Shown here piece after piece: positions 1-64,000 of a DNA stretch of 64,000 nucleotides. The translations under genes and the position numbers were made by a program. Source of the DNA: an uncultured Saprospiraceae bacterium. GTDB taxonomy: Bacteria; Bacteroidota; Bacteroidia; Chitinophagales; Saprospiraceae. The stretch spans positions 1-64,000 of the forward strand of contig CALLAE010000093.1 of NCBI GenBank assembly GCA_938002665.1. Reading direction: 5' to 3'. The number at the start of each line of letters is the position of its first letter. Positions within the stretch are counted from its first letter, which is position 1. Below the pieces are notes generated by a model, which did not search any database, was not told the origin of the DNA, and saw nothing but the letters and a program-made list of their open reading frames with translations.

Positions 1-2
1 TC

Positions 3-86
3 TATGACTTTAGCTGGGTCATCTTCTCTGATAAAAACCTCCTTGTGAAGCGTTTAAAAAAACGCCAATCCAAAGTAGAACCTTAA
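3..86 (+). CDS. C-terminal end of an unidentified protein (5' end outside window)
   Basis: The window opens inside an open frame that reads 27 codons to a TAA at 84-86. The tail is basic (LVKRLKKRQSK) and follows a hydrophobic stretch (FSWVIFSD), which looks like a genuine protein C-terminus. The other two plus frames stop early or give poor sequence. I cannot name the protein from so few residues; the rest of the gene lies to the left of the window. Confidence 0.4.
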   Translation, partial: YDFSWVIFSDKNLLVKRLKKRQSKVEP

Positions 87-688
87 TAATTAATTAAAAA
101 TGCATAGCGATAACCTCATATACAGATCAGCTATTACGGGATACTTCTTTAATGAGTTGACCAAATTGCATTAGCTTGATTCTTAATTCCTCTCATCAGA
201 TTATAATAGCACATTACCAACACCAGTTCCCATTTTTCCTATTAAGACGTCTCTAACTTTTGTTAGAAGCAAATTTTGGTTATCGTGACATTCAATTAAT
301 TCGGATTGAGATAAAACTTCCAGATAATTTTGTACAAGACACGGTAGATGACCCTATAATGATTAGTATTAACTTCACTTTATTCATTTATTTTAGTTCA
401 TATCTAGTCAGACTGACATTTTCAAATGTTCGTAGGACATAAGTTTGTGTTTTCCTTCGCTCGTCTTTAACTACTGATTAACAGGGATATATCCATTTAC
501 AAAAGTATAATAAACGTATAACATTCGTAAGCAAACGCTTATTATACGACTCTCACTTTCCGCCACCCTCACCTTTGTCCTGTCATCGATTCTAATGGCA
601 ACTCATACACTTTGACTGCCCTACTTTAAGAATCATTTTTTTGTTATACCCGTTCCGTCCCACAAGATGGAATACAAAATCTTTAAGC
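87..688. other. Intergenic region upstream of ssb
   Basis: About 600 bases without a convincing gene. A 60-codon frame at 260-442 has a TTG start, no recognisable protein features and no neighbour logic, and I treat it as chance. An imperfect hairpin lies at 515-548: outer arms CGTATAA and TTATACG pair perfectly and inner AAGC/GCTT pairs. I saw no convincing promoter box for ssb. Confidence 0.5.
515..548. repeat. Imperfect inverted repeat (hairpin) upstream of ssb
   Basis: CGTATAA (515-521) and TTATACG (542-548) are perfect reverse complements, with a second short stem (AAGC at 529-532, GCTT at 537-540) inside. No T-run follows on either strand, so it is not an obvious terminator. It could be an operator or a decayed copy of the palindromic repeats found further right, since its left arm shares the word GTATAAC with the copy at 3682-3751. 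That link is weak. Confidence 0.4.
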
Positions 689-1036
689 ATGAATAATTTA
701 AGAAACTCCGTACAGTTAATCGGTAATCTAGGTAAAGCAGTTACCTATCGCAATTTTGATAGTGGCTCTACTAAGGCCAGCTTCCCACTCGCCACTAATG
801 AATACTACAAAAACAACAAGGGCGAAAAAACCCAAGATACACAATGGCACAACATAGTAGCTTGGGGGAAGACTGCAGAACTGATGAAGACGCATCTGGA
901 TAAGGGATCGCATGTAATAGTCAGAGGAAAGCTGGTATCTAGATCATGGGATGATGAGCAAGGCAATAAGAGATACATCACAGAAGTAGTGGCCAGTGAC
1001 TTTATTTCTATGGAGAAAAAAGAACTGCCTTTCTAG
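689..1036 (+). CDS. ssb: Single-stranded DNA-binding protein
   Basis: A 115-residue SSB. It binds single-stranded DNA during replication, repair and recombination and normally acts as a tetramer. The OB-fold runs over almost the whole protein: it opens MNNLRNSVQLIGNLG and contains the typical W-H-N-I-V-A-W-G-K block and the G-x-x-V-x-V-x-G-x-L strand. I chose the ATG at 689 because family members begin there; an in-frame ATG at 641 would add 16 unrelated residues. The C-terminal disordered acidic tail is missing: the protein ends directly after the OB-fold as EKKELPF, keeping a LPF tip but with two lysines where acidic residues usually stand. A hairpin terminator follows. Confidence 0.93.
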   Translation: MNNLRNSVQLIGNLGKAVTYRNFDSGSTKASFPLATNEYYKNNKGEKTQDTQWHNIVAWGKTAELMKTHLDKGSHVIVRGKLVSRSWDDEQGNKRYITEVVASDFISMEKKELPF

Positions 1037-1067
1037 GCAGTAGCATAGATGCCTTATACAAAAAAAT

Positions 1068-1093
1068 GGGCGGCCGTACGGTCGTCCGTTTTT
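1068..1093 (+). terminator. Rho-independent terminator of ssb
   Basis: An 8-bp GC-rich stem (GGGCGGCC at 1068-1075 pairing with GGTCGTCC at 1080-1087, with two G-T wobbles) around a GTAC loop, followed by GTTTTT. It lies 31 bases after the ssb stop codon. Confidence 0.8.
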
Positions 1094-1439
1094 AACTTTT
1101 AATCATTATCACCTGATCTCACCGACTTTAGCAAGTCTGCAAGGTCTTTCCATCCTGTACCCATACCAACTGTGCCCTATGTGCCATTTAAGATGAAAGC
1201 CACGGAGGGCAAAAATGTAAAGCTAGTCTTAGATACTTCGGATTATAAGATAGCTTCGCTTACTTCCACCTCCGCTATGTAAGCCTGGACCACACAAGGG
1301 GCAAACGATATCGCCTCCTCAAAAGAATAAGCAAGCTCTAGCCATTCTACATAGCACATGCAGTCTGGCCTATCATACTGACCACTTTGGATCAATTTTA
1401 TACTTATAAAAGACCAAATCACTTGCCTATGTCTTTCAC
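1094..1439. other. Intergenic region, no supported gene
   Basis: About 345 bases between two terminators. A minus-strand frame (1243-1479) runs through the terminator of the neighbouring barrel gene and has no recognisable content. A plus-strand open stretch ends at a TAA near 1280 but lacks a convincing start. I see nothing else here. Confidence 0.5.
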
Positions 1440-1469
1440 AAAAAAAAGCCAAGCATCTCTGCCTGGCTT
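1440..1469 (-). terminator. Rho-independent terminator of the beta-barrel gene
   Basis: Read on the minus strand, a stem of about 10 bp (1446-1455 pairing with 1460-1469, one wobble) closes a GAGA loop and runs straight into eight T residues (1440-1447). It lies 26 bases past the stop of the gene at 1495-2346. Confidence 0.85.
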
Positions 1470-1494
1470 CCTGATTCAAAATAGACGTCTTGGA

Positions 1495-2346
1495 CTATTT
1501 GAGAATATATCTTAAGTTAAGATTAGTAGCTACGATGTGGGTTCTGTCTATTGTTCTAGCTGGCACTGCTCTGTATCCTATGCCATACTTAATATCAAAA
1601 CCCACCTCTACCCTATCAAAAAAGATGAGGCCTGCACCTAACTGTCCAAAGACCCGTTGGTTAAGTTGTGAGCCAGTGTCAAAGCATTCTGAGTATCCAT
1701 CTCCAGAACCAAATCTTCCTGCTGGCACACCTTCGTTTATCTCATTGATGTTTCTGAAACTGATGTCTTCTGCAGTCAGGTCTAGTGAGGTAAAGACACA
1801 AGTCTGATTAGATGTAGTGACGCCGATATTAGTTCCAGCACCCATATAGAGATTGAAAAAACTAAGTACTGGAAGTTTAACGACCATTGCACTTTCTACA
1901 GCAAACTCTGCATGCGTCCCGCTGATGTTCATATAATTACCCTCGTAATGGCTGTTGTTATAATAAGTCATCGCGTCTACCCTATTTGGCTTAACCGCAA
2001 GTGCTGATCTCCATTCTAAGAAAGGATATTTTTCTGGTTGTAACGTGATACCTACATTGATACTGGGGTTTTCGCAGATGCCTGATTCTACCTCTGATAC
2101 TTCAAAGTTTAGCTCATCTAGTCTTGCTTGTTGGACATCTGGCATTTGTTCTACAAAGAATCTGTAATCCATATTAGTGATATAGTCAGACTCGTAGCCC
2201 AGGCTAAAGTCGAGTTTCTTTATTTTAAACTTACCGATGTGCCAGCCCATATTCTGTGTCTCATAGGCAGTAGTCTGTGCACTAGCTGTAAATGCAAATA
2301 AGCTGCATAGCGCTAGACAGAGTAATGAAATGTTGATTTTTTTCAT
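1495..2346 (-). CDS. Putative outer-membrane beta-barrel protein
   Basis: 283 residues, beginning with a signal peptide (MKKINISLLCLALCSLFAF, cleavage probably after TASA-Q). The ATG at 2346 starts this signal peptide; the frame is open 25 codons further upstream but those residues do not look coded. The mature part alternates short beta-strands with turns and ends in a strand (LNLRYILK), as outer-membrane barrels of Bacteroidota do. It is not a family I can name. A homologous C-terminal piece survives at 6123-6311, so this gene probably once had a neighbouring paralogue. A strong terminator follows. Confidence 0.75.
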   Translation of the reverse strand: MKKINISLLCLALCSLFAFTASAQTTAYETQNMGWHIGKFKIKKLDFSLGYESDYITNMDYRFFVEQMPDVQQARLDELNFEVSEVESGICENPSINVGITLQPEKYPFLEWRSALAVKPNRVDAMTYYNNSHYEGNYMNISGTHAEFAVESAMVVKLPVLSFFNLYMGAGTNIGVTTSNQTCVFTSLDLTAEDISFRNINEINEGVPAGRFGSGDGYSECFDTGSQLNQRVFGQLGAGLIFFDRVEVGFDIKYGIGYRAVPARTIDRTHIVATNLNLRYILK

Positions 2347-2981
2347 GACGAATGTTTTAAAAAATGAAAGAATAAGTACCGCTGATTGATATGGGAATAT
2401 AGTGTGCATTTGATGCCTCACTCTATAATTATATTTTAATTAACTGATATTTTAATCAGAAATTAAGATTCTTAAGATATAACTGTCCCAGAAAGCACTT
2501 ATTGTAGAATGAATTAACAAATTGTTTTTGTGCTAACAACTGCCTAATCCCCTTCCTTTTTGTCTTATCAAGCTTTTAAACTAGCTCTAGTTAATGATAT
2601 AGCTTACGGATCGAGTATATCGGGAGTAGTGACGAAGGAGCCATTCCCTGATCATAATGTACTGTAAGCTAATCCCTAACAGGATTAGGATAACAAGACA
2701 GGTTACTATGCCAATATATGTCTTTGCCAAAGACTGAGGTAATCGCAGGATCACACTTGTCTTCTTTATAAACTCGGAAACGAGGGAAGTTGGGCATAGT
2801 AGTAGCTCATGCAGAAACAAAAGCAATCTGATACCTTGCTGTACAAAGTCACAGGCTTGTCCTTTTTCATTAGGATTGTTTATAACATGATAAGAATTTG
2901 TACTGCTAAAGCTGCACATGTAGAGGAGCTCTTCCTTCTTATCTATTGTTATACGCCAGGAAAATTCAAAAAACAAAACAC
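2347..2981. other. Left flank of the toxin-antitoxin island, no supported gene
   Basis: About 630 bases with no gene I can support. A 134-codon minus-strand frame (2587-2991) has one hydrophobic segment, but its last third is made of palindromic repeat copy C and its start abuts the higB promoter, so I do not call it. Repeat C (2602-2669) is the only clear structure. Confidence 0.5.
2602..2669 (-). repeat. Palindromic repeat copy C (attC-like)
   Basis: Imperfect palindrome with outer arms GCTTAC (2602-2607) and GTAAGC (2664-2669). On the plus strand it reads CGGAT, 11 bases, GGAGT, 15 bases, ATTCC. The copy at 3682-3751 (read on the minus strand) has exactly the same words and spacings, and the copy at 5404-5466 differs by one base of spacing. 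Copies C and A also share ATTCCCTGATCA. The strand given is the one on which it matches copy A as read on plus. Confidence 0.75.
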
Positions 2982-3012
2982 TTGTTTCCAATTAAAGAAA
3001 CCCCTATGTTTA
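2982..3012 (+). promoter_or_regulatory. Possible promoter of higBA
   Basis: TTG at 2982-2984, a 20-base spacer, then TATGTTTA at 3005-3012, one base off the Bacteroidota -7 consensus TAnnTTTG. The higB ATG is only 4 bases beyond, so a transcript from here would have almost no leader. Confidence 0.4.
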
Positions 3013-3016
3013 TGCA

Positions 3017-3358
3017 ATGAAAGATAGATTTAGCTTCATTGCACTTGAAGAAGCAAAGCAATTCTTGGAATCTTTAGATAAGAAATCACGTAAAAAAGTG
3101 ATGTACAATGTATGGAAGACAAAATCTATCAATGATAAGGAGTTGTTCAAGCCCGTCCAAGGTGAGATTTGGGAATTTAGAACACTTTACAACAAAAAGT
3201 ATATTCGAATATTTGCTTTTTGGGACAAAGCTGATAACCAAAATACATTAGTGGCTGCTACGCATGGGATATACAAAACAACATCTAAAATTCTGAAATC
3301 AGATATAGAAAGAGCGGAAAGGATTAGAAAAGAATATTATCACTCTAAAAACAAGTAA
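3017..3358 (+). CDS. higB: HigB/RelE-superfamily toxin (Gp49-like)
   Basis: 113 residues. The order toxin-then-HTH antitoxin and the sequence (FxxLEEAKQFLESLDKKSRKK near the start, then the core GEIWEFRTLY-KKYIRIFAFWD, and ATHGIYKTT) fit the phage-derived Gp49-like/HigB branch of the RelE superfamily, which are usually ribosome-dependent mRNA endonucleases. The C-terminal helix is rich in Lys, Arg and Glu. The next gene begins one base after the stop, so the pair is translated together. RNase activity is inferred from the family; no catalytic residue set is certain in this branch. Confidence 0.85.
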   Translation: MKDRFSFIALEEAKQFLESLDKKSRKKVMYNVWKTKSINDKELFKPVQGEIWEFRTLYNKKYIRIFAFWDKADNQNTLVAATHGIYKTTSKILKSDIERAERIRKEYYHSKNK

Positions 3359-3359
3359 A

Positions 3360-3671
3360 ATGAAATCGTATACATTAGATGAGTTAACGGACGCATATAT
3401 TGGGAAGAAAGGAACAGAAGAGAGAGATGAATTCGACGCTGAACTCCGATCCGAATTAATAGGACATGCTATAAAAGAAGCAAGACTAAAAAGAAATCTC
3501 ACCCAATCTCAATTAGGAGAACTTGTAGGTGTGCAAAAAGCTCAAATATCTAAAATAGAAAACAGCATTTCCAACGCAAGATTAGACACAATACTTAAAG
3601 TGTTTAAAGCTTTAAATGCGAAGGTGAATTTTAAAGTTGAATTGCTGGATGAAAAATTAGAGGTAGCCTAA
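3360..3671 (+). CDS. higA: HigA-type antitoxin, XRE-family HTH
   Basis: 103 residues. Residues about 40-95 form a lambda-repressor-like helix-turn-helix (LKRNLTQSQLGELVGV-QAQISKIENS). The N-terminal 35 residues carry acidic stretches (GTEERDEFDAELRSE) that could cover the toxin. It should neutralise the HigB-like toxin and repress its own promoter. It starts one base after higB. Palindromic repeat copy A begins 10 bases past its stop, in the same orientation. Confidence 0.87.
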   Translation: MKSYTLDELTDAYIGKKGTEERDEFDAELRSELIGHAIKEARLKRNLTQSQLGELVGVQKAQISKIENSISNARLDTILKVFKALNAKVNFKVELLDEKLEVA

Positions 3672-3681
3672 AAGAGTCCCA

Positions 3682-3751
3682 GCGTATAACAAGCTGTGAT
3701 CAGGGAATCGTTCATACGTATCGACTCCCAATACAGCCGATCCGTTATGTG
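3682..3751 (+). repeat. Palindromic repeat copy A (attC-like), 3' of higBA
   Basis: Nested imperfect stems: GTATAAC/GTTATGT (3684-3690 and 3744-3750), GCTGT/ACAGC (3693-3697 and 3733-3737) and GGGAATCG/CGACTCCC (3703-3710 and 3722-3729) around an 11-base centre. The ends resemble the simple sites of integron attC (a left site ending AAC and a right site GTTRRRY), and the opening TATAACAA recalls Vibrio repeats. It sits directly after the higA stop, where a cassette attC would be. It also abuts the 3' end of fic on the other strand. Confidence 0.7.
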
Positions 3752-3758
3752 TCGGATT

Positions 3759-4799
3759 TCATCTTATTGCATAATTTGTTCCTGCTCCACTTCCGAATTT
3801 TTCTATTATTTTGTCTTTTACCATTTTGCTTAAGATACGTTTTGTTGTTGGATTTGGAATATTCAATTTCGTAGAGATTTCGCCAGATTTGCATCCTGGA
3901 TTGGACATTATAAAAATGAATATTGACTTTTCTCTTGGTGCTAATTTTCCACTCTTGTCCTTAACTTCTAGCTTCTTATTTAGTTTCTGTTTTAGGTTTA
4001 GAAGTGAATCAAGAAAAAAAGTGACCCATTCAGAAATATTTTCATTAGGCCTTTGGGCTTGACAATTTCGTAAGCAATTGTAGTATTCTTTTTTTCTAAA
4101 TTCTATTTCATGTTCAAAGCTGACATATTGAATCCAGACATAGTTTGATTTAAGTAGCAGAAGTGAGGTTAATAGTCTGCTTAATCTGCCATTACCATCT
4201 TGGAAAGGATGTATTGTCAAAAATTCATAGATAACTACTGATATCTTCAGCAGGTTATGGATTTCTGAGTCACCATTATACCAGTTAATGACATTGTTCA
4301 TTTCATCGTCTGTTGCAAATCCCGGTTCAGTTGTTTTGAATATTATCTGTTTTGAACCGTCAGGAAAATTAGCTTCAACTGCATTTGAATGCTGTTTGTA
4401 TTCTCCTTTATGCCAGTTATCTTTCTCGCTGAATTTTAATAGTTGGTTATGAAGGTTTTTTATATCGCTTTTCGATACTCTTATGTTCTTTGGGTCGTTC
4501 AATATTATATTCAGTACATTATAGTACCCAGCAACTTCCTGTGAATCTCTATCTTCAAAGTTGGATATTTCTATTTTGTCAATAAGTACTCTTACTTGGT
4601 CATCGTTCATTTTGGAACCTTCTATTCTTGTTGATGAACCAACACTTTGTATAGTTGCTATTGACTTTAGATTGTTTAAATTGTGTTTTTCTACTTTTTC
4701 GAGAGTAGACCAAGAAGCGTCAAACCTGTCGATTTGACTTAGCTTGTTTAATAAGTTCCAGCTTAGTTCTACATTGAAATTGTATAGCTTTGTTTCCAT
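3759..4799 (-). CDS. Fic family protein (AMPylator-type)
   Basis: 346 residues from the ATG at 4799; a TTG three codons upstream is less likely. The Fic motif is complete at residues 197-208 (HPFQDGNGRLSR), with the catalytic His and the phosphate-binding loop. An inhibitory helix motif (S/T)xxxE(G/N) appears as STRIEG at about residues 56-61, the arrangement of class II Fic proteins that are self-inhibited from the N-terminus. The C-terminal ~70 residues look like a winged helix (KSGEISTKLNIPNPTTKRILSKMV). Family members transfer AMP to protein targets; the target here is unknown. Degenerate direct repeats lie just upstream of the start, suggesting self-regulation. Confidence 0.9.
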   Translation of the reverse strand: METKLYNFNVELSWNLLNKLSQIDRFDASWSTLEKVEKHNLNNLKSIATIQSVGSSTRIEGSKMNDDQVRVLIDKIEISNFEDRDSQEVAGYYNVLNIILNDPKNIRVSKSDIKNLHNQLLKFSEKDNWHKGEYKQHSNAVEANFPDGSKQIIFKTTEPGFATDDEMNNVINWYNGDSEIHNLLKISVVIYEFLTIHPFQDGNGRLSRLLTSLLLLKSNYVWIQYVSFEHEIEFRKKEYYNCLRNCQAQRPNENISEWVTFFLDSLLNLKQKLNKKLEVKDKSGKLAPREKSIFIFIMSNPGCKSGEISTKLNIPNPTTKRILSKMVKDKIIEKFGSGAGTNYAIR

Positions 4800-4820
4800 A
4801 GCTTTCAAATATAAGAAAAC

Positions 4821-4861
4821 AAATGATACGAAATGATACGATTGGATTCGATTGTGATACG
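4821..4861. repeat. Four degenerate 10-bp direct repeats upstream of fic
   Basis: Two identical copies of AAATGATACG (4821-4830, 4831-4840), then ATTGGATTCG (4841-4850) and ATTGTGATACG (4851-4861). They begin 21 bases upstream of the fic ATG, so they occupy its promoter region. The ~10-bp period would put each copy on the same face of the helix, which fits an operator for a DNA-binding regulator, possibly the winged-helix tail of Fic itself. Confidence 0.6.
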
Positions 4862-4889
4862 TTCATTTTTTCTCATCTAACACAAAAGG

Positions 4890-4920
4890 CAAGTATGCGG
4901 ATTTATAATCCGCATACTTG
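4890..4920. repeat. Perfect 14-bp inverted repeat upstream of fic
   Basis: Arms 4890-4903 and 4907-4920 are exact reverse complements around a 3-base centre (arm CAAGTATGCGGATT). No T-run follows on either strand. A second perfect palindrome, CCCTATATAGGG, lies 10 bases on at 4930-4941. Confidence 0.75.
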
Positions 4921-4929
4921 TGAGTTGAA

Positions 4930-4941
4930 CCCTATATAGGG
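4930..4941. repeat. Perfect 12-bp palindrome
   Basis: CCCTATATAGGG is its own reverse complement. Together with the 14-bp inverted repeat next to it, it makes this side of fic unusually rich in dyad symmetry. Confidence 0.6.
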
Positions 4942-5403
4942 AAACGCTAATGTGCTAGTATAACTTCAAGATACTATAATGCGATTACAATTGGCTAGTT
5001 CAGATTTGTTATGAGTCTCGTAGGCTGATTCTTAATGATATTTCCTCAGTAATGGTTCTGCTGATTATGATTTTCTTTGATATGGGCATAGGTATATCCC
5101 TGTAGGTTCTACAAATTGCTCTGAAGAAAGCTATCCTCTTTTTACGCTTAGGCTATTTCCAGTTGCCGTTTTCATCGATCTTCGAAGGCTGTCATCTGAC
5201 TTTGGATAGTGGGTTGCATGCCACCCCTTCCATGTTGATACATGGGTTCTCTCCTTTCTCATCGACATTTAGTCGATAAGATCTCGCCAAGGGTCGAGAC
5301 CATTCGTTCATAGTGAATAATTAGACCTACAAAACTATTCTCAGCTACTCAGACTTGCTTCTATCTATTTGAGATTCTTGGCTCCTTTCGTGAAGGGTTT
5401 GTT
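4942..5403. other. Hairpin-rich stretch without a gene
   Basis: No reading frame is convincing on either strand. Between 5211 and 5299 four short stems follow one another: GGGTTGCATGCCACCC (5211-5226), CCATG/CATGG (5230-5245), ATCGAC/GTCGAT (5261-5277) and TCTCG/CGAGA (5282-5299). Such a run suggests a structured RNA or the relic of a structured mobile element such as a group II intron, but I recognise no domain V and no known RNA family. Confidence 0.4.
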
Positions 5404-5466
5404 CAACGGATAATGATATGCGGAGTCACGACAAAGAAGTGATTCCGTCATTATTTAATGTTATAA
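5404..5466 (-). repeat. Palindromic repeat copy B (attC-like), 3' of hicAB
   Basis: Plus-strand arms ATAATGA..CGGAGTCAC (5410-5429, with a 4-base bulge) pair with GTGATTCCG-TCATTAT (5439-5454). The words CGGAT, GGAGT and ATTCC recur as in copies A and C, with GGAGT-N15-ATTCC spacing identical. Read on the minus strand it runs TATAAC to CCGTTGAAC, and GTTGAAC fits the attC right-end consensus GTTRRRY. It begins about 10 bases after the hicB stop in the orientation of that gene. Confidence 0.7.
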
Positions 5467-5474
5467 GTTGGCAT

Positions 5475-5816
5475 TCAATTATCATCATTTAATTTTTCAA
5501 TTATTGCTTCTTTGACATATTGATTTAGAGTTTTACCTTTCAAGGTAGCATTTTCAAATAGTTTAGAATGTAATTCTGGGTTTATTCGAATATTAAATGA
5601 ACCTTTAAATGATTTGAAAACTTCTTTACCAGTTTCTTTACATAATTCTAAATAATCATCTACAGCTTCCTTAAAAGCCTTTTTAAGTTTATTAACTGTT
5701 GCTCCTTCAAATGTTACTAAGTCATTAACTCCTTCTATTTTACCAAAGAAAATTTCATCGGAATTTGAGTAATGAACAGTGCCAATAAATTCTTTGTATT
5801 TCAGTTTATCCGTCAT
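5475..5816 (-). CDS. hicB: HicB-type antitoxin
   Basis: 113 residues. The N-terminal ~70 residues follow the HicB partial RNase H fold (YKEFIGTVHYSNSDEIFFGKIEGVNDLVTFEGA), which normally binds and blocks the toxin. The C-terminal ~40 residues (FNIRINPELHSKL-NATLKGKTLNQYVKEAI) form a ribbon-helix-helix DNA-binding domain. It overlaps the upstream toxin gene by 4 bases (ATGA). Its DNA-binding half probably acts on the inverted repeat at 6101-6121. Confidence 0.87.
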   Translation of the reverse strand: MTDKLKYKEFIGTVHYSNSDEIFFGKIEGVNDLVTFEGATVNKLKKAFKEAVDDYLELCKETGKEVFKSFKGSFNIRINPELHSKLFENATLKGKTLNQYVKEAIIEKLNDDN

Positions 5817-6070
5817 ATCAAATTTTGATTTTTGAGTTCACTAATTAAGTAAGTTCTAACATATTTTTTTAGCTCATTTCCTGGATGTGGCTTATGTATT
5901 CTAATTATATGTAAAGTTGAACTATTAACATAGGCTTTTCTTGAGCCAGACGTTTTACCAGTTTTCTTTTCAGAATATCCAAGTTTGCCAAGTAAATACT
6001 CTAATTCGTTAAAAGTGAATGTTTGTTTTAAGTTTTTAAGCTTTTCAAGCGTCTTTTGCAACTTGCTCAT
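5813..6070 (-). CDS. hicA: HicA-type toxin
   Basis: 85 residues, first gene of the pair. HicA toxins are small double-stranded-RNA-binding-fold mRNA interferases. Here the fold is suggested by the strand-helix pattern and by the conserved tail HIIRIHKPHPGNELKKYVRTYLI, which contains the candidate catalytic His and the HP.G motif of the YcfA/HicA family. It is a little longer at the N-terminus than the classic ~60-residue forms. The gene is followed by hicB with a 4-base overlap, and an AT-rich promoter region with a dyad lies upstream. Confidence 0.85.
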   Translation of the reverse strand: MSKLQKTLEKLKNLKQTFTFNELEYLLGKLGYSEKKTGKTSGSRKAYVNSSTLHIIRIHKPHPGNELKKYVRTYLISELKNQNLI

Positions 6071-6100
6071 AGTCGCAATTTATAACTATTGTTAATTAAA

Positions 6101-6121
6101 TGCAACCATAATATAGTTGCA
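6101..6121. promoter_or_regulatory. Inverted repeat upstream of hicAB, candidate operator
   Basis: TGCAAC (6101-6106) and GTTGCA (6116-6121) are perfect inverted half-sites spaced by 9 bases, 31 bases upstream of the hicA ATG. Position and symmetry suit a binding site for the ribbon-helix-helix domain of HicB. Confidence 0.5.
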
Positions 6122-6122
6122 A

Positions 6123-6311
6123 CTAATTAGATTCTCGCTGACTTATAACATTGAGATATATGGTAGTCAGTGTAGTGGTATTCTGAGGTGTCATCAGATC
6201 TATTCTGAAGCTAGCACCATACTTAAGATCTACACCTATCTTTACTCTATCAGAAATCACGACTCCTGATCTATTCTGTGCAAAGGCCCTCTGGATAATG
6301 AAGGGGATCCA
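6123..6311 (-). pseudogene. 3' remnant of an outer-membrane beta-barrel gene
   Basis: A 62-codon open frame ends at TAG (6123-6125) and is preceded in frame by TAA at 6312-6314. Its translation aligns along its length with the C-terminal ~50 residues of the intact barrel protein at 1495-2346: QRAFAQNRSGVVISDRV versus QRVFGQLGAGLIFFDRV, then VDLKYGASFR versus FDIKYGIGYR. The rest of the gene is missing. The toxin-antitoxin island now lies between the intact copy and this remnant, so it probably inserted into, or replaced part of, a tandem duplication. Confidence 0.75.
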
Positions 6312-6345
6312 TTACTTAGCACTCTGAAAAGTGCTGGTAGAGCGA

Positions 6346-7395
6346 CTACTTATGATCCCAGTTGTAGCTCCCTATTTCCATCAGGCACAGCCTCAGCAAG
6401 TCTATTGCGTCCTGAAGATCTTTTTTAGATGCCATCTCTATCACCTGGTGTAGATATCTGCACGGCATAGAAATGCCTCCGGCTATACAGCCTCCATTAG
6501 TGTGCCTTTGTAAACCTGCTGTATCTGTTCCGCCCTTAGGTAATACCTCTAACTGAAAATCTATTTTGTTTTTCTTGGCCACCGTTTTCATAAACTGGAC
6601 CATGCGATAATCGCAGACAGACATGCCATCTAGTACCTTGATCGCGGCGCCTTTGCCTAGATCCGTAATCCTTTCGTGGGAAGCCGAGCCCGGCACATCA
6701 CAAGCAAGTGTTACGTCTAGATTGATGACATAATCGGGGTTGATCCCAGAGGCAACTGCTGTAGCACCTCTCAGGCCTATTTCTTCTTGTACTGTAAAGA
6801 CAGCATAGAGATCTGTAGATGGAGTCATATCCTTCATCTCTTTCAAGGTCTGGATAAGTTGGTAACAACAGATTCTGTTATCTAGGGACTTAGAGTTGAC
6901 CATATCCCCCATTTCTATAAAGGATCTTTCTCTCGTAATCGGGTGGCCTAGGTCGATGTGTTTTTTTACCTCTTCTGCGGGTAGTCCAGTATCTATATAG
7001 AAGTCCTCTATCTTAGTTTTTTTTGCCCTTTCCTCTGTAGACATTATGTGTATAGGCCGTGTTCCCATGACACCTATTATATCTTTCTCTCCATGTATAA
7101 TAACTCTCTGAGCAGTCAGCGTCTTGGGGTCAAAACCGCCCAGGGTATGAAACTTAATAAAGCCATCATCATCTATATGTGTAACTACAAAACTGATCTC
7201 ATCCATATGGGCTGCCACCACAGTTTTCTTGTCTGAGCTTCCTTTTTTGAGGCCGACGAGATTTCCCATAGGGTCCGTATAGATTTCATCTACATATGGC
7301 GTAATCTGTTCTTTGATGAAGTTTCTTATTCTATACTCAAAACCTGGCGCGCCTGGAATCTGAGTCGTTTGTTCTAATAATTGTATATCTATCAT
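6346..7395 (-). CDS. M42 family metallopeptidase (glutamyl aminopeptidase/endoglucanase M type)
   Basis: 349 residues, a full-length cytosolic M42 aminopeptidase; these form dodecameric tetrahedral shells that trim peptides. The two-metal site is visible: His63 in AAHMDE, Asp172 in SLDNR, Glu204-Glu205 (general base and ligand) in VQEEIGLRG, Asp227 in NLDVT and His316 in RYLHQ. No signal peptide. It is flanked by the barrel remnant and a divergent flippase gene and seems to be a single transcription unit. The exact substrate preference (acidic or broad) cannot be read from sequence. Confidence 0.92.
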   Translation of the reverse strand: MIDIQLLEQTTQIPGAPGFEYRIRNFIKEQITPYVDEIYTDPMGNLVGLKKGSSDKKTVVAAHMDEISFVVTHIDDDGFIKFHTLGGFDPKTLTAQRVIIHGEKDIIGVMGTRPIHIMSTEERAKKTKIEDFYIDTGLPAEEVKKHIDLGHPITRERSFIEMGDMVNSKSLDNRICCYQLIQTLKEMKDMTPSTDLYAVFTVQEEIGLRGATAVASGINPDYVINLDVTLACDVPGSASHERITDLGKGAAIKVLDGMSVCDYRMVQFMKTVAKKNKIDFQLEVLPKGGTDTAGLQRHTNGGCIAGGISMPCRYLHQVIEMASKKDLQDAIDLLRLCLMEIGSYNWDHK

Positions 7396-7496
7396 GGCTA
7401 AGTTTAGAAATTGTGCCGCAAAATACTGAAATGGATAGGATAAAAGCTAAGAAAACGATGACTAGCTTATAATTATAGCTACAACTATGGTTTCGT

Positions 7497-7504
7497 TAAT
7501 TTTG
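7497..7504 (+). promoter_or_regulatory. -7 promoter box of the flippase gene
   Basis: TAATTTTG fits TAnnTTTG exactly and ends 8 bases before the ATG at 7513. No clear -33 TTG is seen. A start about 7 bases beyond the box would give an almost leaderless transcript. Confidence 0.45.
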
Positions 7505-7512
7505 GCGGTAGC

Positions 7513-8985
7513 ATGAGTCTTATCAAACAATTTGCAGGGCAAGCAGTGGTCTATGGAGTCAGCTCTATCCTATCCAGAATTGTATACTATCTACTAGCAA
7601 ATCTTCTTGTTGCTAAATTGCTTGGTAAAAACACCGTGGATTTTGGGGTCTTTGGATTTTTCTACGGTTATGCCGCCGCCCTTATTACCTTGTTTTCTTT
7701 TAGGCTCGATACTGCTCTTTTTCGTTATGGTAACAAAAGTGGTAGTCTCAAAACGGCCTTCAATACCACTTTCACCCCAGTGCTGCTCTCTGCTATTGGC
7801 CTCGTCGTCGTAGGAATCTTCTTTTCAGAAACTATTGCTACACTGCTTTCTAAGGAGAGCTATCACGTTAGGTGGTTTGCTTTTATTATCGCCTTAGATA
7901 TTATTAATCTGATTCCTTTTGCAAAGTTGCGGATAGAAAACCGAGCCTTAACTTTCGCTAAGTACAAGGTCCTAAATGTTAGCTTATCAGCAGTGCTGAT
8001 TCTTTTCTTCCTTACAATACTGCCTAAACTCCAGGGCGGTGTTCTGTCTTTTATACCAGAGAGGCCTTCGATTATAGATTGGGTCTTTATTGCTAATCTG
8101 ATAGCTAGTGCGGTTTTGTCTTTGCTGTTGCTACCTGTGATGAAAGGCTTTTCATTTACTATGGATAAGGGCTTACTAAAGAAGATGCTCTACTATGTTT
8201 TTCCTCTGGTAATCGTCGGTATTTGTAATGCTGTCATCCAGTTTTTTGGGGTACATCTACAGGAACGTTTTCTGACTGGAGATATGGAAAGTAACATGAG
8301 CCAAGCAGGCATCTACGATTTCACGAGAAAGGTAGCGGGGCTATTTGTCATGTTTACCACCGCCTTTAACTATGCTGCAGAACCTTTCTTTTTTAATAAC
8401 GCCTCCACCTCGGATAGGAAAGAAGTGTACGGAAAGATCTGTCGGCTTTTTACTTTGGTAGGTGGTCTCGTAGTGATTTGTATTTACTTAGGTATGGACT
8501 TACTTAAGTATTTAAAGCTGGGGACCTTCTTAGATAGCATGTATCTCTTACCGGTACTTCTTATGGCTTATCTTTTTCTGGGTATCTACTATAATGTATC
8601 CATCTGGTACAAGCTCTCTGACAATACGAAGTATGGCGCTTACATTTCCCTAGTTGGGCTAATTGTTACTCTAGTTATAAGCATCGTTTTTCTTCCGCGC
8701 ATAGGCTATGCGGCGTCTGCCTGGGCGACCTTGTGTAGTTATTTTATAATGGTGATACTAGGTTATCTCATAGGTCAGTCCAAGTTTCCTATCTCTTATC
8801 CCATCAGAAAAATTGTGACAGATCTCATTATCATTTCTATCATCATGCTCCTTGCACAATACATCAGAGCAGAGGCTCATACTACGATGCAGGTGCTGCT
8901 AAATGTGCTTATAATGCTAGCTTATGTCTTCTACATGTGGAAAGCAGAGCCTACAGAATGGCGGAAAATACTGAGAAGGGCTTAG
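7513..8985 (+). CDS. Polysaccharide flippase (Wzx/MATE-like, MVF superfamily)
   Basis: 490 residues with about 14 predicted membrane segments spread over the whole length and short charged loops, as in Wzx-type flippases that move lipid-linked sugars across the inner membrane. It begins MSLIKQFAGQAVVYGVSSILSR, the amphipathic start typical of this family. No glycosyltransferase genes adjoin it; the polysaccharide genes in this window are 40 kb away at 47106-49350. The lipid-linked substrate is unknown. Divergent from the M42 peptidase gene. Confidence 0.85.
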   Translation: MSLIKQFAGQAVVYGVSSILSRIVYYLLANLLVAKLLGKNTVDFGVFGFFYGYAAALITLFSFRLDTALFRYGNKSGSLKTAFNTTFTPVLLSAIGLVVVGIFFSETIATLLSKESYHVRWFAFIIALDIINLIPFAKLRIENRALTFAKYKVLNVSLSAVLILFFLTILPKLQGGVLSFIPERPSIIDWVFIANLIASAVLSLLLLPVMKGFSFTMDKGLLKKMLYYVFPLVIVGICNAVIQFFGVHLQERFLTGDMESNMSQAGIYDFTRKVAGLFVMFTTAFNYAAEPFFFNNASTSDRKEVYGKICRLFTLVGGLVVICIYLGMDLLKYLKLGTFLDSMYLLPVLLMAYLFLGIYYNVSIWYKLSDNTKYGAYISLVGLIVTLVISIVFLPRIGYAASAWATLCSYFIMVILGYLIGQSKFPISYPIRKIVTDLIIISIIMLLAQYIRAEAHTTMQVLLNVLIMLAYVFYMWKAEPTEWRKILRRA

Positions 8986-9001
8986 CCGCTGAGGCAAGTT
9001 G

Positions 9002-9166
9002 CTACATAAAATATGTCAGGAGGTGATCCTTGATTCTGACTCTATTCATAATGAGATAGACAATAATCGCTAGCACTGCAAAAACAGCGAAAGCCTTGAA
9101 GTTTCTTTTGGCCTTACGGTTTCGTTCCCGCATGCTTTTATACTGATGTTTTCTAGTAAACGACAT
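9002..9166 (-). CDS. Small single-span membrane protein, 54 residues
   Basis: An ATG at 9166 opens a 54-codon frame ending in TAG at 9002-9004. The first 25 residues are strongly basic (SMRERNRKAKRN), then comes one hydrophobic segment (FAVFAVLAIIVYLIM) and a short polar tail. This layout predicts an inner-membrane protein with the basic end in the cytoplasm. It fills most of the gap between the flippase gene and the next minus-strand gene. I do not recognise a function. Confidence 0.6.
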   Translation of the reverse strand: MSFTRKHQYKSMRERNRKAKRNFKAFAVFAVLAIIVYLIMNRVRIKDHLLTYFM

Positions 9167-9294
9167 GAGGACGAAGCTACGCTTTCAGTGGGTTTATTTG
9201 AAAATAAATGTGAGAATAAGTTATTCGTTGCTTTTTCCTCTGGAAATGGCTAAGGCTATTCTTAAGGTCGCCCTTCGATAATAAATCTTGTAAT

Positions 9295-9337
9295 AAAAAA
9301 AGGTAGGTTAGTAACTATTTGAAACTTAGCCTGCCTT
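9295..9337 (-). terminator. Probable terminator of the gene at 9326-9976
   Basis: On the minus strand an interrupted stem (AAGGCAGGCTA pairing with TAACCTACCTT, two mismatches) starts within the last codons and is followed by a T-run (9295-9302). Confidence 0.5.
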
Positions 9338-9976
9338 AAAGATGGCCTTCATTTTATTCCACGACCTTCTTCTGATGAGGAATTCTTGTATCATAATGCC
9401 TAGGATAGCACCTCCAAAAAGTCCATTTCTGCTCCACTCTATCACCTGGATTTGCTCAGGGTAGAACGGTCTGATAACTAATAATTCTATACCTATCACT
9501 ATGCCCGATACGAGTAGCATACTGATGATACCAGCTCTCACCTTTTGGCCCTGTGATCGCAACCTATCCATGTTGTTCTTAAGGAAGGTTCTTTTGTAGA
9601 GCGAATTGGTGGGATCTATCTTGCACAGCTCAGCGAGTACATGCTCTGCACTGTAATAATCCAAGATGTTATGAAGAGAGGCCGCTTTTCTGAAGAGTAG
9701 CTCTTGGTAGATATCGTCACCATCTAAACTAAATAGATTTTCTTCTATCACTCTGGCAAGCAAGGTGTCTACATACTTGAGATAACGATAATAGTCTCCG
9801 ACCTCAAAGAGTGAAACGACATACTGAAGTGTCATTTCTAGTTTCACTTCATAGGGCAGACTTTTTATAGCCTTTTTGTTCCTTTCGTAGTAGCGGATCT
9901 TATCCTGATAGTCCCTATCATCTATATCCTGGAACTCCAGATATACTAATTCTTCTATTTCGTTTGCAAAATCCAT
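9326..9976 (-). CDS. Hypothetical membrane-anchored protein with helical N-terminal domain
   Basis: 216 residues. Residues 1-145 are predicted mostly helical and acidic, with TPR-like spacing (LFRKAASLHNILDYYSAEHVLAELCKIDPTN). Two hydrophobic segments follow near residues 150-168 and 185-200, and the protein ends in a basic tail. No signal peptide, so the helical domain should be cytoplasmic. I do not recognise a named family. It appears to be a single gene with its own promoter at 9998-10005. Confidence 0.7.
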   Translation of the reverse strand: MDFANEIEELVYLEFQDIDDRDYQDKIRYYERNKKAIKSLPYEVKLEMTLQYVVSLFEVGDYYRYLKYVDTLLARVIEENLFSLDGDDIYQELLFRKAASLHNILDYYSAEHVLAELCKIDPTNSLYKRTFLKNNMDRLRSQGQKVRAGIISMLLVSGIVIGIELLVIRPFYPEQIQVIEWSRNGLFGGAILGIMIQEFLIRRRSWNKMKAIFKAG

Positions 9977-9997
9977 TTCTTAGTTTACTACTGTAAG

Positions 9998-10005
9998 CAA
10001 ATATA
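9998..10005 (-). promoter_or_regulatory. -7 promoter box of the gene at 9326-9976
   Basis: On the minus strand TATATTTG matches TAnnTTTG exactly, 21 bases upstream of the ATG at 9976. No clear -33 TTG. Confidence 0.45.
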
Positions 10006-10182
10006 AACCTTGTGCTTTTTAGTTGTTGGAATCTTTTCGGCGTTTTTATCAATTTCATGTTAAAATAGTCTCTACTATAACATATTAGCTAGCAGGGCTC
10101 TTTCGTTGCATGTATAGCCAACCTTTTTCCAGTTGTTTTGTTCAACTGCAGACTTTATACTTACTCACAAATCTTCAGTTTC

Positions 10183-10347
10183 ATGTTTTGGAAAAAATCT
10201 CCTTCAGATAAGTTAAAAAAGAAATATGAGGCGCTGCTCAAAGAAGCCTTTGAACTATCTAGCGTCAATCGTAAATTATCTGATGAAAAAACCGCAGAAG
10301 CAGAGGAAGTGCTGAAGGAAATCCGAGCGCTAGAAAAGAAGGGCTAA
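10183..10347 (+). CDS. Lacal_2735-type small protein, 54 residues
   Basis: MFWKKSPSDKLKKKYEALLK opens a short, entirely helical, highly charged protein ending EEVLKEIRALEKKG. It resembles the ~55-residue Lacal_2735 family widespread in Bacteroidota, whose function is unknown. I chose the ATG at 10183; an in-frame ATG at 10138 would add 15 residues that do not fit the family. It converges on nadK with a single base between the stop codons. Confidence 0.75.
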   Translation: MFWKKSPSDKLKKKYEALLKEAFELSSVNRKLSDEKTAEAEEVLKEIRALEKKG

Positions 10348-10348
10348 G

Positions 10349-11230
10349 TTAATTTCGCTTGTCTATACCCCAGTTAAGCTTATTCCTCAGCGTATTCATA
10401 AAGTTGTCCTCATTTAGCTTGACCAACTTCGTTTTGAAGGGGTTCTGCTTAATCGTCAATTTATAATCCGAAGTGATCGTAGTATGCCTACTATCTAGCG
10501 TACAGAGGAAGTTTTCTGATCGGCCTTCTATCTTGAAGCTCAGCTCATGACTACTAGATAATACCACCGGTCTCACATTGAGATTGTGCGGCGCTACTGG
10601 AGTCAGGATAAAATTTTGTGCAGTCGGAAACATTATCGGCCCGCCACAACTGAGGTTGTACCCTGTGGAACCTGTCGGTGTAGAAACTATAAGTCCATCT
10701 GCCCAGTAAGAATTAAGAAATTCCCCATCCACATAAGTGTGCAACACTATCATAGAGGAGTTATCTCTTTTGAGGATAGTGAAATCATTCAGTGCATAAT
10801 TATCCTCTCCAAAGATTTCTGGCTCAGAACACAACTGCAACATCACTCTTTCGCTGATAGTAAACTTACCTTCTTTTAGTAAGTCTACGGCCTGCTCTAT
10901 TCTTTCTTGCTCTATATTGGCTAGATATCCTAAGCGACCTAGATTGATACCTAAGATGGGAACCTCTAGTTTCTGTATCATCGTGACTGCAGAGAGGATG
11001 GTGCCATCTCCTCCCATCGTAATAATAAGATCCGGACCATAGCCCTTAAGATCTTCATTGGTATCTAACACATGATCGTCTGGAATGTCTTCTGGGGATT
11101 CTGTCGCTAGCGCTTTAGAATACTTAAACTCTATGCCTACTTGTGTCAGTTTATTAGTCAGCGTTTTAATGTAGCGGCTGTTCTCTGCTTTCCACTTAGT
11201 CCCGTATATAACTACCTTAGTTATCTTCAT
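10349..11230 (-). CDS. nadK: NAD kinase
   Basis: 293 residues. Makes NADP from NAD and ATP. The signature GGDGT lies at about residues 73-77, followed by the ALNDFTI block and the glycine-rich TPTGSTGYNLSCGGP motif that binds NAD. The ATG at 11230 overlaps the upstream stop as TGATG, so translation is coupled to the BamA-like gene; a TTG one codon earlier is also possible. It is the last gene of a seven-gene minus-strand run starting at dtd. Confidence 0.95.
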   Translation of the reverse strand: MKITKVVIYGTKWKAENSRYIKTLTNKLTQVGIEFKYSKALATESPEDIPDDHVLDTNEDLKGYGPDLIITMGGDGTILSAVTMIQKLEVPILGINLGRLGYLANIEQERIEQAVDLLKEGKFTISERVMLQLCSEPEIFGEDNYALNDFTILKRDNSSMIVLHTYVDGEFLNSYWADGLIVSTPTGSTGYNLSCGGPIMFPTAQNFILTPVAPHNLNVRPVVLSSSHELSFKIEGRSENFLCTLDSRHTTITSDYKLTIKQNPFKTKLVKLNEDNFMNTLRNKLNWGIDKRN

Positions 11231-12630
11231 CAAAATGCAAATGAGTTATGAAAAAACAGCCCTTGCTCTCCTATGTCATTAAAGCTGTACTCAAAGCTAA
11301 ACAGAAAATTATTAAACAAGATAATATCTACAGCAGGACCTCCCCCATAGATCCATTTATTACTTAGGCCATTAGTAGCTATATAGGTTCGCTCATTGAC
11401 GTAGGCAGCATCTAGGTTGACTCTAAAAAACAGAGTCATGTTCATTTTCCGGAACTGTTTAGGCATCCACTTTACCGTATTCAGATTGTTGTCATAAAGG
11501 CGCCACTTTACGTCATTCATGGAAATCACATAGTCTGTACCATCCATAACATATAGTTCATATCCGCTCACGATATCTCTACCCCAACCTATTCCTGTGT
11601 TGTTAGCGAAAGCGACTATGGATCTGTCCAGGTTGACCTTTCCTTTGTTTCTTGTGCTGAGGATAATATTAGAAATGCTATGATGTTTTTCGAAGCCCAA
11701 GGTCAGACTCAGATTATTATAATCATTAAAAATGCCCAATCCTTCTTTTTTTAGATTACCGAAAATCAAATAGCCGCCCTGTGGATAATTGCTATATAGG
11801 CGCTTATCATAATTGTAGTCGTACTCTAGGTAAGCAAAGCGTAAGTCCGTCTTGCCATCCAGAAAATAATCTGGGTTGAGTTCTGTCGCTACATACTCAT
11901 CTATCTGGTTGTGGTGATACTCTATCCTTAGTGAGTGATAACTATTAAGTGAAGGACGATATTTCAGTTGTGGACCCACTCTGAATCTGGACAGTAATTT
12001 TCGCTCATCATCTAGTTTTCTAAAAAGGCTTTTGTTGCCTTCTGTTTTGTAAGCAATTTCTCTGTTCTCTGCATAGAAAATACTGCCAGCGATACCTAGT
12101 TTATTATCCCAAGCCAAATAGGGGTAGGCATATTCTAGCTCATACTTTCTCGTATAGCCATAATGTATTTTGAGCTTAAGCGGATCTCTGTTTCCAGTAA
12201 AATTGTAGTGCCCTATTCTGAAGCCATAATTTACTCTACTAAAACTGCGGCCTTGCTCCTCCCACCACACAGTAAAGTTTCTATCTGCCAACTCAAAAAT
12301 AGGGACAGGAAAAAGATACCAGTTTTCTTCCACAATTATTTCTATCGTCGCTGTCGAGCTGGACGCTTTGTAATTTCTTAGATTAAAAGTGACATTATTA
12401 AACAAGCCAGTGCTGAGGACTTGTAGTCTATTATTATTGAACAGGCGATCCAGCTGCTGTATATCTATACTATCCCCTACTTCGACATTTAACTCTCTTT
12501 GTATGACCCAGTCTTTGGTTTTTTTATTGCCGAGTATAGTTAGTTCAGTGAGTAGAACTTTATCTGACTGCGAATAGGCTGAAGAGAGGCCAAGGAATAA
12601 AGCTATAAGGAAAAGAAAAAATTTAGACAT
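11230..12630 (-). CDS. BamA/TamA-like outer-membrane protein with one POTRA domain
   Basis: 466 residues. A signal peptide (about 1-20, ending AYSQ) is followed by one POTRA-type domain (about 25-105: VLLTELTILGNKKTKDWVIQRELNVEVGD) and then a predicted 16-strand barrel, with the protein ending in phenylalanine as Bam substrates do. It is much shorter than BamA, which has five POTRA domains, so it is a single-POTRA Omp85-family relative rather than BamA. It overlaps the upstream CBS gene by 8 bases and nadK by 1. What it assembles or exports is unknown. Confidence 0.85.
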   Translation of the reverse strand: MSKFFLFLIALFLGLSSAYSQSDKVLLTELTILGNKKTKDWVIQRELNVEVGDSIDIQQLDRLFNNNRLQVLSTGLFNNVTFNLRNYKASSSTATIEIIVEENWYLFPVPIFELADRNFTVWWEEQGRSFSRVNYGFRIGHYNFTGNRDPLKLKIHYGYTRKYELEYAYPYLAWDNKLGIAGSIFYAENREIAYKTEGNKSLFRKLDDERKLLSRFRVGPQLKYRPSLNSYHSLRIEYHHNQIDEYVATELNPDYFLDGKTDLRFAYLEYDYNYDKRLYSNYPQGGYLIFGNLKKEGLGIFNDYNNLSLTLGFEKHHSISNIILSTRNKGKVNLDRSIVAFANNTGIGWGRDIVSGYELYVMDGTDYVISMNDVKWRLYDNNLNTVKWMPKQFRKMNMTLFFRVNLDAAYVNERTYIATNGLSNKWIYGGGPAVDIILFNNFLFSFEYSFNDIGEQGLFFHNSFAF

Positions 12631-13282
12631 TTAGATACGTCATTAGGAGATCATATCTGCTTTGGAGATCGCTTTCGTATTCATCTTCTGCAAAGGTGGC
12701 ATGGACATCATAATCATACCGCTCGAGCGCTGCCAGTATTTTACTTATTTCTAGTTGGTTCAGTTTGAGGGTAAGCAAGAGACTGGGGCTTTCTGGGAGG
12801 GAAGTGATAAAGCTGGCGAGGATGGTTGCGCCTTCCATCTCTATAACCCTGGTTACTTCAGAAAGAGAATACTCGGCTTTTGAGACCTTGACAACAATGA
12901 TACTTCCTGGTTCCTTAAATGAAAACGTGTTAGCGTAGTACTTAATGAGGTGCTCTTGAGTAATAAGACCAAGGTACTTTTCGTCATGGCTCACTACGGG
13001 TATGACGCTGATCTTGTTTTCTGCTAACTTGCCTAGAATCTCAAAAATGTGTTCGTCTTCTGAGACAAATATATAGGCTTGGTTAAGATGAAAATCCGAC
13101 ATTTTATTGTCTGGATTGGTGCTAGTTACCTGATCTTCGGAGACTAGCCCTAAGAGCTTCTCGTCTTCTACTACCGGCAAGTCACTTACATGATAAATGC
13201 TCATCATAGTCATGGCCTGCGCACAGTTATCATCTGCCCGCAAGGCTAAAATGTCATTGGAGACTATTTCTTTGGCTATCAC
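12623..13282 (-). CDS. Tandem CBS-domain protein
   Basis: 219 residues. Two CBS motifs fill residues about 1-120 (MMSIYHVSDLPVVEDEKLLGLVSE, and KISVIPVVSHDEKYLGLITQ); such pairs bind adenosine ligands. The C-terminal 90 residues (SIIVVKVSKAEYSLSEVTRVIEMEGATILASFI) look like an ACT-type fold. The start is GTG; the first in-frame ATG lies inside the first CBS motif. In many Bacteroidota a CBS gene sits beside nadK and an Omp85 gene, as here. The ligand is unknown. Confidence 0.82.
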   Translation of the reverse strand: MIAKEIVSNDILALRADDNCAQAMTMMSIYHVSDLPVVEDEKLLGLVSEDQVTSTNPDNKMSDFHLNQAYIFVSEDEHIFEILGKLAENKISVIPVVSHDEKYLGLITQEHLIKYYANTFSFKEPGSIIVVKVSKAEYSLSEVTRVIEMEGATILASFITSLPESPSLLLTLKLNQLEISKILAALERYDYDVHATFAEDEYESDLQSRYDLLMTYLNV

Positions 13283-13384
13283 TATCTAGAGTTCTTATCA
13301 TAAAAGACGTAATTATTTCTCAGATGGTTGTGATTTGGTAAGATTCTTAAGATAAACAAGGCTTTTAAGAGACAGAAATACCAT

Positions 13385-14176
13385 CTATCTGCGCATAAGC
13401 TTCTCCTTTTCGTAAGAAAACTCTTTTTCGGACAGCATTCCTCTGCTTCTGAGTTCTTTAAGCTTATTGAGTTGGGCCAGCAAGACATCATTCTGGAGTA
13501 GGTCTCCTTCTGGGGGTTCCACAGCCTTTGCACGCTTGACTAAAGTATAGTTATTTTTGACAAAGGACTCCCATTCTGGTTGTATCCTAAGATAGGCCAG
13601 CTCATCCACTACTTTTAGATGTTCGAAGTTTTTATACCCTTTCTGTATTGCTAGTTCTAGATTTTGAAGACTGAGATCTTTTTTCTCTAGTAAGGAGTAG
13701 ATACAAGCAATGTTAAAATGCATCTCTTTGTCAGCAGGGGTTATCTCTACCGCTTTTTCATAATCCGCTAGCGCGCCTTCCAGATCATACTCTTTGAATT
13801 TCTGATCTCCACTTTTTCTAAATGGATTGCTACGTTGCTTTTTTTGAGTAACTCTATCATACTTGTACTTACTACGCTGCATTTCCATATCCCTATTTGT
13901 GCGACGATCTCTATTGCTTCTTACTTTGGTATTTCTGCTTCCTCTTTGTCTGCTGTTCTTGTTATACTTTGAATCAAACTTTGCGGAGGACATAGTAAAC
14001 AATCTGATCGCATCTAGTACACCTAACATAGCAGCTATAGGAAAAAATTTGCTCGTCATCAATGTTAGAATGGCATAAAAGATACCGCTGCCAGGATCAT
14101 TTAGATAAAACTTATGTAATCCAAAGGCTCCTCCAAATAAGGCCAACAAGGCTGCTGTCAGTTTTGATTTTTCCAT
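13385..14176 (-). CDS. TM2-TPR-SHOCT domain fusion protein
   Basis: 263 residues with three parts. A TM2 domain (residues 1-65: ALFGGAFGLHKFYL, two membrane spans with GxxG-HxFYL signature). A basic, low-complexity linker (70-115: RQRGSRNTKVRSNRDRRTNRD). Then TPR units (about 120-200: YDLEGALADYEKAVEITPADKEMHFNIACIY). A SHOCT motif ends it (LNKLKELRSRGMLSEKEFSYEKEKL). The soluble parts should lie in the cytoplasm. The order is a scaffold-like design; the function is unknown. A 102-base gap separates it from the CBS gene. Confidence 0.8.
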   Translation of the reverse strand: MEKSKLTAALLALFGGAFGLHKFYLNDPGSGIFYAILTLMTSKFFPIAAMLGVLDAIRLFTMSSAKFDSKYNKNSRQRGSRNTKVRSNRDRRTNRDMEMQRSKYKYDRVTQKKQRSNPFRKSGDQKFKEYDLEGALADYEKAVEITPADKEMHFNIACIYSLLEKKDLSLQNLELAIQKGYKNFEHLKVVDELAYLRIQPEWESFVKNNYTLVKRAKAVEPPEGDLLQNDVLLAQLNKLKELRSRGMLSEKEFSYEKEKLMRR

Positions 14177-14201
14177 CTGGTGATTATTTATCTAGCTAGT
14201 T

Positions 14202-15425
14202 TTAATAGACTTTTGTTGTGAGTATCGCGATGTCATCTACATATTCCTGCTCTCCCTTAAACGCCTCTATTTCCTCTAGCAACTTATTATTAAATTCTTC
14301 AGGAGGCAAGTCGTTGTTTGAGAGAACAAATTCCTTTACCATACTCTCCTCAAAATATACACCATTCTCATTCTGTATATCCGCTAAGCCATCTGTAAAA
14401 CAAAAAAGCAAGGCATCTGTTTTCAGTTTAATTTTTTCTTCTTCTATAAAAGGCAATTTATCAAAGGCGCCAATTACTGTACTCCCTGTTTTGAGTTCTC
14501 TTGTCTCGCTACCATTGACAAGATAGGGTGGAAAATGGCCTGCATTTATATAGGTCAGCTCTCTTTCCTTCGTATCTATTTCTGCAATGAAAAAGGTAAT
14601 AAATTTATCACTCTGTGTTATGCGATAGACCGCTTGGTTGAGCGCAAAGACAAAAGTCTCTAGATCTCTATACTGATAGATAAGACTATGCAACATGGCT
14701 TGAAAATTAGACATCAGTAAAGCAGCCGCTACTCCCTTTCCAGAAATATCAGCAATCATCACCGCAAATCTATTTTCGCTAAATTTTACAAAATCTACAT
14801 AATCGCCTCCTACATTATAATGGGGTCTGTAGTAAATATCTACCTTATAAAAATCACTACTAGGAATATTCTCAGGTATCAACATTTGCTGAAACTCCTT
14901 AGCAAGTTCCATTTCTTTATTGAATCGCTCCTGCTTTATTTGTTGTCTGAATAATCTTTTGTTCTCTATGGCAACAGCGATAATGTTAGTTATCGTAGTG
15001 ATAAACTGAATCTTATTATAAATATCTTCTTTGTCTTTGATGCCGCCTATCAGCGCATAAGCTATCGGGTAATCCTTATGAAAGACAGGAATAATAATAT
15101 CAAACAACCTTACGAAAGAATGGTCATCATCCTTAACTGTATGTAAACGTTTGTATTGTAGACTTTCTTTTATTAAGTCTTCTTCTATCTCATCTGGTAC
15201 ATCTATTTTAGAAGGCACTTCCCAGCCTTGATCACTCTTTATATAGAGAATCATTTTTTTGATACCCATTTCCCAACTGAGGAAAGAGCGGTACATATTA
15301 AATAGTCCCTCAGAAGAAACATTATCATTGATAGCCTGCGTTATAGTAAGAAGACTTTTTATCTGCAGCTCTTTTAAGCTGAGCTCCTTTTCTAGTTTAT
15401 CTAGTATATCCAAGTCTCTATCCAC
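14202..15425 (-). CDS. GAF-SpoIIE (PP2C-type) serine/threonine phosphatase
   Basis: 407 residues, GTG start directly after upstream sequence with little room for another. Residues 1-30 are a coiled coil, about 25-165 resemble a GAF sensor domain, and about 195-405 form the SpoIIE/RsbU phosphatase domain: YNVGGDYVDF and VMIADISGKGVAAALLM hold the metal-binding Asp residues, with YINAGHFPPYL later. Such proteins act on anti-anti-sigma (STAS) partners; none is encoded here. It lies 13 bases after the MazG-like gene. Confidence 0.87.
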   Translation of the reverse strand: MDRDLDILDKLEKELSLKELQIKSLLTITQAINDNVSSEGLFNMYRSFLSWEMGIKKMILYIKSDQGWEVPSKIDVPDEIEEDLIKESLQYKRLHTVKDDDHSFVRLFDIIIPVFHKDYPIAYALIGGIKDKEDIYNKIQFITTITNIIAVAIENKRLFRQQIKQERFNKEMELAKEFQQMLIPENIPSSDFYKVDIYYRPHYNVGGDYVDFVKFSENRFAVMIADISGKGVAAALLMSNFQAMLHSLIYQYRDLETFVFALNQAVYRITQSDKFITFFIAEIDTKERELTYINAGHFPPYLVNGSETRELKTGSTVIGAFDKLPFIEEEKIKLKTDALLFCFTDGLADIQNENGVYFEESMVKEFVLSNNDLPPEEFNNKLLEEIEAFKGEQEYVDDIAILTTKVY

Positions 15426-15438
15426 TTAACTTAAGTAT

Positions 15439-15774
15439 TCATAGTTTGTTATTCTGTAAATGTCTATCCGCGTCTCTATTGGTCTTCTTTTCGATGTTCT
15501 TTGTGATCGCTTTTTCGAGATCTATACCCATCTGATTAGCCATACAGCTTACTACAAATATTATGTCTGCCATCTCATCAGCCATTGCTGCTTTCTGATC
15601 TGTCTTGGCTAAGGGTTCCTTGAACGATTGTTCTCCATATATCCTGGCAACTAACCTTGCTAGTTCTCCTACCTCCTCAGTAAGTATAGTCATGTTAGTC
15701 AGCTCATTAAAGTATCTAACGCCATAGGTTTGAATCCAATTATCAGTCTGTGCTTGTAGCTCCTTGATAGACAT
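15439..15774 (-). CDS. MazG-like nucleotide pyrophosphohydrolase
   Basis: 111 residues, a single MazG domain. EEVGELARLVARI gives the ExxE half of the metal site and DEMADIIFVVSCMANQMGID the ExxD half. The family hydrolyses non-canonical or excess NTPs to NMP and pyrophosphate. The short form is often a dimer or tetramer. It begins one base after the dtd stop, so the two housekeeping enzymes are co-translated. Confidence 0.88.
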   Translation of the reverse strand: MSIKELQAQTDNWIQTYGVRYFNELTNMTILTEEVGELARLVARIYGEQSFKEPLAKTDQKAAMADEMADIIFVVSCMANQMGIDLEKAITKNIEKKTNRDADRHLQNNKL

Positions 15775-15775
15775 G

Positions 15776-16231
15776 TTATTCTTTGTTTTTTGAATCCATT
15801 ATGATAGTAACTGGACCATCATTGACATAAGAAACTTTCATATCAGCCCCAAATATACCTGTACCTACTGTACCAGAATAGCTTGCCCTTAGTTCCGTTA
15901 GGAAACAGTCATACATTATTTTAGCAAACTCCGGTTTCGCAGATTTAATATATGAGGGTCTATTACCTTTTTTTGTACTTGCATATAAAGTAAACTGACT
16001 AATAACTAATAGGCCACCACTAATATCTGCTATGGATAAATTCATTTTGCCCTCTTCATCACTAAAGATTCGCAGCTTTATGATTTTATTGATTAGCCAA
16101 GAGATATCCTCTTTCGTATCCTCATTCCCGACCCCAAGGTAGACTATTAGACCTTTTCCTATAGCGCCTACTTCTTCATTCTCCACGGTAACTGAAGCTG
16201 GTAAAAGTGTTCTTTGAATGACTGCTCTCAA
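15776..16231 (-). CDS. dtd: D-aminoacyl-tRNA deacylase
   Basis: 151 residues. It hydrolyses D-aminoacyl-tRNA, protecting translation from D-amino acids. Both family motifs are seen: SQFTLYA near residue 77 and NDGPVTI near residue 137. The start is TTG at 16231; the resulting N-terminus (MRAVIQR) matches the conserved family start, which supports this unusual codon. It is the first gene of the run that ends with nadK. Confidence 0.93.
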   Translation of the reverse strand: MRAVIQRTLLPASVTVENEEVGAIGKGLIVYLGVGNEDTKEDISWLINKIIKLRIFSDEEGKMNLSIADISGGLLVISQFTLYASTKKGNRPSYIKSAKPEFAKIMYDCFLTELRASYSGTVGTGIFGADMKVSYVNDGPVTIIMDSKNKE

Positions 16232-16725
16232 CTGTTGATTAATTGTTACTTAAAGCACTATTTCAACATTAAGAAAAACGGAAAAATATTTATCAGTCCT
16301 TTATATATATCGATATATAATATATAAATCTTACTAATGTTTTCTCCCGTACTCTTCTCTAAGAAATAGACAGGGACAAATTACAGTTTTTATTTACAAT
16401 AGGCTTTATACACGGAAAGTGGAAAATAGGCTTAGCTCTTTGTATTATAGAACAGTTGTTGTTGGTAAAGCTGTATAATTCCATAGTCTTATCTTGGGTA
16501 TAAGATTTTCTAATCTTTCTATCTATCATTATACAGCAACTAACAGGACTAATAATAGTAATCTCTTTTTTTATATAAAAGAAAACTATTATTAATAGGA
16601 ATGGTGAAATGTTGGTTAGTGGATAGAGATAAAAAATGAGAGAGATGTATAACATAGTGAATAACTTGTGCTGCGAAACAATTTCCCCATTATTCTTCTT
16701 TGTTTCTTAGAAAGTTGTTCCGCGC
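16232..16725. other. AT-rich intergenic region between divergent dtd and ctaA
   Basis: About 490 bases with no supported gene. It contains a perfect 16-bp AT-rich palindrome at 16304-16319 (TATATATCGATATATA) and a shorter inverted repeat ATCTT/AAGAT near 16492-16508. Minus-strand frames here are short and hydrophobic by base composition only. The promoters for the two divergent units must lie in this stretch, but I cannot fix their boxes. Confidence 0.5.
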
Positions 16726-17772
16726 ATGAAGTATAATAAGTATGTTAGAATCTGGTTGTTGTGTGGTTGTGTTCTTTTGTTTTTTCAAATTTTTATAGGA
16801 GGTGTTACCAGGATTACGGGATCTGGTCTTTCTATAACAAAGTGGGAGATTATAACAGGCACCTTACCTCCTACCAGTGAAGAAGCGTGGAACAAAGAGT
16901 TTGATCTTTATAAGGAGACCCCTCAGTATAAGAAGATTAACCAAGGGATGGCCCTATCTAAGTTTAAGTTCATCTATTTCTGGGAATACTTTCATCGTCT
17001 ATGGGCCAGGCTCATGGGTTTCGTATTTATCTTTCCTTTTATCTTTTTCATATACAAAAAGTGGATAGATAGGTGGATGATACGTCAGCTATGTCTGGTT
17101 ATATTCTGGGCGATGATGGCTGCGCTCTTCGGTTGGATAATGGTGGCGAGTGGCTTAGTGGACAGGCCATGGGTAAATGCCTACAAATTGTCATTACATC
17201 TGGGGATAGCCTTGACGACATTATCATTCTTGATCTGGGGAGTATATCGTGCGGTAGGCTATAATAAGTTAGCCTCTGATAATAAACAACTTTACCGTCT
17301 TGCTTGGTTCTTCTTATTAGCCTTGATTTTACAGATTTTCTTTGGAGCTGTGGTGAGTGGAATGAGAGCTGCATTGTATTATCCTTCATGGCCAGATCTG
17401 AATGGTAAGTATATCCCAGAGGTACTTCTAGACCCTAGTTCCTGGCGTCTGACCAATCTTGTAGATTATGACAAAGATGCTTTTATGCCTGCTCTTATAC
17501 ATGTATTGCATAGAAATTGGGGCTATTTTGTATATGCTTTTGGCACTTATCTAAGTTATAGAATCTTAAGATACCCGCTAAGACCTCTTTTTTATGGCTT
17601 TAATGTCGGTTTATTAGTGTTTCTAAACCTACAGGTCTTGCTAGGAATCCTTTTACTTATTAACTCTAAGGCTAGTATACCTTTATGGTTTGGTGTTCTG
17701 CATCAGGCTATTGCAATTGGCTTACTTTGTATAGCTTTGTTTAATATTTATGTTTTTAAAAGAAGGATTTAA
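16726..17772 (+). CDS. ctaA: Heme A synthase (COX15/CtaA family)
   Basis: 348 residues, about eight membrane spans in two repeated four-helix halves. It oxidises the methyl group of heme O to make heme A for cytochrome oxidase. The conserved ligand histidines are seen in EYFHRLWAR, LSLHLGIA, IHVLHRNWGY and VLHQAIA. The start GGVTRITGSGLSITKW matches the COX15-like (type 2) group. No oxidase or heme O synthase gene is nearby. A hydrolase gene follows 15 bases later, so the two are probably co-transcribed. Confidence 0.94.
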   Translation: MKYNKYVRIWLLCGCVLLFFQIFIGGVTRITGSGLSITKWEIITGTLPPTSEEAWNKEFDLYKETPQYKKINQGMALSKFKFIYFWEYFHRLWARLMGFVFIFPFIFFIYKKWIDRWMIRQLCLVIFWAMMAALFGWIMVASGLVDRPWVNAYKLSLHLGIALTTLSFLIWGVYRAVGYNKLASDNKQLYRLAWFFLLALILQIFFGAVVSGMRAALYYPSWPDLNGKYIPEVLLDPSSWRLTNLVDYDKDAFMPALIHVLHRNWGYFVYAFGTYLSYRILRYPLRPLFYGFNVGLLVFLNLQVLLGILLLINSKASIPLWFGVLHQAIAIGLLCIALFNIYVFKRRI

Positions 17773-17787
17773 ATTGGAATCCGCATA

Positions 17788-18576
17788 ATGAGATTCAAGT
17801 CGGTCATAAAGGAAGGAAGTTTTAAGTATCAGGAAACCAATGGCGGTGAAGAGGTTCTATTGTTACTACATGGACTCTTTGGAGCCACGGGGAACTTTAA
17901 AGCGATACAAGAGAATTTTAAGGATACTTATAACGTAGTAACCCCTGTTCTACCTATTATGTCTATGCCGATAAAGCAACTAAGTTTAGGCGGACTAGTA
18001 GATCACATTGCTGCTTTTGTAGAATATAAGGGGTATGAGAAAATTCACATTGTAGGCAATTCTTTAGGTGGACATCTTGCTCAGTTGTATGCAATTAGGT
18101 TTCCTGAAAAGGTCAATAGTATAACTCTTACTGGAAGTTCAGGCTTGTTTGAAAATGCAATGGGCTCGTCCTTTCCGAAGCGTGGTGATTATAATTTTAT
18201 CAGAACTAAAGCTGAGAGCACTTTTTATGACCCAGCTACAGCTACTAAGGAAATGGTAGATGAAGTCTTTGAAACTGTCAATGATAGAGCAAAAGCTATA
18301 AGAGTAGTCATAACAGCTAAGTCTGCTGTCAGAAATAATCTAGAGGACAAGATCAAGGATATCCTGTCACCTGTGTTACTAGTATGGGGTAAGCAGGACA
18401 AGATTACACCTTCATGGGTTGGAGAAAAGTTTCATTCTATATTACCCAATTCAAGACTTGAAATCATAGACAAGTGTGGTCATGCGCCTATGATGGAAAG
18501 GCCTGATGACTTTAATGGTTTGCTCTCAGACTTTCTGAATAACTTATCTAAAAATAAAAAAGAGGCCCTTGCTTAG
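17788..18576 (+). CDS. Alpha/beta hydrolase
   Basis: 262 residues, cytosolic. The alpha/beta hydrolase core runs through: LLLHGLFGATGNF (oxyanion loop), the nucleophile elbow GNSLGGH near residue 93, the acid in WGKQDKIT and the catalytic His in CGHAPMMERPDDF. It lies 15 bases after ctaA and ends in a terminator. The substrate cannot be deduced; a role in heme or lipid metabolism would be guesswork. Confidence 0.88.
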   Translation: MRFKSVIKEGSFKYQETNGGEEVLLLLHGLFGATGNFKAIQENFKDTYNVVTPVLPIMSMPIKQLSLGGLVDHIAAFVEYKGYEKIHIVGNSLGGHLAQLYAIRFPEKVNSITLTGSSGLFENAMGSSFPKRGDYNFIRTKAESTFYDPATATKEMVDEVFETVNDRAKAIRVVITAKSAVRNNLEDKIKDILSPVLLVWGKQDKITPSWVGEKFHSILPNSRLEIIDKCGHAPMMERPDDFNGLLSDFLNNLSKNKKEALA

Positions 18577-18592
18577 AACCTCTTTTAATTTT
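18559..18592 (+). terminator. Terminator overlapping the hydrolase stop codon
   Basis: AAAGAGG (18559-18565) pairs with CCTCTTT (18579-18585), with the TAG stop inside the loop, followed by a T-rich stretch. Confidence 0.65.
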
Positions 18593-18617
18593 CTGCCCTT
18601 CTTTTAATTGCTTACAG

Positions 18618-20969
18618 CTAAGGCTGTTGTAATTTCTCTTTTGACTTTTCTGCTTTCTTGGCTCTTTGCATAGGATTCTCTCCTCCACCGCTGCCACGTG
18701 GTCCGCTCTTACGCTTGAATAATTCGAATCTGTCAGCTTTACTTTTTGGTTTAAAACTATTATTACTTACATCTACATCTGCCGTTTCTAGATAAGGATC
18801 TAGTATAATGTCATCTACTTTTTTTGATAATACGAATGTTTTCGTAACAGAATCACCAAATCTCCATATTTCTGCAGGAATACGTTTCAGCTCTTCGGTA
18901 CCGTCCTCATATTTGAACAGTAAAATTATTGGCATCACTAAACCCTTGTTCTCAAAAGTCAGAGTATAGTAATGCGCATCTTTTTCTATTAGCTTTCTTT
19001 CTTCCTCACTTAAGCTAGCGAGATACTTTCTGTACTCCTCATCGTGAAGAGCATCTTTATCTAGAGGATCATAATCTGTATAATAATCTTCTATAGATGG
19101 ATCTTTTTCATTCAAGGTTTCAGGTATTGCTCTTCTATTACGTTCTCTCGTAATATCATAAGTAGTGGCCTTACGCTTTGCTTTTTCTCTTTCTTCAGTT
19201 TCCTTCGGATTCTTACTATCTATTTTAGAATAGGTCACATCAGTAAGTGCTTGGTCTACATGATCATTAGTGTAGAACCACCCTCTCCAGAACCAGTCGA
19301 GATCTACAGCTGAGGCATCTTCCATAGTTCTAAAAAAGTCAGCTGGTGCGGGATGTTTAAAAGCCCATCGTTGACAATACTCTTTGAAGGCATGATCAAA
19401 TAGTTCTCTACCCATTACAGTCTCTCTTAGAATATTAAGAGCTGTAGCAGGCTTAGCATAAGCATTGCTACCAAACTGATGGATAGATTCAGAGTTGGTC
19501 ATAATAGGTGATATGTTAGATTTATCTCCACCCATGTAATCCACGATCTTATGTGCTGCTCCTCTTCTGGAAGGATAATTTCTCTCCCAGTGCTGTTCGG
19601 TTAGGTATTGAACAAAAGTGGTCAGTCCTTCATCCATCCATGTCCATTGTCTTTCGTCAGAGTTGATTATCATAGGGAACCAGTTATGTCCTACCTCATG
19701 TATGATAACACCGATGTGTCCATATTTCATTCTCTGAGAGTAAGTGCCATCATCTTCGCATCTACCAAAGTTGAAGCAGATCATGGGATATTCCATTCCC
19801 ATGTTACCATCTATAGACCACGCTGTCGGGTAGGGATAATCTATGGTGTAGTGAGAAAACCATTTTACTGTATGTGCGACTGCTTTGGTAGAGTATTTAT
19901 TCCAAAGGCAATCTCCTTCTTTAGTCCACATTGATGCAGCCATTACTGTTCGCCCATCTGACATAGGAACACCTACAGCATCCCATATAAATCTTCTAGA
20001 ACTCGCAAAGGCAAAATCTCTCACATTCTCAGCTTTGAACTTCCAGGTTTTGGTTTTAGATGTGATTCCATCTTCGGCTGCTTCTATTCGGTCATCAGCT
20101 TCTTCCATGGATGCAATAGTGACTGGTTGCTCAGTTTCTTTCATTGCCTTCTTGAGTCGTTTCTTTTGTTCTGCGCTTAAGACCTTGTCTTCGTTTTGCA
20201 GTGTACCAGAAGCTGCGACTAGGTGATCGGCAGGTACTTTGATCTCTACCTCATAGTCTCCAAAGGTCAGCGTGAACTCTCCTCTGCCTAAGAACTGCTT
20301 GTTCTGCCAGCCATCTACATCATTGTACTGACACATACGTGGAAACCATTGTGCAATCACATATACGTTATGGCCGTCATCAAAAGGCTCATATCCACTC
20401 CTTCCTCTTACTTCCTTAGTGTTATTGATATTATACCACCAGTTTATAGAGAAGGTGGTGCTTTGCTTAGGTAGTAGGGCAGTGGGTAGGGAAATGCGCA
20501 TCATGGTTTTATTTATGAAATAGTCCATACCCTTACCACTGCTGTTCTTCACACCTTCTATTTTGAAGCCACCATCAAAAGAAGGACTAAGGTTAGAGAG
20601 AGCTGTAGTGCTCATTCTGTCTCCTAGTTTAGAAGCTCTAATATCATGAGAATGGGAATCTTTAGCTCTGACATTCTGATCTAACTGTACCCATAAATAA
20701 GTTAGTGGATCTGGAGAATTATTATAGTAGGTGATAGTCTCACTTCCTTTCAGGACTTGATTTTTATCATCTAACTCTACTTTTATTTTGTAGTCTGCTT
20801 TCTGTTGCCAGTATTCATGACCAGGAGCTCCTGAAGGTGCTCTGTAAGTATTAGGAGTAGGTAACTCTTCGTTTAGTTGTTTGAACTTATTATGATTATA
20901 GTTATCTACTTGAGAGCTTATAGTAGATACGCTAAGGACAAGGATAAGTAGGCTTATTATATTTCTCAT
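18618..20969 (-). CDS. Secreted M1 family metallopeptidase
   Basis: 783 residues with a signal peptide (about 1-19). The zinc site is HEVGH at residues 424-428 with a downstream Glu447 (WMDEGLTTF), and the substrate motif appears as GMEYP at 391-395 in place of the classic GAMEN. This fits the Bacteroidota branch of M1 aminopeptidases. The last ~200 residues are charged and end in a low-complexity Lys/Glu/Arg tail (AKKAEKSKEKLQQP). No sorting domain is obvious. It acts outside the cytoplasm, probably on peptides. Converges on the hydrolase terminator. Confidence 0.92.
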   Translation of the reverse strand: MRNIISLLILVLSVSTISSQVDNYNHNKFKQLNEELPTPNTYRAPSGAPGHEYWQQKADYKIKVELDDKNQVLKGSETITYYNNSPDPLTYLWVQLDQNVRAKDSHSHDIRASKLGDRMSTTALSNLSPSFDGGFKIEGVKNSSGKGMDYFINKTMMRISLPTALLPKQSTTFSINWWYNINNTKEVRGRSGYEPFDDGHNVYVIAQWFPRMCQYNDVDGWQNKQFLGRGEFTLTFGDYEVEIKVPADHLVAASGTLQNEDKVLSAEQKKRLKKAMKETEQPVTIASMEEADDRIEAAEDGITSKTKTWKFKAENVRDFAFASSRRFIWDAVGVPMSDGRTVMAASMWTKEGDCLWNKYSTKAVAHTVKWFSHYTIDYPYPTAWSIDGNMGMEYPMICFNFGRCEDDGTYSQRMKYGHIGVIIHEVGHNWFPMIINSDERQWTWMDEGLTTFVQYLTEQHWERNYPSRRGAAHKIVDYMGGDKSNISPIMTNSESIHQFGSNAYAKPATALNILRETVMGRELFDHAFKEYCQRWAFKHPAPADFFRTMEDASAVDLDWFWRGWFYTNDHVDQALTDVTYSKIDSKNPKETEEREKAKRKATTYDITRERNRRAIPETLNEKDPSIEDYYTDYDPLDKDALHDEEYRKYLASLSEEERKLIEKDAHYYTLTFENKGLVMPIILLFKYEDGTEELKRIPAEIWRFGDSVTKTFVLSKKVDDIILDPYLETADVDVSNNSFKPKSKADRFELFKRKSGPRGSGGGENPMQRAKKAEKSKEKLQQP

Positions 20970-21036
20970 GACAGTTATTGTAACTCAAAAGAAATAAAGG
21001 TATGATAAAGCGCTTACATTGATGGTTAAAGAAAAT

Positions 21037-21075
21037 GAAAAGCCTTCCCTCTCTGAGAGAAAGCTTTTCATTTTT
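21037..21075. terminator. Bidirectional terminator between EGF lipoprotein and M1 peptidase genes
   Basis: GAAAAGC (21037-21043) and GCTTTTC (21063-21069) are perfect arms enclosing a second partial stem (TTCCCTCTC/GAGAGAA). A strong T-run follows on the plus strand (21070-21076) and a weaker one on the minus strand, which is the side that ends the lipoprotein gene. Confidence 0.6.
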
Positions 21076-21359
21076 TATTGGCAGTCAAAGCCTACTGCCT
21101 CCCATGCACTTACTGCTGTGGTAAATTGGAAATCCATAATATCGCCAGGAAAATCATCCTTGCATACTCTGACAGTAACCTCTCCTTCCTTGTTACAAGT
21201 AAAACAGTCTCTTATCTCGCAATTAGTACCAGAGAAGTTTTCTGTACACTGACAGACCCCTTCATCACAAGTAGCCCCATTCTGGCATACGACATCATCG
21301 CAAGGATCAGAACACATAATGAATAACAGTGAGGTAAGAACAAAAAGAAATTTTTTCAT
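21075..21359 (-). CDS. Small lipoprotein: EGF-like domain plus four-cysteine domain
   Basis: 94 residues. Signal peptide ends in a lipobox-like LFIMC near residue 16, so it should be lipid-anchored. Residues about 17-50 form an EGF-like domain (CDDVVCQNGATCDEGVCQCTENFSGTNCE). The last 43 residues form a second motif, CxxC-x10-C-x26-C. The same spacing with similar sequence recurs as the only domain of the small lipoprotein at 51077-51286. It follows a related EGF lipoprotein gene by 4 bases. No function known. Confidence 0.8.
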   Translation of the reverse strand: MKKFLFVLTSLLFIMCSDPCDDVVCQNGATCDEGVCQCTENFSGTNCEIRDCFTCNKEGEVTVRVCKDDFPGDIMDFQFTTAVSAWEAVGFDCQ

Positions 21360-21363
21360 AGGT

Positions 21364-21813
21364 TTAGTTTAAGTTTATTATACCTGAGCAATCTAAGTCG
21401 CCTCCGTTTGTGTTTTTAAACATTAATCTAGCATTCATTTCTGAATCGCTTAGAAATTCATATTCTCCAGTTACGCCACTCTTACTGAAGCTAAATTTGT
21501 TATCAGCAAATCTCGCAGTGGTTGTTATTCTATTTTTAAACGTAGTGATAAGGAGTTGATCTAAATCAGGTCCTTTTTCAACTACTAAAACTGTAGGGTA
21601 ATAACTGTTTTCAGAGCATCTTAGGTCAGCTGACCATGCGCCAAGGTATTTTTCCCTAACCTCAGATTCACACAAAGTGCCTTCGTACCCATCTGGGCAA
21701 AGACAAGTTCCTTCTAGACAGGTCCCACCATTCTGACATACGATATCATCACATGGTTGGGAACAGCTAATAGCTAATACGGTTAATACTAAAATGTTTT
21801 TTAGGGTTTTCAT
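21364..21813 (-). CDS. Lipoprotein with EGF-like domain
   Basis: 149 residues. Signal peptide with lipobox LAISC, then an EGF-like domain (CDDIVCQNGGTCLEGTCLCPDGYEGTLCE) almost identical in layout to the neighbour's. Residues 55-149 have the alternating-strand look of a small lipocalin-like barrel (YLGAWSADLRCSEN to DLDCSGIINLN). The two genes are probably an operon arising by duplication of the EGF part with different C-terminal halves. Likely surface or periplasmic. Confidence 0.8.
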   Translation of the reverse strand: MKTLKNILVLTVLAISCSQPCDDIVCQNGGTCLEGTCLCPDGYEGTLCESEVREKYLGAWSADLRCSENSYYPTVLVVEKGPDLDQLLITTFKNRITTTARFADNKFSFSKSGVTGEYEFLSDSEMNARLMFKNTNGGDLDCSGIINLN

Positions 21814-21926
21814 TCATCTAAATTGTAATTAATAAAAATTGTTTCTAATCAGTCAGATAATGAAAAACGGAATAGGAAGAATTGATTGTTCCATTGTGTA
21901 AACCAAAAAACTTGCCAATTATATGA

Positions 21927-21942
21927 TGTTCCACGGGGAACA
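21927..21942. promoter_or_regulatory. parS: parS-like site 1
   Basis: TGTTCCACGGGGAACA differs by one central base from the perfect palindrome TGTTCCACGTGGAACA, a known ParB-binding parS sequence in pseudomonads and some other bacteria. It lies in the gap between thrC and the EGF lipoprotein gene. Confidence 0.65.
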
Positions 21943-21970
21943 GGGGTTTTTAACTGATTCATATTTTGCG

Positions 21971-21986
21971 AGTTCCACGTGGAACA
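21971..21986. promoter_or_regulatory. parS: parS-like site 2
   Basis: AGTTCCACGTGGAACA contains the complete 14-bp palindrome GTTCCACGTGGAAC. It starts 44 bases from site 1 and lies 10 bases past the thrC stop. Confidence 0.75.
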
Positions 21987-21996
21987 AAGAATCCTC

Positions 21997-23298
21997 TCAG
22001 TCAATTAGCAAGGCCTTAAAATCTTCATAAGAGTTAGAACACGGAATAGATATCTTATTTCCTGACATAAAGGCTCTTAGTTTTTCTGGTTGATTTAGTC
22101 CACCTGGAGCCTTTTCCATTGGTTTATTGAATTTACCAGGGTGAGCAGTTTCTAAGAAGATAGTTTGGTGATCCGGAAATTCTTTGAGGTACTTTTTGCA
22201 GGCAAGGTAGCCGATTGCTCCATGTGGGTCAGCAGTATAATCATAGCTCAGTTTTATGTCTTTTATGGCTTGTAGTGTTTGTTTGTCAGAATAATAATCC
22301 CCTAGCACTTTCTTATTGATCAGGTTCCACGTGGAACTATCATTTCCAAACAAGGCTTTCATCCTTGGAAAGTTACTTGGATTACCTACATCCATAGCAT
22401 TAGATATGGTTGGTACTGATGGTCTGGCTTCATAGTTTCCAGTCTCTAAGTAATTTGGAACCGTTTTGTTTTCGTTTGTCGCTGCAATAAACTTGTGTAC
22501 AGGTAAACCCATTTCTACACTTAACAGACCAGCAGTAAGATTTCCAAAGTTGCCAGAAGGAACACTATAGACAATGGGTCTTTGTTTGTCTGCAATCTGC
22601 TTATAGCCTTCAAAGTAATAGAATGACTGGGGTAAGAGCCTGGCTATATTAATAGAATTAGCAGAGCTGAAATTATACTTGGATTTGAGATCTTCATCTA
22701 TAAAGGCTGCTTTAACTAGTGCTTGACAATCATCAAAAACACCATCAACTTCTACTGCAGAAATGTTCTCTCCCCAGGTGGTCAATTGTTTTTCTTGTAA
22801 TGTGCTGACCTTGCCAGAAGGGTAGAGGATTATAACTTTTATACCCGGAACCTTATAAAAGCCCGCAGCTACTGCGCCCCCAGTATCACCACTGGTCGCA
22901 ACCAAGATGGTCGTTTCTCTATCTTCGTTTCTCAGAAAGTAAGACATCAATTCTGCCATAAAGCGAGCACCAAAATCCTTAAATGCCATCGTGGGACCAT
23001 GCCATAACTCTAGAGTAAATATGTGTTCACTTAGCTTAATAAGAGGCGCTGGAAAGTTTATTGATCTCTGAATGAGTTGATATAAAGCAGCTTCAGGTAT
23101 GTAGGATCCTATCATGTTTTGTGCTACATGAAAGCCTAGCTCTGCAAAGTCAAACTGATTTATATGCTCGAAGAAAGAATCTGGTAAGCGCGGAATAACT
23201 ACAGGCATATACAAACCTTGATCCTTAGGAAAGGCATTGAGAACCGCTTCTTTAAGGTCTACTACATTAGTTTTATCATTAGTACTATACAGTTTCAT
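21997..23298 (-). CDS. thrC: Threonine synthase
   Basis: 433 residues from the ATG at 23298, which is one base after the thrB stop; the open frame runs 29 codons further but overlaps thrB. A PLP enzyme that turns O-phosphohomoserine into threonine. The PLP lysine lies in the FKDFGARF block, and TSGDTGGAVAAGF binds the phosphate. The short type (yeast-like N-terminus YSTND) is typical of Bacteroidota. Last gene of the thrABC operon. It holds one parS-like site. Confidence 0.96.
   Translation of the reverse strand: MKLYSTNDKTNVVDLKEAVLNAFPKDQGLYMPVVIPRLPDSFFEHINQFDFAELGFHVAQNMIGSYIPEAALYQLIQRSINFPAPLIKLSEHIFTLELWHGPTMAFKDFGARFMAELMSYFLRNEDRETTILVATSGDTGGAVAAGFYKVPGIKVIILYPSGKVSTLQEKQLTTWGENISAVEVDGVFDDCQALVKAAFIDEDLKSKYNFSSANSINIARLLPQSFYYFEGYKQIADKQRPIVYSVPSGNFGNLTAGLLSVEMGLPVHKFIAATNENKTVPNYLETGNYEARPSVPTISNAMDVGNPSNFPRMKALFGNDSSTWNLINKKVLGDYYSDKQTLQAIKDIKLSYDYTADPHGAIGYLACKKYLKEFPDHQTIFLETAHPGKFNKPMEKAPGGLNQPEKLRAFMSGNKISIPCSNSYEDFKALLID
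22323..22338. promoter_or_regulatory. parS: parS-like site 3, inside thrC
   Basis: GGTTCCACGTGGAACT contains the complete palindrome GTTCCACGTGGAAC and is read as Ser-Ser-Thr-Trp-Asn within thrC. ParB sites inside genes near the origin are normal. Confidence 0.72.
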
Positions 23299-23299
23299 T

Positions 23300-24232
23300 C
23301 TAGTATTTCTTTGCGCCCTCCAGATTAATTTTAGAATTATAAGTCGTGACCTGCACCCCTCTATCTTTAAAAAGTCGCCTAGCACCCTCCTCTATATTAT
23401 CGGCAATAACAGAATTCGCACAGAGTGCAAACATAGATGGTCCAGCACCAGAGATAGAAAAACCTAGAGCACCTTCAGTCATTGCAAGTTCTTTCATGTC
23501 ATAGAAATGTGGAATCAGTTGAGCCCTTTGCGGTTCTATAATAAGATCTTCTATGCTACGGCCCAGCAGCTCTATATCTGACTTATACATGGCTGCAACG
23601 AAAGCAGCAAGATTGCCTGACTGTTTTATATGTTGGTCCAGCTCTACCTTGTCACTTAAGATATCTCTAGAATCCTTAGTTAATAGTTTTATGTGGGGAT
23701 ATATAACAACAGCTCTTAGTCCGGGTATAGTAGGCAAGCCTACTACGTCTAAACTTTCATTATCTCTGATTAGCACAAAGCCACCGTAGAGTGAAGGGGC
23801 TACATTATCTGCATGCCATGAACCATCAGCTAACTGCTCTGCCTCTGTAGCACAGCGCAAAACTTCATGGTACTTACAAGGCCAATCTAGAAATGCGTTA
23901 ATACCAAAAGCACCTGCTACCGCACTGGAGGCACTACTACCCATCCCAGTCCCTATAGGCATGTTTTTATTCAAATCCATTTCTATGGGCATATCTTCTA
24001 TACCCAAATGTTGCATCATTTTGAGCGCTCCATAGCCAGCTACATTTTTTGTAGGGTCATAAGAGAGCTTTCCTCTATTTCTGATCGTGTTGATTTTGAG
24101 GCCCTTCTCTTTGCCTTCTCTTATGATAACTTCGTCTCCCAACTCCTCTATTGCAAAGCCTAGCACGTCATACCCTACGGCAACATTTGCTACAGTGGCA
24201 GGAGCGAAGCATTTACAAGGCACTTTTTTCAT
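23300..24232 (-). CDS. thrB: Homoserine kinase
   Basis: 310 residues, GHMP kinase family. Phosphorylates homoserine with ATP. Motif 2, PIGTGMGSSASSAVAGAFG, binds the ATP phosphates; the N-terminal FAPATVANVAVGYDVLGFA is the family start; GFSISGAGPSMFAL is motif 3. It lies 54 bases after thrA and one base before thrC, so all three are one operon in pathway order. Confidence 0.96.
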   Translation of the reverse strand: MKKVPCKCFAPATVANVAVGYDVLGFAIEELGDEVIIREGKEKGLKINTIRNRGKLSYDPTKNVAGYGALKMMQHLGIEDMPIEMDLNKNMPIGTGMGSSASSAVAGAFGINAFLDWPCKYHEVLRCATEAEQLADGSWHADNVAPSLYGGFVLIRDNESLDVVGLPTIPGLRAVVIYPHIKLLTKDSRDILSDKVELDQHIKQSGNLAAFVAAMYKSDIELLGRSIEDLIIEPQRAQLIPHFYDMKELAMTEGALGFSISGAGPSMFALCANSVIADNIEEGARRLFKDRGVQVTTYNSKINLEGAKKY

Positions 24233-24286
24233 GTTTTTTGTTTATAAATAACTGATAATCAGCTAATTATATAATTAATTTCAAAA

Positions 24287-26743
24287 TTATAAAATAGAGC
24301 TCATGGAGATAATCTCAGCCAATATTCCGGCTGCAGTGACATCAGCACCTGCACCAGGTCCTCTAACGACTAGCGGTGTCTCATTATATCTGCTGCTGTA
24401 GATGACTATCATATTATCACTACCGCTGAGTGAGTAGAAAGGATTATCACTTGCTACTGCTTGCAGGCTGATTGTTCCACGACCATTTTCATAACTGGCA
24501 ATAAAGCGCAAACGTTTACCCTCCTTTTCTGCTGAGCTAATCAGATCTTGGTAATTAGCATTGTCGTTCTCTAGTTGTGTATAGAATGCCTCTACATTCG
24601 GAGCAACTAAAGCAGCATCTGATAAAATGTTTTTGATTGTTATATTTTCTTCTTCTATTTCAAAGCCAGATTCTCTAGAAAGGATCAGTAATTTTCTTTT
24701 GACATCTGTACCTGAGAGATCTTCTCTAGGATCAGGTTCTGTTAGACCTTTTGCTTGAGCTTCTTTTACGACTGTTATGAAGTTTTTGTCTGAACTGAAG
24801 TTGTTGAAAATATAAGAGACAGATCCAGAAAGAACGGCTTCTATTTTTCTTATAGAGTCACCACTACTCTTTAGTCCTTTCAAGGTAGAAATTACTGGAA
24901 GTCCTGCACCTACATTAGTTTCGTAATTTAGTGGGATACCACTAGAGCCAGAAAGAGATTTCAGTGCTTTGTATTTTTCCAGCCCACTCGAAAGAGCAAT
25001 TTTGTTAGGTGTAGAAATAGCAATATTATTTTCTAGAAGTCGTGTATAGTGTTCTGGTATAACCTTACTTGCAGTGTTATCCACAAAGACTGCATGCGCA
25101 AAATTATCTGCGATCACTCGGTCTATGAATACGGAAATGTCTGCAGTCAGGTCACTTTCTTCCAGAGCTGCCTTATAATTTTTAGTATCTATCCCTTCCT
25201 CCGCAAAAAGCATTTTTCTAGAATTGGACAGGCCATTGATAATCAGTTCTACACGACTGTCTTTTAGTATGTTTTCGTAGTTGTTTTTTATTTGTTCTAA
25301 GAGGGTAGAGCCGATAAGGCCCACACCTACCATGTAAACGTGTACAGACTTATATTCTGAAAGAAAGAAAGCATCATGAATAGAATTTAGTGCTTTAGAC
25401 TCATCCTTTTTATTGATAGCAAAAGTAATGTTCAGCTCAGACGAGCCTTGTGCTATAGCTTCTATGTTAATTCCGTTTTTACCCAAGGTGTCGAATAGTT
25501 TTCCTGCGACCCCAGGCGTATTCTTCATGTTTGCTCCTATGATCGCGAGTAAGCACAGCTCAGCTTTTACTTTGATAGGATCTATAAAACCGCGTTTTAT
25601 TTCAGGCTCGAATTCTTTTTCTATTTGGGCTTGCGCTTGTTGCTTATCTTTTTCATTTATAGCGATGGTGATAGAGTGCTCAGAGGATGCTTGGGTAATC
25701 ATGATTACATTCACCTTAGCAAGTGCAATACATTTAAAAAATCGATAAGCTATTCCTGGCACTCCTTGCATGCCCGATCCTTCTAGAGAAACCAAAGCAA
25801 TATTTTTTATAGAAGAAAGACCAGAAATTATTCCTGTATTACTGATCGCATTATGATGAATAAGTGTACCAGGATGATCAGCATTGAAAGTGTTTTTTAT
25901 CCGAGTAGGAATATTTTTTTCTTTGACTGGTCTGATAGTAGGCGCATACAAAACTTTAGCTCCAAAGTGGGACATCTCAGCGGCTTCTTGATAACTGAGT
26001 TCAGGAATAGTGTAAGCTTTTTTTACTTTCCGAGGATCAGAGGTAAGTACGCCATCCACGTCTGTCCAGATTTCTAATTCGTCTGCTTCTAAGGCTGCAG
26101 CAAAGATGGCTGCGCTGTAGTCAGAGCCTCCTCTTCCTAGTGTGGTTGTTACACCAGAGTCATTGTCCGAGCCGATAAAACCTGTAACGATATATATTTT
26201 TCCTTCTTTCTGGACAGAGTCAGAAATGAGCTGGTCAGTCAACTCAAAGTCTACAATGGCAGAACCGAAAGAGTTGTCTGTTTTTACGCAGTCACGAGCA
26301 TCTAGATATTCTGCAGGCAATCCTAGACTCTGCATATAATTAGCTAGAATAAAGGCACAATTTCTTTCACCAAAACTGACAATGTAATCTTTTGATTTGG
26401 GAGAAGCCTCTCTTATCAAGACGACTCCTGTCAGGAGGCTTTTTAGCTTTTCGTGGTTCTCGTCGAGATCAGTAGCGATTCTTTTGTAGGAACTTTGATC
26501 TAGCAATTCTTGAGCTATGGAATGTGCTTTTTGTATAAAAGTCTGACAATCAACAAGATAATTCTCGTCTCCTCTTTGGGCAGCATCTACCATTCCTAGT
26601 AGTAGGTCAGTCATCCCACTAAAAGCAGAGACTATTGCACAGACACCATTAGTAGTCTGAAACTTAGATTTTATAATTTCAGCCACCAGGGTGAGCCGTT
26701 CAGCATTGGCTACTGAAGTACCACCAAATTTCAGGACTCTCAT
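24287..26743 (-). CDS. thrA: Bifunctional aspartokinase / homoserine dehydrogenase
   Basis: 818 residues. The aspartokinase half (1 to about 460) begins VLKFGGTSVANAERL, holds FGERNCAFILANYM and the GRGGSDYSAAI loop, and includes two ACT domains (about 310-460) that usually give threonine feedback control. The homoserine dehydrogenase half starts near 465 with the nucleotide-binding GVGLIGSTLLEQI and holds SGSVSYIFN and the GLTEPDPREDLSGTDVKRKLLIL block. It controls carbon flow to threonine and methionine. I found no leader peptide rich in Thr or Ile upstream, so control is probably by the enzyme itself. Confidence 0.96.
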   Translation of the reverse strand: MRVLKFGGTSVANAERLTLVAEIIKSKFQTTNGVCAIVSAFSGMTDLLLGMVDAAQRGDENYLVDCQTFIQKAHSIAQELLDQSSYKRIATDLDENHEKLKSLLTGVVLIREASPKSKDYIVSFGERNCAFILANYMQSLGLPAEYLDARDCVKTDNSFGSAIVDFELTDQLISDSVQKEGKIYIVTGFIGSDNDSGVTTTLGRGGSDYSAAIFAAALEADELEIWTDVDGVLTSDPRKVKKAYTIPELSYQEAAEMSHFGAKVLYAPTIRPVKEKNIPTRIKNTFNADHPGTLIHHNAISNTGIISGLSSIKNIALVSLEGSGMQGVPGIAYRFFKCIALAKVNVIMITQASSEHSITIAINEKDKQQAQAQIEKEFEPEIKRGFIDPIKVKAELCLLAIIGANMKNTPGVAGKLFDTLGKNGINIEAIAQGSSELNITFAINKKDESKALNSIHDAFFLSEYKSVHVYMVGVGLIGSTLLEQIKNNYENILKDSRVELIINGLSNSRKMLFAEEGIDTKNYKAALEESDLTADISVFIDRVIADNFAHAVFVDNTASKVIPEHYTRLLENNIAISTPNKIALSSGLEKYKALKSLSGSSGIPLNYETNVGAGLPVISTLKGLKSSGDSIRKIEAVLSGSVSYIFNNFSSDKNFITVVKEAQAKGLTEPDPREDLSGTDVKRKLLILSRESGFEIEEENITIKNILSDAALVAPNVEAFYTQLENDNANYQDLISSAEKEGKRLRFIASYENGRGTISLQAVASDNPFYSLSGSDNMIVIYSSRYNETPLVVRGPGAGADVTAAGILAEIISMSSIL

Positions 26744-26950
26744 TCTTTATATTAACTTTATCTATAATGTGTAATCACATTCTATGCCATATAATTAGCT
26801 GTAGTAAGTACCTCTTAGATAATTACAAAAAATAGGTCATTTGGAGCAGCGAATCAGGTATATAATCAGTTATCATTAGAGGTATAAGATTTTATCTATT
26901 TTCATACCTTCCAAAAACCGGTTTTACGCTTGGAATAATAAAAACAAAGC

Positions 26951-28717
26951 ATGAAACCTATCCTAAACTTGACTTTTCTTGTCTTGCTCTTTTGCGCAGG
27001 ACACTTATCTGCATCTGTTACTCTACATTGTCCACCGGATCAGACCCTTCCTTGCACGGCACAATCTGTCAATCTGGTGGCTTATGGAGATGCCTACATT
27101 ATGAAAAATGGAAAGAAACTTCCAGCTGGTCTAGCACATGTAGTAAGATCTGTCAACAGTTGTAATGTAGGTACGATAACTAGAAAGTGGCAAGCCTTAG
27201 GGGATAACCAACAGATTTTAGAATGTACTCAGACATTAACGTTCTTAGGCGGTACTTTTAATAGTGCTCATATTGTATGGCCGAAGACAGATCTCCAAGT
27301 AGCGGGATGTACTGCAGAGCTAGACCCTTCAGACTTACCAGATGGTTATCAAGAGCCTATTGTATACAAACAACAATGTAGTAGGATAGGAGTAAGTTAT
27401 GATGATGAGGTATTTAACTTTGGTTCTGATTGCAAAAAGATATTAAGACACTGGAAAGTAATTAACTGGTGCACTTTTGTGCCAGGCTCTTCACAAGGTA
27501 TTTGGAATTTTACTCAGGTGATTAAACTCAGTAATGCTGATGAGCCGATTATTTCTTGTAACAAAAAACTAGTGGTAGATGCTACAGACTGTGATAGTTC
27601 TTATGTCAATGTGCCCTTTGTTTCTGTAGAAGGTCAGTCTTGTACTTCAAAATATGCAGTGACAAATAATTCCATGTATGCAGATACAACGACACATGAT
27701 GCATCAGGAACTTATCCGATAGGCACTACAGTTTTTAATTATAACATAGAGTATGGTTGCGGCTTAAATAAAAAGTGTCAGACTACAGTAGAGGTTACAG
27801 ATTTTGTAAGACCAGTACCTTATTGCTTAGCAACGCTTAATACGGTGCTGATGCCAGTAGATTCAGATCAAGATGGTGTAGTGGATGATGGTATGGTAGC
27901 GGTCTGGGCAAAGGATGTCAATGTAGGTAGCTATCATCCTTGTCATAATATGCCATTGACTTTTTCATTTGCTGAAGACTCAGTACAGATGTCTAAAGTA
28001 TTTACTTGCCAAGAAGTAGGACTGAATGATGTCAGAATGTATGTACAAGATCATCTCGGCAGACAATCCTATTGCAGAGTACACATCGTTGTACAAAACA
28101 ATGGCGCTAATATTCCTAACTGTGCTCCACAAGTAGGATCTAGACCTCTAGTGTCTGGAAGAATATTAGACCCAAGTGGGGAAGGCCTGGGAGGCGTACT
28201 TGTAGCGCATAAAGACATGGCACCTATGTCCGTAGATCAAGATGGAAAAATGACAGAACTGCAATATCTCTCTCACCAGCGAACAGATAACTCTGGAAGT
28301 TACAGCTCTAGTGATATAGCTTTGCGTAGAGATTATAAAGTCTATGCTTACAAAGAGGGTGATGTGTCACTAGTGGATTCTGAGGATGTTGCTTTACTAG
28401 AATCTTACATCAAAGGAGAGAAATATTTTGCCAATCCTTATACGCAGTTAGCAGCAGATATCAATGAAGATGGTACAGTAGATGTAGAAGATTTTCACCT
28501 CATAAGAAATCTTCTAGGTGCGCCAGAAGAAAGTTGGCCTAATCAAAAACAGTGGGTATTCTACACAAAGAATAGTGTGGAGCATCTACAATACAACGAG
28601 CAGAATATGAACCTAAAACAAGATGCCGAAATAGAATCTTTGTACTATGGCTACGGAGAAAATATAGACTTCATAGGTATTCTAAAAGGAGATCTTACGA
28701 GATACGAAGGATTCTAA
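26951..28717 (+). CDS. Secreted cysteine-rich protein with dockerin-like end
   Basis: 588 residues with a signal peptide (1-22). The region to about 395 is cysteine-rich and made of repeated immunoglobulin-like segments. About 300-395 follows a pattern (DSDQDGVVDDGMVAVWAKDVNVGSYHPC) that I associate with large Saprospiraceae surface proteins. A carboxypeptidase-regulatory-like fold spans about 398-470 (VSGRILDPSGEGLGGVLV). A dockerin-like EF-hand pair follows, with the calcium loop DINEDGTVDVEDF at about 503. I see no type IX secretion sorting signal at the end. Probably a cell-surface protein; no enzyme domain. Confidence 0.75.
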   Translation: MKPILNLTFLVLLFCAGHLSASVTLHCPPDQTLPCTAQSVNLVAYGDAYIMKNGKKLPAGLAHVVRSVNSCNVGTITRKWQALGDNQQILECTQTLTFLGGTFNSAHIVWPKTDLQVAGCTAELDPSDLPDGYQEPIVYKQQCSRIGVSYDDEVFNFGSDCKKILRHWKVINWCTFVPGSSQGIWNFTQVIKLSNADEPIISCNKKLVVDATDCDSSYVNVPFVSVEGQSCTSKYAVTNNSMYADTTTHDASGTYPIGTTVFNYNIEYGCGLNKKCQTTVEVTDFVRPVPYCLATLNTVLMPVDSDQDGVVDDGMVAVWAKDVNVGSYHPCHNMPLTFSFAEDSVQMSKVFTCQEVGLNDVRMYVQDHLGRQSYCRVHIVVQNNGANIPNCAPQVGSRPLVSGRILDPSGEGLGGVLVAHKDMAPMSVDQDGKMTELQYLSHQRTDNSGSYSSSDIALRRDYKVYAYKEGDVSLVDSEDVALLESYIKGEKYFANPYTQLAADINEDGTVDVEDFHLIRNLLGAPEESWPNQKQWVFYTKNSVEHLQYNEQNMNLKQDAEIESLYYGYGENIDFIGILKGDLTRYEGF

Positions 28718-28748
28718 AGTTATAACATCCCTTTATCCCAACAATAGT

Positions 28749-28776
28749 AAAGGAGGCTTAACGGCTTCCTTTTTTT
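28749..28776 (+). terminator. Terminator of the secreted protein gene
   Basis: AAAGGAGGC (28749-28757) pairs with GCTTCCTTT (28764-28772, one wobble) around a 6-base loop, followed by a run of T. Confidence 0.82.
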
Positions 28777-28819
28777 ATGCAATGAAAAAAACTGTAAGTA
28801 ATCTTAAGGACAACAGGAT

Positions 28820-29527
28820 TTACTCATAGATAACCTCCCGCAAGAATTTCATGACTAGGGAGATTTCGAAAGTGATGTTTCTCACTTGAGTAGCAGGTAA
28901 GATACCCGCTGTGGTGTTTTCTATTTGAGGACGATCGTACTGAAAAGAAAGATCAGGACTGATATTAAATTCTATTGCTGGCGTAAAAAATTCTCCTCCA
29001 ATAAATTCAAAACCGCCGCCGAGAGTGATTCCATAATTCAGTTTTCGGATATGGATAGGGTCTTGGATATCCAATGGGAAATTAGGATTGACGTTACTTA
29101 TTTCTAGTCTTCTTTCCCCTATCTCGAGTAAGTTGTCACCCACGGTATATTCGCCTCTGATTCCTACAAAGTAATAGGGTTGGGCACCAAGGTTAGATGG
29201 TACTTTCTTTTTGGCTCCTAACTGAAAAGAGAGATTCTGGAATTGATAATTCAGATCATTTCTTCTAAAGGTTGTTATTCCTATGCTGCTACCACGGGTA
29301 TGCATTCCTATCTGTGCATATAAGGCACCACGATCATCAGGGTCACGAGACTCTATAAACAGATTTCCATGATAGGTAAATAACATCCTACGGTCATTCT
29401 CATTCCAGGATTGATTAGCAAGAGAAACACCGCCTTTCATACCGAAATGATAACCTGCGGTTTGACCCCAGATGGAACTTGAAACGAAAACAAAGTAAAG
29501 GGATAGAAGAGAACAGCAGATTTTCAT
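28820..29527 (-). CDS. Porin-family outer-membrane beta-barrel protein
   Basis: 235 residues. Signal peptide (1-21, ending IWGQ), then an eight-strand-type small barrel beginning YHFGMKGGVSLANQSW, the opening typical of the Bacteroidota outer-membrane barrel family (PorT-like). The last strand is FEISLVMKFLREVIYE. It lies 24 bases downstream of the glucosaminidase gene and is probably co-transcribed with it. Function unknown. Confidence 0.8.
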   Translation of the reverse strand: MKICCSLLSLYFVFVSSSIWGQTAGYHFGMKGGVSLANQSWNENDRRMLFTYHGNLFIESRDPDDRGALYAQIGMHTRGSSIGITTFRRNDLNYQFQNLSFQLGAKKKVPSNLGAQPYYFVGIRGEYTVGDNLLEIGERRLEISNVNPNFPLDIQDPIHIRKLNYGITLGGGFEFIGGEFFTPAIEFNISPDLSFQYDRPQIENTTAGILPATQVRNITFEISLVMKFLREVIYE

Positions 29528-29551
29528 CAGACAATTTTTAGTTGCCTAAAT

Positions 29552-30547
29552 TTAAAAGATATATTCGTCTTGAGAAACAATTGCCTTGTCTGATGGCACT
29601 CTAATAAATTGAGGTCTCTTCAGAACACTTATCTTTTTCCTAAGATATACATACTCGCCAGTTAGGGGTTCTGCATCTTTGGGTATTCTGTTTCTGAGTC
29701 TAAGTGCAGTTTCGTCTATGTCATGAATCCTTGCTATTGTTCTCAGATTTTCTCCTTCTCTGACAATATGAAACACCATATGGGAGTCAGTTTGTGATCT
29801 CGTTCTTTGAGTACGTTTCTTTTTCTTTTTGAATAGAGAAAATTTCTTTTTGGGTGATCTTGTGTTTCTTGATCGTTCAGAGGAACGTCTTGATGAACGC
29901 TTAGGTTTTGCTTCTGCATAATATTTACCACTTGCTCCAGCTTGAGTAGATTTTATAACAGAATCAGAATCATTGCTCATTATTTCTTCAGCAGATTTCT
30001 TTTGATTAAGAACGACTACTGTAGGCGCTTGATCATCGTAGTTATACAACTGATATTTTTCTATAATCTTGATAAGTTTGGAAGGGTACGCTTTGTCTGT
30101 GGCGTAGCCAGCCTTCTTGAGACCATTAGCCCATGCATGATAATCTAGATAGGATAGATCAAAAAGAAAGGCATATCTATTCTGGTCAGTCAAAAAATCA
30201 CTATGTGCATAGTAGGACTCAGCAGGGCTGTCAAAACTCCGAAAGCAACTTTTGATTAGTTGTCCGTCAGCACTATAATCGTCATCCTCTCTATAGAAGG
30301 TTCCGCCTTCCCATGATCCACCACATTTTATACCGAAGTGATTGTTTGCTTGCGTTGCAAGTGTACTTTTTCCTGCACCAGATTCCAGTAGGCCCTGTGC
30401 TAGCTTGATACTTGCAGGTATGCCTGTACGATGCATTTCTGCTATGGCGATGTGCTTGTAGGTGTCTATGTAAGACTTGCTCGGCTCATTATTGCCATAT
30501 AAACTAATGGTGAGCAGGCAAAGACTGATGTGGATAAACAATTTCAT
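29552..30547 (-). CDS. Secreted N-acetylglucosaminidase with LysM domain
   Basis: 331 residues with a signal peptide (1-18). Residues about 25-175 form a glucosaminidase (FlgJ/AtlA-like) domain: IKLAQGLLESGAGKSTLATQANNHFGIKC carries the catalytic Glu. A long basic, Ser/Arg-rich linker follows (about 200-255: KPKRSSRRSSERSRNTRS). A LysM domain (about 258-300: VREGENLRTIARIHDIDETALRLRNRI) binds peptidoglycan. It should cleave cell-wall glycan during growth or division. Confidence 0.88.
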   Translation of the reverse strand: MKLFIHISLCLLTISLYGNNEPSKSYIDTYKHIAIAEMHRTGIPASIKLAQGLLESGAGKSTLATQANNHFGIKCGGSWEGGTFYREDDDYSADGQLIKSCFRSFDSPAESYYAHSDFLTDQNRYAFLFDLSYLDYHAWANGLKKAGYATDKAYPSKLIKIIEKYQLYNYDDQAPTVVVLNQKKSAEEIMSNDSDSVIKSTQAGASGKYYAEAKPKRSSRRSSERSRNTRSPKKKFSLFKKKKKRTQRTRSQTDSHMVFHIVREGENLRTIARIHDIDETALRLRNRIPKDAEPLTGEYVYLRKKISVLKRPQFIRVPSDKAIVSQDEYIF

Positions 30548-30645
30548 ATTATCTCAGATTGTTATTTGTAATCATAACAAAAACAGTGCCTTATGTGTAG
30601 ATGTCACCCTTGGCTTAGGTATTAAACGGAATGAGAGAGATGATA

Positions 30646-31047
30646 TTATGGTTTTTCTTGGACCAGTTCTACTAGGACACCACCAGTGGATTTTGGATGA
30701 AGGAAACAGACCAGCTTATTATCAGCACCTTCGGAAGGGCTTTCCTGGAGTAGCCTGTAGCCAGCTTTTTTGAGTCGAGCCATCTCACTTATAAGATCAG
30801 TGACCCCAAAAGCGATATGGTGGAAGCCGGGTCCCTTTTTGTCTATAAATTTCTTGATTACACTATCGTCGCTGGTCGCCTGGAGTAGCTCTATTTTGTT
30901 GTTGCCGACCCTAAGAAAAGAGGTCAGTACTTCTTGCGCTTCTACGAGCTCTCTTTTGTAAGGACTAACATCGAAGAGGGCACCGAACAACTTCTCACTA
31001 GCCTCTAAGTCTTCCACTGCTATGCCAATATGTTCTATTTTCTTCAT
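30646..31047 (-). CDS. mce: Methylmalonyl-CoA epimerase
   Basis: 133 residues, a VOC-family protein of two beta-alpha-beta-beta-beta units. It begins KKIEHIGIAVEDLEAS, with the metal-binding His, then ELLQATSDDSVIKKFIDKKGPGFHHIAFGV and VLVELVQ with the other ligands. It converts (S)- to (R)-methylmalonyl-CoA in the propionate/succinate route. The mutase genes are not in the window. A perfect 8-bp dyad lies just upstream. Confidence 0.92.
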   Translation of the reverse strand: MKKIEHIGIAVEDLEASEKLFGALFDVSPYKRELVEAQEVLTSFLRVGNNKIELLQATSDDSVIKKFIDKKGPGFHHIAFGVTDLISEMARLKKAGYRLLQESPSEGADNKLVCFLHPKSTGGVLVELVQEKP

Positions 31048-31052
31048 GTTAG

Positions 31053-31072
31053 TATCTTAATTGGTTAAGATA
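31053..31072. promoter_or_regulatory. Perfect dyad upstream of mce, candidate operator
   Basis: TATCTTAA (31053-31060) and TTAAGATA (31065-31072) are exact inverted arms around TTGG, only 5 bases upstream of the mce ATG. No T-run on either side. It may be a repressor site, or a hairpin affecting translation of mce. Confidence 0.4.
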
Positions 31073-31185
31073 AACTTACCTTATTGCAGGATGGGTTTAA
31101 AACTAGGTTAAAGGTAAGAAATCCCATATCTGAAAAGCTATTTTTGTTAGAATGCCAAGCAGACTTTCCTTGACTTCGATGCGCT

Positions 31186-32616
31186 ATGAATAAAAAGATC
31201 ATCTATACTATCGTAATTATTATGACCGTGGCACTGGTTGGTATTGCTGTGACACAGTTTATCTGGATAAAGGCCCAGGTGGATTTAGATGAGAAAAATT
31301 TTGATGACAAGGTTACCATGGCCATGAGTAATGTCAAGCAGAAATTACTAGAGGATACAGAAGAGCCTGCCTTCGTTTTAGACTTCTTTAAGGAAAAACA
31401 AAAGACCAACCTTTTCGGAAAGGAAACAGGTATCCTGACCAAAATGCTTTCTTCTCCCAGTAACAACCTTAGTAAAAGAACTATGGAACTGGCGGGGAAC
31501 ATGAAGGCACTCTACAAGGATGACCTTCTAGAAACAATCAATAAGAAAAACCTAGACAGATATCTAAGAGAGGCCCTAGATGACCAAAGCATCAATCTCA
31601 AACATGACTATGGTGTCTATTCTAATAAGCAAGAAGACTTTGTAATACGTAACGGAAATTTTGCCGTGGCGATTGGTAATGAGGGCAGTTCAGAGGCTGG
31701 CAAAGACAGAGGCTTGTATGACTCTAAGCACATGGTACAGTTGTTTAATAATGAAGATGGCTCGCCAGGTTATCTTAAGGTGTATTTCCCAGGTCAGCGG
31801 AACTGGTTGTGGGCAAAGGTGGTACCTTCTCTTTTAAGTTCACTATTATTTACCAGTCTTATTTTACTCTGTTTTGCCTATACCGTTTTTGTGATTTTCA
31901 GACAGAAGAAGGTGTCAGAAATGAAGACCGACTTCATCAATAATATGACTCACGAATTCAAAACACCGATAGCAACGATATCTCTAGCAACGGATTCTAT
32001 TACAAACAAGACGGTTATTTCTAGCGAGGATAAGATCAAACGATTTGCTGGCATAATAAAGCAAGAGAATAAGCGGATGCTAAACCAAGTGGAAAAGGTG
32101 CTGCAGATGGCGAGAATAGATAAAGAGGATTTTGAGTTAAAAGTCACGGAAGTCAATATCAACGAAATCGTCACACAGGCTGCCATTAATAGTCGGCTGA
32201 AGGTTGCTAAAAGGGATGGCAGCTTAGCTACTAACCTAGGTGCAACTAACCCAATTATCAAAGCTGATGTTACCCATATTTCGAATATCGTCCACAATCT
32301 ATTAGACAATGCAGAGAAGTATTCAAGTGAGAAACCAGAAATTCAGGTGACAACGGGTAACAGTGCAGAGGGGGTTTTCGTTGAAATAAAGGATAACGGA
32401 ATAGGAATGAGTAAAGACTCCATGAAACACATCTTTGACAAATTTTATCGTGCACATACTGGAAATCGACATGATGTGAAGGGATTTGGCCTGGGATTGA
32501 GCTACGTAAAAGCGCTGGTAGATGCACATAAAGGAAAGGTAAAAGTAGCTTCAGAACTAGGGAAAGGGAGCACATTTACTGTTTTTTTGCCTTTTAGTGT
32601 GGACGAAATGTCTTAA
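31186..32616 (+). CDS. rprX: Sensor histidine kinase, RprX-like
   Basis: 476 residues. Two membrane spans (about 6-28 and 213-238) enclose a ~185-residue periplasmic sensor region. HisKA follows with the phospho-accepting His256 (NNMTHEFKTPIATI), then the ATPase domain with N-box NLLDNAEKYS, G1 DNGIGM and G2 GFGLGLSYV. The response-regulator gene starts 85 bases later. The pair resembles RprX/RprY of Bacteroides, though the signal is not known. Confidence 0.9.
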   Translation: MNKKIIYTIVIIMTVALVGIAVTQFIWIKAQVDLDEKNFDDKVTMAMSNVKQKLLEDTEEPAFVLDFFKEKQKTNLFGKETGILTKMLSSPSNNLSKRTMELAGNMKALYKDDLLETINKKNLDRYLREALDDQSINLKHDYGVYSNKQEDFVIRNGNFAVAIGNEGSSEAGKDRGLYDSKHMVQLFNNEDGSPGYLKVYFPGQRNWLWAKVVPSLLSSLLFTSLILLCFAYTVFVIFRQKKVSEMKTDFINNMTHEFKTPIATISLATDSITNKTVISSEDKIKRFAGIIKQENKRMLNQVEKVLQMARIDKEDFELKVTEVNINEIVTQAAINSRLKVAKRDGSLATNLGATNPIIKADVTHISNIVHNLLDNAEKYSSEKPEIQVTTGNSAEGVFVEIKDNGIGMSKDSMKHIFDKFYRAHTGNRHDVKGFGLGLSYVKALVDAHKGKVKVASELGKGSTFTVFLPFSVDEMS

Positions 32617-32701
32617 AAAAGTGACCAGAACGCAGTTTTAACATCTAAAAAGAGAGAATTTTAACGTAACAACTACTTTTATTATTTATCAAACAATCGA
32701 A

Positions 32702-33433
32702 ATGTCAGACAACGCAAAAAGTATATTGCTAGTAGAAGATGATCAGAATTTCGGTGATGTGCTCAGATCTTATCTTGAGATGCATGATTACACGGTCGAG
32801 CTTGCCCAGGATGGGGAAGAAGGACTTATGAAGTATCAGAAGGGCGATTATGCTCTATGTATTTTAGATGTGATGATGCCTAAAAAAGATGGCTTCACCC
32901 TCGCCAAAGAGATTAGAGAAAAAGACACAGAGATTCCACTTATTTTTCTGACTGCCAAATCACTGAAAGAAGATGTTTTGGAGGGTTTTAAAATAGGTGC
33001 GGATGACTACATCACTAAGCCTTTTAATTCAGAAGAGCTCTTGCTAAGAGTACAAGCTATTCTAAGAAGATCTGGTGCGAAAGCAGATCCACAAGAAGAT
33101 GTCAAAGAATTCAGTCTAGGAGATTATCACTTCAATTATCCTCTTAGAATTTTGACACATACGAGTAATACAGGAGAGATTACTAAAGATAATTTATCGC
33201 CTAAGGAAGCACACCTATTAAGATTGTTTTGCATTCACAAAAATGACGTGTTAGCAAGGTCAGTTGCCTTGACTAAAATTTGGGGAGAAGATAATTATTT
33301 TACTGCAAGAAGTATGGATGTGTTTGTAACCAAACTCAGAAAGTACCTAAAGAAAGATGAGAAGTTGGAGATAGTAAACATCCATGGAAATGGATTTAGA
33401 CTTATAGACAGAACTGAAGCAGTAGTGGAGTAA
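32702..33433 (+). CDS. rprY: OmpR-family response regulator, RprY-like
   Basis: 243 residues. Receiver domain 1-125 with acidic pocket VEDD, the phosphorylated Asp in CILDVMMPKKDGF and the lysine in ITKPF. OmpR winged-helix domain about 145-238 (NDVLARSVALTKIWGEDNYFTARSMDVFVTKLRKYL). The block from LDVMMPKKDGFTLA to IGADDYITKPF closely matches my recollection of Bacteroides RprY. It acts with the kinase upstream. A strong terminator follows. Confidence 0.92.
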   Translation: MSDNAKSILLVEDDQNFGDVLRSYLEMHDYTVELAQDGEEGLMKYQKGDYALCILDVMMPKKDGFTLAKEIREKDTEIPLIFLTAKSLKEDVLEGFKIGADDYITKPFNSEELLLRVQAILRRSGAKADPQEDVKEFSLGDYHFNYPLRILTHTSNTGEITKDNLSPKEAHLLRLFCIHKNDVLARSVALTKIWGEDNYFTARSMDVFVTKLRKYLKKDEKLEIVNIHGNGFRLIDRTEAVVE

Positions 33434-33461
33434 GTACTTGCTACAGTATTCTACAAAATAT

Positions 33462-33492
33462 AAAAGCAGTGACTTACATCACTGCTTTTTTT
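33462..33492. terminator. Bidirectional terminator between rprY and yebC
   Basis: AAAAGCAGTGA (33462-33472) and TCACTGCTTTT (33479-33489) are perfect 11-bp arms around a 6-base loop, with T-rich flanks on both strands. Confidence 0.88.
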
Positions 33493-33518
33493 ATTTCTAT
33501 ATATTCTTCCTTCTAAAG

Positions 33519-34241
33519 CTATGCTAGATTGTGATAGATATTAGAGACATCATCATCTTGTTCCATTAGATCTATAAGCGCTAAGACCTCATCCACTTGC
33601 TCATCGCTGAGTTCTTTAGTGATGGTTGGTATTCTTTCTAGTTCTGATTTTTCTGCAGTAATATTAGCTGCTTCCAAGGCTTGTTGCATCTTCCCAAAAT
33701 CTTCAAAGGCCACATAGATCTTATACATTTCTTTGTCCTCTACTGTATCCAATTCTATAGACTCTAGTCCATGGTCTATCATTTCTAATTCTATCTCCTC
33801 GGGATCAGAAATAAGGTCCTTAGGAATATAGAAAACACCTTTCCTGTTAAATAAGAAATCATGCATGCCCTTGGTGCCCATAGAGCCTCCCTTTTTATTA
33901 AAGTAGGACCTAACATTGGCCACCGTTCTCTGATTGTTATCAGTCGCAGTTTCTACTACTAGTGCAATACCGTGCGGTGCCATTCCTTCTAACACAACTT
34001 CTTCATAATTACTAGTGTCCTTGTCAGAAGCCTTCTTTATGGCATTTTCTATCTTATCCTTAGGCATTTGTACTGCCTTGGCATTTTGTATAGCTCTTCT
34101 TAAAGAAACATTGGTGTCAGGATCTGGTCCGGCTTGCTTTACTGCAATGGTAATATGCTTTGCAGCTTTAGAGAACTGCTTTGCCATTTTGTCCCATCTA
34201 GCGAATTTAGTGGCTTTTCTGTATTCAAATGCTCTTCCCAT
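33519..34241 (-). CDS. yebC: YebC/PmpR family protein
   Basis: 240 residues, full length for the family. It starts MGRAFEYRKATKFARWDKMAKQFSKAAK, and contains NVSLRRAIQNAKAVQMPKDKIENAIKKAS and the glycine-rich EGMAPHGIALVVE block. Family members bind DNA as regulators or, in recent work, act on ribosomes stalled at polyproline. Monocistronic, ending on a shared terminator with rprY. Confidence 0.93.
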   Translation of the reverse strand: MGRAFEYRKATKFARWDKMAKQFSKAAKHITIAVKQAGPDPDTNVSLRRAIQNAKAVQMPKDKIENAIKKASDKDTSNYEEVVLEGMAPHGIALVVETATDNNQRTVANVRSYFNKKGGSMGTKGMHDFLFNRKGVFYIPKDLISDPEEIELEMIDHGLESIELDTVEDKEMYKIYVAFEDFGKMQQALEAANITAEKSELERIPTITKELSDEQVDEVLALIDLMEQDDDVSNIYHNLA

Positions 34242-34432
34242 TATGTCTACTGTGTTTTAGTCTGCGAAAATATGATATAGAGTCTTAGATATCAATAATT
34301 AGTCATCTTTTGCCTCGCAGAACAGTATTCGTCAAGGCAAATGCTCTAAAAACACTGATAATCAGTTGTTTAAGTAAACTTTATTGACATTAATTATAAC
34401 ATATTACCCTCATTGTACGTCATAGCTAAGAA

Positions 34433-34461
34433 TTGTCATCAAATGAATTTATGTATGTTTG
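34433..34461 (+). promoter_or_regulatory. Possible promoter within the annotated start of the sigma factor gene
   Basis: TTG (34433-34435), 18-base spacer, then TATGTTTG (34454-34461), an exact fit to TAnnTTTG. If used, transcription begins near 34468 and the real start codon would be the GTG at 34491 rather than an upstream ATG. Confidence 0.4.
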
Positions 34462-35093
34462 CTTGTAAGCTAAATGATAAGAAGGACCAAGTGCCTAGAA
34501 ATAACTCAGAGATATTCGAAAAAGAACTGTTTCCGCATATAGATGCGCTGAAAACGTTTGCCTATCACCTCACCTATAATGACGATGATGCTAACGATTT
34601 AGTGCAGGAAACCTATATGAAGGCACATAGGTTTATAGATAAGTATATCCAGGGAACTAATGCGAAGGCATGGTTGTTCAAGATTCTGAAGAACGCCTAT
34701 ATCAATCAATACCGAAAGAAGAGCAAGCAGCCCACTAAGGTAGATTTTGAAGATATAGTCAACTTTCACGATAGTGATGACCGCTTACCTGGTTATCTAG
34801 ACTTGAGAGAAGAGCTCTTCGATAATATGATGGGTGACGAGATCACCATTGCGATTAATTCATTACCTATTGATTTTAGGACAGTTGTACTTCTTTGTGA
34901 TGTCGAAGGATTCACTTATGAAGAGATAGCAAAGATTATAGATGTACCCATAGGAACAGTACGATCTAGGTTATTCAGAGCAAGGAATATGCTCAAAGAA
35001 AAGCTTAGATCTTATGCTGAAAAGATGGGTTTTAAGGACAAAAGAGGTAATAATAAGTCCGACACCAATGCTAGCAAAACAGAAGAAGAATAG
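34443..35093 (+). CDS. RNA polymerase ECF sigma factor
   Basis: 216 residues from the ATG at 34443. Region 2 (about 20-90: LTYNDDDANDLVQETYMKAHRF, then AWLFKILKNAYINQYRKK) binds the polymerase and -10 region; region 4 (about 135-190: LPIDFRTVVLLCDVEGFTYEEIAKIIDVPIGTVRSRLFRARNML) is the -35-binding helix-turn-helix. The first 14 residues are not conserved; starts at 34455 or GTG 34491 are possible. A small putative anti-sigma gene follows 240 bases later. Confidence 0.92.
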   Translation: MNLCMFACKLNDKKDQVPRNNSEIFEKELFPHIDALKTFAYHLTYNDDDANDLVQETYMKAHRFIDKYIQGTNAKAWLFKILKNAYINQYRKKSKQPTKVDFEDIVNFHDSDDRLPGYLDLREELFDNMMGDEITIAINSLPIDFRTVVLLCDVEGFTYEEIAKIIDVPIGTVRSRLFRARNMLKEKLRSYAEKMGFKDKRGNNKSDTNASKTEEE

Positions 35094-35333
35094 TGTCTAG
35101 AATGCTGTCCTTAGGCTATTTTGTTGAAAAAGGGGTGATTGTATAATTGCATTTCATGCCTTGTTTTCTTAAAATTGTATAGAACGTCCAGATAGAATAC
35201 TTAAAATAAGTTTCTTTGTAACAGCAGAGTTTTCTTATTTTGCTTTTAAAATTTAGTAGTTTTTTAATGTTAGTAGTCTTGAAAAAAGTAATAAATAGAG
35301 TCAAGATCTACAGTACCAACAAACAAAACTGAA

Positions 35334-35567
35334 ATGGAAAATCTTAAAGTTCAGGAGATTCAAAATCGTGTTACTTTATTCTTCGACAAGCAGCTAGGAG
35401 AGGCAGAAAAGAAGGCCCTTCTTCTTCAAGTAGAGCAAGATCCAAAATGTTCTAAGATCTTCAAAAAAGAACAGACTTGTAGGGACTTCATCAAAAACAA
35501 TGTTACAAGACCCAAGGTCACAGTAGACTTTATCAATACTATCAGGAATAGTATCAACATAGGTTAG
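35334..35567 (+). CDS. Putative small anti-sigma factor
   Basis: 77 residues, helical. It matches in length and layout the short proteins that follow ECF sigma genes in Bacteroidota (VTLFFDKQLGEAEKKALLLQVEQDPKCSKIFKKEQTCRDFIKNNVTRPKV). The usual zinc motif HxxxCxxC is incomplete: the His is absent and only two separated Cys remain, so zinc binding is doubtful. It lies 240 bases after the sigma gene with AT-rich sequence between. The anti-sigma role is inference from position and similarity. Confidence 0.65.
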   Translation: MENLKVQEIQNRVTLFFDKQLGEAEKKALLLQVEQDPKCSKIFKKEQTCRDFIKNNVTRPKVTVDFINTIRNSINIG

Positions 35568-35650
35568 CTACCCTTTATTTCTTATTCCCATTCTACTCGG
35601 GGCAACATGTTTGCCTCTATTTTTGTATATACCTATCTCATATTACAACT

Positions 35651-36715
35651 ATGCTAGCCAAACTAGAAGAAGTCTATAATCACTTCCTAACCATAGAAGA
35701 AAAACTATCTGATCCAGAGACAGTATCAGATATGAAAGTCTACAGTAAACTCAATAAAGAGTACAAGGGCCTACAAGAACTAGTAGATGCCTACAAAGAG
35801 TATAAGAACATTCTTGATAATTCTAAGAATGCTAAGGAGATGCTTTCTGACTCCGATCCTGACATGCAGGCGATGGCAAAAGAAGAACTTGCGGAATTAG
35901 AGCCAAAGCAAGAAGCCATAGAAGAAAAGCTTAGGATGCTTATGATTCCTAAAGACCCAGAGGATAAGCTAGATGTCATAATGGAGATAAGATCAGGAGC
36001 TGGAGGAGACGAGGCGTCAATTTTTGCTGGAGAACTGATGCGCTTATACATTAAGTACTTTGATACACATAAATGGAAGCATGAGGTGCTCTCACTCACC
36101 GAAGGTTCTGCAGGAGGCTATAGCAAAGTGGTAATGGAGATAAAGGGTAATGAGGTTTATGGTAAGCTCAAATTTGAGTCAGGGGCACACAGGGTACAAC
36201 GTGTACCTAAAACAGAATCACAGGGTAGAGTACATACTTCCGCGGCTACTGTAGCTGTGATGCCACAATACGAAATGGAAGACATACAGATCAAAAAAGA
36301 TGACTTACGGACTGATACCTTCAGAGCTAGTGGAGCGGGAGGGCAGCACGTCAACAAAACAGAATCTGGTGTTCGATTTACCCATCTACCTACAGGATTG
36401 ACAGGAGAGAGTACAGACTCTAGATCGCAGCACAGAAACAGAGAGATCGCAATGCAACGCTTGTATCAAAGAATTCAAGATGCACAGAAAGAGCGGGTCT
36501 ATGCGGAGCAAAAGTCTCAGAGGAAGTCCCTAGTGGGGTCTGGTGATAGGTCTGATAAGATTCGTACATACAATTTCCCTCAAAACAGATGTACCGATCA
36601 CCGTATCAATCTTACGTTGTACAGTCTAGGCAAGATTATGGATGGAGAGATAACAGAGATTATAGAAAAGCTACAGATGGCTGAGAATGCTCAGAAAATG
36701 CTGGAATCTGCCTAG
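35651..36715 (+). CDS. prfA: Peptide chain release factor 1
   Basis: 354 residues. It reads stop codons UAA and UAG. The GGQ peptidyl-hydrolysis motif lies in ASGAGGQHVNKTESGVR at about residues 225-241, and the decoding domain precedes it (GAHRVQRVPKTESQGRVHTSAATVAVMP). The PxT codon-reading motif region typical of RF1 is PKTESQGR. Monocistronic with a strong terminator 126 bases later. Confidence 0.96.
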   Translation: MLAKLEEVYNHFLTIEEKLSDPETVSDMKVYSKLNKEYKGLQELVDAYKEYKNILDNSKNAKEMLSDSDPDMQAMAKEELAELEPKQEAIEEKLRMLMIPKDPEDKLDVIMEIRSGAGGDEASIFAGELMRLYIKYFDTHKWKHEVLSLTEGSAGGYSKVVMEIKGNEVYGKLKFESGAHRVQRVPKTESQGRVHTSAATVAVMPQYEMEDIQIKKDDLRTDTFRASGAGGQHVNKTESGVRFTHLPTGLTGESTDSRSQHRNREIAMQRLYQRIQDAQKERVYAEQKSQRKSLVGSGDRSDKIRTYNFPQNRCTDHRINLTLYSLGKIMDGEITEIIEKLQMAENAQKMLESA

Positions 36716-36840
36716 TGTTTGCGATGTATGATAGATAGATTTAGAGAAAGATTGCTTTTAACATGATAATAAGAGTATTGGCTAACCGAGAATCGTTTTA
36801 TAAGTGTAATCGATAAGATTTATAAGATTGAGTTTTGGTT

Positions 36841-36874
36841 AAATAGCGCAGTTTAGAGGCTGCGCTATTTTTTT
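36841..36874 (+). terminator. Terminator of prfA
   Basis: AAATAGCGCAG (36841-36851) pairs perfectly with CTGCGCTATTT (36860-36870) around an 8-base loop, followed by seven T. Confidence 0.9.
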
Positions 36875-36895
36875 GCTTATTTTCTCTATTTGGAT

Positions 36896-36926
36896 TTGGT
36901 CTAATTAAGCTTAGTCCGTATTTTTG
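36896..36926 (+). promoter_or_regulatory. Promoter of the porin-FMN operon
   Basis: TTG at 36896-36898, a 20-base spacer and TATTTTTG at 36919-36926: both elements and the spacing fit the Bacteroidota consensus (TTG-N19-21-TAnnTTTG). The porin ATG at 36945 lies 18 bases beyond. This is the best promoter in the window. Confidence 0.65.
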
Positions 36927-36944
36927 AGGTCAAATGTTAGCTCA

Positions 36945-38102
36945 ATGACTTTTCGAAACCTCAGTATACTGGCCTTTTTAGTCTGCTACACAGCCATAGC
37001 CTGTGGCCAAACCACGATCAATTTCGATGAAGATAATTCTAATAAGCTCTATATTAAGCTTTATGGTCACGTAGATTACAACCAAAAAATAGAAAAAGGT
37101 ATCCATCATAATGGTAAGATGGATGTCCATCGCCTTGTCACCCTGATAGGATATCAGTTTAGCAGAAAGACACAATTTGTTTCTGAAATAGAAGTGGAGC
37201 ATGTTAAGGAAATTTTTGTTGAGCAAGCCTTTATTAAGCATCGACTGGCTAAAAGTATCTCCCTCAAAGCAGGTCTGATAATCATTCCTATGGGTATGGT
37301 AAACGAAATGCATGAGCCTACTTTTTTCTATTCTGTAGAACGACCATTATTAGACAAACTTATTATTCCGTCTACCTGGAGAGAGGTCGGGATAGGACTG
37401 ACAGGACTACTTCCAGAAAAGAGTTTAAAGTATCAGCTCTATCTAGTAAATAATCCGCTAGGCTATGATGGCTCCGCTAAAGTATCTGGTGCATCAGGTA
37501 TCAGAAAAGCAAGACAAAAAGGGGCAGAGGCAGTTGTTTCTTCTTTTCCGGGGTTGAGTGGGCAGATAGAGTATTTTGGTATAGACAGATTTAAATTAGG
37601 CATTTCTGGTTATTATGGAAAGACAAGTACTACTCTGGCGACCACCATGGACCAGTCATTAGAAAATTATAATGTTACGGTAGATAGTTCCACGGTAAAT
37701 ATGACAATGGCGACAGTTCACGGAATGTATACACCAGGCAATCTTACATTGAGGGGGCAGTATACTCTAAGTTCATTTCAGAACACGACAGCTTATAATG
37801 AATTTGCAAACAGTGATGTGCCAGAACTTATGCACGGTTACTACTTGCTAGCTGCTTACGATTTTCATAAAAGCGAAGAGATAACAGTTGCACCATTTGT
37901 TAGATTTTCTCAGCTGGATAACCATCTTAGAGTCAATGAAGCACTAGAAGAAAATCGTGCACTGAAGCAAAATATACTTACAGTGGGAGCAAACTATAAG
38001 CCACATCCTGGTGTCGTGTTTAAGTTTGATTATCAGTTTGTGCAGAATAGAGTGACCTCAAATTATAATAACCTCAATTTAGGAGTTGGCGTATGGTTCT
38101 AA
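36945..38102 (+). CDS. Outer-membrane porin
   Basis: 385 residues from the ATG at 36945 (a TTG at 36924 overlaps the promoter box). Signal peptide to about residue 22 (AIACGQ), then about 16 beta-strands (KLYIKLYGHVDYNQKIE, RKTQFVSEIEVEHVKEIFVEQAFIKH) with a C-terminal strand ending in Phe (GVGVWF). The block VEQAFIKHRLAKSISLKAGLIIIPMGMVNE is like the phosphate-selective porin (OprP/O) family. It overlaps the next gene by 10 bases, so the two proteins are made together. Confidence 0.85.
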   Translation: MTFRNLSILAFLVCYTAIACGQTTINFDEDNSNKLYIKLYGHVDYNQKIEKGIHHNGKMDVHRLVTLIGYQFSRKTQFVSEIEVEHVKEIFVEQAFIKHRLAKSISLKAGLIIIPMGMVNEMHEPTFFYSVERPLLDKLIIPSTWREVGIGLTGLLPEKSLKYQLYLVNNPLGYDGSAKVSGASGIRKARQKGAEAVVSSFPGLSGQIEYFGIDRFKLGISGYYGKTSTTLATTMDQSLENYNVTVDSSTVNMTMATVHGMYTPGNLTLRGQYTLSSFQNTTAYNEFANSDVPELMHGYYLLAAYDFHKSEEITVAPFVRFSQLDNHLRVNEALEENRALKQNILTVGANYKPHPGVVFKFDYQFVQNRVTSNYNNLNLGVGVWF

Positions 38103-38602
38103 TTATGTTACTTTTTATAAGCGGATTTACGCAGCAGTCTGATATTCTAGAACAGTATGACAAGCAGGTCAAAAAGACCATAAAAAAAGTCTACAAACAG
38201 GAACATCATGAACTAAAGAAGATAGAGCAAGGATTTTATGAGATTATAACTAAAGAGAGTTCTTTAGGCTACATACTGTTAGATGAAGTTGCTGCCTGCC
38301 ACTTAGGTGGATGTCCTAGCTCAGTAGGGCTTGATTTAGCAAAGGAGACCTCCTCTATTCAAGGCTCTGAATATTTTGATGTATTAGTTTTGTTAGACAA
38401 GGACAAGACAATCTTAAAGATTAAGATACTTAATTACTTTTCAGATTATGGTTATGAAGTAACCTCCAAAAAATATCTCGAAAAATTCCAAGGCAAAAGT
38501 ATTTGTGAATTTAGTTCTTCTACTGATGGAGTAGATGCCATATCTGGTGCTACGATATCTTCTATGGCTCTTGAAGGTTTCCTAGGCTTACACTGTAACT
38601 AA
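38093..38602 (+). CDS. FMN-binding domain protein (RnfG/NqrC-like)
   Basis: 169 residues. A short signal peptide (1-14) suggests export. The FMN-binding domain spans about 75-165: FDVLVLLDKDKTILKIKIL, YEVTSKKYLEKFQGK, and DAISGATISSMALEG, where the Thr of SGAT is the usual site of covalent FMN attachment by ApbE. An unusual Cys-rich pair ACHLGGC stands at about residue 66-72. It overlaps the porin gene by 10 bases. A periplasmic electron-carrier role is plausible but unproven; no flavin transferase is in the window. Confidence 0.82.
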   Translation: MVLIMLLFISGFTQQSDILEQYDKQVKKTIKKVYKQEHHELKKIEQGFYEIITKESSLGYILLDEVAACHLGGCPSSVGLDLAKETSSIQGSEYFDVLVLLDKDKTILKIKILNYFSDYGYEVTSKKYLEKFQGKSICEFSSSTDGVDAISGATISSMALEGFLGLHCN

Positions 38603-38741
38603 GGCCTTATACCACTTACGCCACTTATTTACCGAATATTCTCTAAAACGACCAGTTGTTATTTTGTTAACCAAGCTTAGTTGGTTTCCCACTATATTGA
38701 GGGTCGATTGTTTTTGTTTTGTATTTAACGATTCAAAACTC

Positions 38742-38780
38742 AGGAAAGGGATTCGGGGGTGAGTTCCTTTCCTTTTTTTT
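38742..38780 (+). terminator. Terminator of the porin-FMN operon
   Basis: AGGAAAGG (38742-38749) pairs with CCTTTCCT (38766-38773), followed by eight T. It lies 140 bases after the FMN gene stop. Confidence 0.82.
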
Positions 38781-38873
38781 GTAAATCAAAACAAACAAGA
38801 TTTTCCTTTTGAATTATTCAAAATTTGGAACAGGATTTTCCATGCTGGTGATAACTCCTGTATCATGTGGGTT

Positions 38874-39689
38874 TTAATTAAAGAATTTTTTGATCAGTTT
38901 GTTCACACCTCCGACATCTAACATTGTATCCTCAATCACTTTTTTAAATTCCTTTCCTCCTCTTCTGGAGGCTAACAATTTGGTGCCATCTTTTAGTGTA
39001 AGGCTTAGTTCACGATGATTGTAATCAGAAACATATTGCATGTTGACGAGAGTACTCTGAGAGATAGCATAAAAATCATACTGTAAAACCAAAAAGGACT
39101 TATAAAAGCCAAGATTCTTTACAGCTACAGACTCTTTACCATCATTGGTCATTATTTTAGTTACGACACCATCCGCTACTAAGTGAGTTATTTCGCTTAC
39201 ATCAAAAAACTTTACGAAGCCTTTACTGAGGTGTATGGCGATTCTTTTGGCCTTTAGTTCATTCTTCTCATTTACAAGATCCAGTAGCAATTCTATTTTT
39301 TCATTGTTTTTATGTTGCTCTATTTTATTGTAAGCTTTGGTTATTGCTGAAAGTAAGGCTTCATCCTCTAGCGGTTTATTCAGGTAATCTATTGCAGAAA
39401 ATTTTATTGCATTCATTATAAATTCACTCTCCATTTGGCCAGTGATGAATATGATTTCAAAATCAATTTTGTCTTGGGCTGCTAGCTTTTTTAGAATGTC
39501 AAAACTTGTCCCTTTGGGGAGTTGTATATCCATAAAGACAAGCTGGTATTTATTATCTGCCAGCGCAGCATATGCACTTTCTAAGTCATACACTTGATCA
39601 AGGTCAGTTATGTAGGGAGCCAGATGAGTGACTCTGCTTTTTATTAAGTCTGAAGTGTCGGGAAGGTCTTCTACAATTAAGGCTTTCAT
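38874..39689 (-). CDS. LytTR-family response regulator
   Basis: 271 residues. Receiver 1-125 with the acidic pocket VEDLPDT, the phospho-Asp in VFMDIQLPKGTSFDIL and the lysine in YLNKPLEDE. The linker ends near 155. LytTR DNA-binding domain about 160-265 (KGFVKFFDVSEITHLVADGVVTKI, TLVNMQYVSDYNHRELSLTLKDGTKLLASRRGGKEF). It follows the sensor gene by 5 bases and pairs with it. Confidence 0.9.
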   Translation of the reverse strand: MKALIVEDLPDTSDLIKSRVTHLAPYITDLDQVYDLESAYAALADNKYQLVFMDIQLPKGTSFDILKKLAAQDKIDFEIIFITGQMESEFIMNAIKFSAIDYLNKPLEDEALLSAITKAYNKIEQHKNNEKIELLLDLVNEKNELKAKRIAIHLSKGFVKFFDVSEITHLVADGVVTKIMTNDGKESVAVKNLGFYKSFLVLQYDFYAISQSTLVNMQYVSDYNHRELSLTLKDGTKLLASRRGGKEFKKVIEDTMLDVGGVNKLIKKFFN

Positions 39690-39694
39690 TTATG

Positions 39695-42643
39695 TCAGTT
39701 ATTTTCTGAGAAAGTAATTTCTACTCTTGTGCCAGATTTAGGAGCTTTTTTGTCTATTGTTTTGATTGTAATATTTTGATCCATTGCATTCAGGATACTT
39801 ACCCTTTTGAAAACAAGCTCAGTACCTCTGGATGTGTATGGAGAGATAGATTGCCGATGAAGTAGTTGTGCTTTTTTTCTTCCTATACCATTGTCGTCTA
39901 TAGTGCAGCTGACACCAAGTTTTGTTTTAAAAAAACTTACCATCAGCTTACCTTTTTTTTCTTTGTTGAGTAGCCCATGTTTAATAGCATTCTCTACGAA
40001 GGGTTGGATAATCATAGGAGGAAGATGTATACTGAGTAAGTCATCAGATTCTACTACCATTTCAAAGTCAAACTTGTCTTTGTATTGCAAAAGTTCGAAG
40101 TCTACATATAATTGGATAAGTTCCAGCTCACTACTTAGAGGGACACTATTATCCTCATTGATATTACTTCTGTCAATGTTGGAGCTGACACTTGCGTCCA
40201 AAAACCTCCTGATCAACTTTGAAAAAGAAACCAAGTATTTGTTTGCCTCTTCTGTCCGTTTATTTAGAATGAGTGCTTGAATGGTGCCGAGTACATTGAA
40301 AATGAAATGTGGGTTCATTTGAGACTGTAGTGCTTGGACTTCTAGATATTTTATTTGCTGGTCCTGCACGATGGTCACATCTCTAGTTCTTCTATATCGC
40401 CAAAACAAATAGAAAGAAAGTATGATGAAGGCTAGTAAAGCAAAGGCGGCGTACTTGTAGAAATCAGCGTCTCTATAGAAAGGTATGTTTATTTCAAAAT
40501 CTAATATCGCCTTAGGAGTGACGTTAGATAATCCGAAATTACTGGTTTGAGATTTTACTTTAAAACGATAACTGCCAGAACTTAAGTTGTTATAATTAAT
40601 CTTGTTCTGTGTTACCCAGGGAGACCATCCTTCATCTACATTTTCTAAGTAATAGGAGTATCTGGTCTCATGAGGCTTATTGAATCCAAGCCCTTCAAAA
40701 GAGAGAGAAATGTTGTTTTGCCCACGTTCTAATTTAACAGATTCATCGTTATTCCAGGCTAAGGAGTTGTCATTGATATCAGAAATTATGAGATTAGAAA
40801 AATCTTCTTCAAAAGTAAGTTTATTGATGTCCACATAGGACAGATAGGTTGAAGAAGGAATATACAGGATGTCACCATTTAGAACTAGACCACTTTGGGC
40901 AACCTCTTCTCCAAAAAAGCCATTCCTATGATTGAAGGTTTTGATAATGACATTACCATTGTCATTATACTCTCTTAAGTTCAGAATGCTGAAGCCATTA
41001 GAAGTTCCGATGGCTAAGATTTGATTAGGAAGTACAAGTAGTGCCATTACATATTCACCTAGGAACATTTCTTTGCCTATCGCAGTGAGCTCTTTTTGAG
41101 ACTCATCCAGGCACCATAGTCCTTTGGTATTGCCTATCCATACTTTATCGCTTTTCTGGTCTGTGGCAAGACAGATAGCTCCAGAAGAGTCCTGAGGAAA
41201 TAGATGATTGTAGCTGGTAAAATTTTTTTCGACATGATCGAATGAAGCAAGATCTCTATATGTTCCTACCCAGTAACTTTCTTCATCTTTGCCTTCAATA
41301 GAGACAACGTATCTGGAAATGCTTTTGCCAGTATCGTCAAACGTATAATGTATTTTATCTATTTCTTGATCCAGAACTCCTATAGACTTATATCCTCCTA
41401 TAACTATTTCGTCATTAATGGAATCATAATAAGAGACTAACGAGAAATTTTCAGATTGTAATGGATAGGTTTCAAACTCTTGATTTTTTTTGTATTTGTG
41501 TAAAAAGTAATTACCCGGAAAGTAAAGGTTGCCGGCCTTGTCGATACAGCTGCCGTAATTGTAACGATCCTGGCTAGGAGAAAAGATAGGAAGACGCTTC
41601 TTATTCTCTAGATCAACTTCATAGATGCCTCTAGAAAAAGAGGTATAAACAAAGCCATCATTATATGGCAATATAGACCAAGCATCAGACACAAGCTCTA
41701 AGGGCACTTTAGCGATATGGTTCTTTGCGAAAAACTCTATACCATTTTCATGAGATACCCAAAGATTGTCATCTATATCGAGCATACAAATTACTCGGGT
41801 GGTGTTTGATACCATGTACTCATTTATGACTTTAGCACCTGAGACCTTGATAACTTTGTCTTTAGAATTAAGATAGTATAGTCCGTCATTGTTGTTTAGC
41901 CTAAGATCTTTTAGTTCAGAATAGTCTGGTCCTTTCCTATCGTAGCTCAGGCTGATTTTTTTCAAGTCATTAGCTAGGATACCCATTTTCCTCCCACCAG
42001 AATAAGGTTTGCGAATCAAGATGTTTTCTTGACCGCGCTGATTCATTTTGATATTAAAGTAGTCCGATTCATCTGCTAGATATACCACCTCTTGGCTCAT
42101 AACATCATACAGGACGTTGTGCTTTTTGTGGAAGGCTACAAGGCGACCATCTGACAGTTTGGAAATTAGGTTTACAGTATCCTGTAGGAAGATGGATTCT
42201 TCTTGCTCAAAAGAATCTAGATTGTAGACTATTATCTCTTTAGTGCTAGTACAGACATATAGTTTGTCGTCTTTAATTTTATTGAGGAAGCTTTTGTTTA
42301 AGAAGTTTTTGTTGATGGTTAGAGGTTTGAAGTTTTGGCCATCATACTGTAGTACCGTTCCGTTTTTCTTTGTCGTAAAAAAGTGTAGCCTGCCCTTTCC
42401 ATCTTCGTAAATGTGATTAACATTCTGTACAGGTAGATCTAGTTTGGTAAATTTTTCTCCATTGAATCGTGCGACTCCTTTTTTTGTAGCTACCCAGATA
42501 TAGCCCCTTGAGTCTTGTAACATGTCCATCACTTGTATCTGTGGCAGACCATCATGTGTGGTGTAATGCTTGTCTGGATAGATGACTTGAGCAAATAGAG
42601 ACGTGCTAAGAAATAATAATATGAGGAGTCTTGCTAACTTCAA
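39695..42643 (-). CDS. Reg_prop/Y_Y_Y sensor histidine kinase (LytS-type kinase core)
   Basis: 982 residues with a TTG start at 42643, needed because the signal peptide (MKLARLLILLFLSTSLFAQ) begins there. Residues about 25-650 form two seven-bladed Reg_prop propellers (HTTHDGLPQIQVMDMLQDSRGYIWVAT), then a Y_Y_Y domain (about 655-725), a membrane span (about 733-752) and a His_kinase core with LQSQMNPHFIFNVLGTIQALI (phospho-His) and IQPFVENAIKHGLL. Unlike hybrid systems of Bacteroides it has no attached receiver; the LytTR gene downstream takes that role. The ligand is unknown. Confidence 0.92.
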   Translation of the reverse strand: MKLARLLILLFLSTSLFAQVIYPDKHYTTHDGLPQIQVMDMLQDSRGYIWVATKKGVARFNGEKFTKLDLPVQNVNHIYEDGKGRLHFFTTKKNGTVLQYDGQNFKPLTINKNFLNKSFLNKIKDDKLYVCTSTKEIIVYNLDSFEQEESIFLQDTVNLISKLSDGRLVAFHKKHNVLYDVMSQEVVYLADESDYFNIKMNQRGQENILIRKPYSGGRKMGILANDLKKISLSYDRKGPDYSELKDLRLNNNDGLYYLNSKDKVIKVSGAKVINEYMVSNTTRVICMLDIDDNLWVSHENGIEFFAKNHIAKVPLELVSDAWSILPYNDGFVYTSFSRGIYEVDLENKKRLPIFSPSQDRYNYGSCIDKAGNLYFPGNYFLHKYKKNQEFETYPLQSENFSLVSYYDSINDEIVIGGYKSIGVLDQEIDKIHYTFDDTGKSISRYVVSIEGKDEESYWVGTYRDLASFDHVEKNFTSYNHLFPQDSSGAICLATDQKSDKVWIGNTKGLWCLDESQKELTAIGKEMFLGEYVMALLVLPNQILAIGTSNGFSILNLREYNDNGNVIIKTFNHRNGFFGEEVAQSGLVLNGDILYIPSSTYLSYVDINKLTFEEDFSNLIISDINDNSLAWNNDESVKLERGQNNISLSFEGLGFNKPHETRYSYYLENVDEGWSPWVTQNKINYNNLSSGSYRFKVKSQTSNFGLSNVTPKAILDFEINIPFYRDADFYKYAAFALLAFIILSFYLFWRYRRTRDVTIVQDQQIKYLEVQALQSQMNPHFIFNVLGTIQALILNKRTEEANKYLVSFSKLIRRFLDASVSSNIDRSNINEDNSVPLSSELELIQLYVDFELLQYKDKFDFEMVVESDDLLSIHLPPMIIQPFVENAIKHGLLNKEKKGKLMVSFFKTKLGVSCTIDDNGIGRKKAQLLHRQSISPYTSRGTELVFKRVSILNAMDQNITIKTIDKKAPKSGTRVEITFSENN

Positions 42644-42737
42644 GTTGTCTTTTTCTTCTTTCCTCTATAGCGAAGAGGTGAGATGAAGATACAGATTTGT
42701 TGAATATATGGCGATTACAGCCCTAAAAGTTACAATT

Positions 42738-43103
42738 ATGAGCGCGCAGTTTATTGAAACAGATGAGCATAAAGAATTCTCAACGATAGAGAGATGTCAT
42801 ATTTTGGAATTACTTAATGATAGTAAGGATAGGACACAATCTATAGCTAGGGCAAGAGTAGAGCCTGGAGTAATTACAGCTTGGCATCGTCTAAAGGGCA
42901 CCTCTGAATGTTATTATATATTGTCAGGAGAAGGAGAGGCAGAAATAGCTGAGACAGAGAAATATAAGATGCGGCCGCACTCACTTCTCAGAATACCGCC
43001 AGACACTGCTCAGCGCATCACAAATACTGGCAAGGAAGACCTCATCTTCTTGTGTTTCTGTACTCCTGCATTCTCAGCAGATATCTATGAAGAACTAGAA
43101 TAG
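42738..43103 (+). CDS. Cupin-domain protein
   Basis: 121 residues from the ATG at 42738 (MSAQFIETDEHKEF); an ATG at 42708 is possible. A single small cupin barrel spans about 35-115: VEPGVITAWHRLKGTSECYYILSGEGEAEI gives motif 1 with the His and Glu metal ligands, and HSLLRIPPDTAQRITNTGKEDLIFLC is motif 2. Such short cupins bind metals or small ligands; the role is unknown. It is followed at once (one base) by the converging PLP enzyme gene. Confidence 0.82.
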   Translation: MSAQFIETDEHKEFSTIERCHILELLNDSKDRTQSIARARVEPGVITAWHRLKGTSECYYILSGEGEAEIAETEKYKMRPHSLLRIPPDTAQRITNTGKEDLIFLCFCTPAFSADIYEELE

Positions 43104-43104
43104 A

Positions 43105-44286
43105 CTACATTTTCCTCAAGGCCGAAGACAGATCTGCGATTAGGTCCTCATAATGTTCTAGACCGACGGATATTCTTATAAGAGAAGCATTGATACCCAT
43201 AGCAGCAAATTTATCAGGGCTCAGCTCCTTGAGATAGCTGATGACTGGAGCATATACCAGACTATCATGTCCGCCCCAGCTGACCCCTAGCTTGAAGAGC
43301 TCCAGGGCATTGACAAAGGTTTTTATTTCAGACAGATCTTTAGTCTTCAGCTCAAAACTCATCAACCCACTATAGCCAGACATTTGCTCTGCACCCAAAG
43401 CATACTGTTCGAAACTCCGCAAGCCAGGATAGTTGACCTGTTGTATTCTTTCGTCTTGTTCCAAAAAGCTAGCCACCTTCATGCTATTCTCCATGATGGC
43501 CTTCATTCTGATGGTAAGTGTTCTTAGGCTTCTGAGTATCAGCCACCCCTCAAAGGGCGCCATCTTGGCACCTAGCAACTCATGCTCTGCTGTAATAATC
43601 GCGTCCATCGTTTTTCTAGAACTGATAATTACCCCTGCTACCACATCGCTGTGACCTCCGAGATATTTTGAAGCAGAATGCACCTCTATGTCTATCCCTA
43701 GAGTCAAAGGCTTCTGAAAAATAGGCGAGGCCCAAGTATTATCTATGACTGTTTTTATACCCTTGGCTTTTGCTAGCGCAGCGACGGCTTTGAGGTCTTG
43801 TAATTCTAAAGTAAGCGACGCAGGACTTTCTAAGTAGATAAGAGAGGTATTAGGTCTAATTGCCTTTTCAAATTCCTCTATGCTTCTGCCATCCACGTAG
43901 GTCGCTGAGATACCAAACCTAGTTTTGAGGTATTTATTTATAAAGTTATTTGTGGGACCATAGATATTTTTTATGGTGACAATGTGCTCGTTAGCTTTTA
44001 CACAATGCAAGATGGCACTAGTTATGGCTGCGATTCCGGAGCCACAGAGTTTGGCTTTTTCACCATGGCACAGCGCCGCTATTTTCTCTTCTGCTATTTT
44101 CACAGTGGGATTCATTAGCCTAGAGTAGATAAAGTCATCTGCCTTATTATCAAAGGCTTTGTCTATAGCATCCCAGCTATCAAAAGTGAACAGTGAGTTT
44201 TGATATATGGGTGGAACGACGGCACCATGCTGGTCCTTATAGGTGTCGTGATTGAGAATGGTGTCGTCTTTGTGATTTCTGGACAT
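43105..44286 (-). CDS. Cys/Met-metabolism PLP-dependent enzyme
   Basis: 393 residues, fold type I. The YSRLMNPTVKIAEEKIA block, the PLP-binding DNTWASPIF and the PLP lysine in HSASKYLGGHSDVV (near residue 206) mark the cystathionine gamma-synthase/beta-lyase and methionine gamma-lyase family. The reaction cannot be told from sequence; the shared GHDSLVY region favours a cystathionine beta-lyase-like enzyme. It lies 27 bases after the NhaC gene and is likely co-transcribed with it. Confidence 0.85.
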   Translation of the reverse strand: MSRNHKDDTILNHDTYKDQHGAVVPPIYQNSLFTFDSWDAIDKAFDNKADDFIYSRLMNPTVKIAEEKIAALCHGEKAKLCGSGIAAITSAILHCVKANEHIVTIKNIYGPTNNFINKYLKTRFGISATYVDGRSIEEFEKAIRPNTSLIYLESPASLTLELQDLKAVAALAKAKGIKTVIDNTWASPIFQKPLTLGIDIEVHSASKYLGGHSDVVAGVIISSRKTMDAIITAEHELLGAKMAPFEGWLILRSLRTLTIRMKAIMENSMKVASFLEQDERIQQVNYPGLRSFEQYALGAEQMSGYSGLMSFELKTKDLSEIKTFVNALELFKLGVSWGGHDSLVYAPVISYLKELSPDKFAAMGINASLIRISVGLEHYEDLIADLSSALRKM

Positions 44287-44313
44287 GGTGATATTTTATA
44301 ATTCTGGAGACAA

Positions 44314-45750
44314 TTATTCCTCGGTACCTTTGTTTAAAAAACAGGCTACACCAGTCATTGCAAAAAGGTACGCGATTACAATATTAGCCAAGGACATAAA
44401 CTGGTAGGGTGCATACTCTATAGCTGAGACATGTAGAGTACTAGCCATGAAAATTCCTGATGGTGTCCAGGGAGCAAGATTTTCCATCATGGTCCCAGCA
44501 TCTTCTATAGAGCGGGATAACACCTTTCTTGGAACCTTCATTTTATCGAATTTCTTCTTGAAGGCTTCACCCATTATGAAGCTGGTTGCATATTGGTTAG
44601 ACGTTGTCATGTTTGTAACCAGAGTGCTGGTGAGCGCTGCGACGACAGTTTGCTTTTGGGTTTTGATTTTTGACATGATGTTTTTTATGACAACATCTAT
44701 GGCATTTATAACATCTAGGGTGCCTATGAAGGCAAAAATTAGAAAGCAACTGGTAATGCCTTCTATGAGATTGTATAGACCACCTCGATTGAGAATATTG
44801 AGTGCTTTTATATCTCCTTCAAAACCCTTGGCCATATCTATGGAGAAACCTTTATTGAATGAAGACATAATGTTGCTAAAAGAAAAATCTTGGAAAAGCA
44901 GTGCTAGTATCATGGCCAGCCACGCAGAGGATAGTAAGGTAAGAACAGTTGGCCTTTTAGTAACAGAACCCCAGACTACCACTACTAGAGGAAGTAAGAG
45001 CAACAGATTAAAGTTAAAAATACTCTGTAGACCACTTAGCGTTTGCTCTATTTGCGCAGGTACTGCGATTGCAGCGATTTCAGATGAGCTAAAGTAAGGT
45101 GATAGACCTATGTATATGGCGCCTGCAATGACGGCTGCTGGACCAGTTGTATAGACCATAGATTTTATATGGTCAAACAAAGGAACATCAGTAGCTAGAG
45201 AAGCCACATTAGTCGTGTCAGAAAGAGGTGATAGTTTATCCCCAAAGAAAGATCCTCCTACTATCGCGCCTGCAGTAATACACAGATCAGCACCATAAAC
45301 CTGAGCGATGCCAATCATGACGATACCAATGGTACCAGCAGAGCCCCAAGAAGTCCCAGTAAGTAACGAAAATAGAATACAAACCAAGAAGGTGAATATG
45401 TAAATCCAATCTGGATTGACTAAGGAGATCCCATGATAGATGAGCATGGGGATGGTGCCGCTTACTATCCAGCTGCCTATCAGTACACCTATGGAGAAAA
45501 GTATCAGAATAACACCTACAGACTCCGCTACTTTATTAGTGATATGTTTTAGTATAGTTTCCCAACCGAAGCCTTGGCTCAAAAGATAAAAACAGCTGAA
45601 GGTTAGAGCCATAAGTATTAGGACTTCTAAAGGTAGCATGCCACTTTGGAAAATGACTGGCTGGACAAAAAGGCCATAGATAAGTACTAAGAAGAAAAAG
45701 CCTAAAGGTAAAAATGCTGTCCAAAAACCGATTTTCTTTCCCTCTTCCAT
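44314..45750 (-). CDS. nhaC: Na+/H+ antiporter, NhaC family
   Basis: 478 residues, about 11-12 membrane spans. The SGTIPMLIYHGISLVNPDW and GTSWGSAGTIGIVMIGIA and GSFFGDKLSPLSDTTNVAS blocks are NhaC hallmarks; the last contains the conserved Asp residues of the ion path. It exports sodium in exchange for protons, or in some relatives exchanges malate/lactate or lysine. The PLP-enzyme gene downstream could mean a link to amino-acid metabolism. Confidence 0.88.
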   Translation of the reverse strand: MEEGKKIGFWTAFLPLGFFFLVLIYGLFVQPVIFQSGMLPLEVLILMALTFSCFYLLSQGFGWETILKHITNKVAESVGVILILFSIGVLIGSWIVSGTIPMLIYHGISLVNPDWIYIFTFLVCILFSLLTGTSWGSAGTIGIVMIGIAQVYGADLCITAGAIVGGSFFGDKLSPLSDTTNVASLATDVPLFDHIKSMVYTTGPAAVIAGAIYIGLSPYFSSSEIAAIAVPAQIEQTLSGLQSIFNFNLLLLLPLVVVVWGSVTKRPTVLTLLSSAWLAMILALLFQDFSFSNIMSSFNKGFSIDMAKGFEGDIKALNILNRGGLYNLIEGITSCFLIFAFIGTLDVINAIDVVIKNIMSKIKTQKQTVVAALTSTLVTNMTTSNQYATSFIMGEAFKKKFDKMKVPRKVLSRSIEDAGTMMENLAPWTPSGIFMASTLHVSAIEYAPYQFMSLANIVIAYLFAMTGVACFLNKGTEE

Positions 45751-45863
45751 ATAATTGTTTCAGAAAGAAAGATAGGAAAAACTACAACTATTATTACTTT
45801 GTCAGGATACACCACGTTGAGGTTTTTATTCATCTAGTGTAGATCAAACCAACAAAGTTACTT

Positions 45864-47015
45864 ATGAGATGCATGCTTTTGTTTCTTTTTATCCTGCTTG
45901 GCTATAGTAGTATTGCTCAGATGGATAACTTATACACTGAAGCAAGCAAGGCCTATGACAGCCAAGAATATGAGCAAGCTCTAAGATTCTATAGTACGAT
46001 ATTAGCCCAAGATTCTTCTCAGCTAAAAGCCTATGAAAGAGCTGGTCTTTCAGCTTTTAGAACAGGAGATCTCCCTACATCTAGAAACTTATTTTTAGAA
46101 CTTGAAAAAAGAGATAGCACCAGTAAATTGGCCCTGACACAATTAGCTAATCTATATGAGCAGGAACAGAATACACCAAAGGCTATCAAATACTATCATA
46201 GGCTGATAAAGTTATTTCCTGATAATGCCACCCTTTATAGAAAACTGGCAAAACAGTATCAGGGAGCAGGATTGAAAAGAGATGCAAAGGCACATTACAG
46301 CTCTGCCTATAAACTAAACCCCAAGGATCAGTTCACAATAAAAGGCCTAGCAGAACTATATCTCATGGAAAGAGCATATGCATCGGTAGACAGTATCTTG
46401 TGGGCAGGACTAGATAGAGACAGTTCTAATATCCACTTCAATCTCCTCATCGCTAATAGTAAGTACAGACAAAAAGCCTATGACAGCACAGTATATTACA
46501 TGGAGGTCATAAGAGGAAAGTACGATTTCAGACCACACCAAAATAAGATGCTGGGCTATGCCTACCTACAGGTGGACTCTCTGGATAAATCCATCAGATA
46601 CTTGACTAAGGCGATTAACGATGCTGGCACCAAAGAATATGCCCACTATAATCTTGGTATAGCTTACGAGAAGAAGAATGATATGGAGTTTGCCCTTCAC
46701 CACTTTAACGAAGCAGTGAAGGCAGGCATCTCAGAAGACATAGATCTGTACCACAGAAATGTAGCACGGCTATACTCAAAAGAAGAAAACCTCAAGAAGG
46801 CTATTCCCCACTACAAAGATGCTTATAAGTATGGGCAGGACCCCCTGGTTCTTTTCTATCTAGCCCGTGCTGCCGATGCCTATTATAAAGACAAGAATAT
46901 CGCCATCAGGTATTACGACAATTTCGTCAAGAGTGAGTACGATCATGAAGAATACATTCAGTATTCTAAAGACAGAAAACGTTATCTGAAAGAGCACATG
47001 CACCAGAGCAAATAA
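45864..47015 (+). CDS. Secreted TPR-repeat protein
   Basis: 383 residues with a signal peptide (1-18, ending SIAQ). From about residue 20 to the end it is a row of TPR units (YTEASKAYDSQEYEQALRFYSTILAQDSSQLKAYERAGLSAFRTGDL). About nine repeats can be counted. It should be periplasmic and bind partner proteins. It precedes the polysaccharide genes by 90 bases but has no clear functional link. Confidence 0.82.
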   Translation: MRCMLLFLFILLGYSSIAQMDNLYTEASKAYDSQEYEQALRFYSTILAQDSSQLKAYERAGLSAFRTGDLPTSRNLFLELEKRDSTSKLALTQLANLYEQEQNTPKAIKYYHRLIKLFPDNATLYRKLAKQYQGAGLKRDAKAHYSSAYKLNPKDQFTIKGLAELYLMERAYASVDSILWAGLDRDSSNIHFNLLIANSKYRQKAYDSTVYYMEVIRGKYDFRPHQNKMLGYAYLQVDSLDKSIRYLTKAINDAGTKEYAHYNLGIAYEKKNDMEFALHHFNEAVKAGISEDIDLYHRNVARLYSKEENLKKAIPHYKDAYKYGQDPLVLFYLARAADAYYKDKNIAIRYYDNFVKSEYDHEEYIQYSKDRKRYLKEHMHQSK

Positions 47016-47074
47016 CTTCCAAGGAGTCAATCATGAGCTAAGGACTCGGGTAGTGGTGGACCAGAATAATAATG

Positions 47075-47082
47075 TAATTTTG
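47075..47082 (+). promoter_or_regulatory. -7 promoter box of the polysaccharide genes
   Basis: TAATTTTG fits TAnnTTTG exactly, 23 bases upstream of the ATG at 47106. No clear -33 TTG. Confidence 0.45.
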
Positions 47083-47105
47083 GAGCCCAAGCCATTAACT
47101 TTTAG

Positions 47106-47594
47106 ATGATAAAACAGCTCAAGGCTTTTAGACGCTACATACTCGGCAATCTGCGGTATCTTAAGCTGCGCCTTATGTTACAAGACATCAGAGTAGGAAG
47201 AGGTTTTTTTTGCCTCAAAAAATTATACATAGCAAGAGGTTTTAGAGTCAGGATAGGAGACAATGTCTATCTGGGTAGAGAAACTCATATAGCCTCTAAT
47301 CTTATTGTAGGTAGCGATGTGCTGGTCGCCTCTCAAGTTTCCTTTGTGGGCGGAGATCACAGGATAGATGACCTGGGAGATACACCTATAAAACAGTCAG
47401 GGCGCTTGCATAACAAAACCACAATTATAGAAGATAATGTCTGGATAGGACATGGCGTCATAGTCATGGCTGGGGTGGTAATAAAATCAGGTGCTGTCGT
47501 AGCAGCGGGAGCAGTGGTCACAAAAGATGTAGAGAATGATGAGATAGTAGGAGGTGTGCCAGCAAAATTCATAAGGAAAAGAGTGCTGGGATGA
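47106..47594 (+). CDS. Hexapeptide-repeat acyltransferase
   Basis: 162 residues. From about residue 45 a left-handed beta-helix is built of hexapeptides ([LIV]-G-x4 rhythm: IGDNVYLGRETHIASNLIVGSDVLVASQVSFVGG, VWIGHGVIVMAGVVIKSGAVVAAGAVVTKDV). The catalytic His lies in GGDHRID. It resembles maltose/galactoside O-acetyltransferases and probably acetylates a surface sugar. It overlaps the next gene by 4 bases (ATGA). Confidence 0.87.
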   Translation: MIKQLKAFRRYILGNLRYLKLRLMLQDIRVGRGFFCLKKLYIARGFRVRIGDNVYLGRETHIASNLIVGSDVLVASQVSFVGGDHRIDDLGDTPIKQSGRLHNKTTIIEDNVWIGHGVIVMAGVVIKSGAVVAAGAVVTKDVENDEIVGGVPAKFIRKRVLG

Positions 47595-48148
47595 GTAGGT
47601 TGACGACAGATAAAAGCAAATTTGATAATTCATGGTTTGACCCTGGTCCGAAGTGGAAGTGGGCGCTCTGGTATTTTACGAGTGCCTTATTTTTTACCAA
47701 TCCTCTTTTTCCATATAATAAGTTGAAAGTTTTCTTGCTGAGACTCTTTGGGGCCAAGGTGGGTAAGCACTGCATCATAAAGCCAGCAGTGAGAATAAAG
47801 TTTCCTTGGAAGCTGAAGTTGGGTGATTACATATGGATAGGCGAAAGTGTCTGGATAGATAATCAGGCAAAAGTAATCTTAGAAGATAATGTGACGGTTT
47901 CGCAAGGAGCCCTTTTGCTGACAGGCAACCACAACTACAAGAAGGCCTCGTTTGATTTGATGATAGGCGAGATCACTGTAGAAGAGGGTGCCTGGGTTTG
48001 CGCTAAAAGCATAGTAGGGCCGGGAGTTACTATAGGCAGAAATGCTATATTGTCATTGGGAGCAATCACAACATCTGACTTAAAGGCTGATGGTATCTAC
48101 TCAGGCCAGCCAGCGACTTATATTAAAGAAAGAATCCTAGAGACATAG
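47591..48148 (+). CDS. WcaF-like O-acetyltransferase
   Basis: 185 residues. Begins with about 50 residues including an aromatic stretch (WFDPGPKWKWALWYFTSALFFTNPLFPYNKLKVFLLRLFG) typical of WcaF, then a left-handed beta-helix with TGNHNYK as catalytic His and ITVEEGAWVCAKSIVGPGVTIGRNAILSLGAI. It probably acetylates a polysaccharide. It overlaps the next gene by a single base. Confidence 0.87.
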   Translation: MSRLTTDKSKFDNSWFDPGPKWKWALWYFTSALFFTNPLFPYNKLKVFLLRLFGAKVGKHCIIKPAVRIKFPWKLKLGDYIWIGESVWIDNQAKVILEDNVTVSQGALLLTGNHNYKKASFDLMIGEITVEEGAWVCAKSIVGPGVTIGRNAILSLGAITTSDLKADGIYSGQPATYIKERILET

Positions 48149-49350
48149 TGAAAGGACTGGCACATATCTTTGTTTTCTTTTGCTTTTTTCCCTACTTAGA
48201 TATTATGGGTCTCGGAACTGATACACAACCCAATGCACTCCTAGTAGGATCCCTTATACTATTCGGGCTCAAAGACAAAAAGCTTAATACCCCAATGATT
48301 TTGCTATGGTTGTTATTCTTTTTTTCCTTGTTTCTGATTTTCATAAACAACCATTCCTTTTTTATCTATGTAAAAAATACGCTTAACTATTTGTCACCGC
48401 CTCTGATCTGTATGTGCACTTATGCAATCCTGACGAAGTTGAATTACAAGATTTCTTTTAAAGCGTTTTTGGCCATTGTACTTATTTATGGAGTAGTGGG
48501 CATGGTCCAGTTGTTGATCTATCCAGAATTTATGACCTTTTTATTGAATGGAGATGGGAGAGGCGTCATGCTAGGTGGTAGAGGGGTGATATCTCTGTGT
48601 CCTGAGCCTGCTTTCTATGGTAGTATCTGTTTATTTTTTATGATATTTTCTTTTTTAAATTTTAGTAAGAAAGAGAATTACATCTTGATTCCTCTTTTGC
48701 TGGCACAGCAGTTTTTACTAGGGATGTCAGCGACAGCAGCGGCTATATTTTTCCTTGCCTTTATTCTATTTACAGCGATACAGATTCTGAAACTCAGGGT
48801 CAGGTATATTACCTATACCACCTTGCTGCTACTAATAGTTGTGCCTTATGTCAAGAACACTTTAGCTAAGCTGGAAGAGACGCGGATAGGAAAAATTGCC
48901 AATGACTTTATAGAAGATCCCCTGATGATTACCCACCTTGACCTTAGTGTTGGTGTCAGATATGTAGGTGCGGTGGCACCCTTTCTTTCCTTACAACACG
49001 AGCATTTTCTGCCGATGGGGATAGGCAACTATAAGAGCTTCTTGAAAAAGCTATATAGAGAAGGCCATCACAGAAGCTTTCTGAATGCAGATATTGCTAA
49101 CGAGGAAGAGAGACTAGGGGGAAGCTTGAATGTGGTTTTGTTTCAGCTAGGATTTTTAGGGCTGCTATTTCCTATCGCTATTGTTCTAGCCTTCAGACGG
49201 CTCATGCATAGGGACGCTATACTTTTTTCTGTCTTACTTTTCTTTTGCCTTCTGTTCACGCAGTTGCAGCTGATGCACAGCATGATTGGTTTTTTGATCG
49301 GCTTCGCAATCTATAAGAGTAATGAGAAAAAACTAGAGCAGGCCGTATAG
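48148..49350 (+). CDS. O-antigen ligase/polymerase-like membrane protein
   Basis: 400 residues, GTG start overlapping the upstream TAG by one base. About 10-11 membrane spans, with a larger outer loop around 250-330 (KIANDFIEDPLMITHLDLSVGVRYVGAVAPFLS, GIGNYKSFLKKLYREGHHRSF). It resembles the Wzy/WaaL group by topology and motif rhythm. With the two acyltransferases it forms a small polysaccharide cluster. Glycosyltransferases are absent, so it probably works with genes elsewhere. Confidence 0.7.
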   Translation: MKGLAHIFVFFCFFPYLDIMGLGTDTQPNALLVGSLILFGLKDKKLNTPMILLWLLFFFSLFLIFINNHSFFIYVKNTLNYLSPPLICMCTYAILTKLNYKISFKAFLAIVLIYGVVGMVQLLIYPEFMTFLLNGDGRGVMLGGRGVISLCPEPAFYGSICLFFMIFSFLNFSKKENYILIPLLLAQQFLLGMSATAAAIFFLAFILFTAIQILKLRVRYITYTTLLLLIVVPYVKNTLAKLEETRIGKIANDFIEDPLMITHLDLSVGVRYVGAVAPFLSLQHEHFLPMGIGNYKSFLKKLYREGHHRSFLNADIANEEERLGGSLNVVLFQLGFLGLLFPIAIVLAFRRLMHRDAILFSVLLFFCLLFTQLQLMHSMIGFLIGFAIYKSNEKKLEQAV

Positions 49351-49358
49351 CCCTATAA

Positions 49359-50984
49359 TTATTTAAAGGTCACAGTACCTATTCTTATATTTCTACTGGT
49401 ATTTCTTGTCGGTTCTACTAGCGTTATAAAAAAAGTATTCTCATTCAATTTTCTTGAGCGGGTGGGAGAAATGAGAAAGGCATTCTCATCTGTTGAGAAC
49501 AAGGGATTGAGTTCTGTTTCTGAACTTGTACCGGAGCGAACGACGGCACTGACCATCCTATTTACTCTATCTGCTATTTTGGGTCTTTTTCTTGTTTCAA
49601 AGTTGTCACGGTGCTCGTTATAGAAGACGAAAAGTTCCTCATTGTAGTCCATGACACTGTGAGACATAAACAAATCGGACTGTCGCATTCTTTTGACGCT
49701 GGGATTGATAAAGTTTCTGCCTCTGAATAGTATAGTGGTCTGTCTCTTTGGAATAACATTCAGCTTTGTTATTTCACCACCTGAAGAAATCTGGGTAAGT
49801 AGTATAGCATTACTATTATACTCTGTGGAGACGTCATTGGCGGCATAGGTCAGGCCACCCATATTATTATTTATGGTCCTAATATAGTTTTCCTCTGCCA
49901 CAAGCGTAACGATACCGTCTTCTGAGAGGATAATATTACACAACTCATAATCATCATCTAAGCCTTCTTTATCGGATTTGAATTTTACATCTATGTCTTT
50001 TTTATGTAGAGAGATGAGATCTTGATTAGAAAATTTGCTTTGTACAGTGCTTAGTTTATTGAGTTGTTTGTCGAACTCAGAAACAAAAACACCGTTGATG
50101 TTTCCTTCATTAGTGGCAGATGTCATCCCTGCACAATATAAGTGCTGTGTTAGCGGATTTATTTCTAATGCGGCCTGATGAATAAATGAACCCTTGAGGC
50201 CTAGCTCTATCCTTTTTGGTGTTTTTTCAGCTGCTGATATTTTCAGAATGTTCATAGTATAACCAGCTTGCTTTTTGTTGTTTCTGGTTTTTATAGTGCT
50301 CTTACCTTTATCGTTTCTGAAATACTTGGATAACATGACCAGTTCACCGCTATTGCTGACATGAAAATCAGATATTTCATATTGTTTCTGATTACCCTTA
50401 AGGGCAGTGAATTTATCCCAGCTTATTTTAGATTGATTATTTATGATCGCAGCATATACTTCTGTTTCTTTCTTTTTGCTATTGGAGTCAAAGAGAGCGG
50501 TAAAAGCTACGTGAGAAGAATCTGGGGAAAGGCAGATTTCTGTTACTGGAATGTCTTTCGCATTCGATATAGATGTGCTGAAGAGTAGCTGCTTTTTACC
50601 TTCTTTCCCATCTATTCCTATAGGAATCATACTATAGGCATATTTATAAGCTTTAGTCTTTTCCATCACTACCCAGATCAGCTGAGAGCCCATGGAAATC
50701 AGTTCTAGACTGATCATGCCTTCTGAGCCATATTCGTAGCTGAAATCTAGTTGTAACGCTTTATTATACCGTTCTAAGATCAGTTTTCTGCCTGGATGGT
50801 GCAGAAGGCCCTTACCTGATCTCTCATAGATATGGGTGATATAGCCCAGGCTATCTGCATGTATAACCCCCTGATATTCATCATGTTTACGTAAATGAAT
50901 ATCTTCGCTGAGGTTAAATTCTAGCTCCTGCGCTATGGCACTCTTGAAGAAAATGAGCATTAGGAATAAATTGACAACTTTCAT
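49359..50984 (-). CDS. Hypothetical secreted protein, 541 residues
   Basis: Signal peptide starts at the ATG at 50984 (MKVVNLFLMLIFFKSAIAQ); upstream codons to 51065 do not look coded. The remainder is rich in beta-strands at repeated intervals (LHRKHDEYQGVIHADSLGYITHIYERSG; QAALEINPLTQHLYCAGMTSATNEGN), suggesting a propeller-like fold, without catalytic motifs. I do not recognise a family. It faces the small lipoprotein gene across a 92-base divergent gap. Confidence 0.7.
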   Translation of the reverse strand: MKVVNLFLMLIFFKSAIAQELEFNLSEDIHLRKHDEYQGVIHADSLGYITHIYERSGKGLLHHPGRKLILERYNKALQLDFSYEYGSEGMISLELISMGSQLIWVVMEKTKAYKYAYSMIPIGIDGKEGKKQLLFSTSISNAKDIPVTEICLSPDSSHVAFTALFDSNSKKKETEVYAAIINNQSKISWDKFTALKGNQKQYEISDFHVSNSGELVMLSKYFRNDKGKSTIKTRNNKKQAGYTMNILKISAAEKTPKRIELGLKGSFIHQAALEINPLTQHLYCAGMTSATNEGNINGVFVSEFDKQLNKLSTVQSKFSNQDLISLHKKDIDVKFKSDKEGLDDDYELCNIILSEDGIVTLVAEENYIRTINNNMGGLTYAANDVSTEYNSNAILLTQISSGGEITKLNVIPKRQTTILFRGRNFINPSVKRMRQSDLFMSHSVMDYNEELFVFYNEHRDNFETRKRPKIADRVNRMVSAVVRSGTSSETELNPLFSTDENAFLISPTRSRKLNENTFFITLVEPTRNTSRNIRIGTVTFK

Positions 50985-51029
50985 ATAACAATTAATTATA
51001 ATATATGCACGAATTTGTATTATTACCCT

Positions 51030-51037
51030 TACATTTG
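51030..51037 (+). promoter_or_regulatory. -7 promoter box of the small lipoprotein gene
   Basis: TACATTTG fits TAnnTTTG exactly, 39 bases upstream of the ATG at 51077. Confidence 0.45.
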
Positions 51038-51076
51038 TTTTTTTAATAATGTTTAATAAATACAATTTTAATTAGT

Positions 51077-51286
51077 ATGAAAAACTTAGTAGCAAATTCT
51101 TTGAAATTATTTACTCTAGTAGGATGCGTTTTTGTTATGTTTTCTTGTGGTGGTGACAACTGTCAGACATGTACAATGGAAGGACAACCAGATAAAGAAG
51201 TATGTGAAGGAGATGGTATCGGTAGCGGAGTTGCTTTCGATCTTGAAATCACTACTAATGAAGCTGCAGGTTATACTTGCGAGTAA
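51077..51286 (+). CDS. Small lipoprotein with four-cysteine domain, 69 residues
   Basis: Signal peptide with lipobox-like VMFSC (residue 24), so lipid-anchored. The mature part is only ~45 residues and has the pattern CxxC-x10-C-x24-C (CQTCTMEGQPDKEVC to AAGYTCE). It matches the C-terminal half of the EGF lipoprotein at 21075-21359 in spacing and in residues (CxTC..EG, VC, ending G[YF]xC). A GNRA-capped terminator follows. Its own promoter box and terminator make it a monocistronic unit. Function unknown. Confidence 0.8.
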   Translation: MKNLVANSLKLFTLVGCVFVMFSCGGDNCQTCTMEGQPDKEVCEGDGIGSGVAFDLEITTNEAAGYTCE

Positions 51287-51308
51287 TCTAAGAACAATAT
51301 TATAAAAG

Positions 51309-51337
51309 GTGCTGTTGGAAACAACAGCACTTTTTTT
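51309..51337 (+). terminator. Terminator of the small lipoprotein gene
   Basis: GTGCTGTTG (51309-51317) pairs perfectly with CAACAGCAC (51322-51330) around a GAAA tetraloop, followed by seven T. Confidence 0.93.
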
Positions 51338-51358
51338 ATGCCCATAGTAAAATGCTCT

Positions 51359-52243
51359 TCAGTTACGAGCTGTTTTTAGACTCAAAAATTCGAGCAAACA
51401 TGAATTGAATTTGTTTGCTTGTTCCCATTGTAGAAAATGTCCACAGTCTTCATAGATTTTGAGTTCACCCTTCTTCAACTGTCCTTCCGCTGCTCTAGCA
51501 ATATCATAGATGTTCTTATCCGGGTGCACAATGTGATGTGGTATAAGTTTATCCTCTTTTCCATATAGAATCAGAACCCGCTGCTCTAGTGCCCCTAATA
51601 GTTCTAAAACATTATTACTCACTATAGATCTAGTGCTCTCCGCTACCACCTCACAAAAAGAAAGATAAGCCTCAGCTTCCTTCATTAACGACTGTCGCTC
51701 CTCTATCATAAAAAAGGCATCCTCTGGCATCTTATAAAAATTGAGATGATAATTTCTTTCTATCATCTTAGCAGAGTAAGTCGCTAAAAGATCTGCAGTG
51801 AAAAACTTTGTGATCATTTCTATTTCGCTCTCCGTAAAGACTTCTATTCCTGCAGGAGCACATAGTATCAGACTAGTTATTAGCTCAGGTGCTGTATGCG
51901 CGACTGCGATGCTAATCTGTCCGCCCATAGAATGCCCCACTAGGCTCACCCCCTCTAATTTCTTACTCTTAATAAATTCTATGACGATCTCACAAGCCTG
52001 CTCTATGGTAAATGCCTCAGGCAGCCTATCTGATTGTCCATAACCTGGAAAATCTAGAGCAATACAGCGGCAATGATTTTTGAGAGATAGTATATTCTTA
52101 TACCAGGCTTTCAGATTACTACCCATACCATGTAAAAACAATAACGTCTTTTCCCCTTCACCTACTTCCAGATAAGCTAGACGGCCAGCATTGTGAGTCG
52201 AGTAATACTTAACGTCTTCGTACAAGACACTTATTGGTTTCAT
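51359..52243 (-). CDS. Alpha/beta hydrolase
   Basis: 294 residues. The fold is clear: LLFLHGMGSNLKAWYKN, nucleophile elbow GHSMGGQ near residue 105, acid in YGKEDKLIPHH and the catalytic His in CGHFLQWEQ. It is closest to the meta-cleavage product hydrolase/lipase group. No signal peptide. It lies between a terminator and the sdh operon and is probably transcribed alone. Confidence 0.88.
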   Translation of the reverse strand: MKPISVLYEDVKYYSTHNAGRLAYLEVGEGEKTLLFLHGMGSNLKAWYKNILSLKNHCRCIALDFPGYGQSDRLPEAFTIEQACEIVIEFIKSKKLEGVSLVGHSMGGQISIAVAHTAPELITSLILCAPAGIEVFTESEIEMITKFFTADLLATYSAKMIERNYHLNFYKMPEDAFFMIEERQSLMKEAEAYLSFCEVVAESTRSIVSNNVLELLGALEQRVLILYGKEDKLIPHHIVHPDKNIYDIARAAEGQLKKGELKIYEDCGHFLQWEQANKFNSCLLEFLSLKTARN

Positions 52244-52284
52244 AGTTTATTTACTCTCTTATTTTTTGCTTCTATACGCTGAAA

Positions 52285-52319
52285 TAAAAAAAGTCCAAGC
52301 ACCCGAGCGCATGGACTTT
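52285..52319 (-). terminator. Terminator of the sdh operon
   Basis: On the minus strand AAAGTCCA pairs with TGGACTTT (52290-52297 and 52312-52319) with a partly paired 14-base interior, followed by a run of T, 21 bases after the sdhB stop. Confidence 0.82.
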
Positions 52320-52340
52320 CATTGTTGTTTTATTATGTTC

Positions 52341-53087
52341 TTAGTCTTGTCCGCCAAAGACCTGACCGAGATAGTATCTATTCAGTGCAGCGATGTTGTC
52401 AGTAGAAATTTCCTTTGGACAATCTACTTCACAAGCGCCTACATTAGAGCATTTTCCAAAGCCCTCCTTGTCCATCACTCTTACCATATTCTTGACTCGT
52501 CGGCCATGCTCTACTTGACCTTGTGGCATTTTTCCGAGGTGATTGATCTTAGCAGAAGTAAATAGCATTGCAGAGCCATTAGGGCAGGCTGCCACACAAG
52601 CACCACAGCCGATGCAAGTTGCTGCATCAAAAGCTTCTGAGGCCAAGTCTTTTTCTATAGGAATAGCATTTCCATCTGGCGCTTGACCAGTATTGACAGA
52701 GATATATCCACCAGCTTGTATTATCGCATCAAAAGAAGAACGATCTACAGCGAGGTCCTTAATCACCGGAAAGGCATTAGCTCTGAATGGCTCTATAGTT
52801 ATAGTATCTCCAGTTTTGAAAGCTCTCATATGCAGCTGGCAAGTCGTTGTGCCGGCTTGGCTGCCATGCGGGCGGCCATTGATGACCATGCTACAAGCAC
52901 CACAGATACCCTCTCTGCAGTCATGCTCAAAAGCGACTGGATCTTCTTTCTTTTCTATCAGCTCTTGATTGAGTACATCCAGCATTTCGAGGAAGGACAT
53001 GTGCTCATCTGCTTCCACCTGATAGTTTTCGAAGTGTCCTTGCGCAGTATTGTTTTTTTGTCTCCAGACTTTTAATGTCAGCTTCAT
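52341..53087 (-). CDS. sdhB: Succinate dehydrogenase/fumarate reductase iron-sulfur subunit
   Basis: 248 residues. The N-terminal ferredoxin domain carries [17 protein letters not shown] (2Fe-2S); the C-terminal domain has [16 protein letters not shown] and [15 protein letters not shown] for the 4Fe-4S and 3Fe-4S centres. It passes electrons from the flavoprotein to the membrane anchor. Last gene of sdhCAB, 38 bases after sdhA, with a terminator behind it. Confidence 0.96.
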
Positions 53088-53125
53088 ATTTTCTATTTAG
53101 AATACAGAGATTTCTTTGCTAATAT

Positions 53126-55117
53126 TTATTTATAACTACGTGTTTTTAGTTCCACGTTTTCGAAGGTCAGTTCTTCTTTGTGCAAGACGGGATTATTATC
53201 ATCCCATTCCCATGCGGATACATAGGTATACTCAGCATCGTTCCTTTTGGCTTCCCCATTTTCAGTAGACTCTTCTCTGAAGTGTCCACCACAAGACTCT
53301 CCTCTATCAAGAGCATCTACAGCAAATAGTTCACCTAGTTCTAAAAAGTCTGCAACTCTCGCTGCCTTTTCTAGTTCAGGATTGAACTCATCAGCAGAGC
53401 CAGGAATATAGACATCCTCATAGAACTCTTTTCTGAGTGCTCTTATCAGCTCTCTTCCTTTTTTCAGCCCTTCTGCATTACGCGACATACCGCAGTAATC
53501 CCACATGATCTTACCCAGTCTTCTATGGAAACTTTCTACTGACTGATTACCGCCGATAGCTAACAACTGGTCAAGTCTATTCTTGACACGTTGTTCTGCG
53601 TCATGGAACTCTGGTGAGTCATTACTTATCTTAGGTGTACGGATTTCGTTAGCTAAGAAAGTTCCTATCGTATAAGGGATAACAAAGTAGCCATCTGCGA
53701 GACCTTGCATCAGTGCAGAAGCACCGAGTCTATTTGCTCCATGATCAGAGAAGTTCGCTTCTCCCAGCGCAAAGAGACCTGGTACATTAGTCTGTAAATT
53801 ATAATCTACCCACAGACCGCCCATAGTGTAGTGTACGGCAGGGTATATTTTCATTGCCGTCTTGTAGGGGTTTTCTCCGGTGATTTTTTCATACATCTGA
53901 AATAGATTGCCATACTTAGACTTGACGACGGCCTCTCCTAGTTCTCTTATTTTTTCAGAACTAGGGTTGTGTATACCTGCTGCAAAGGCTTCTGACTTAC
54001 CATACCGTTCTATAGCTGCAGCAAAATCAAGATAGACACCTAGACCAGTTTTCACGACCCCTTTACCTTCATCGGAGGCCACCTTAGCTGCTCTGGAAGC
54101 GACATCTCTAGGCACCAAGTTTCCGAAGGCAGGATATCTTCTTTCTAAGTAGTAGTCTCTATCTTCTTCTGGGAGGTCCTCCGCTCTCTTTTCACCTCTC
54201 TGTATAGCCTGGGCATCTTCTACCGTCTTAGGGACCCATACACGTCCATCGTTTCTGAGAGACTCTGACATAAGAGTCAGTTTAGACTGATATTCTCCTG
54301 AGACAGGAATGCATGTCGGGTGGATCTGTGTATAGCATGGGTTAGCAAATAGAGCGCCTTCTTTTACAGATCTCCATGCGGCACTTACATTAGAGCCCAT
54401 GGCATTAGTTGAGAGATAGAATACATTTCCGTATCCACCTGTAGCCAATACCACAGAGTGAGCGGCATGTCTATCTAGTTTTCCGGTAAGTAAGTTTCTC
54501 GTGATGATGCCTCTTGCTTTACCATCTACTTTGACGAGGTCTAGCATCTCGTGACGATTGTACATCTTCACCTGACCTTTAGCAATCTGACGTGAGAGTG
54601 CCGAGTAAGCACCTAATAATAATTGCTGGCCTGTCTGACCTCTAGCATAGAAGGTCCTAGACACCTGCACACCACCGAAAGATCTGTTAGCCAATAGGCC
54701 ACCATACTCTCTTGCAAAGGGGACACCTTGTGCCACAGCCTGATCTATAATTTCTGTACTACATTCCGCAAGACGATACACATTGGCTTCTCTGGATCTG
54801 TAGTCACCACCTTTGATAGTATCATAGAATAATCTGTAGATACTGTCACCGTCGTTTTGGTAATTCTTGGCAGCATTGATACCACCTTGCGCGGCGATAC
54901 TATGCGCTCTTCTAGGACTATCGTGGAAGGTGAAACATTTGACATTGTAGCCGAGCTCACCCAGTGTCGCAGCAGCAGCGGCACCAGCCAGCCCTGTTCC
55001 GACCACTATAACATCTAGTCTTCGCTTATTGTTAGGGGCAACGAGATTCATAGAACCTCTATATTTTTTCCACTTTTCTGCTAACTCTCCTTCTGGTACG
55101 TTGGCTTCTAGTTTCAT
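53126..55117 (-). CDS. sdhA: Succinate dehydrogenase/fumarate reductase flavoprotein subunit
   Basis: 663 residues. FAD-binding start [19 protein letters not shown], the covalent-FAD His in [14 protein letters not shown], and the dicarboxylate-site motifs [12 protein letters not shown] and [16 protein letters not shown]. It oxidises succinate or reduces fumarate. Bacteroidota have this longer form of the protein. Second gene of the operon, 59 bases after sdhC. Confidence 0.97.
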
Positions 55118-55176
55118 AAGTTTTATTTTTTATAGTGAGGCTTGATTAAGCCTGTTTAACAATGTTGGATTTGGAA

Positions 55177-55869
55177 TTAATAATTAGCTGCTTCTTTTAT
55201 GAGTACCCATAGCGGAATCAAAGCATAAAGAGCAGGGATGGCAACGGAGAATCCTATGCCCATAAGTTTAATCAGAGGCGTATATTTTTTGTGTCTCAAT
55301 CCTAAAGTAGTAAAGGCACTTTGAAAACCATGTAATAAATGCAGTGATAGTGCAACTAAACCTATCAGATAAATAATCACTATCCAGACCTGTGAGAAGG
55401 AGGTGTATACTGCAGTGTATAGGTCCTTCATAACGACACCATCATAAGTCACCATTGGCATCTGATCTGTAAACTTCATCTTATACCAAAAGTCACCCAT
55501 GTGTACACATAGGAAGAATAAAATCAAGAGTCCGAGTAAGCCCATGTTCTTAGACATCCAAGAACCGTTTTCATAGGTACTCACCGCATACTTTGATCCT
55601 TTAGCTTTTTTGTTTCCGAGGACAATTAGTATACCTTGGACTGTATGTAAAAGAATACCAGTATATAGTCCTATAGCCAAAAATTTGACGATAGGATTAG
55701 TGGTCATAAACTTAGCGTAGATGTTAAACTTAACACCGCCATCAGGAATCAACAATTGTAGATTACCAAGTAAATGAACGACAAGAAAGGAAATAAGGAA
55801 TAGCCCAGTAAGACTCATGACGAGTTTCTTACCGATACTAGAAGTTAGAAAATCTATTAACCAACGCAT
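55177..55869 (-). CDS. sdhC: Succinate dehydrogenase cytochrome b subunit (diheme type B)
   Basis: 230 residues from the ATG at 55869; an ATG at 55911 would put 14 extra residues across the promoter box. Five membrane spans with His ligands (LVVHLLGNLQL, ILLHTVQGILI, CVHMGDFWYK, LHLLHGFQSAF), the pattern of the single-subunit diheme anchor. It links to menaquinone. First gene of sdhCAB. A Bacteroidota -7 box lies just upstream. Confidence 0.94.
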   Translation of the reverse strand: MRWLIDFLTSSIGKKLVMSLTGLFLISFLVVHLLGNLQLLIPDGGVKFNIYAKFMTTNPIVKFLAIGLYTGILLHTVQGILIVLGNKKAKGSKYAVSTYENGSWMSKNMGLLGLLILFFLCVHMGDFWYKMKFTDQMPMVTYDGVVMKDLYTAVYTSFSQVWIVIIYLIGLVALSLHLLHGFQSAFTTLGLRHKKYTPLIKLMGIGFSVAIPALYALIPLWVLIKEAANY

Positions 55870-55890
55870 TGAGGATTGTTTTGCTTTGTC

Positions 55891-55898
55891 CAAAAATA
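55891..55898 (-). promoter_or_regulatory. -7 promoter box of sdhCAB
   Basis: On the minus strand TATTTTTG fits TAnnTTTG exactly, 21 bases upstream of the sdhC ATG. No clear -33 TTG. Confidence 0.45.
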
Positions 55899-55999
55899 CG
55901 GATTGGAACAAAAGGATAGGGTAATATTCTTATTTAGATTTAATCTAGATTTTATTGCAGCCAACTCCAAATAAGCCTAAACGTCTCTTTTACAGCATG

Positions 56000-56287
56000 T
56001 TAAGAAAAGATTCCCACTGCAAGTTCTGCCCAAATCAGAACAAATACGACAATAGGCAAAAGCAGCCACAGCTTGTTTAGCTGGGTATTATAGGAGATAA
56101 GGTCTAAAAAGAAGCCCAGTAGAAAAAGCAATAAACCGGCTAGGATAAAATCACCTAGGGACCATCGTATTTCAGACGTAAATTGCTGAGCAACAAAAGG
56201 AATGACTAAAAGGCAACAGAGCCCTATAATTACATAGGTAAATCTGGAGTGGGGATAACTAAGTCGATGTCTTGACATAGCGGACAT
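56000..56287 (-). CDS. Small membrane protein, 95 residues
   Basis: Three hydrophobic segments (about 18-34, 43-63, 75-92) with short polar joins; N-terminus basic. No family recognised. The annotated ATG at 56287 lies 29 bases inside the upstream gene; an ATG at 56278 would reduce that overlap to 20. The two genes are certainly coupled. Confidence 0.7.
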   Translation of the reverse strand: MSAMSRHRLSYPHSRFTYVIIGLCCLLVIPFVAQQFTSEIRWSLGDFILAGLLLFLLGFFLDLISYNTQLNKLWLLLPIVVFVLIWAELAVGIFS

Positions 56288-56609
56288 GCCGATTCTTGAC
56301 CAGATACATAGAAAAGGAATGCGTATTATCCTGGTCTAGGAAATTAAGAAAGGATAGATACAAGGGTCTGTGTAACTTTTCTTTGAGTGCCTCAAGGGCA
56401 ACATATAACTCTTCTAGGTCGAAATTTATAAGCTGTCTTTTGACAAAATAAATAGTAGGCGTTACATATTCTCCTTGCAGCAATTGGGCCTCGAACTGTT
56501 TAAACAAAGATTTTTGATCCTTATACAATAGGGTGATGGCCTTAGAAAGATCTCTCACAGACAGATCGATTAGCTTTTCATTATTTAGTGTATGGTTTCT
56601 TATTTCCAT
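56259..56609 (-). CDS. Hypothetical cytosolic protein, 116 residues
   Basis: A short, mostly helical protein without signal peptide or membrane span; it begins MEIRNHTLNNEKLIDLSVRDLSKAIT and holds a well-defined pattern of Leu and aromatic residues. No family recognised. Overlaps the next gene (56000-56287) by up to 29 bases on the same strand, which suggests a conserved pair. Confidence 0.65.
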   Translation of the reverse strand: MEIRNHTLNNEKLIDLSVRDLSKAITLLYKDQKSLFKQFEAQLLQGEYVTPTIYFVKRQLINFDLEELYVALEALKEKLHRPLYLSFLNFLDQDNTHSFSMYLVKNRHVRYVKTST

Positions 56610-56699
56610 TAAGAGTGATATTGGAATCTAAAATTATAAATGAGCGACTTTATTTACATCCTTAGAAGACGAAAATTCGCATCTAAATGATTAATAGAA

Positions 56700-56707
56700 T
56701 ATCTTTG
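56700..56707 (+). promoter_or_regulatory. -7 promoter box of the gene before rnr
   Basis: TATCTTTG fits TAnnTTTG exactly and ends 8 bases before the ATG at 56716, the same layout as at 7497-7513. Confidence 0.5.
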
Positions 56708-56715
56708 TAGCAAAT

Positions 56716-57225
56716 ATGAATAAAAAATTACCTCTTCACATAGAGGCTCTACTTGAACATTTCCCGATTATCCAGCCCCCCATAACCCTCTCAGAAGAAA
56801 TTGCTTACAAGTTTAGTGCTCAAAATAAGCCCCTACCGCAGGAGCTAATTGCTGAAACCCTCGCCAACTGGACTCAGTTAGATGAGTATTCTGAACTGAT
56901 TCCTTGTTGTCAACTAGAGTTAGAGGAAGAGTTTTATGCCATCATATACTGGAAAGGCTCACTGCTTAGTTACGAGTACATCTTAGCGACAATGGATAGG
57001 GATGGAATTCTTATTTCTAGAAAAGTAATCGCAGGAACCCTCAGCAATGGGCAGACAGTAAAATCTTCTGTAGCGACCATAGATGAAGACAACTGCGTCT
57101 ATACCATGGTAGGAGAAATAAAAGCTGATGCTAAAAACTATAGTCCTACTAATAGCACAGCGTACAAATTTGAAATATTACCAGATGGTAATATCCACGC
57201 TTCGAAAGAAGACACAACCTTTTAA
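56716..57225 (+). CDS. Hypothetical protein before rnr, 169 residues
   Basis: No signal peptide or membrane segment. Residues about 70-160 look like an all-beta domain (CQLELEEEFYAIIYWKGSLLSYEYILATMDRDGILISRKVIAGT). It sits 6 bases before rnr and is almost certainly co-transcribed. A role in RNA decay is only guilt by association; I do not recognise a family. Confidence 0.75.
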   Translation: MNKKLPLHIEALLEHFPIIQPPITLSEEIAYKFSAQNKPLPQELIAETLANWTQLDEYSELIPCCQLELEEEFYAIIYWKGSLLSYEYILATMDRDGILISRKVIAGTLSNGQTVKSSVATIDEDNCVYTMVGEIKADAKNYSPTNSTAYKFEILPDGNIHASKEDTTF

Positions 57226-57231
57226 ATAATT

Positions 57232-59412
57232 ATGTCAAAAGACAGAAGAAAGAAAAAAGTGAAGAATGAGAACCTGAGAGCGATTGTTCTCAAGTGCTTT
57301 TTAAAGAACCCCAAGAAAAGATTAAACGCAGGCACCCTTATAAAGAAAATGAAACTGAAAGGTAACCGTGATAGCGTACATGCCACCATGCTGTCGCTAA
57401 TGAATGAGGATGTGCTGAAACGCGTCAGTGATAATAAATTTGTCCTTAACAGAAAACATAAAGTCTCTAAGTCTGGCACAAAGACTGCAGCTAAATCTCC
57501 AGGCAAAGGCAAGCTCAGCTATACAGGAATAGTAGAAACCATAAAAAGTGGTGCAGCATATATTATCATAGATAGTATGGAGGATGATGTCTACGTTGCA
57601 AGTAGAAATCTGAATGGTGCTTTCAATGGTGACGAAGTAGAAGTCAGCGTGGTCTTTAATAAAGGCCGTAAGCCTGAGGGTAAAATCAAAAAGATCCTTA
57701 AGCGTAATACGCCTCAGCTGATGGGAGTGATAACAGAGGAAAAAAAGAAATACTGCTTTGTAACACCTGCCTCAAGAAAAATCCGAGCTGTTGTAAAGGT
57801 GGCGAAAGAAGACCTTAATGGCGCAAAGAAAGGAAATAAAGTTCTTATAGATATTATCCACTATCCAGAAGCGCCAGAACAGCCGTTATGGGGAAGGGTC
57901 AAAAAAGTGTTTAAAGGGATAGATGATCATAACTTTACTATGGAGAGTATCCTAGTAGAAAATGGTTTCAACTCTGAACACAAGCCTAAGTGTATGAAAG
58001 AGGCTGCTGCCTTTCCAGAAGAGATCAGCGCAGATGAAATTGCTAAGCGACGAGACTTCAGAGACATTCTGACTTTCACAATAGATCCAGATACCGCACA
58101 GGATTTTGATGATGCCATCTCCTATGAAGTACTAGAGAATGGTAATATAGAAGTCGGTGTACACATTGCTGATGTCACCCATTTTCTCCAGCCAGATACT
58201 GCGTTAGATAAAGAGGCGTTTGAGAGATCTACTTCTGTGTATCTAGTGGATAGATGTATTCCGATGTTACCAGAAAGATTATCCAATAATCTCTGCAGTC
58301 TCAAGCCTGATGTAGATAGACTAGTGTTCTCTGCGGTCTTCACTTTTGATCAGAAGTACAAGTTGAAATCAGAATGGTTTGGCAAAGGCATTATACATTC
58401 CGATAGAAGATTCACCTATGATGAAGGGCAAGAATCACTAGATGATAAAAAAGGACTCTTCCACGAAGAGCTTACAGTCATCAATAAAATCGCTTACAAA
58501 CTCAGAAAGAAAAAATTCAAAGAAGGTGCCATCAACTTTGATTCTGAGGAAGTGAAATTTAAGCTGGACAAAAAGAATAAGCCTGTCGGTGTTTTTGTAA
58601 AAAAACGAAAAGATGTTCACTTACTCATAGAAGACTTCATGCTATTGGCGAATAAACGGGTGGCAAGATATATTGCACTAAAGGAAGAAACACAGATTCC
58701 TTTTGTATACAGAATACACGATCTGCCAGACATGGATAGGGTGGCTAACTTAGCAGTATTCATGAAAGAGTTTGGTATCGATATGAATTTCTCTTCACCA
58801 GAGCAGGTGTCAGCCTCGTTCAATGAGCTGGCAGAAAAAGCAAAAACCAATGACACCTATAAGCTCATGATGGGATTGGCCATAAGAACAATGTCTAAGG
58901 CGGTGTACTCTACAGATAATATTGGGCACTATGGTTTACGTTTTGAGCATTACTCACACTTCACGTCGCCGATTAGGAGATACTCAGATGTGCTGACACA
59001 TAGGATTCTAGAAAAGAACCTCAGCAAAAAAACGCATCGAGTAGACAAGCTCAAGCTAGAAGCCAAGTGTCTGCATATTTCTAAGCAAGAGCGGAAAGCT
59101 ATGGAAGCAGAGAGAGACTCTATTAAGTATAAGCAGGTAGAATATATTTCGGACCACGTGGGAGAGGAGTTTGATGGGATCATAGCAGGTATGATAGAGC
59201 GCGGTGTCTTTGTAGAATTGTCGGCAAGTAAGGCTGAAGGGATGATTCCTTTTGATAATTTTATTGAGAAGTATTCTGTTGTGGATGGCAGATACAAGGC
59301 GGTTTCCAGAGATGGCAAGAAAACGATAAAGATGGGCGACAAGATACGCGTGAAGGTTCTATCTACAGATCTTGCAAATAGGCAAATAGAGTTGGAGGTG
59401 GTGTATGAGTAG
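57232..59412 (+). CDS. rnr: Ribonuclease R
   Basis: 726 residues, 3'-to-5' exoribonuclease. An N-terminal winged-helix-like segment (about 1-75), cold-shock domains (about 90-240), the catalytic RNB domain (about 265-600) with FTIDPDTAQDFDDAIS, where the Asp residues bind Mg2+, the HYGLRFEHYSHFTSPIRRYSDVLTHR block, and a C-terminal S1 domain (about 640-722: FDGIIAGMIERGVFVELSASKAEGMI). It degrades structured RNA. It follows the 169-residue protein gene by 6 bases. Confidence 0.95.
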   Translation: MSKDRRKKKVKNENLRAIVLKCFLKNPKKRLNAGTLIKKMKLKGNRDSVHATMLSLMNEDVLKRVSDNKFVLNRKHKVSKSGTKTAAKSPGKGKLSYTGIVETIKSGAAYIIIDSMEDDVYVASRNLNGAFNGDEVEVSVVFNKGRKPEGKIKKILKRNTPQLMGVITEEKKKYCFVTPASRKIRAVVKVAKEDLNGAKKGNKVLIDIIHYPEAPEQPLWGRVKKVFKGIDDHNFTMESILVENGFNSEHKPKCMKEAAAFPEEISADEIAKRRDFRDILTFTIDPDTAQDFDDAISYEVLENGNIEVGVHIADVTHFLQPDTALDKEAFERSTSVYLVDRCIPMLPERLSNNLCSLKPDVDRLVFSAVFTFDQKYKLKSEWFGKGIIHSDRRFTYDEGQESLDDKKGLFHEELTVINKIAYKLRKKKFKEGAINFDSEEVKFKLDKKNKPVGVFVKKRKDVHLLIEDFMLLANKRVARYIALKEETQIPFVYRIHDLPDMDRVANLAVFMKEFGIDMNFSSPEQVSASFNELAEKAKTNDTYKLMMGLAIRTMSKAVYSTDNIGHYGLRFEHYSHFTSPIRRYSDVLTHRILEKNLSKKTHRVDKLKLEAKCLHISKQERKAMEAERDSIKYKQVEYISDHVGEEFDGIIAGMIERGVFVELSASKAEGMIPFDNFIEKYSVVDGRYKAVSRDGKKTIKMGDKIRVKVLSTDLANRQIELEVVYE

Positions 59413-59415
59413 GGG

Positions 59416-60096
59416 ATGATATTATTATCTTTGGTTATGAATCCAAAGGAAATAGTATTCTTAACTGTCACCATCCTCACCTTGGTTATCTTTTGTTATT
59501 GGATGTATCGTTCTTATTATAAGACTCATGATTCCTTCCACGAGATGACGGATAAGGAAATATTTGAGTTTATAGGAAAGCAACCAGATGGACTAGTCAG
59601 TGTAGAGCTCCTCACTAATAACTCAGTCCTTACAAAGTCAGCAGCAAGAACAAGATTAAGTAGCCTCGCCATGAAAGGCTTGCTAGCCACTAACCACACT
59701 AAATCCTTCAAGACTTATTACTCCCTAAAAGAAAGAATAAAGGGAGCGCCTTACCCCTCGCTTTCCAGCCATCCTTTTCTTTCTCTAGGTCATCTCATGA
59801 TTCTTTTTAAACATTTTGATTACAAGCTGTCCGTACAACACATCTGTCTGGTGACCAATCTCCCTGTCACTGTCATCATGAAAGAGATGAAGTATTTTGA
59901 AAAGGAAAAAGTCGTGGAAGGGATTTCTCAGAATATAGGGCAGGATGATGGAATGGGGAGTGCTCCCACCAGATCCTTCTACATCTTAAAAGAACCATAC
60001 AGAAACAACCCTGATGCCTATCTAGAAAAGGAAGAGAAATTTAATCTAGACTTAGAGAAGATGTATCAGGAAATAGAGACCAAGCGCAAGGCGTAG
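59416..60096 (+). CDS. Membrane-anchored winged-helix-like protein
   Basis: 226 residues; MNPKEIV at 59437 is an alternative start 7 codons on. One membrane span (about 10-30) is followed by a soluble part with helix-turn-helix-like rhythm (VELLTNNSVLTKSAARTRLSSLAMKGLL, then TNLPVTVIMKEMKYFEKEKVVEGI). It starts three bases after rnr and so belongs to that operon. Winged-helix membrane proteins can be regulators; this one is unnamed. Confidence 0.75.
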   Translation: MILLSLVMNPKEIVFLTVTILTLVIFCYWMYRSYYKTHDSFHEMTDKEIFEFIGKQPDGLVSVELLTNNSVLTKSAARTRLSSLAMKGLLATNHTKSFKTYYSLKERIKGAPYPSLSSHPFLSLGHLMILFKHFDYKLSVQHICLVTNLPVTVIMKEMKYFEKEKVVEGISQNIGQDDGMGSAPTRSFYILKEPYRNNPDAYLEKEEKFNLDLEKMYQEIETKRKA

Positions 60097-60157
60097 TTTT
60101 ATTGCGTTTTGCATTTTGAACTTAACTCATTAGCTTGCAAGTACAAACTAAACTTGT

Positions 60158-61561
60158 ATGCTACCCTTAGCTATCTCTCCTATCTTCACTAATGATGCCA
60201 TCACACTAGGTATCCTTATTACTGTTCTCGCGCTCATCTTTCATACAGAACACCTCAAGACACCATTCTGGTCTAAGTTCTACAAATTTGTACCCGGACT
60301 GTTATTGGCCTATTTTATTCCTGCTTTGCTCAATTGGCCATTGGGAATTATCTCCCCGCATTGGTATACAGATGGGTTGACGGAGGTGCTGAGTAAGTAT
60401 AGTTTGACCTTACCTTCAGGTCTGAGTTATGATGGCATCACAGATTTTTTAAGCACTAATAATGTTCCTGCAGCTGAGTACAAAGCAGTACAGGGTCATT
60501 CCAATTTATACTATGTTGCTTCTAGGTTTCTTCTTCCTGCCAGTCTCATCTTCTTTTGTTTGGGGATAGATTTTGCTGGTATAAAAAGGCTAGGCCCTAA
60601 AGCTATCATTATGTTCCTTACGGCGACGCTGGGAATCATCATCGGTGGACCTATAGCGCTACTTGTGATTTCTTATCTAGCACCTAATGTTGTGGGGGGC
60701 AACCCCGAAGAAGTTTGGAGAGGACTCTCCACGGTAGCAGGTAGTTGGATAGGTGGCGGTGCCAATCAGACGGCCATGAAAGAAATCTACGAAGTAAAGG
60801 ACAATCTCTTCGGGACGATGATAGTCGTGGATGTGGTCGTAGCAAATATCTGGATGGGCTTCTTACTATATGGTGCGAATATCTCAGACAAAGTGGATGG
60901 CTGGCTAAAGGCAGACAACTCTGCCATCGAAGATCTTAAGACCCGAGTAGCGACTTATAGAGCGAGCATCGCAGAAATGCCGACGACCAGAACTTTGTTT
61001 ATGTTGATGGCCTTAGGCTTTGGAGGTGTGGCGTTGTCTCACTGGGGTGCGGATGTGCTCACTCCGTTTATGAAAGGATTCAAAGAGACTCTGAATAGTC
61101 TGAAATTGGATTCTCTTATGTCGCATTTCTTTTGGCTAATAGTTATATCTACCACTTTCGGAATGCTGTTGTCACTTACTAAATTCAGAAAATTAGAAGG
61201 CGTAGGGGCTTCGCGCTGGGGCTCTATTTTTATCTATATCCTAGTAGCTACCATTGGCATGAAGATGAACCTGGGAGAAGTATTTAAAAACTTGGGACTC
61301 TTTGCTATTGGTATAGTGTGGATGCTGGTGCACGTTACCTTACTTTTAGTAGTAGCTAAGGCGATAAAAGCGCCCTTCTTTTTTGTAGCGGTAGGTAGCC
61401 AAGCCAATGTGGGTGGTGCAGCTTCTGCGCCCGTTGTAGCGTCTGCCTTTAGTACTTCGCTAGCACCAGTAGGGGTTCTGATGGCCGTTCTCGGCTATGC
61501 GCTGGGTACTTATGGAGCGATTATCTGTGCGACGCTGATGCAAGTGGTGAGTGGAGGCTGA
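60158..61561 (+). CDS. DUF819 family membrane transporter
   Basis: 467 residues, about 10-12 membrane spans, with GSWIGGGANQTAMKEIYEV and VGSQANVGGAASAPVVASAF as conserved Gly/Asn-rich blocks of the two pseudo-repeats. The DUF819 (YjcL-like) family is membrane-bound and resembles ion/solute carriers; the substrate is unknown. A small membrane protein follows 43 bases later. Confidence 0.9.
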   Translation: MLPLAISPIFTNDAITLGILITVLALIFHTEHLKTPFWSKFYKFVPGLLLAYFIPALLNWPLGIISPHWYTDGLTEVLSKYSLTLPSGLSYDGITDFLSTNNVPAAEYKAVQGHSNLYYVASRFLLPASLIFFCLGIDFAGIKRLGPKAIIMFLTATLGIIIGGPIALLVISYLAPNVVGGNPEEVWRGLSTVAGSWIGGGANQTAMKEIYEVKDNLFGTMIVVDVVVANIWMGFLLYGANISDKVDGWLKADNSAIEDLKTRVATYRASIAEMPTTRTLFMLMALGFGGVALSHWGADVLTPFMKGFKETLNSLKLDSLMSHFFWLIVISTTFGMLLSLTKFRKLEGVGASRWGSIFIYILVATIGMKMNLGEVFKNLGLFAIGIVWMLVHVTLLLVVAKAIKAPFFFVAVGSQANVGGAASAPVVASAFSTSLAPVGVLMAVLGYALGTYGAIICATLMQVVSGG

Positions 61562-61604
61562 TGCATTACCATGGAAAAATAATTGATAACCAATAACTAA
61601 TAAA

Positions 61605-62033
61605 ATGACAAACAATACCAAAATTCCAATCTGGTTCTGGATAATAGCATTGGTCGCTGTGCTCTGGAACTTAATGGGCCTATCTGCTTTTTATTCTGAC
61701 ATGACTATAACACCTGAGCGCTTAGCAGCGATGACTGAGGGACAAAGAGGCCTCTATGAAACACAACCGCTATGGGCTAAAATTGCTTTTGGTGGGGCAG
61801 TGATTCTAGGATTTTTAGGTAGCCTGGGTTTACTACTTAGGAAGCCTTGGACGAAAACAGTGCTGACACTTTCATTAGCTTTTGTTTTAGCACAGATGGC
61901 GCATAGTTTTATGACAGATGCATATGCGATAATGGGTAGTGGCTCTCTAGTAATGGGTATTGTGGTCTTGGTCTTTGCTTTATTTCTGGTGTGGTTTGCA
62001 GGCTTTGCGAGAGCGAAAGGCCTTATGCCATAG
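61605..62033 (+). CDS. Small four-span membrane protein, 142 residues
   Basis: Four hydrophobic segments (about 9-28, 57-76, 85-104, 114-134) and a short amphipathic stretch (TITPERLAAMTEGQRGLYETQPLWAKIAF) after the first. It resembles unnamed Bacteroidota and proteobacterial proteins of the sugar-transporter-like/DoxX-type architecture. Probably co-transcribed with the DUF819 gene. Its stop overlaps the converging methyltransferase gene by 11 bases. Confidence 0.78.
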   Translation: MTNNTKIPIWFWIIALVAVLWNLMGLSAFYSDMTITPERLAAMTEGQRGLYETQPLWAKIAFGGAVILGFLGSLGLLLRKPWTKTVLTLSLAFVLAQMAHSFMTDAYAIMGSGSLVMGIVVLVFALFLVWFAGFARAKGLMP

Positions 62034-62961
62034 CTATTTCACTAACTATATATCCATGACTGACAAGGAGACTTTCTTTGGTATAGTCATTATATTCTGA
62101 ATGCACATTTATTTGAGCTAGGGCCTCTGGGTTGCCCGGTCTGGTTTCTTCTTTAGTAATGGGAATACCTAGGTCAGCATACATTTTTTTGTAATCCACA
62201 AAACGCAGTCTGTTTTGTGGTTGGATGTCATTGTCTATGCGCTGCCATGCTGCCTTAGAGTACTTCAGAAAATTATAGATGTTGATACTAGAATCAAAAT
62301 GGGCGAAGTGATCTGACATATCTATGAAGTGACTCATGGTCCCGCCAGGCTTTATAAGCGCACGGAATTTTTCAAGGATCTTCTTCAGCACAGGCGCATG
62401 CACATGCTCGAAAGTATTGTTGGAACAGATGAGTTCGAAAGAATGATTTTCCATCGTTGTCTCGAACAAATTTTCTACCCGCGCTTCCAGACAGATTTTC
62501 TTATTGATATCCTCATAGCTGAGCTTCTCTTCATCGGAGATAATTTCTGTAAGTACAGACCACCTGCCCTCGTCTAGATCAGGTAGGAATTTCTGCAGCT
62601 TCCCATCAGACCGCCAGGCCATAAATTTCTTTATGGCCGTCAGTTGCCCTTGCTTAGTCAGCCAACCACTAAGATCTACAGAGACGATATCGTTATATCC
62701 AGATAGGTACAGAGCAATAGGGACTATAGGATACCAGCCCGTACCTAATTCGAGAACCCGACAATCTTTTTTATCAAAATTTTTGTTTTCTGCAAAAAAC
62801 CGAAGGTGATCACTAGCATGCTGTATCTTATATCCAAAGTGCTCATCTGTAAGTAGCACACCTTTGGTCACATTTTTCTGAAACCAATAGTTAATCCGTT
62901 CTCTAGCAGGTAGGAAAGAAATCCCTTTTTGTACTGCCGCCTTAAGCATCCATTTTTTCAC
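62023..62961 (-). CDS. Class I SAM-dependent methyltransferase
   Basis: 312 residues from a GTG start. Motif I is VLELGTGWYPIVPIALYLSG (about 70-90), then SVDLSGW for the acidic ribose-binding strand, and ICSNNTFEHVHAPVLKKILEKFRALIKPGGTMSHFIDM near 190-225. A small-molecule or sugar methyltransferase is likely. It overlaps the converging small membrane gene by 11 bases and begins 20 bases after the regulator gene, so it may be co-transcribed with the LytTR pair. Confidence 0.85.
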   Translation of the reverse strand: MKKWMLKAAVQKGISFLPARERINYWFQKNVTKGVLLTDEHFGYKIQHASDHLRFFAENKNFDKKDCRVLELGTGWYPIVPIALYLSGYNDIVSVDLSGWLTKQGQLTAIKKFMAWRSDGKLQKFLPDLDEGRWSVLTEIISDEEKLSYEDINKKICLEARVENLFETTMENHSFELICSNNTFEHVHAPVLKKILEKFRALIKPGGTMSHFIDMSDHFAHFDSSINIYNFLKYSKAAWQRIDNDIQPQNRLRFVDYKKMYADLGIPITKEETRPGNPEALAQINVHSEYNDYTKESLLVSHGYIVSEIAMA

Positions 62962-62980
62962 AGAATAATGATAAGAAGAA

Positions 62981-63703
62981 TTAGCGACCTACAAGATTAG
63001 TTTTTACAAATCTCTCTATGAAATCTACTTTGTAAGAAGGACCAAGGGGTAATTCGTGGTCCGCAGTGAAGATAGTATCTGTCCCTATGCTGATAATATT
63101 TTTCACTTGGATGATGTAGGACTTAGATGTTCTAGCAAAGAGATTGGTTGGTAATTGTGCGAGGATAGTTTTGACATTCATAGAAGTCATGTACTTTTTG
63201 TTATCCTTGGCATGTATGACAACATAATCTTTCATCCCCTTAATGTAGAGCACATCTTCATAGAATACTTTTTTGAATTGTCTATCTGACTTGATATACA
63301 TGAATGTTTTTTCATATGCATCTATTTCTGCCGTATCTGCGGCACTAAGCAGGAGATAATCTTTTACTTTGTTAACGGCCGAGAAAAACCTTTCAAACTT
63401 TATAGGCTTTACCAGATAGTCTATGACATCTAGTTCGTAAGATTCTAGTGCATATTGCGGGTAGGCGGTACACAGGATTATATGAGGTCGCTTTTTCAAA
63501 GATCTTATAAAGTCTAGTCCATTGAGGCCAGGCATTTCTATATCTAGAAACATGAGGTCTGTCTCTTCACTAGACAAGAAAGTGGAGGCTTCTATTGCGT
63601 TAGAGAAGGACCCTTTATGATTAAGGTATGGGACTTGATCACAATTTATACTCATGCCATCTCTGGCCAGAGGCTCGTCGTCGACTATGATGTAGTTTAT
63701 CAT
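62981..63703 (-). CDS. LytTR-family response regulator
   Basis: 240 residues. Receiver 1-120 with DDEPLARDG, phospho-Asp in MFLDIEMPGLNG and lysine in LVKPIKFERFF. LytTR domain about 135-236 (FMYIKSDRQFKKVFYEDVLYIKGMKDYVVIHAKDNKKYMTSMNVKTILAQLP). It overlaps the kinase gene by 4 bases (ATGA). Confidence 0.93.
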   Translation of the reverse strand: MINYIIVDDEPLARDGMSINCDQVPYLNHKGSFSNAIEASTFLSSEETDLMFLDIEMPGLNGLDFIRSLKKRPHIILCTAYPQYALESYELDVIDYLVKPIKFERFFSAVNKVKDYLLLSAADTAEIDAYEKTFMYIKSDRQFKKVFYEDVLYIKGMKDYVVIHAKDNKKYMTSMNVKTILAQLPTNLFARTSKSYIIQVKNIISIGTDTIFTADHELPLGPSYKVDFIERFVKTNLVGR

Positions 63704-64000
63704 CTAATATTGATTTCTAATTTGACTAGATATTTTTGCTCATCTTCTTGCAGTTCTAGTTTGTGTTTGTCAGGATATGCTAGCTCTAGTCTTCTGGTCG
63801 CATTAGCTAAGCCGATACCGCCGACGTCTCTTTGGTGGAGAGCACCTTTATTGTTTTCTATTTCGACCTTGAGTAAATCACCTTCCAGGTTTATAGACAT
63901 TCCAATATAATCACTGCCAGTGCCAGAGTTACTGTACTTAAAGGCATTCTCTATAAATGGCAGGAGGATCAAGGGACGTATCGCAACGGTATTCGTTTCG
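63700..64000 (-). CDS. LytS-type sensor histidine kinase (5' end outside window)
   Basis: Only the last 99 codons are present, and the frame is still open at the window edge. The N-box LLPFIENAFKYS, the glycine-rich GGIGLANATRRLELAYP and the strand end IEIENNKGAL mark the ATPase domain of a LytS/YehU-type kinase. The phospho-His and any membrane domains lie to the right of 64000. Pairs with the LytTR gene. Confidence 0.9.
   Translation of the reverse strand, partial: ETNTVAIRPLILLPFIENAFKYSNSGTGSDYIGMSINLEGDLLKVEIENNKGALHQRDVGGIGLANATRRLELAYPDKHKLELQEDEQKYLVKLEINIR

Follow-up and report, generated by a model that had tools for sequence, protein, structure and literature searches.

Why should the gene for an outer-membrane porin overlap that of a predicted periplasmic flavoprotein, and what might the two proteins accomplish together? 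The question is raised by a pair of genes in the 64,000-nucleotide stretch of DNA analysed here ('the window'), which comes from an uncultured member of the Saprospiraceae whose draft genome amounts to 3.76 Mb and is 87.5% complete. The answer that we favour, and consider fairly probable, is that the pair forms a Fur-controlled iron-assimilation unit, in which the pore would admit iron and its partner, flavinylated by ApbE, would reduce Fe(III) for FeoB. The principal features of the locus are collected in Table 1.

Table 1. Positions in the window of the gene pair and of the signals discussed in the text
Feature	Positions	Strand	Remarks
Fur-box-like palindrome, CTATTTGGATTTGGTCTAATTAA	36886..36908	+	17/20 positions of TTATTTAGAYNNNRTCTAAATAA; centre 48 nt 5' of porin ATG
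Bacteroidota-type promoter candidate, TTTG-N20-TAnnTTTG	36895..36926	+	Perfect match; palindrome overlaps it
Porin gene	36945..38102	+	From ORF list; ATG at 36945, 385 aa
FMN-binding protein gene	38093..38602	+	From ORF list; 169 aa, predicted periplasmic
Intrinsic-terminator-like hairpin	38742..38773	+	14 pairs, then T run; 140 nt past FMN stop
Second Fur-box-like palindrome	55930..55952	-	17/20; before sdhC-sdhA; same putative regulon

The two genes have 10 nucleotides in common (38093–38102), just as an earlier note on this DNA had it. The overlap coincides with a conserved porin ending, W-F-stop (TGG TTC TAA), within which ATGGTTCTAA starts the FMN gene; the mechanical ORF of the porin begins further 5', at TTG 36924. 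An identical overlap occurs in four Saprospiraceae relatives and at seven loci of named genomes outside that family. The 5' neighbour of the porin (35651–36715), prfA-like by eye, is separated from the pair by a terminator-like hairpin (36841–36870), and the single terminator that the earlier note ascribed to both genes is recognizable as the downstream hairpin of Table 1. With hairpins on both sides, the pair is therefore a two-gene transcription unit. Just past its terminator (38874–42643) lie, by eye, a convergent LytTR-like response regulator and a large sensor-kinase-like gene; nothing at these positions indicates that they belong to the pair.

No Pfam family matches the porin above its cut-off. 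Its structural model (pLDDT 92.5) has about 16 strands, and the closest folds are OmpC, OmpU and Omp-Pst1 (E below 1e-12). In general porins the constriction loop is located after strand 5, and the model places a loop of 32 residues (114–145) between strands 5 and 6. The modelled protein thus has the 16-strand barrel, and the loop after strand 5, of a general outer-membrane porin, and we infer that residues 114–145 would be the constriction loop, folded inward. Four residues in the loop (N120, H123, E124 and R133) are invariant in 100/100 aligned rows. Membership of the phosphate-selective porin O/P family (PF07396) was considered and rejected, since the window porin obtained no PF07396 row in the scan; among the 100 aligned porins, 14 match that family at E <= 0.001.

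The second protein begins with what looks, by eye, like a signal peptide, and it matches the FMN_bind profile (PF04205) with 31.6 bits, the cut-off being 22. Searched by sequence against the PDB it finds nothing at E <= 10, and fold comparison was used instead: the model (pLDDT 87) is of the RnfG/NqrC type (9eri_G and 7zc6_G, Z 11.4; NqrC, Z 9.6). It is not RnfG, for which it scores 20.6 bits against a curated cut-off of 102, and the profile scan gave no row for it in the nqrC family; the other FMN_bind protein of this genome sits in the nqr cluster. The SGATISS motif singled out in the earlier note is present, as part of a flavinylation motif, DAISGATIS, that follows the pattern D..SGAT.S. 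We take this pattern, with its threonine, to be the attachment motif for ApbE, and the expected target to be T154; G152, T154 and S156 are invariant in 106/106 aligned rows. Given the motif, the fold and the one ApbE gene of the source genome, the protein would carry covalent FMN at T154, attached by ApbE. The cluster ACHLGGC, noted previously too, places cysteines at 69 and 74 (CHLGGC), and further cysteines occur at 138 and 168.

A locus search with the FMN protein alone yielded none, and an alignment of porins was used as the query instead. Close to home the pair is patchy: the FMN protein occurs in seven of 60 genomes sampled among relatives, its own included, and within the genus the pair is found in the source genome and in three of 13 others. 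The six other FMN-bearing genomes of the relatives' sample all have the porin upstream, four with the 10-nucleotide overlap. Among 395 genomes drawn from across the phylum, 35 possess a close porin (at least 300 bits against a 100-row porin profile), and in 35/35 the FMN gene lies beside it. A match to the FMN profile was found in 36 of the 395, four of which (G107, G204, G216 and G243) have no close porin; two of these matches are RnfG, and one is the porin-less locus L018, described below. The remaining 32 are among the 35 close-porin genomes, adjacency being judged by coordinates, and the FMN gene was found as well in the other three (G327, G285 and G063), with one ORF between the genes in G285. 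Named genomes supplied 458 candidate stretches with a porin relative, and in 79 of the best 80, which were kept, the FMN gene is downstream of the porin; L102 has the porin and no FMN gene. No FMN match was obtained at five porin loci that have Fur upstream (L214, L215 and L218–L220). Counted from the other side, the porin is directly upstream of 106/106 non-duplicate FMN genes, after removal of two RnfG loci (L030 and L039), of L018, where an FMN and a TM gene occur without a porin, and of repeats from the same genome (L004, L040–L043 and L072). The earlier note had allowed that the pair might be an accident of one strain; the 35/35 and 79/80 counts exclude this, and the pair is old and widely kept in the Bacteroidota and their kin.

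Two observations from this survey deserve mention in their own right. At L018 (G216:C11, 965–2915), one operon without a porin encodes a protein of 308 aa together with an FMN-binding and a four-TM protein; this operon adjoins a ferritin-like gene (by eye), has an 18/20 operator upstream and represents a second form of the module, one that lacks the porin. And contigs labelled 'archaeon' (L088) and 'Bacteroides fragilis' (L096) carry the pair much as other Bacteroidales do, and are probably mislabelled bins.

What controls the pair? The earlier note credited it with the best promoter in the window. This is not established: there are two matches in the window to TTTG-N20-TAnnTTTG, which we take to be the Bacteroidota promoter consensus, against 2.4 expected from Markov shuffles, and the match at 36895 is not exceptional. 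A palindrome over this element was missed at the time. The operator to which it conforms was drawn from six aligned porin upstreams, belonging to the window's genome, three of its genus and two of its family. Palindromes of 17/20 quality are expected 0.053 times per 64 kb, and the window has two, before the porin and sdhC; in the three same-genus relatives the palindrome before the porin scores 18/20. At 17/20 or better the operator occurs in 29 of 95 porin upstreams; other ORFs have it in 10 of 491 upstreams, and it appears in two of 1,900 Markov shuffles. Judged by coordinates, each of the ten control-ORF hits lies in an intergenic region shared with the pair's operon or with the regulator gene before it, or in that of the FMN operon at L018. 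Outside the named genomes, 15 of 16 further upstream regions that had no part in drawing the operator reach the same score; among the porin upstreams of named genomes, just 8 of 73 do so.

The operator keeps telling company. In the source genome, which encodes both Fur (101.6 bits) and FeoAB, 0.01 sites of at least 19/20 are expected and three are found, before feoAB (19/20), nqrA (19/20) and a cytochrome c gene (20/20) that leads an operon resembling alternative complex III (named by eye). The complex III, nqr and sdhC sites recur in genomes of the same genus. Six genomes of three other families have the operator before the porin operon. In these six, which belong to other classes, it precedes fur-feoB (G241), fur-feoAB (G182) and feoAB (G293 and G192) too, and it is found also before iscA-sufB (G161) and, twice, before TonB receptors (G245); a 17/20 site precedes katG in G241, and one site in G182 (L309) has no iron gene behind it. 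The 17-base core of the operator, counted genome-wide, does not exceed its reversed control (11 versus 8 in the source genome, and below control in three relatives), and the weight here rests on full 23-base matches and their positions. Because the operator stands before fur itself, feo and suf, we read the palindrome as a Fur box: by all appearances it is a putative one, and the pair shares with fur and iron-uptake genes the common operator by which a Fur regulon is known.

The direction of control is less plain. Operator centres lie about 48 nt before the start codon of the porin and 53 nt before that of feoA, and about 150 and 120 nt before those of nqrA and complex III. Such spacing would fit an iron-loaded Fur that represses the porin and feoA and activates nqrA and complex III. 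A box before nqr, complex III and sdh, as seen in this lineage, is not predicted by plain induction at low iron and counts against the favoured reading. As an observation apart, the boxes before sdhC-sdhA in the window, nqr and alternative complex III (L277 and L273) suggest that the whole respiratory chain of the genus is under iron control.

Genes that neighbour the pair point in the same direction. Among 58 loci of the pair that have long flanks, 15 carry an iron gene ahead of it in the same orientation: FeoB in 6, Fur in 7 and a ferric-binding protein in 5, with overlap among these counts. FeoB or a ferric-binding protein is present in 11. The clearest case is L177, where the gene order is fur, feoA, feoB, porin, FMN, membrane protein, apbE. 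For the binding protein of L174, the PDB offers matches to ferric-binding proteins of known structure (best match 3wae, E 9e-92); a phosphonate or thiamine identity, suggested by weak NCBIfam names only, was set aside in favour of this ferric-binding-like result. The iron families were picked after being seen in L151, L174, L177 and L178; the loci among the 15 added after that choice are L198, L205, L206, L209, L212, L213, L225 and L226. Control DNA amounting to 400 kb, taken from 20 genomes in the same groups, gave no hit with these queries.

The 80 named-genome loci, mostly Bacteroidales, are of another kind. No FeoB, FeoA, Fur or FbpA was found in reach of them, and the same query set hit just ApbE and a thioredoxin-like gene, in L080. 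With no iron neighbours and mostly no box in the Bacteroidales, the link to iron is therefore unsupported for that branch. An RIC-like di-iron protein accompanies 12 of the 80, and a LuxR-type regulator 17, directly upstream of the pair in 15. In L100, L108 and other named Bacteroidales, an RIC/hemerythrin-like protein and a LuxR-type regulator lie directly upstream, possibly a sign of control by NO or oxygen. The sister porins, which are more distantly related, have company of their own: 12 of 22 porin loci without an FMN match have genes for imelysin and a di-haem oxidoreductase, some with a Rieske protein too. The order of sister porin, imelysin and di-haem oxidoreductase is fixed (L154, L156–L164, L166 and L168), and this is probably another iron unit with a redox protein.

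In other classes the operon is longer. The order there is porin, FMN protein, a membrane protein of 160–200 aa and, often, ApbE; an ApbE-like gene is present in 28 of the 58 long-flank loci. By eye the membrane partner has four hydrophobic stretches. One of its histidines is invariant and another nearly so (H78 and H76 of the first row). When 21 members were compared with Pfam, a weak match to cytochrome b561 (E 2e-5) emerged for one, and the five membrane classes of a published flavinylation survey drew no match at E <= 0.1. Variants occur (e.g. L189, a pair without the TM gene, and L208 and L210, in which FMN-TM-ApbE genes diverge from the porin). Beside the window pair no NapH-, MsrQ-, PepSY-, DsbD- or NQR/RNF-like membrane protein was seen by eye, and a search for the four-TM gene in the source genome, at its 87.5% completeness, found none. 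Across 107 pairs, the window's included, a CxxGGC-like motif occurs without the membrane partner in 53, the partner without the motif in 29, neither in 25 and both in none. The tree provides just one independent contrast on supported branches; we therefore describe this exclusion as a pattern of lineages and claim no correlation beyond shared descent. At L080 (7148–8587) the porin, a CxxGGC-type FMN gene, a thioredoxin-like gene and ApbE stand in a row, the sole such arrangement seen, and from this one locus we would guess, by analogy, at a thiol donor for the window's FMN protein.

How might the parts work together? When iron is scarce, Fur would come off the operator that overlaps the promoter, and both proteins would be made from a single transcript, the overlapping start probably coupling their translation. 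The porin would act as a 16-stranded diffusion pore through which iron, ferrous or as small ferric chelates, enters the periplasm. There the FMN protein, with one FMN placed at T154 by ApbE, would reduce Fe(III) or keep iron reduced, and FeoAB would then carry Fe(II) inward. In many relatives the neighbouring four-helix protein, with its conserved histidines, probably supplies the FMN with electrons from the membrane; in the window's lineage, which lacks the four-TM gene beside the pair, the cysteines of CxxGGC may accept electrons from a thiol donor. We read the pair as serving iron uptake because iron regulation, feo neighbours and a flavin protein with a dedicated pore come together in it. 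The earlier note guessed at iron or a sulfur compound as the substrate; the operator common to fur, feoAB, suf and TonB receptors, and the FeoB, Fur and ferric-binding neighbours, speak for the iron half of that guess.

Other readings of the same facts have to be weighed. The flavoprotein might spare iron rather than gather it, by replacing a haem or Fe-S carrier of the periplasm at low iron, with the porin providing general nutrient entry. We think this unlikely, though it deserves a hearing: in this lineage the box also stands before the iron-rich nqr, complex III and sdh, and the interchange of flavins and cytochromes has been argued (PMC8238504). Sparing needs no dedicated porin kept with the flavoprotein, however, and the FeoB and ferric-binding genes beside 11 of the 58 long-flank pairs speak against it. 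An operator of respiratory or oxygen type, in place of a Fur box, would assign the pair to energy metabolism; nqr, complex III and sdh do bear the palindrome in the Saprospiraceae, but in other classes it stands before fur (two genomes), feoAB, suf and TonB-receptor genes, and to this reading we give the least credence of all.

The fixed pairing of a porin with a redox protein also recalls the porin-cytochrome complexes, and the two might form a conduit for respiration of extracellular acceptors, with the porin channelling the flavoprotein or soluble shuttles and the four-TM partner as a possible outlet for quinol. A general-porin fold of 16 strands seems too narrow to surround a protein in its folded state; beside the listed pairs we noticed neither a multihaem nor an extracellular flavoprotein gene, and the operator indicates iron homeostasis; such a conduit strikes us as improbable. 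Much the same must be said, with a little more emphasis, of a periplasmic disulfide or sulfur reductase marked by CxxGGC and a thioredoxin-like neighbour. The motif is present in 53 of 107 proteins, and L080 has the order porin, FMN(Cys), thioredoxin-like, ApbE; against this, 54 of the 107 are without the motif, the thioredoxin-like gene adjoins the FMN gene in a single locus, and iron neighbours are found where the FMN protein has no CxxGGC. We are left preferring iron assimilation. A more ambitious form of it, in which flavin-based iron reduction at an outer-membrane pore is Fur-controlled throughout the phylum, through a porin, a periplasmic protein flavinylated by ApbE and a small four-helix membrane electron donor of a new class, the last swapped by this genome's branch for a redox-active cysteine pair, we advance tentatively, with somewhat less than even confidence.

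If true, iron assimilation by the pair would add a flavin route to the iron toolbox of the Bacteroidota. It touches two open questions: how Fe(II) is supplied to FeoB without a known ferric reductase, and how ferrous iron passes the Gram-negative outer membrane. Small, strongly predicted in structure and conserved in many families, the pair makes both questions testable. The operator also offers a candidate Fur box in a group where the Fur that has been studied, from P. gingivalis, fails to bind the box of E. coli (PMC6613475).

Our literature search, which covered accessible article text, found no description of the porin-FMN pair; supplementary tables may list the pair uncommented, and the word 'porin' is absent from the accessible text of PMC11334425. 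The nearest relatives in function are the iron-assimilation clusters of the flavinylation survey (PMC8238504, eLife 2021), namely PepSY-like, MsrQ-like with VIT1, and P19-FTR1-FMN. Like these, the pair joins FMN_bind or another ApbE substrate to iron transporters, for which periplasmic iron reduction was proposed there; a porin like that of the pair has no mention, neither 'porin' nor 'FeoB' occurring in the accessible main text of the survey. The four-TM partner matches none of that survey's five membrane classes by Pfam. The porins near feoAB in Geobacter and Desulfuromonas, proposed for entry of ferrous iron (PMC545781, Genome Biol 2004), are likewise under Fur boxes; these are PF07396-like or OprB-like, come from another phylum with another Fur-box sequence, and have no flavoprotein partner mentioned in the accessible text of that paper. 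With RnfG and NqrC the FMN protein shares its fold and the SGAT attachment motif, but it is 169 aa long, has the CxxGGC loop and is linked to a porin instead of to Rnf/Nqr subunits. A final comparison is with the DUF3570 proteins, a family to which none of the 100 scanned porins shows a Pfam match. These are presumably located in the outer membrane, and probably form a barrel there too. They are ApbE substrates, as the FMN protein would be, and they occur with thioredoxin-like proteins, at times, and DUF4266 (PMC8238504). In the pair, unlike in DUF3570, the barrel and the flavoprotein are two genes.
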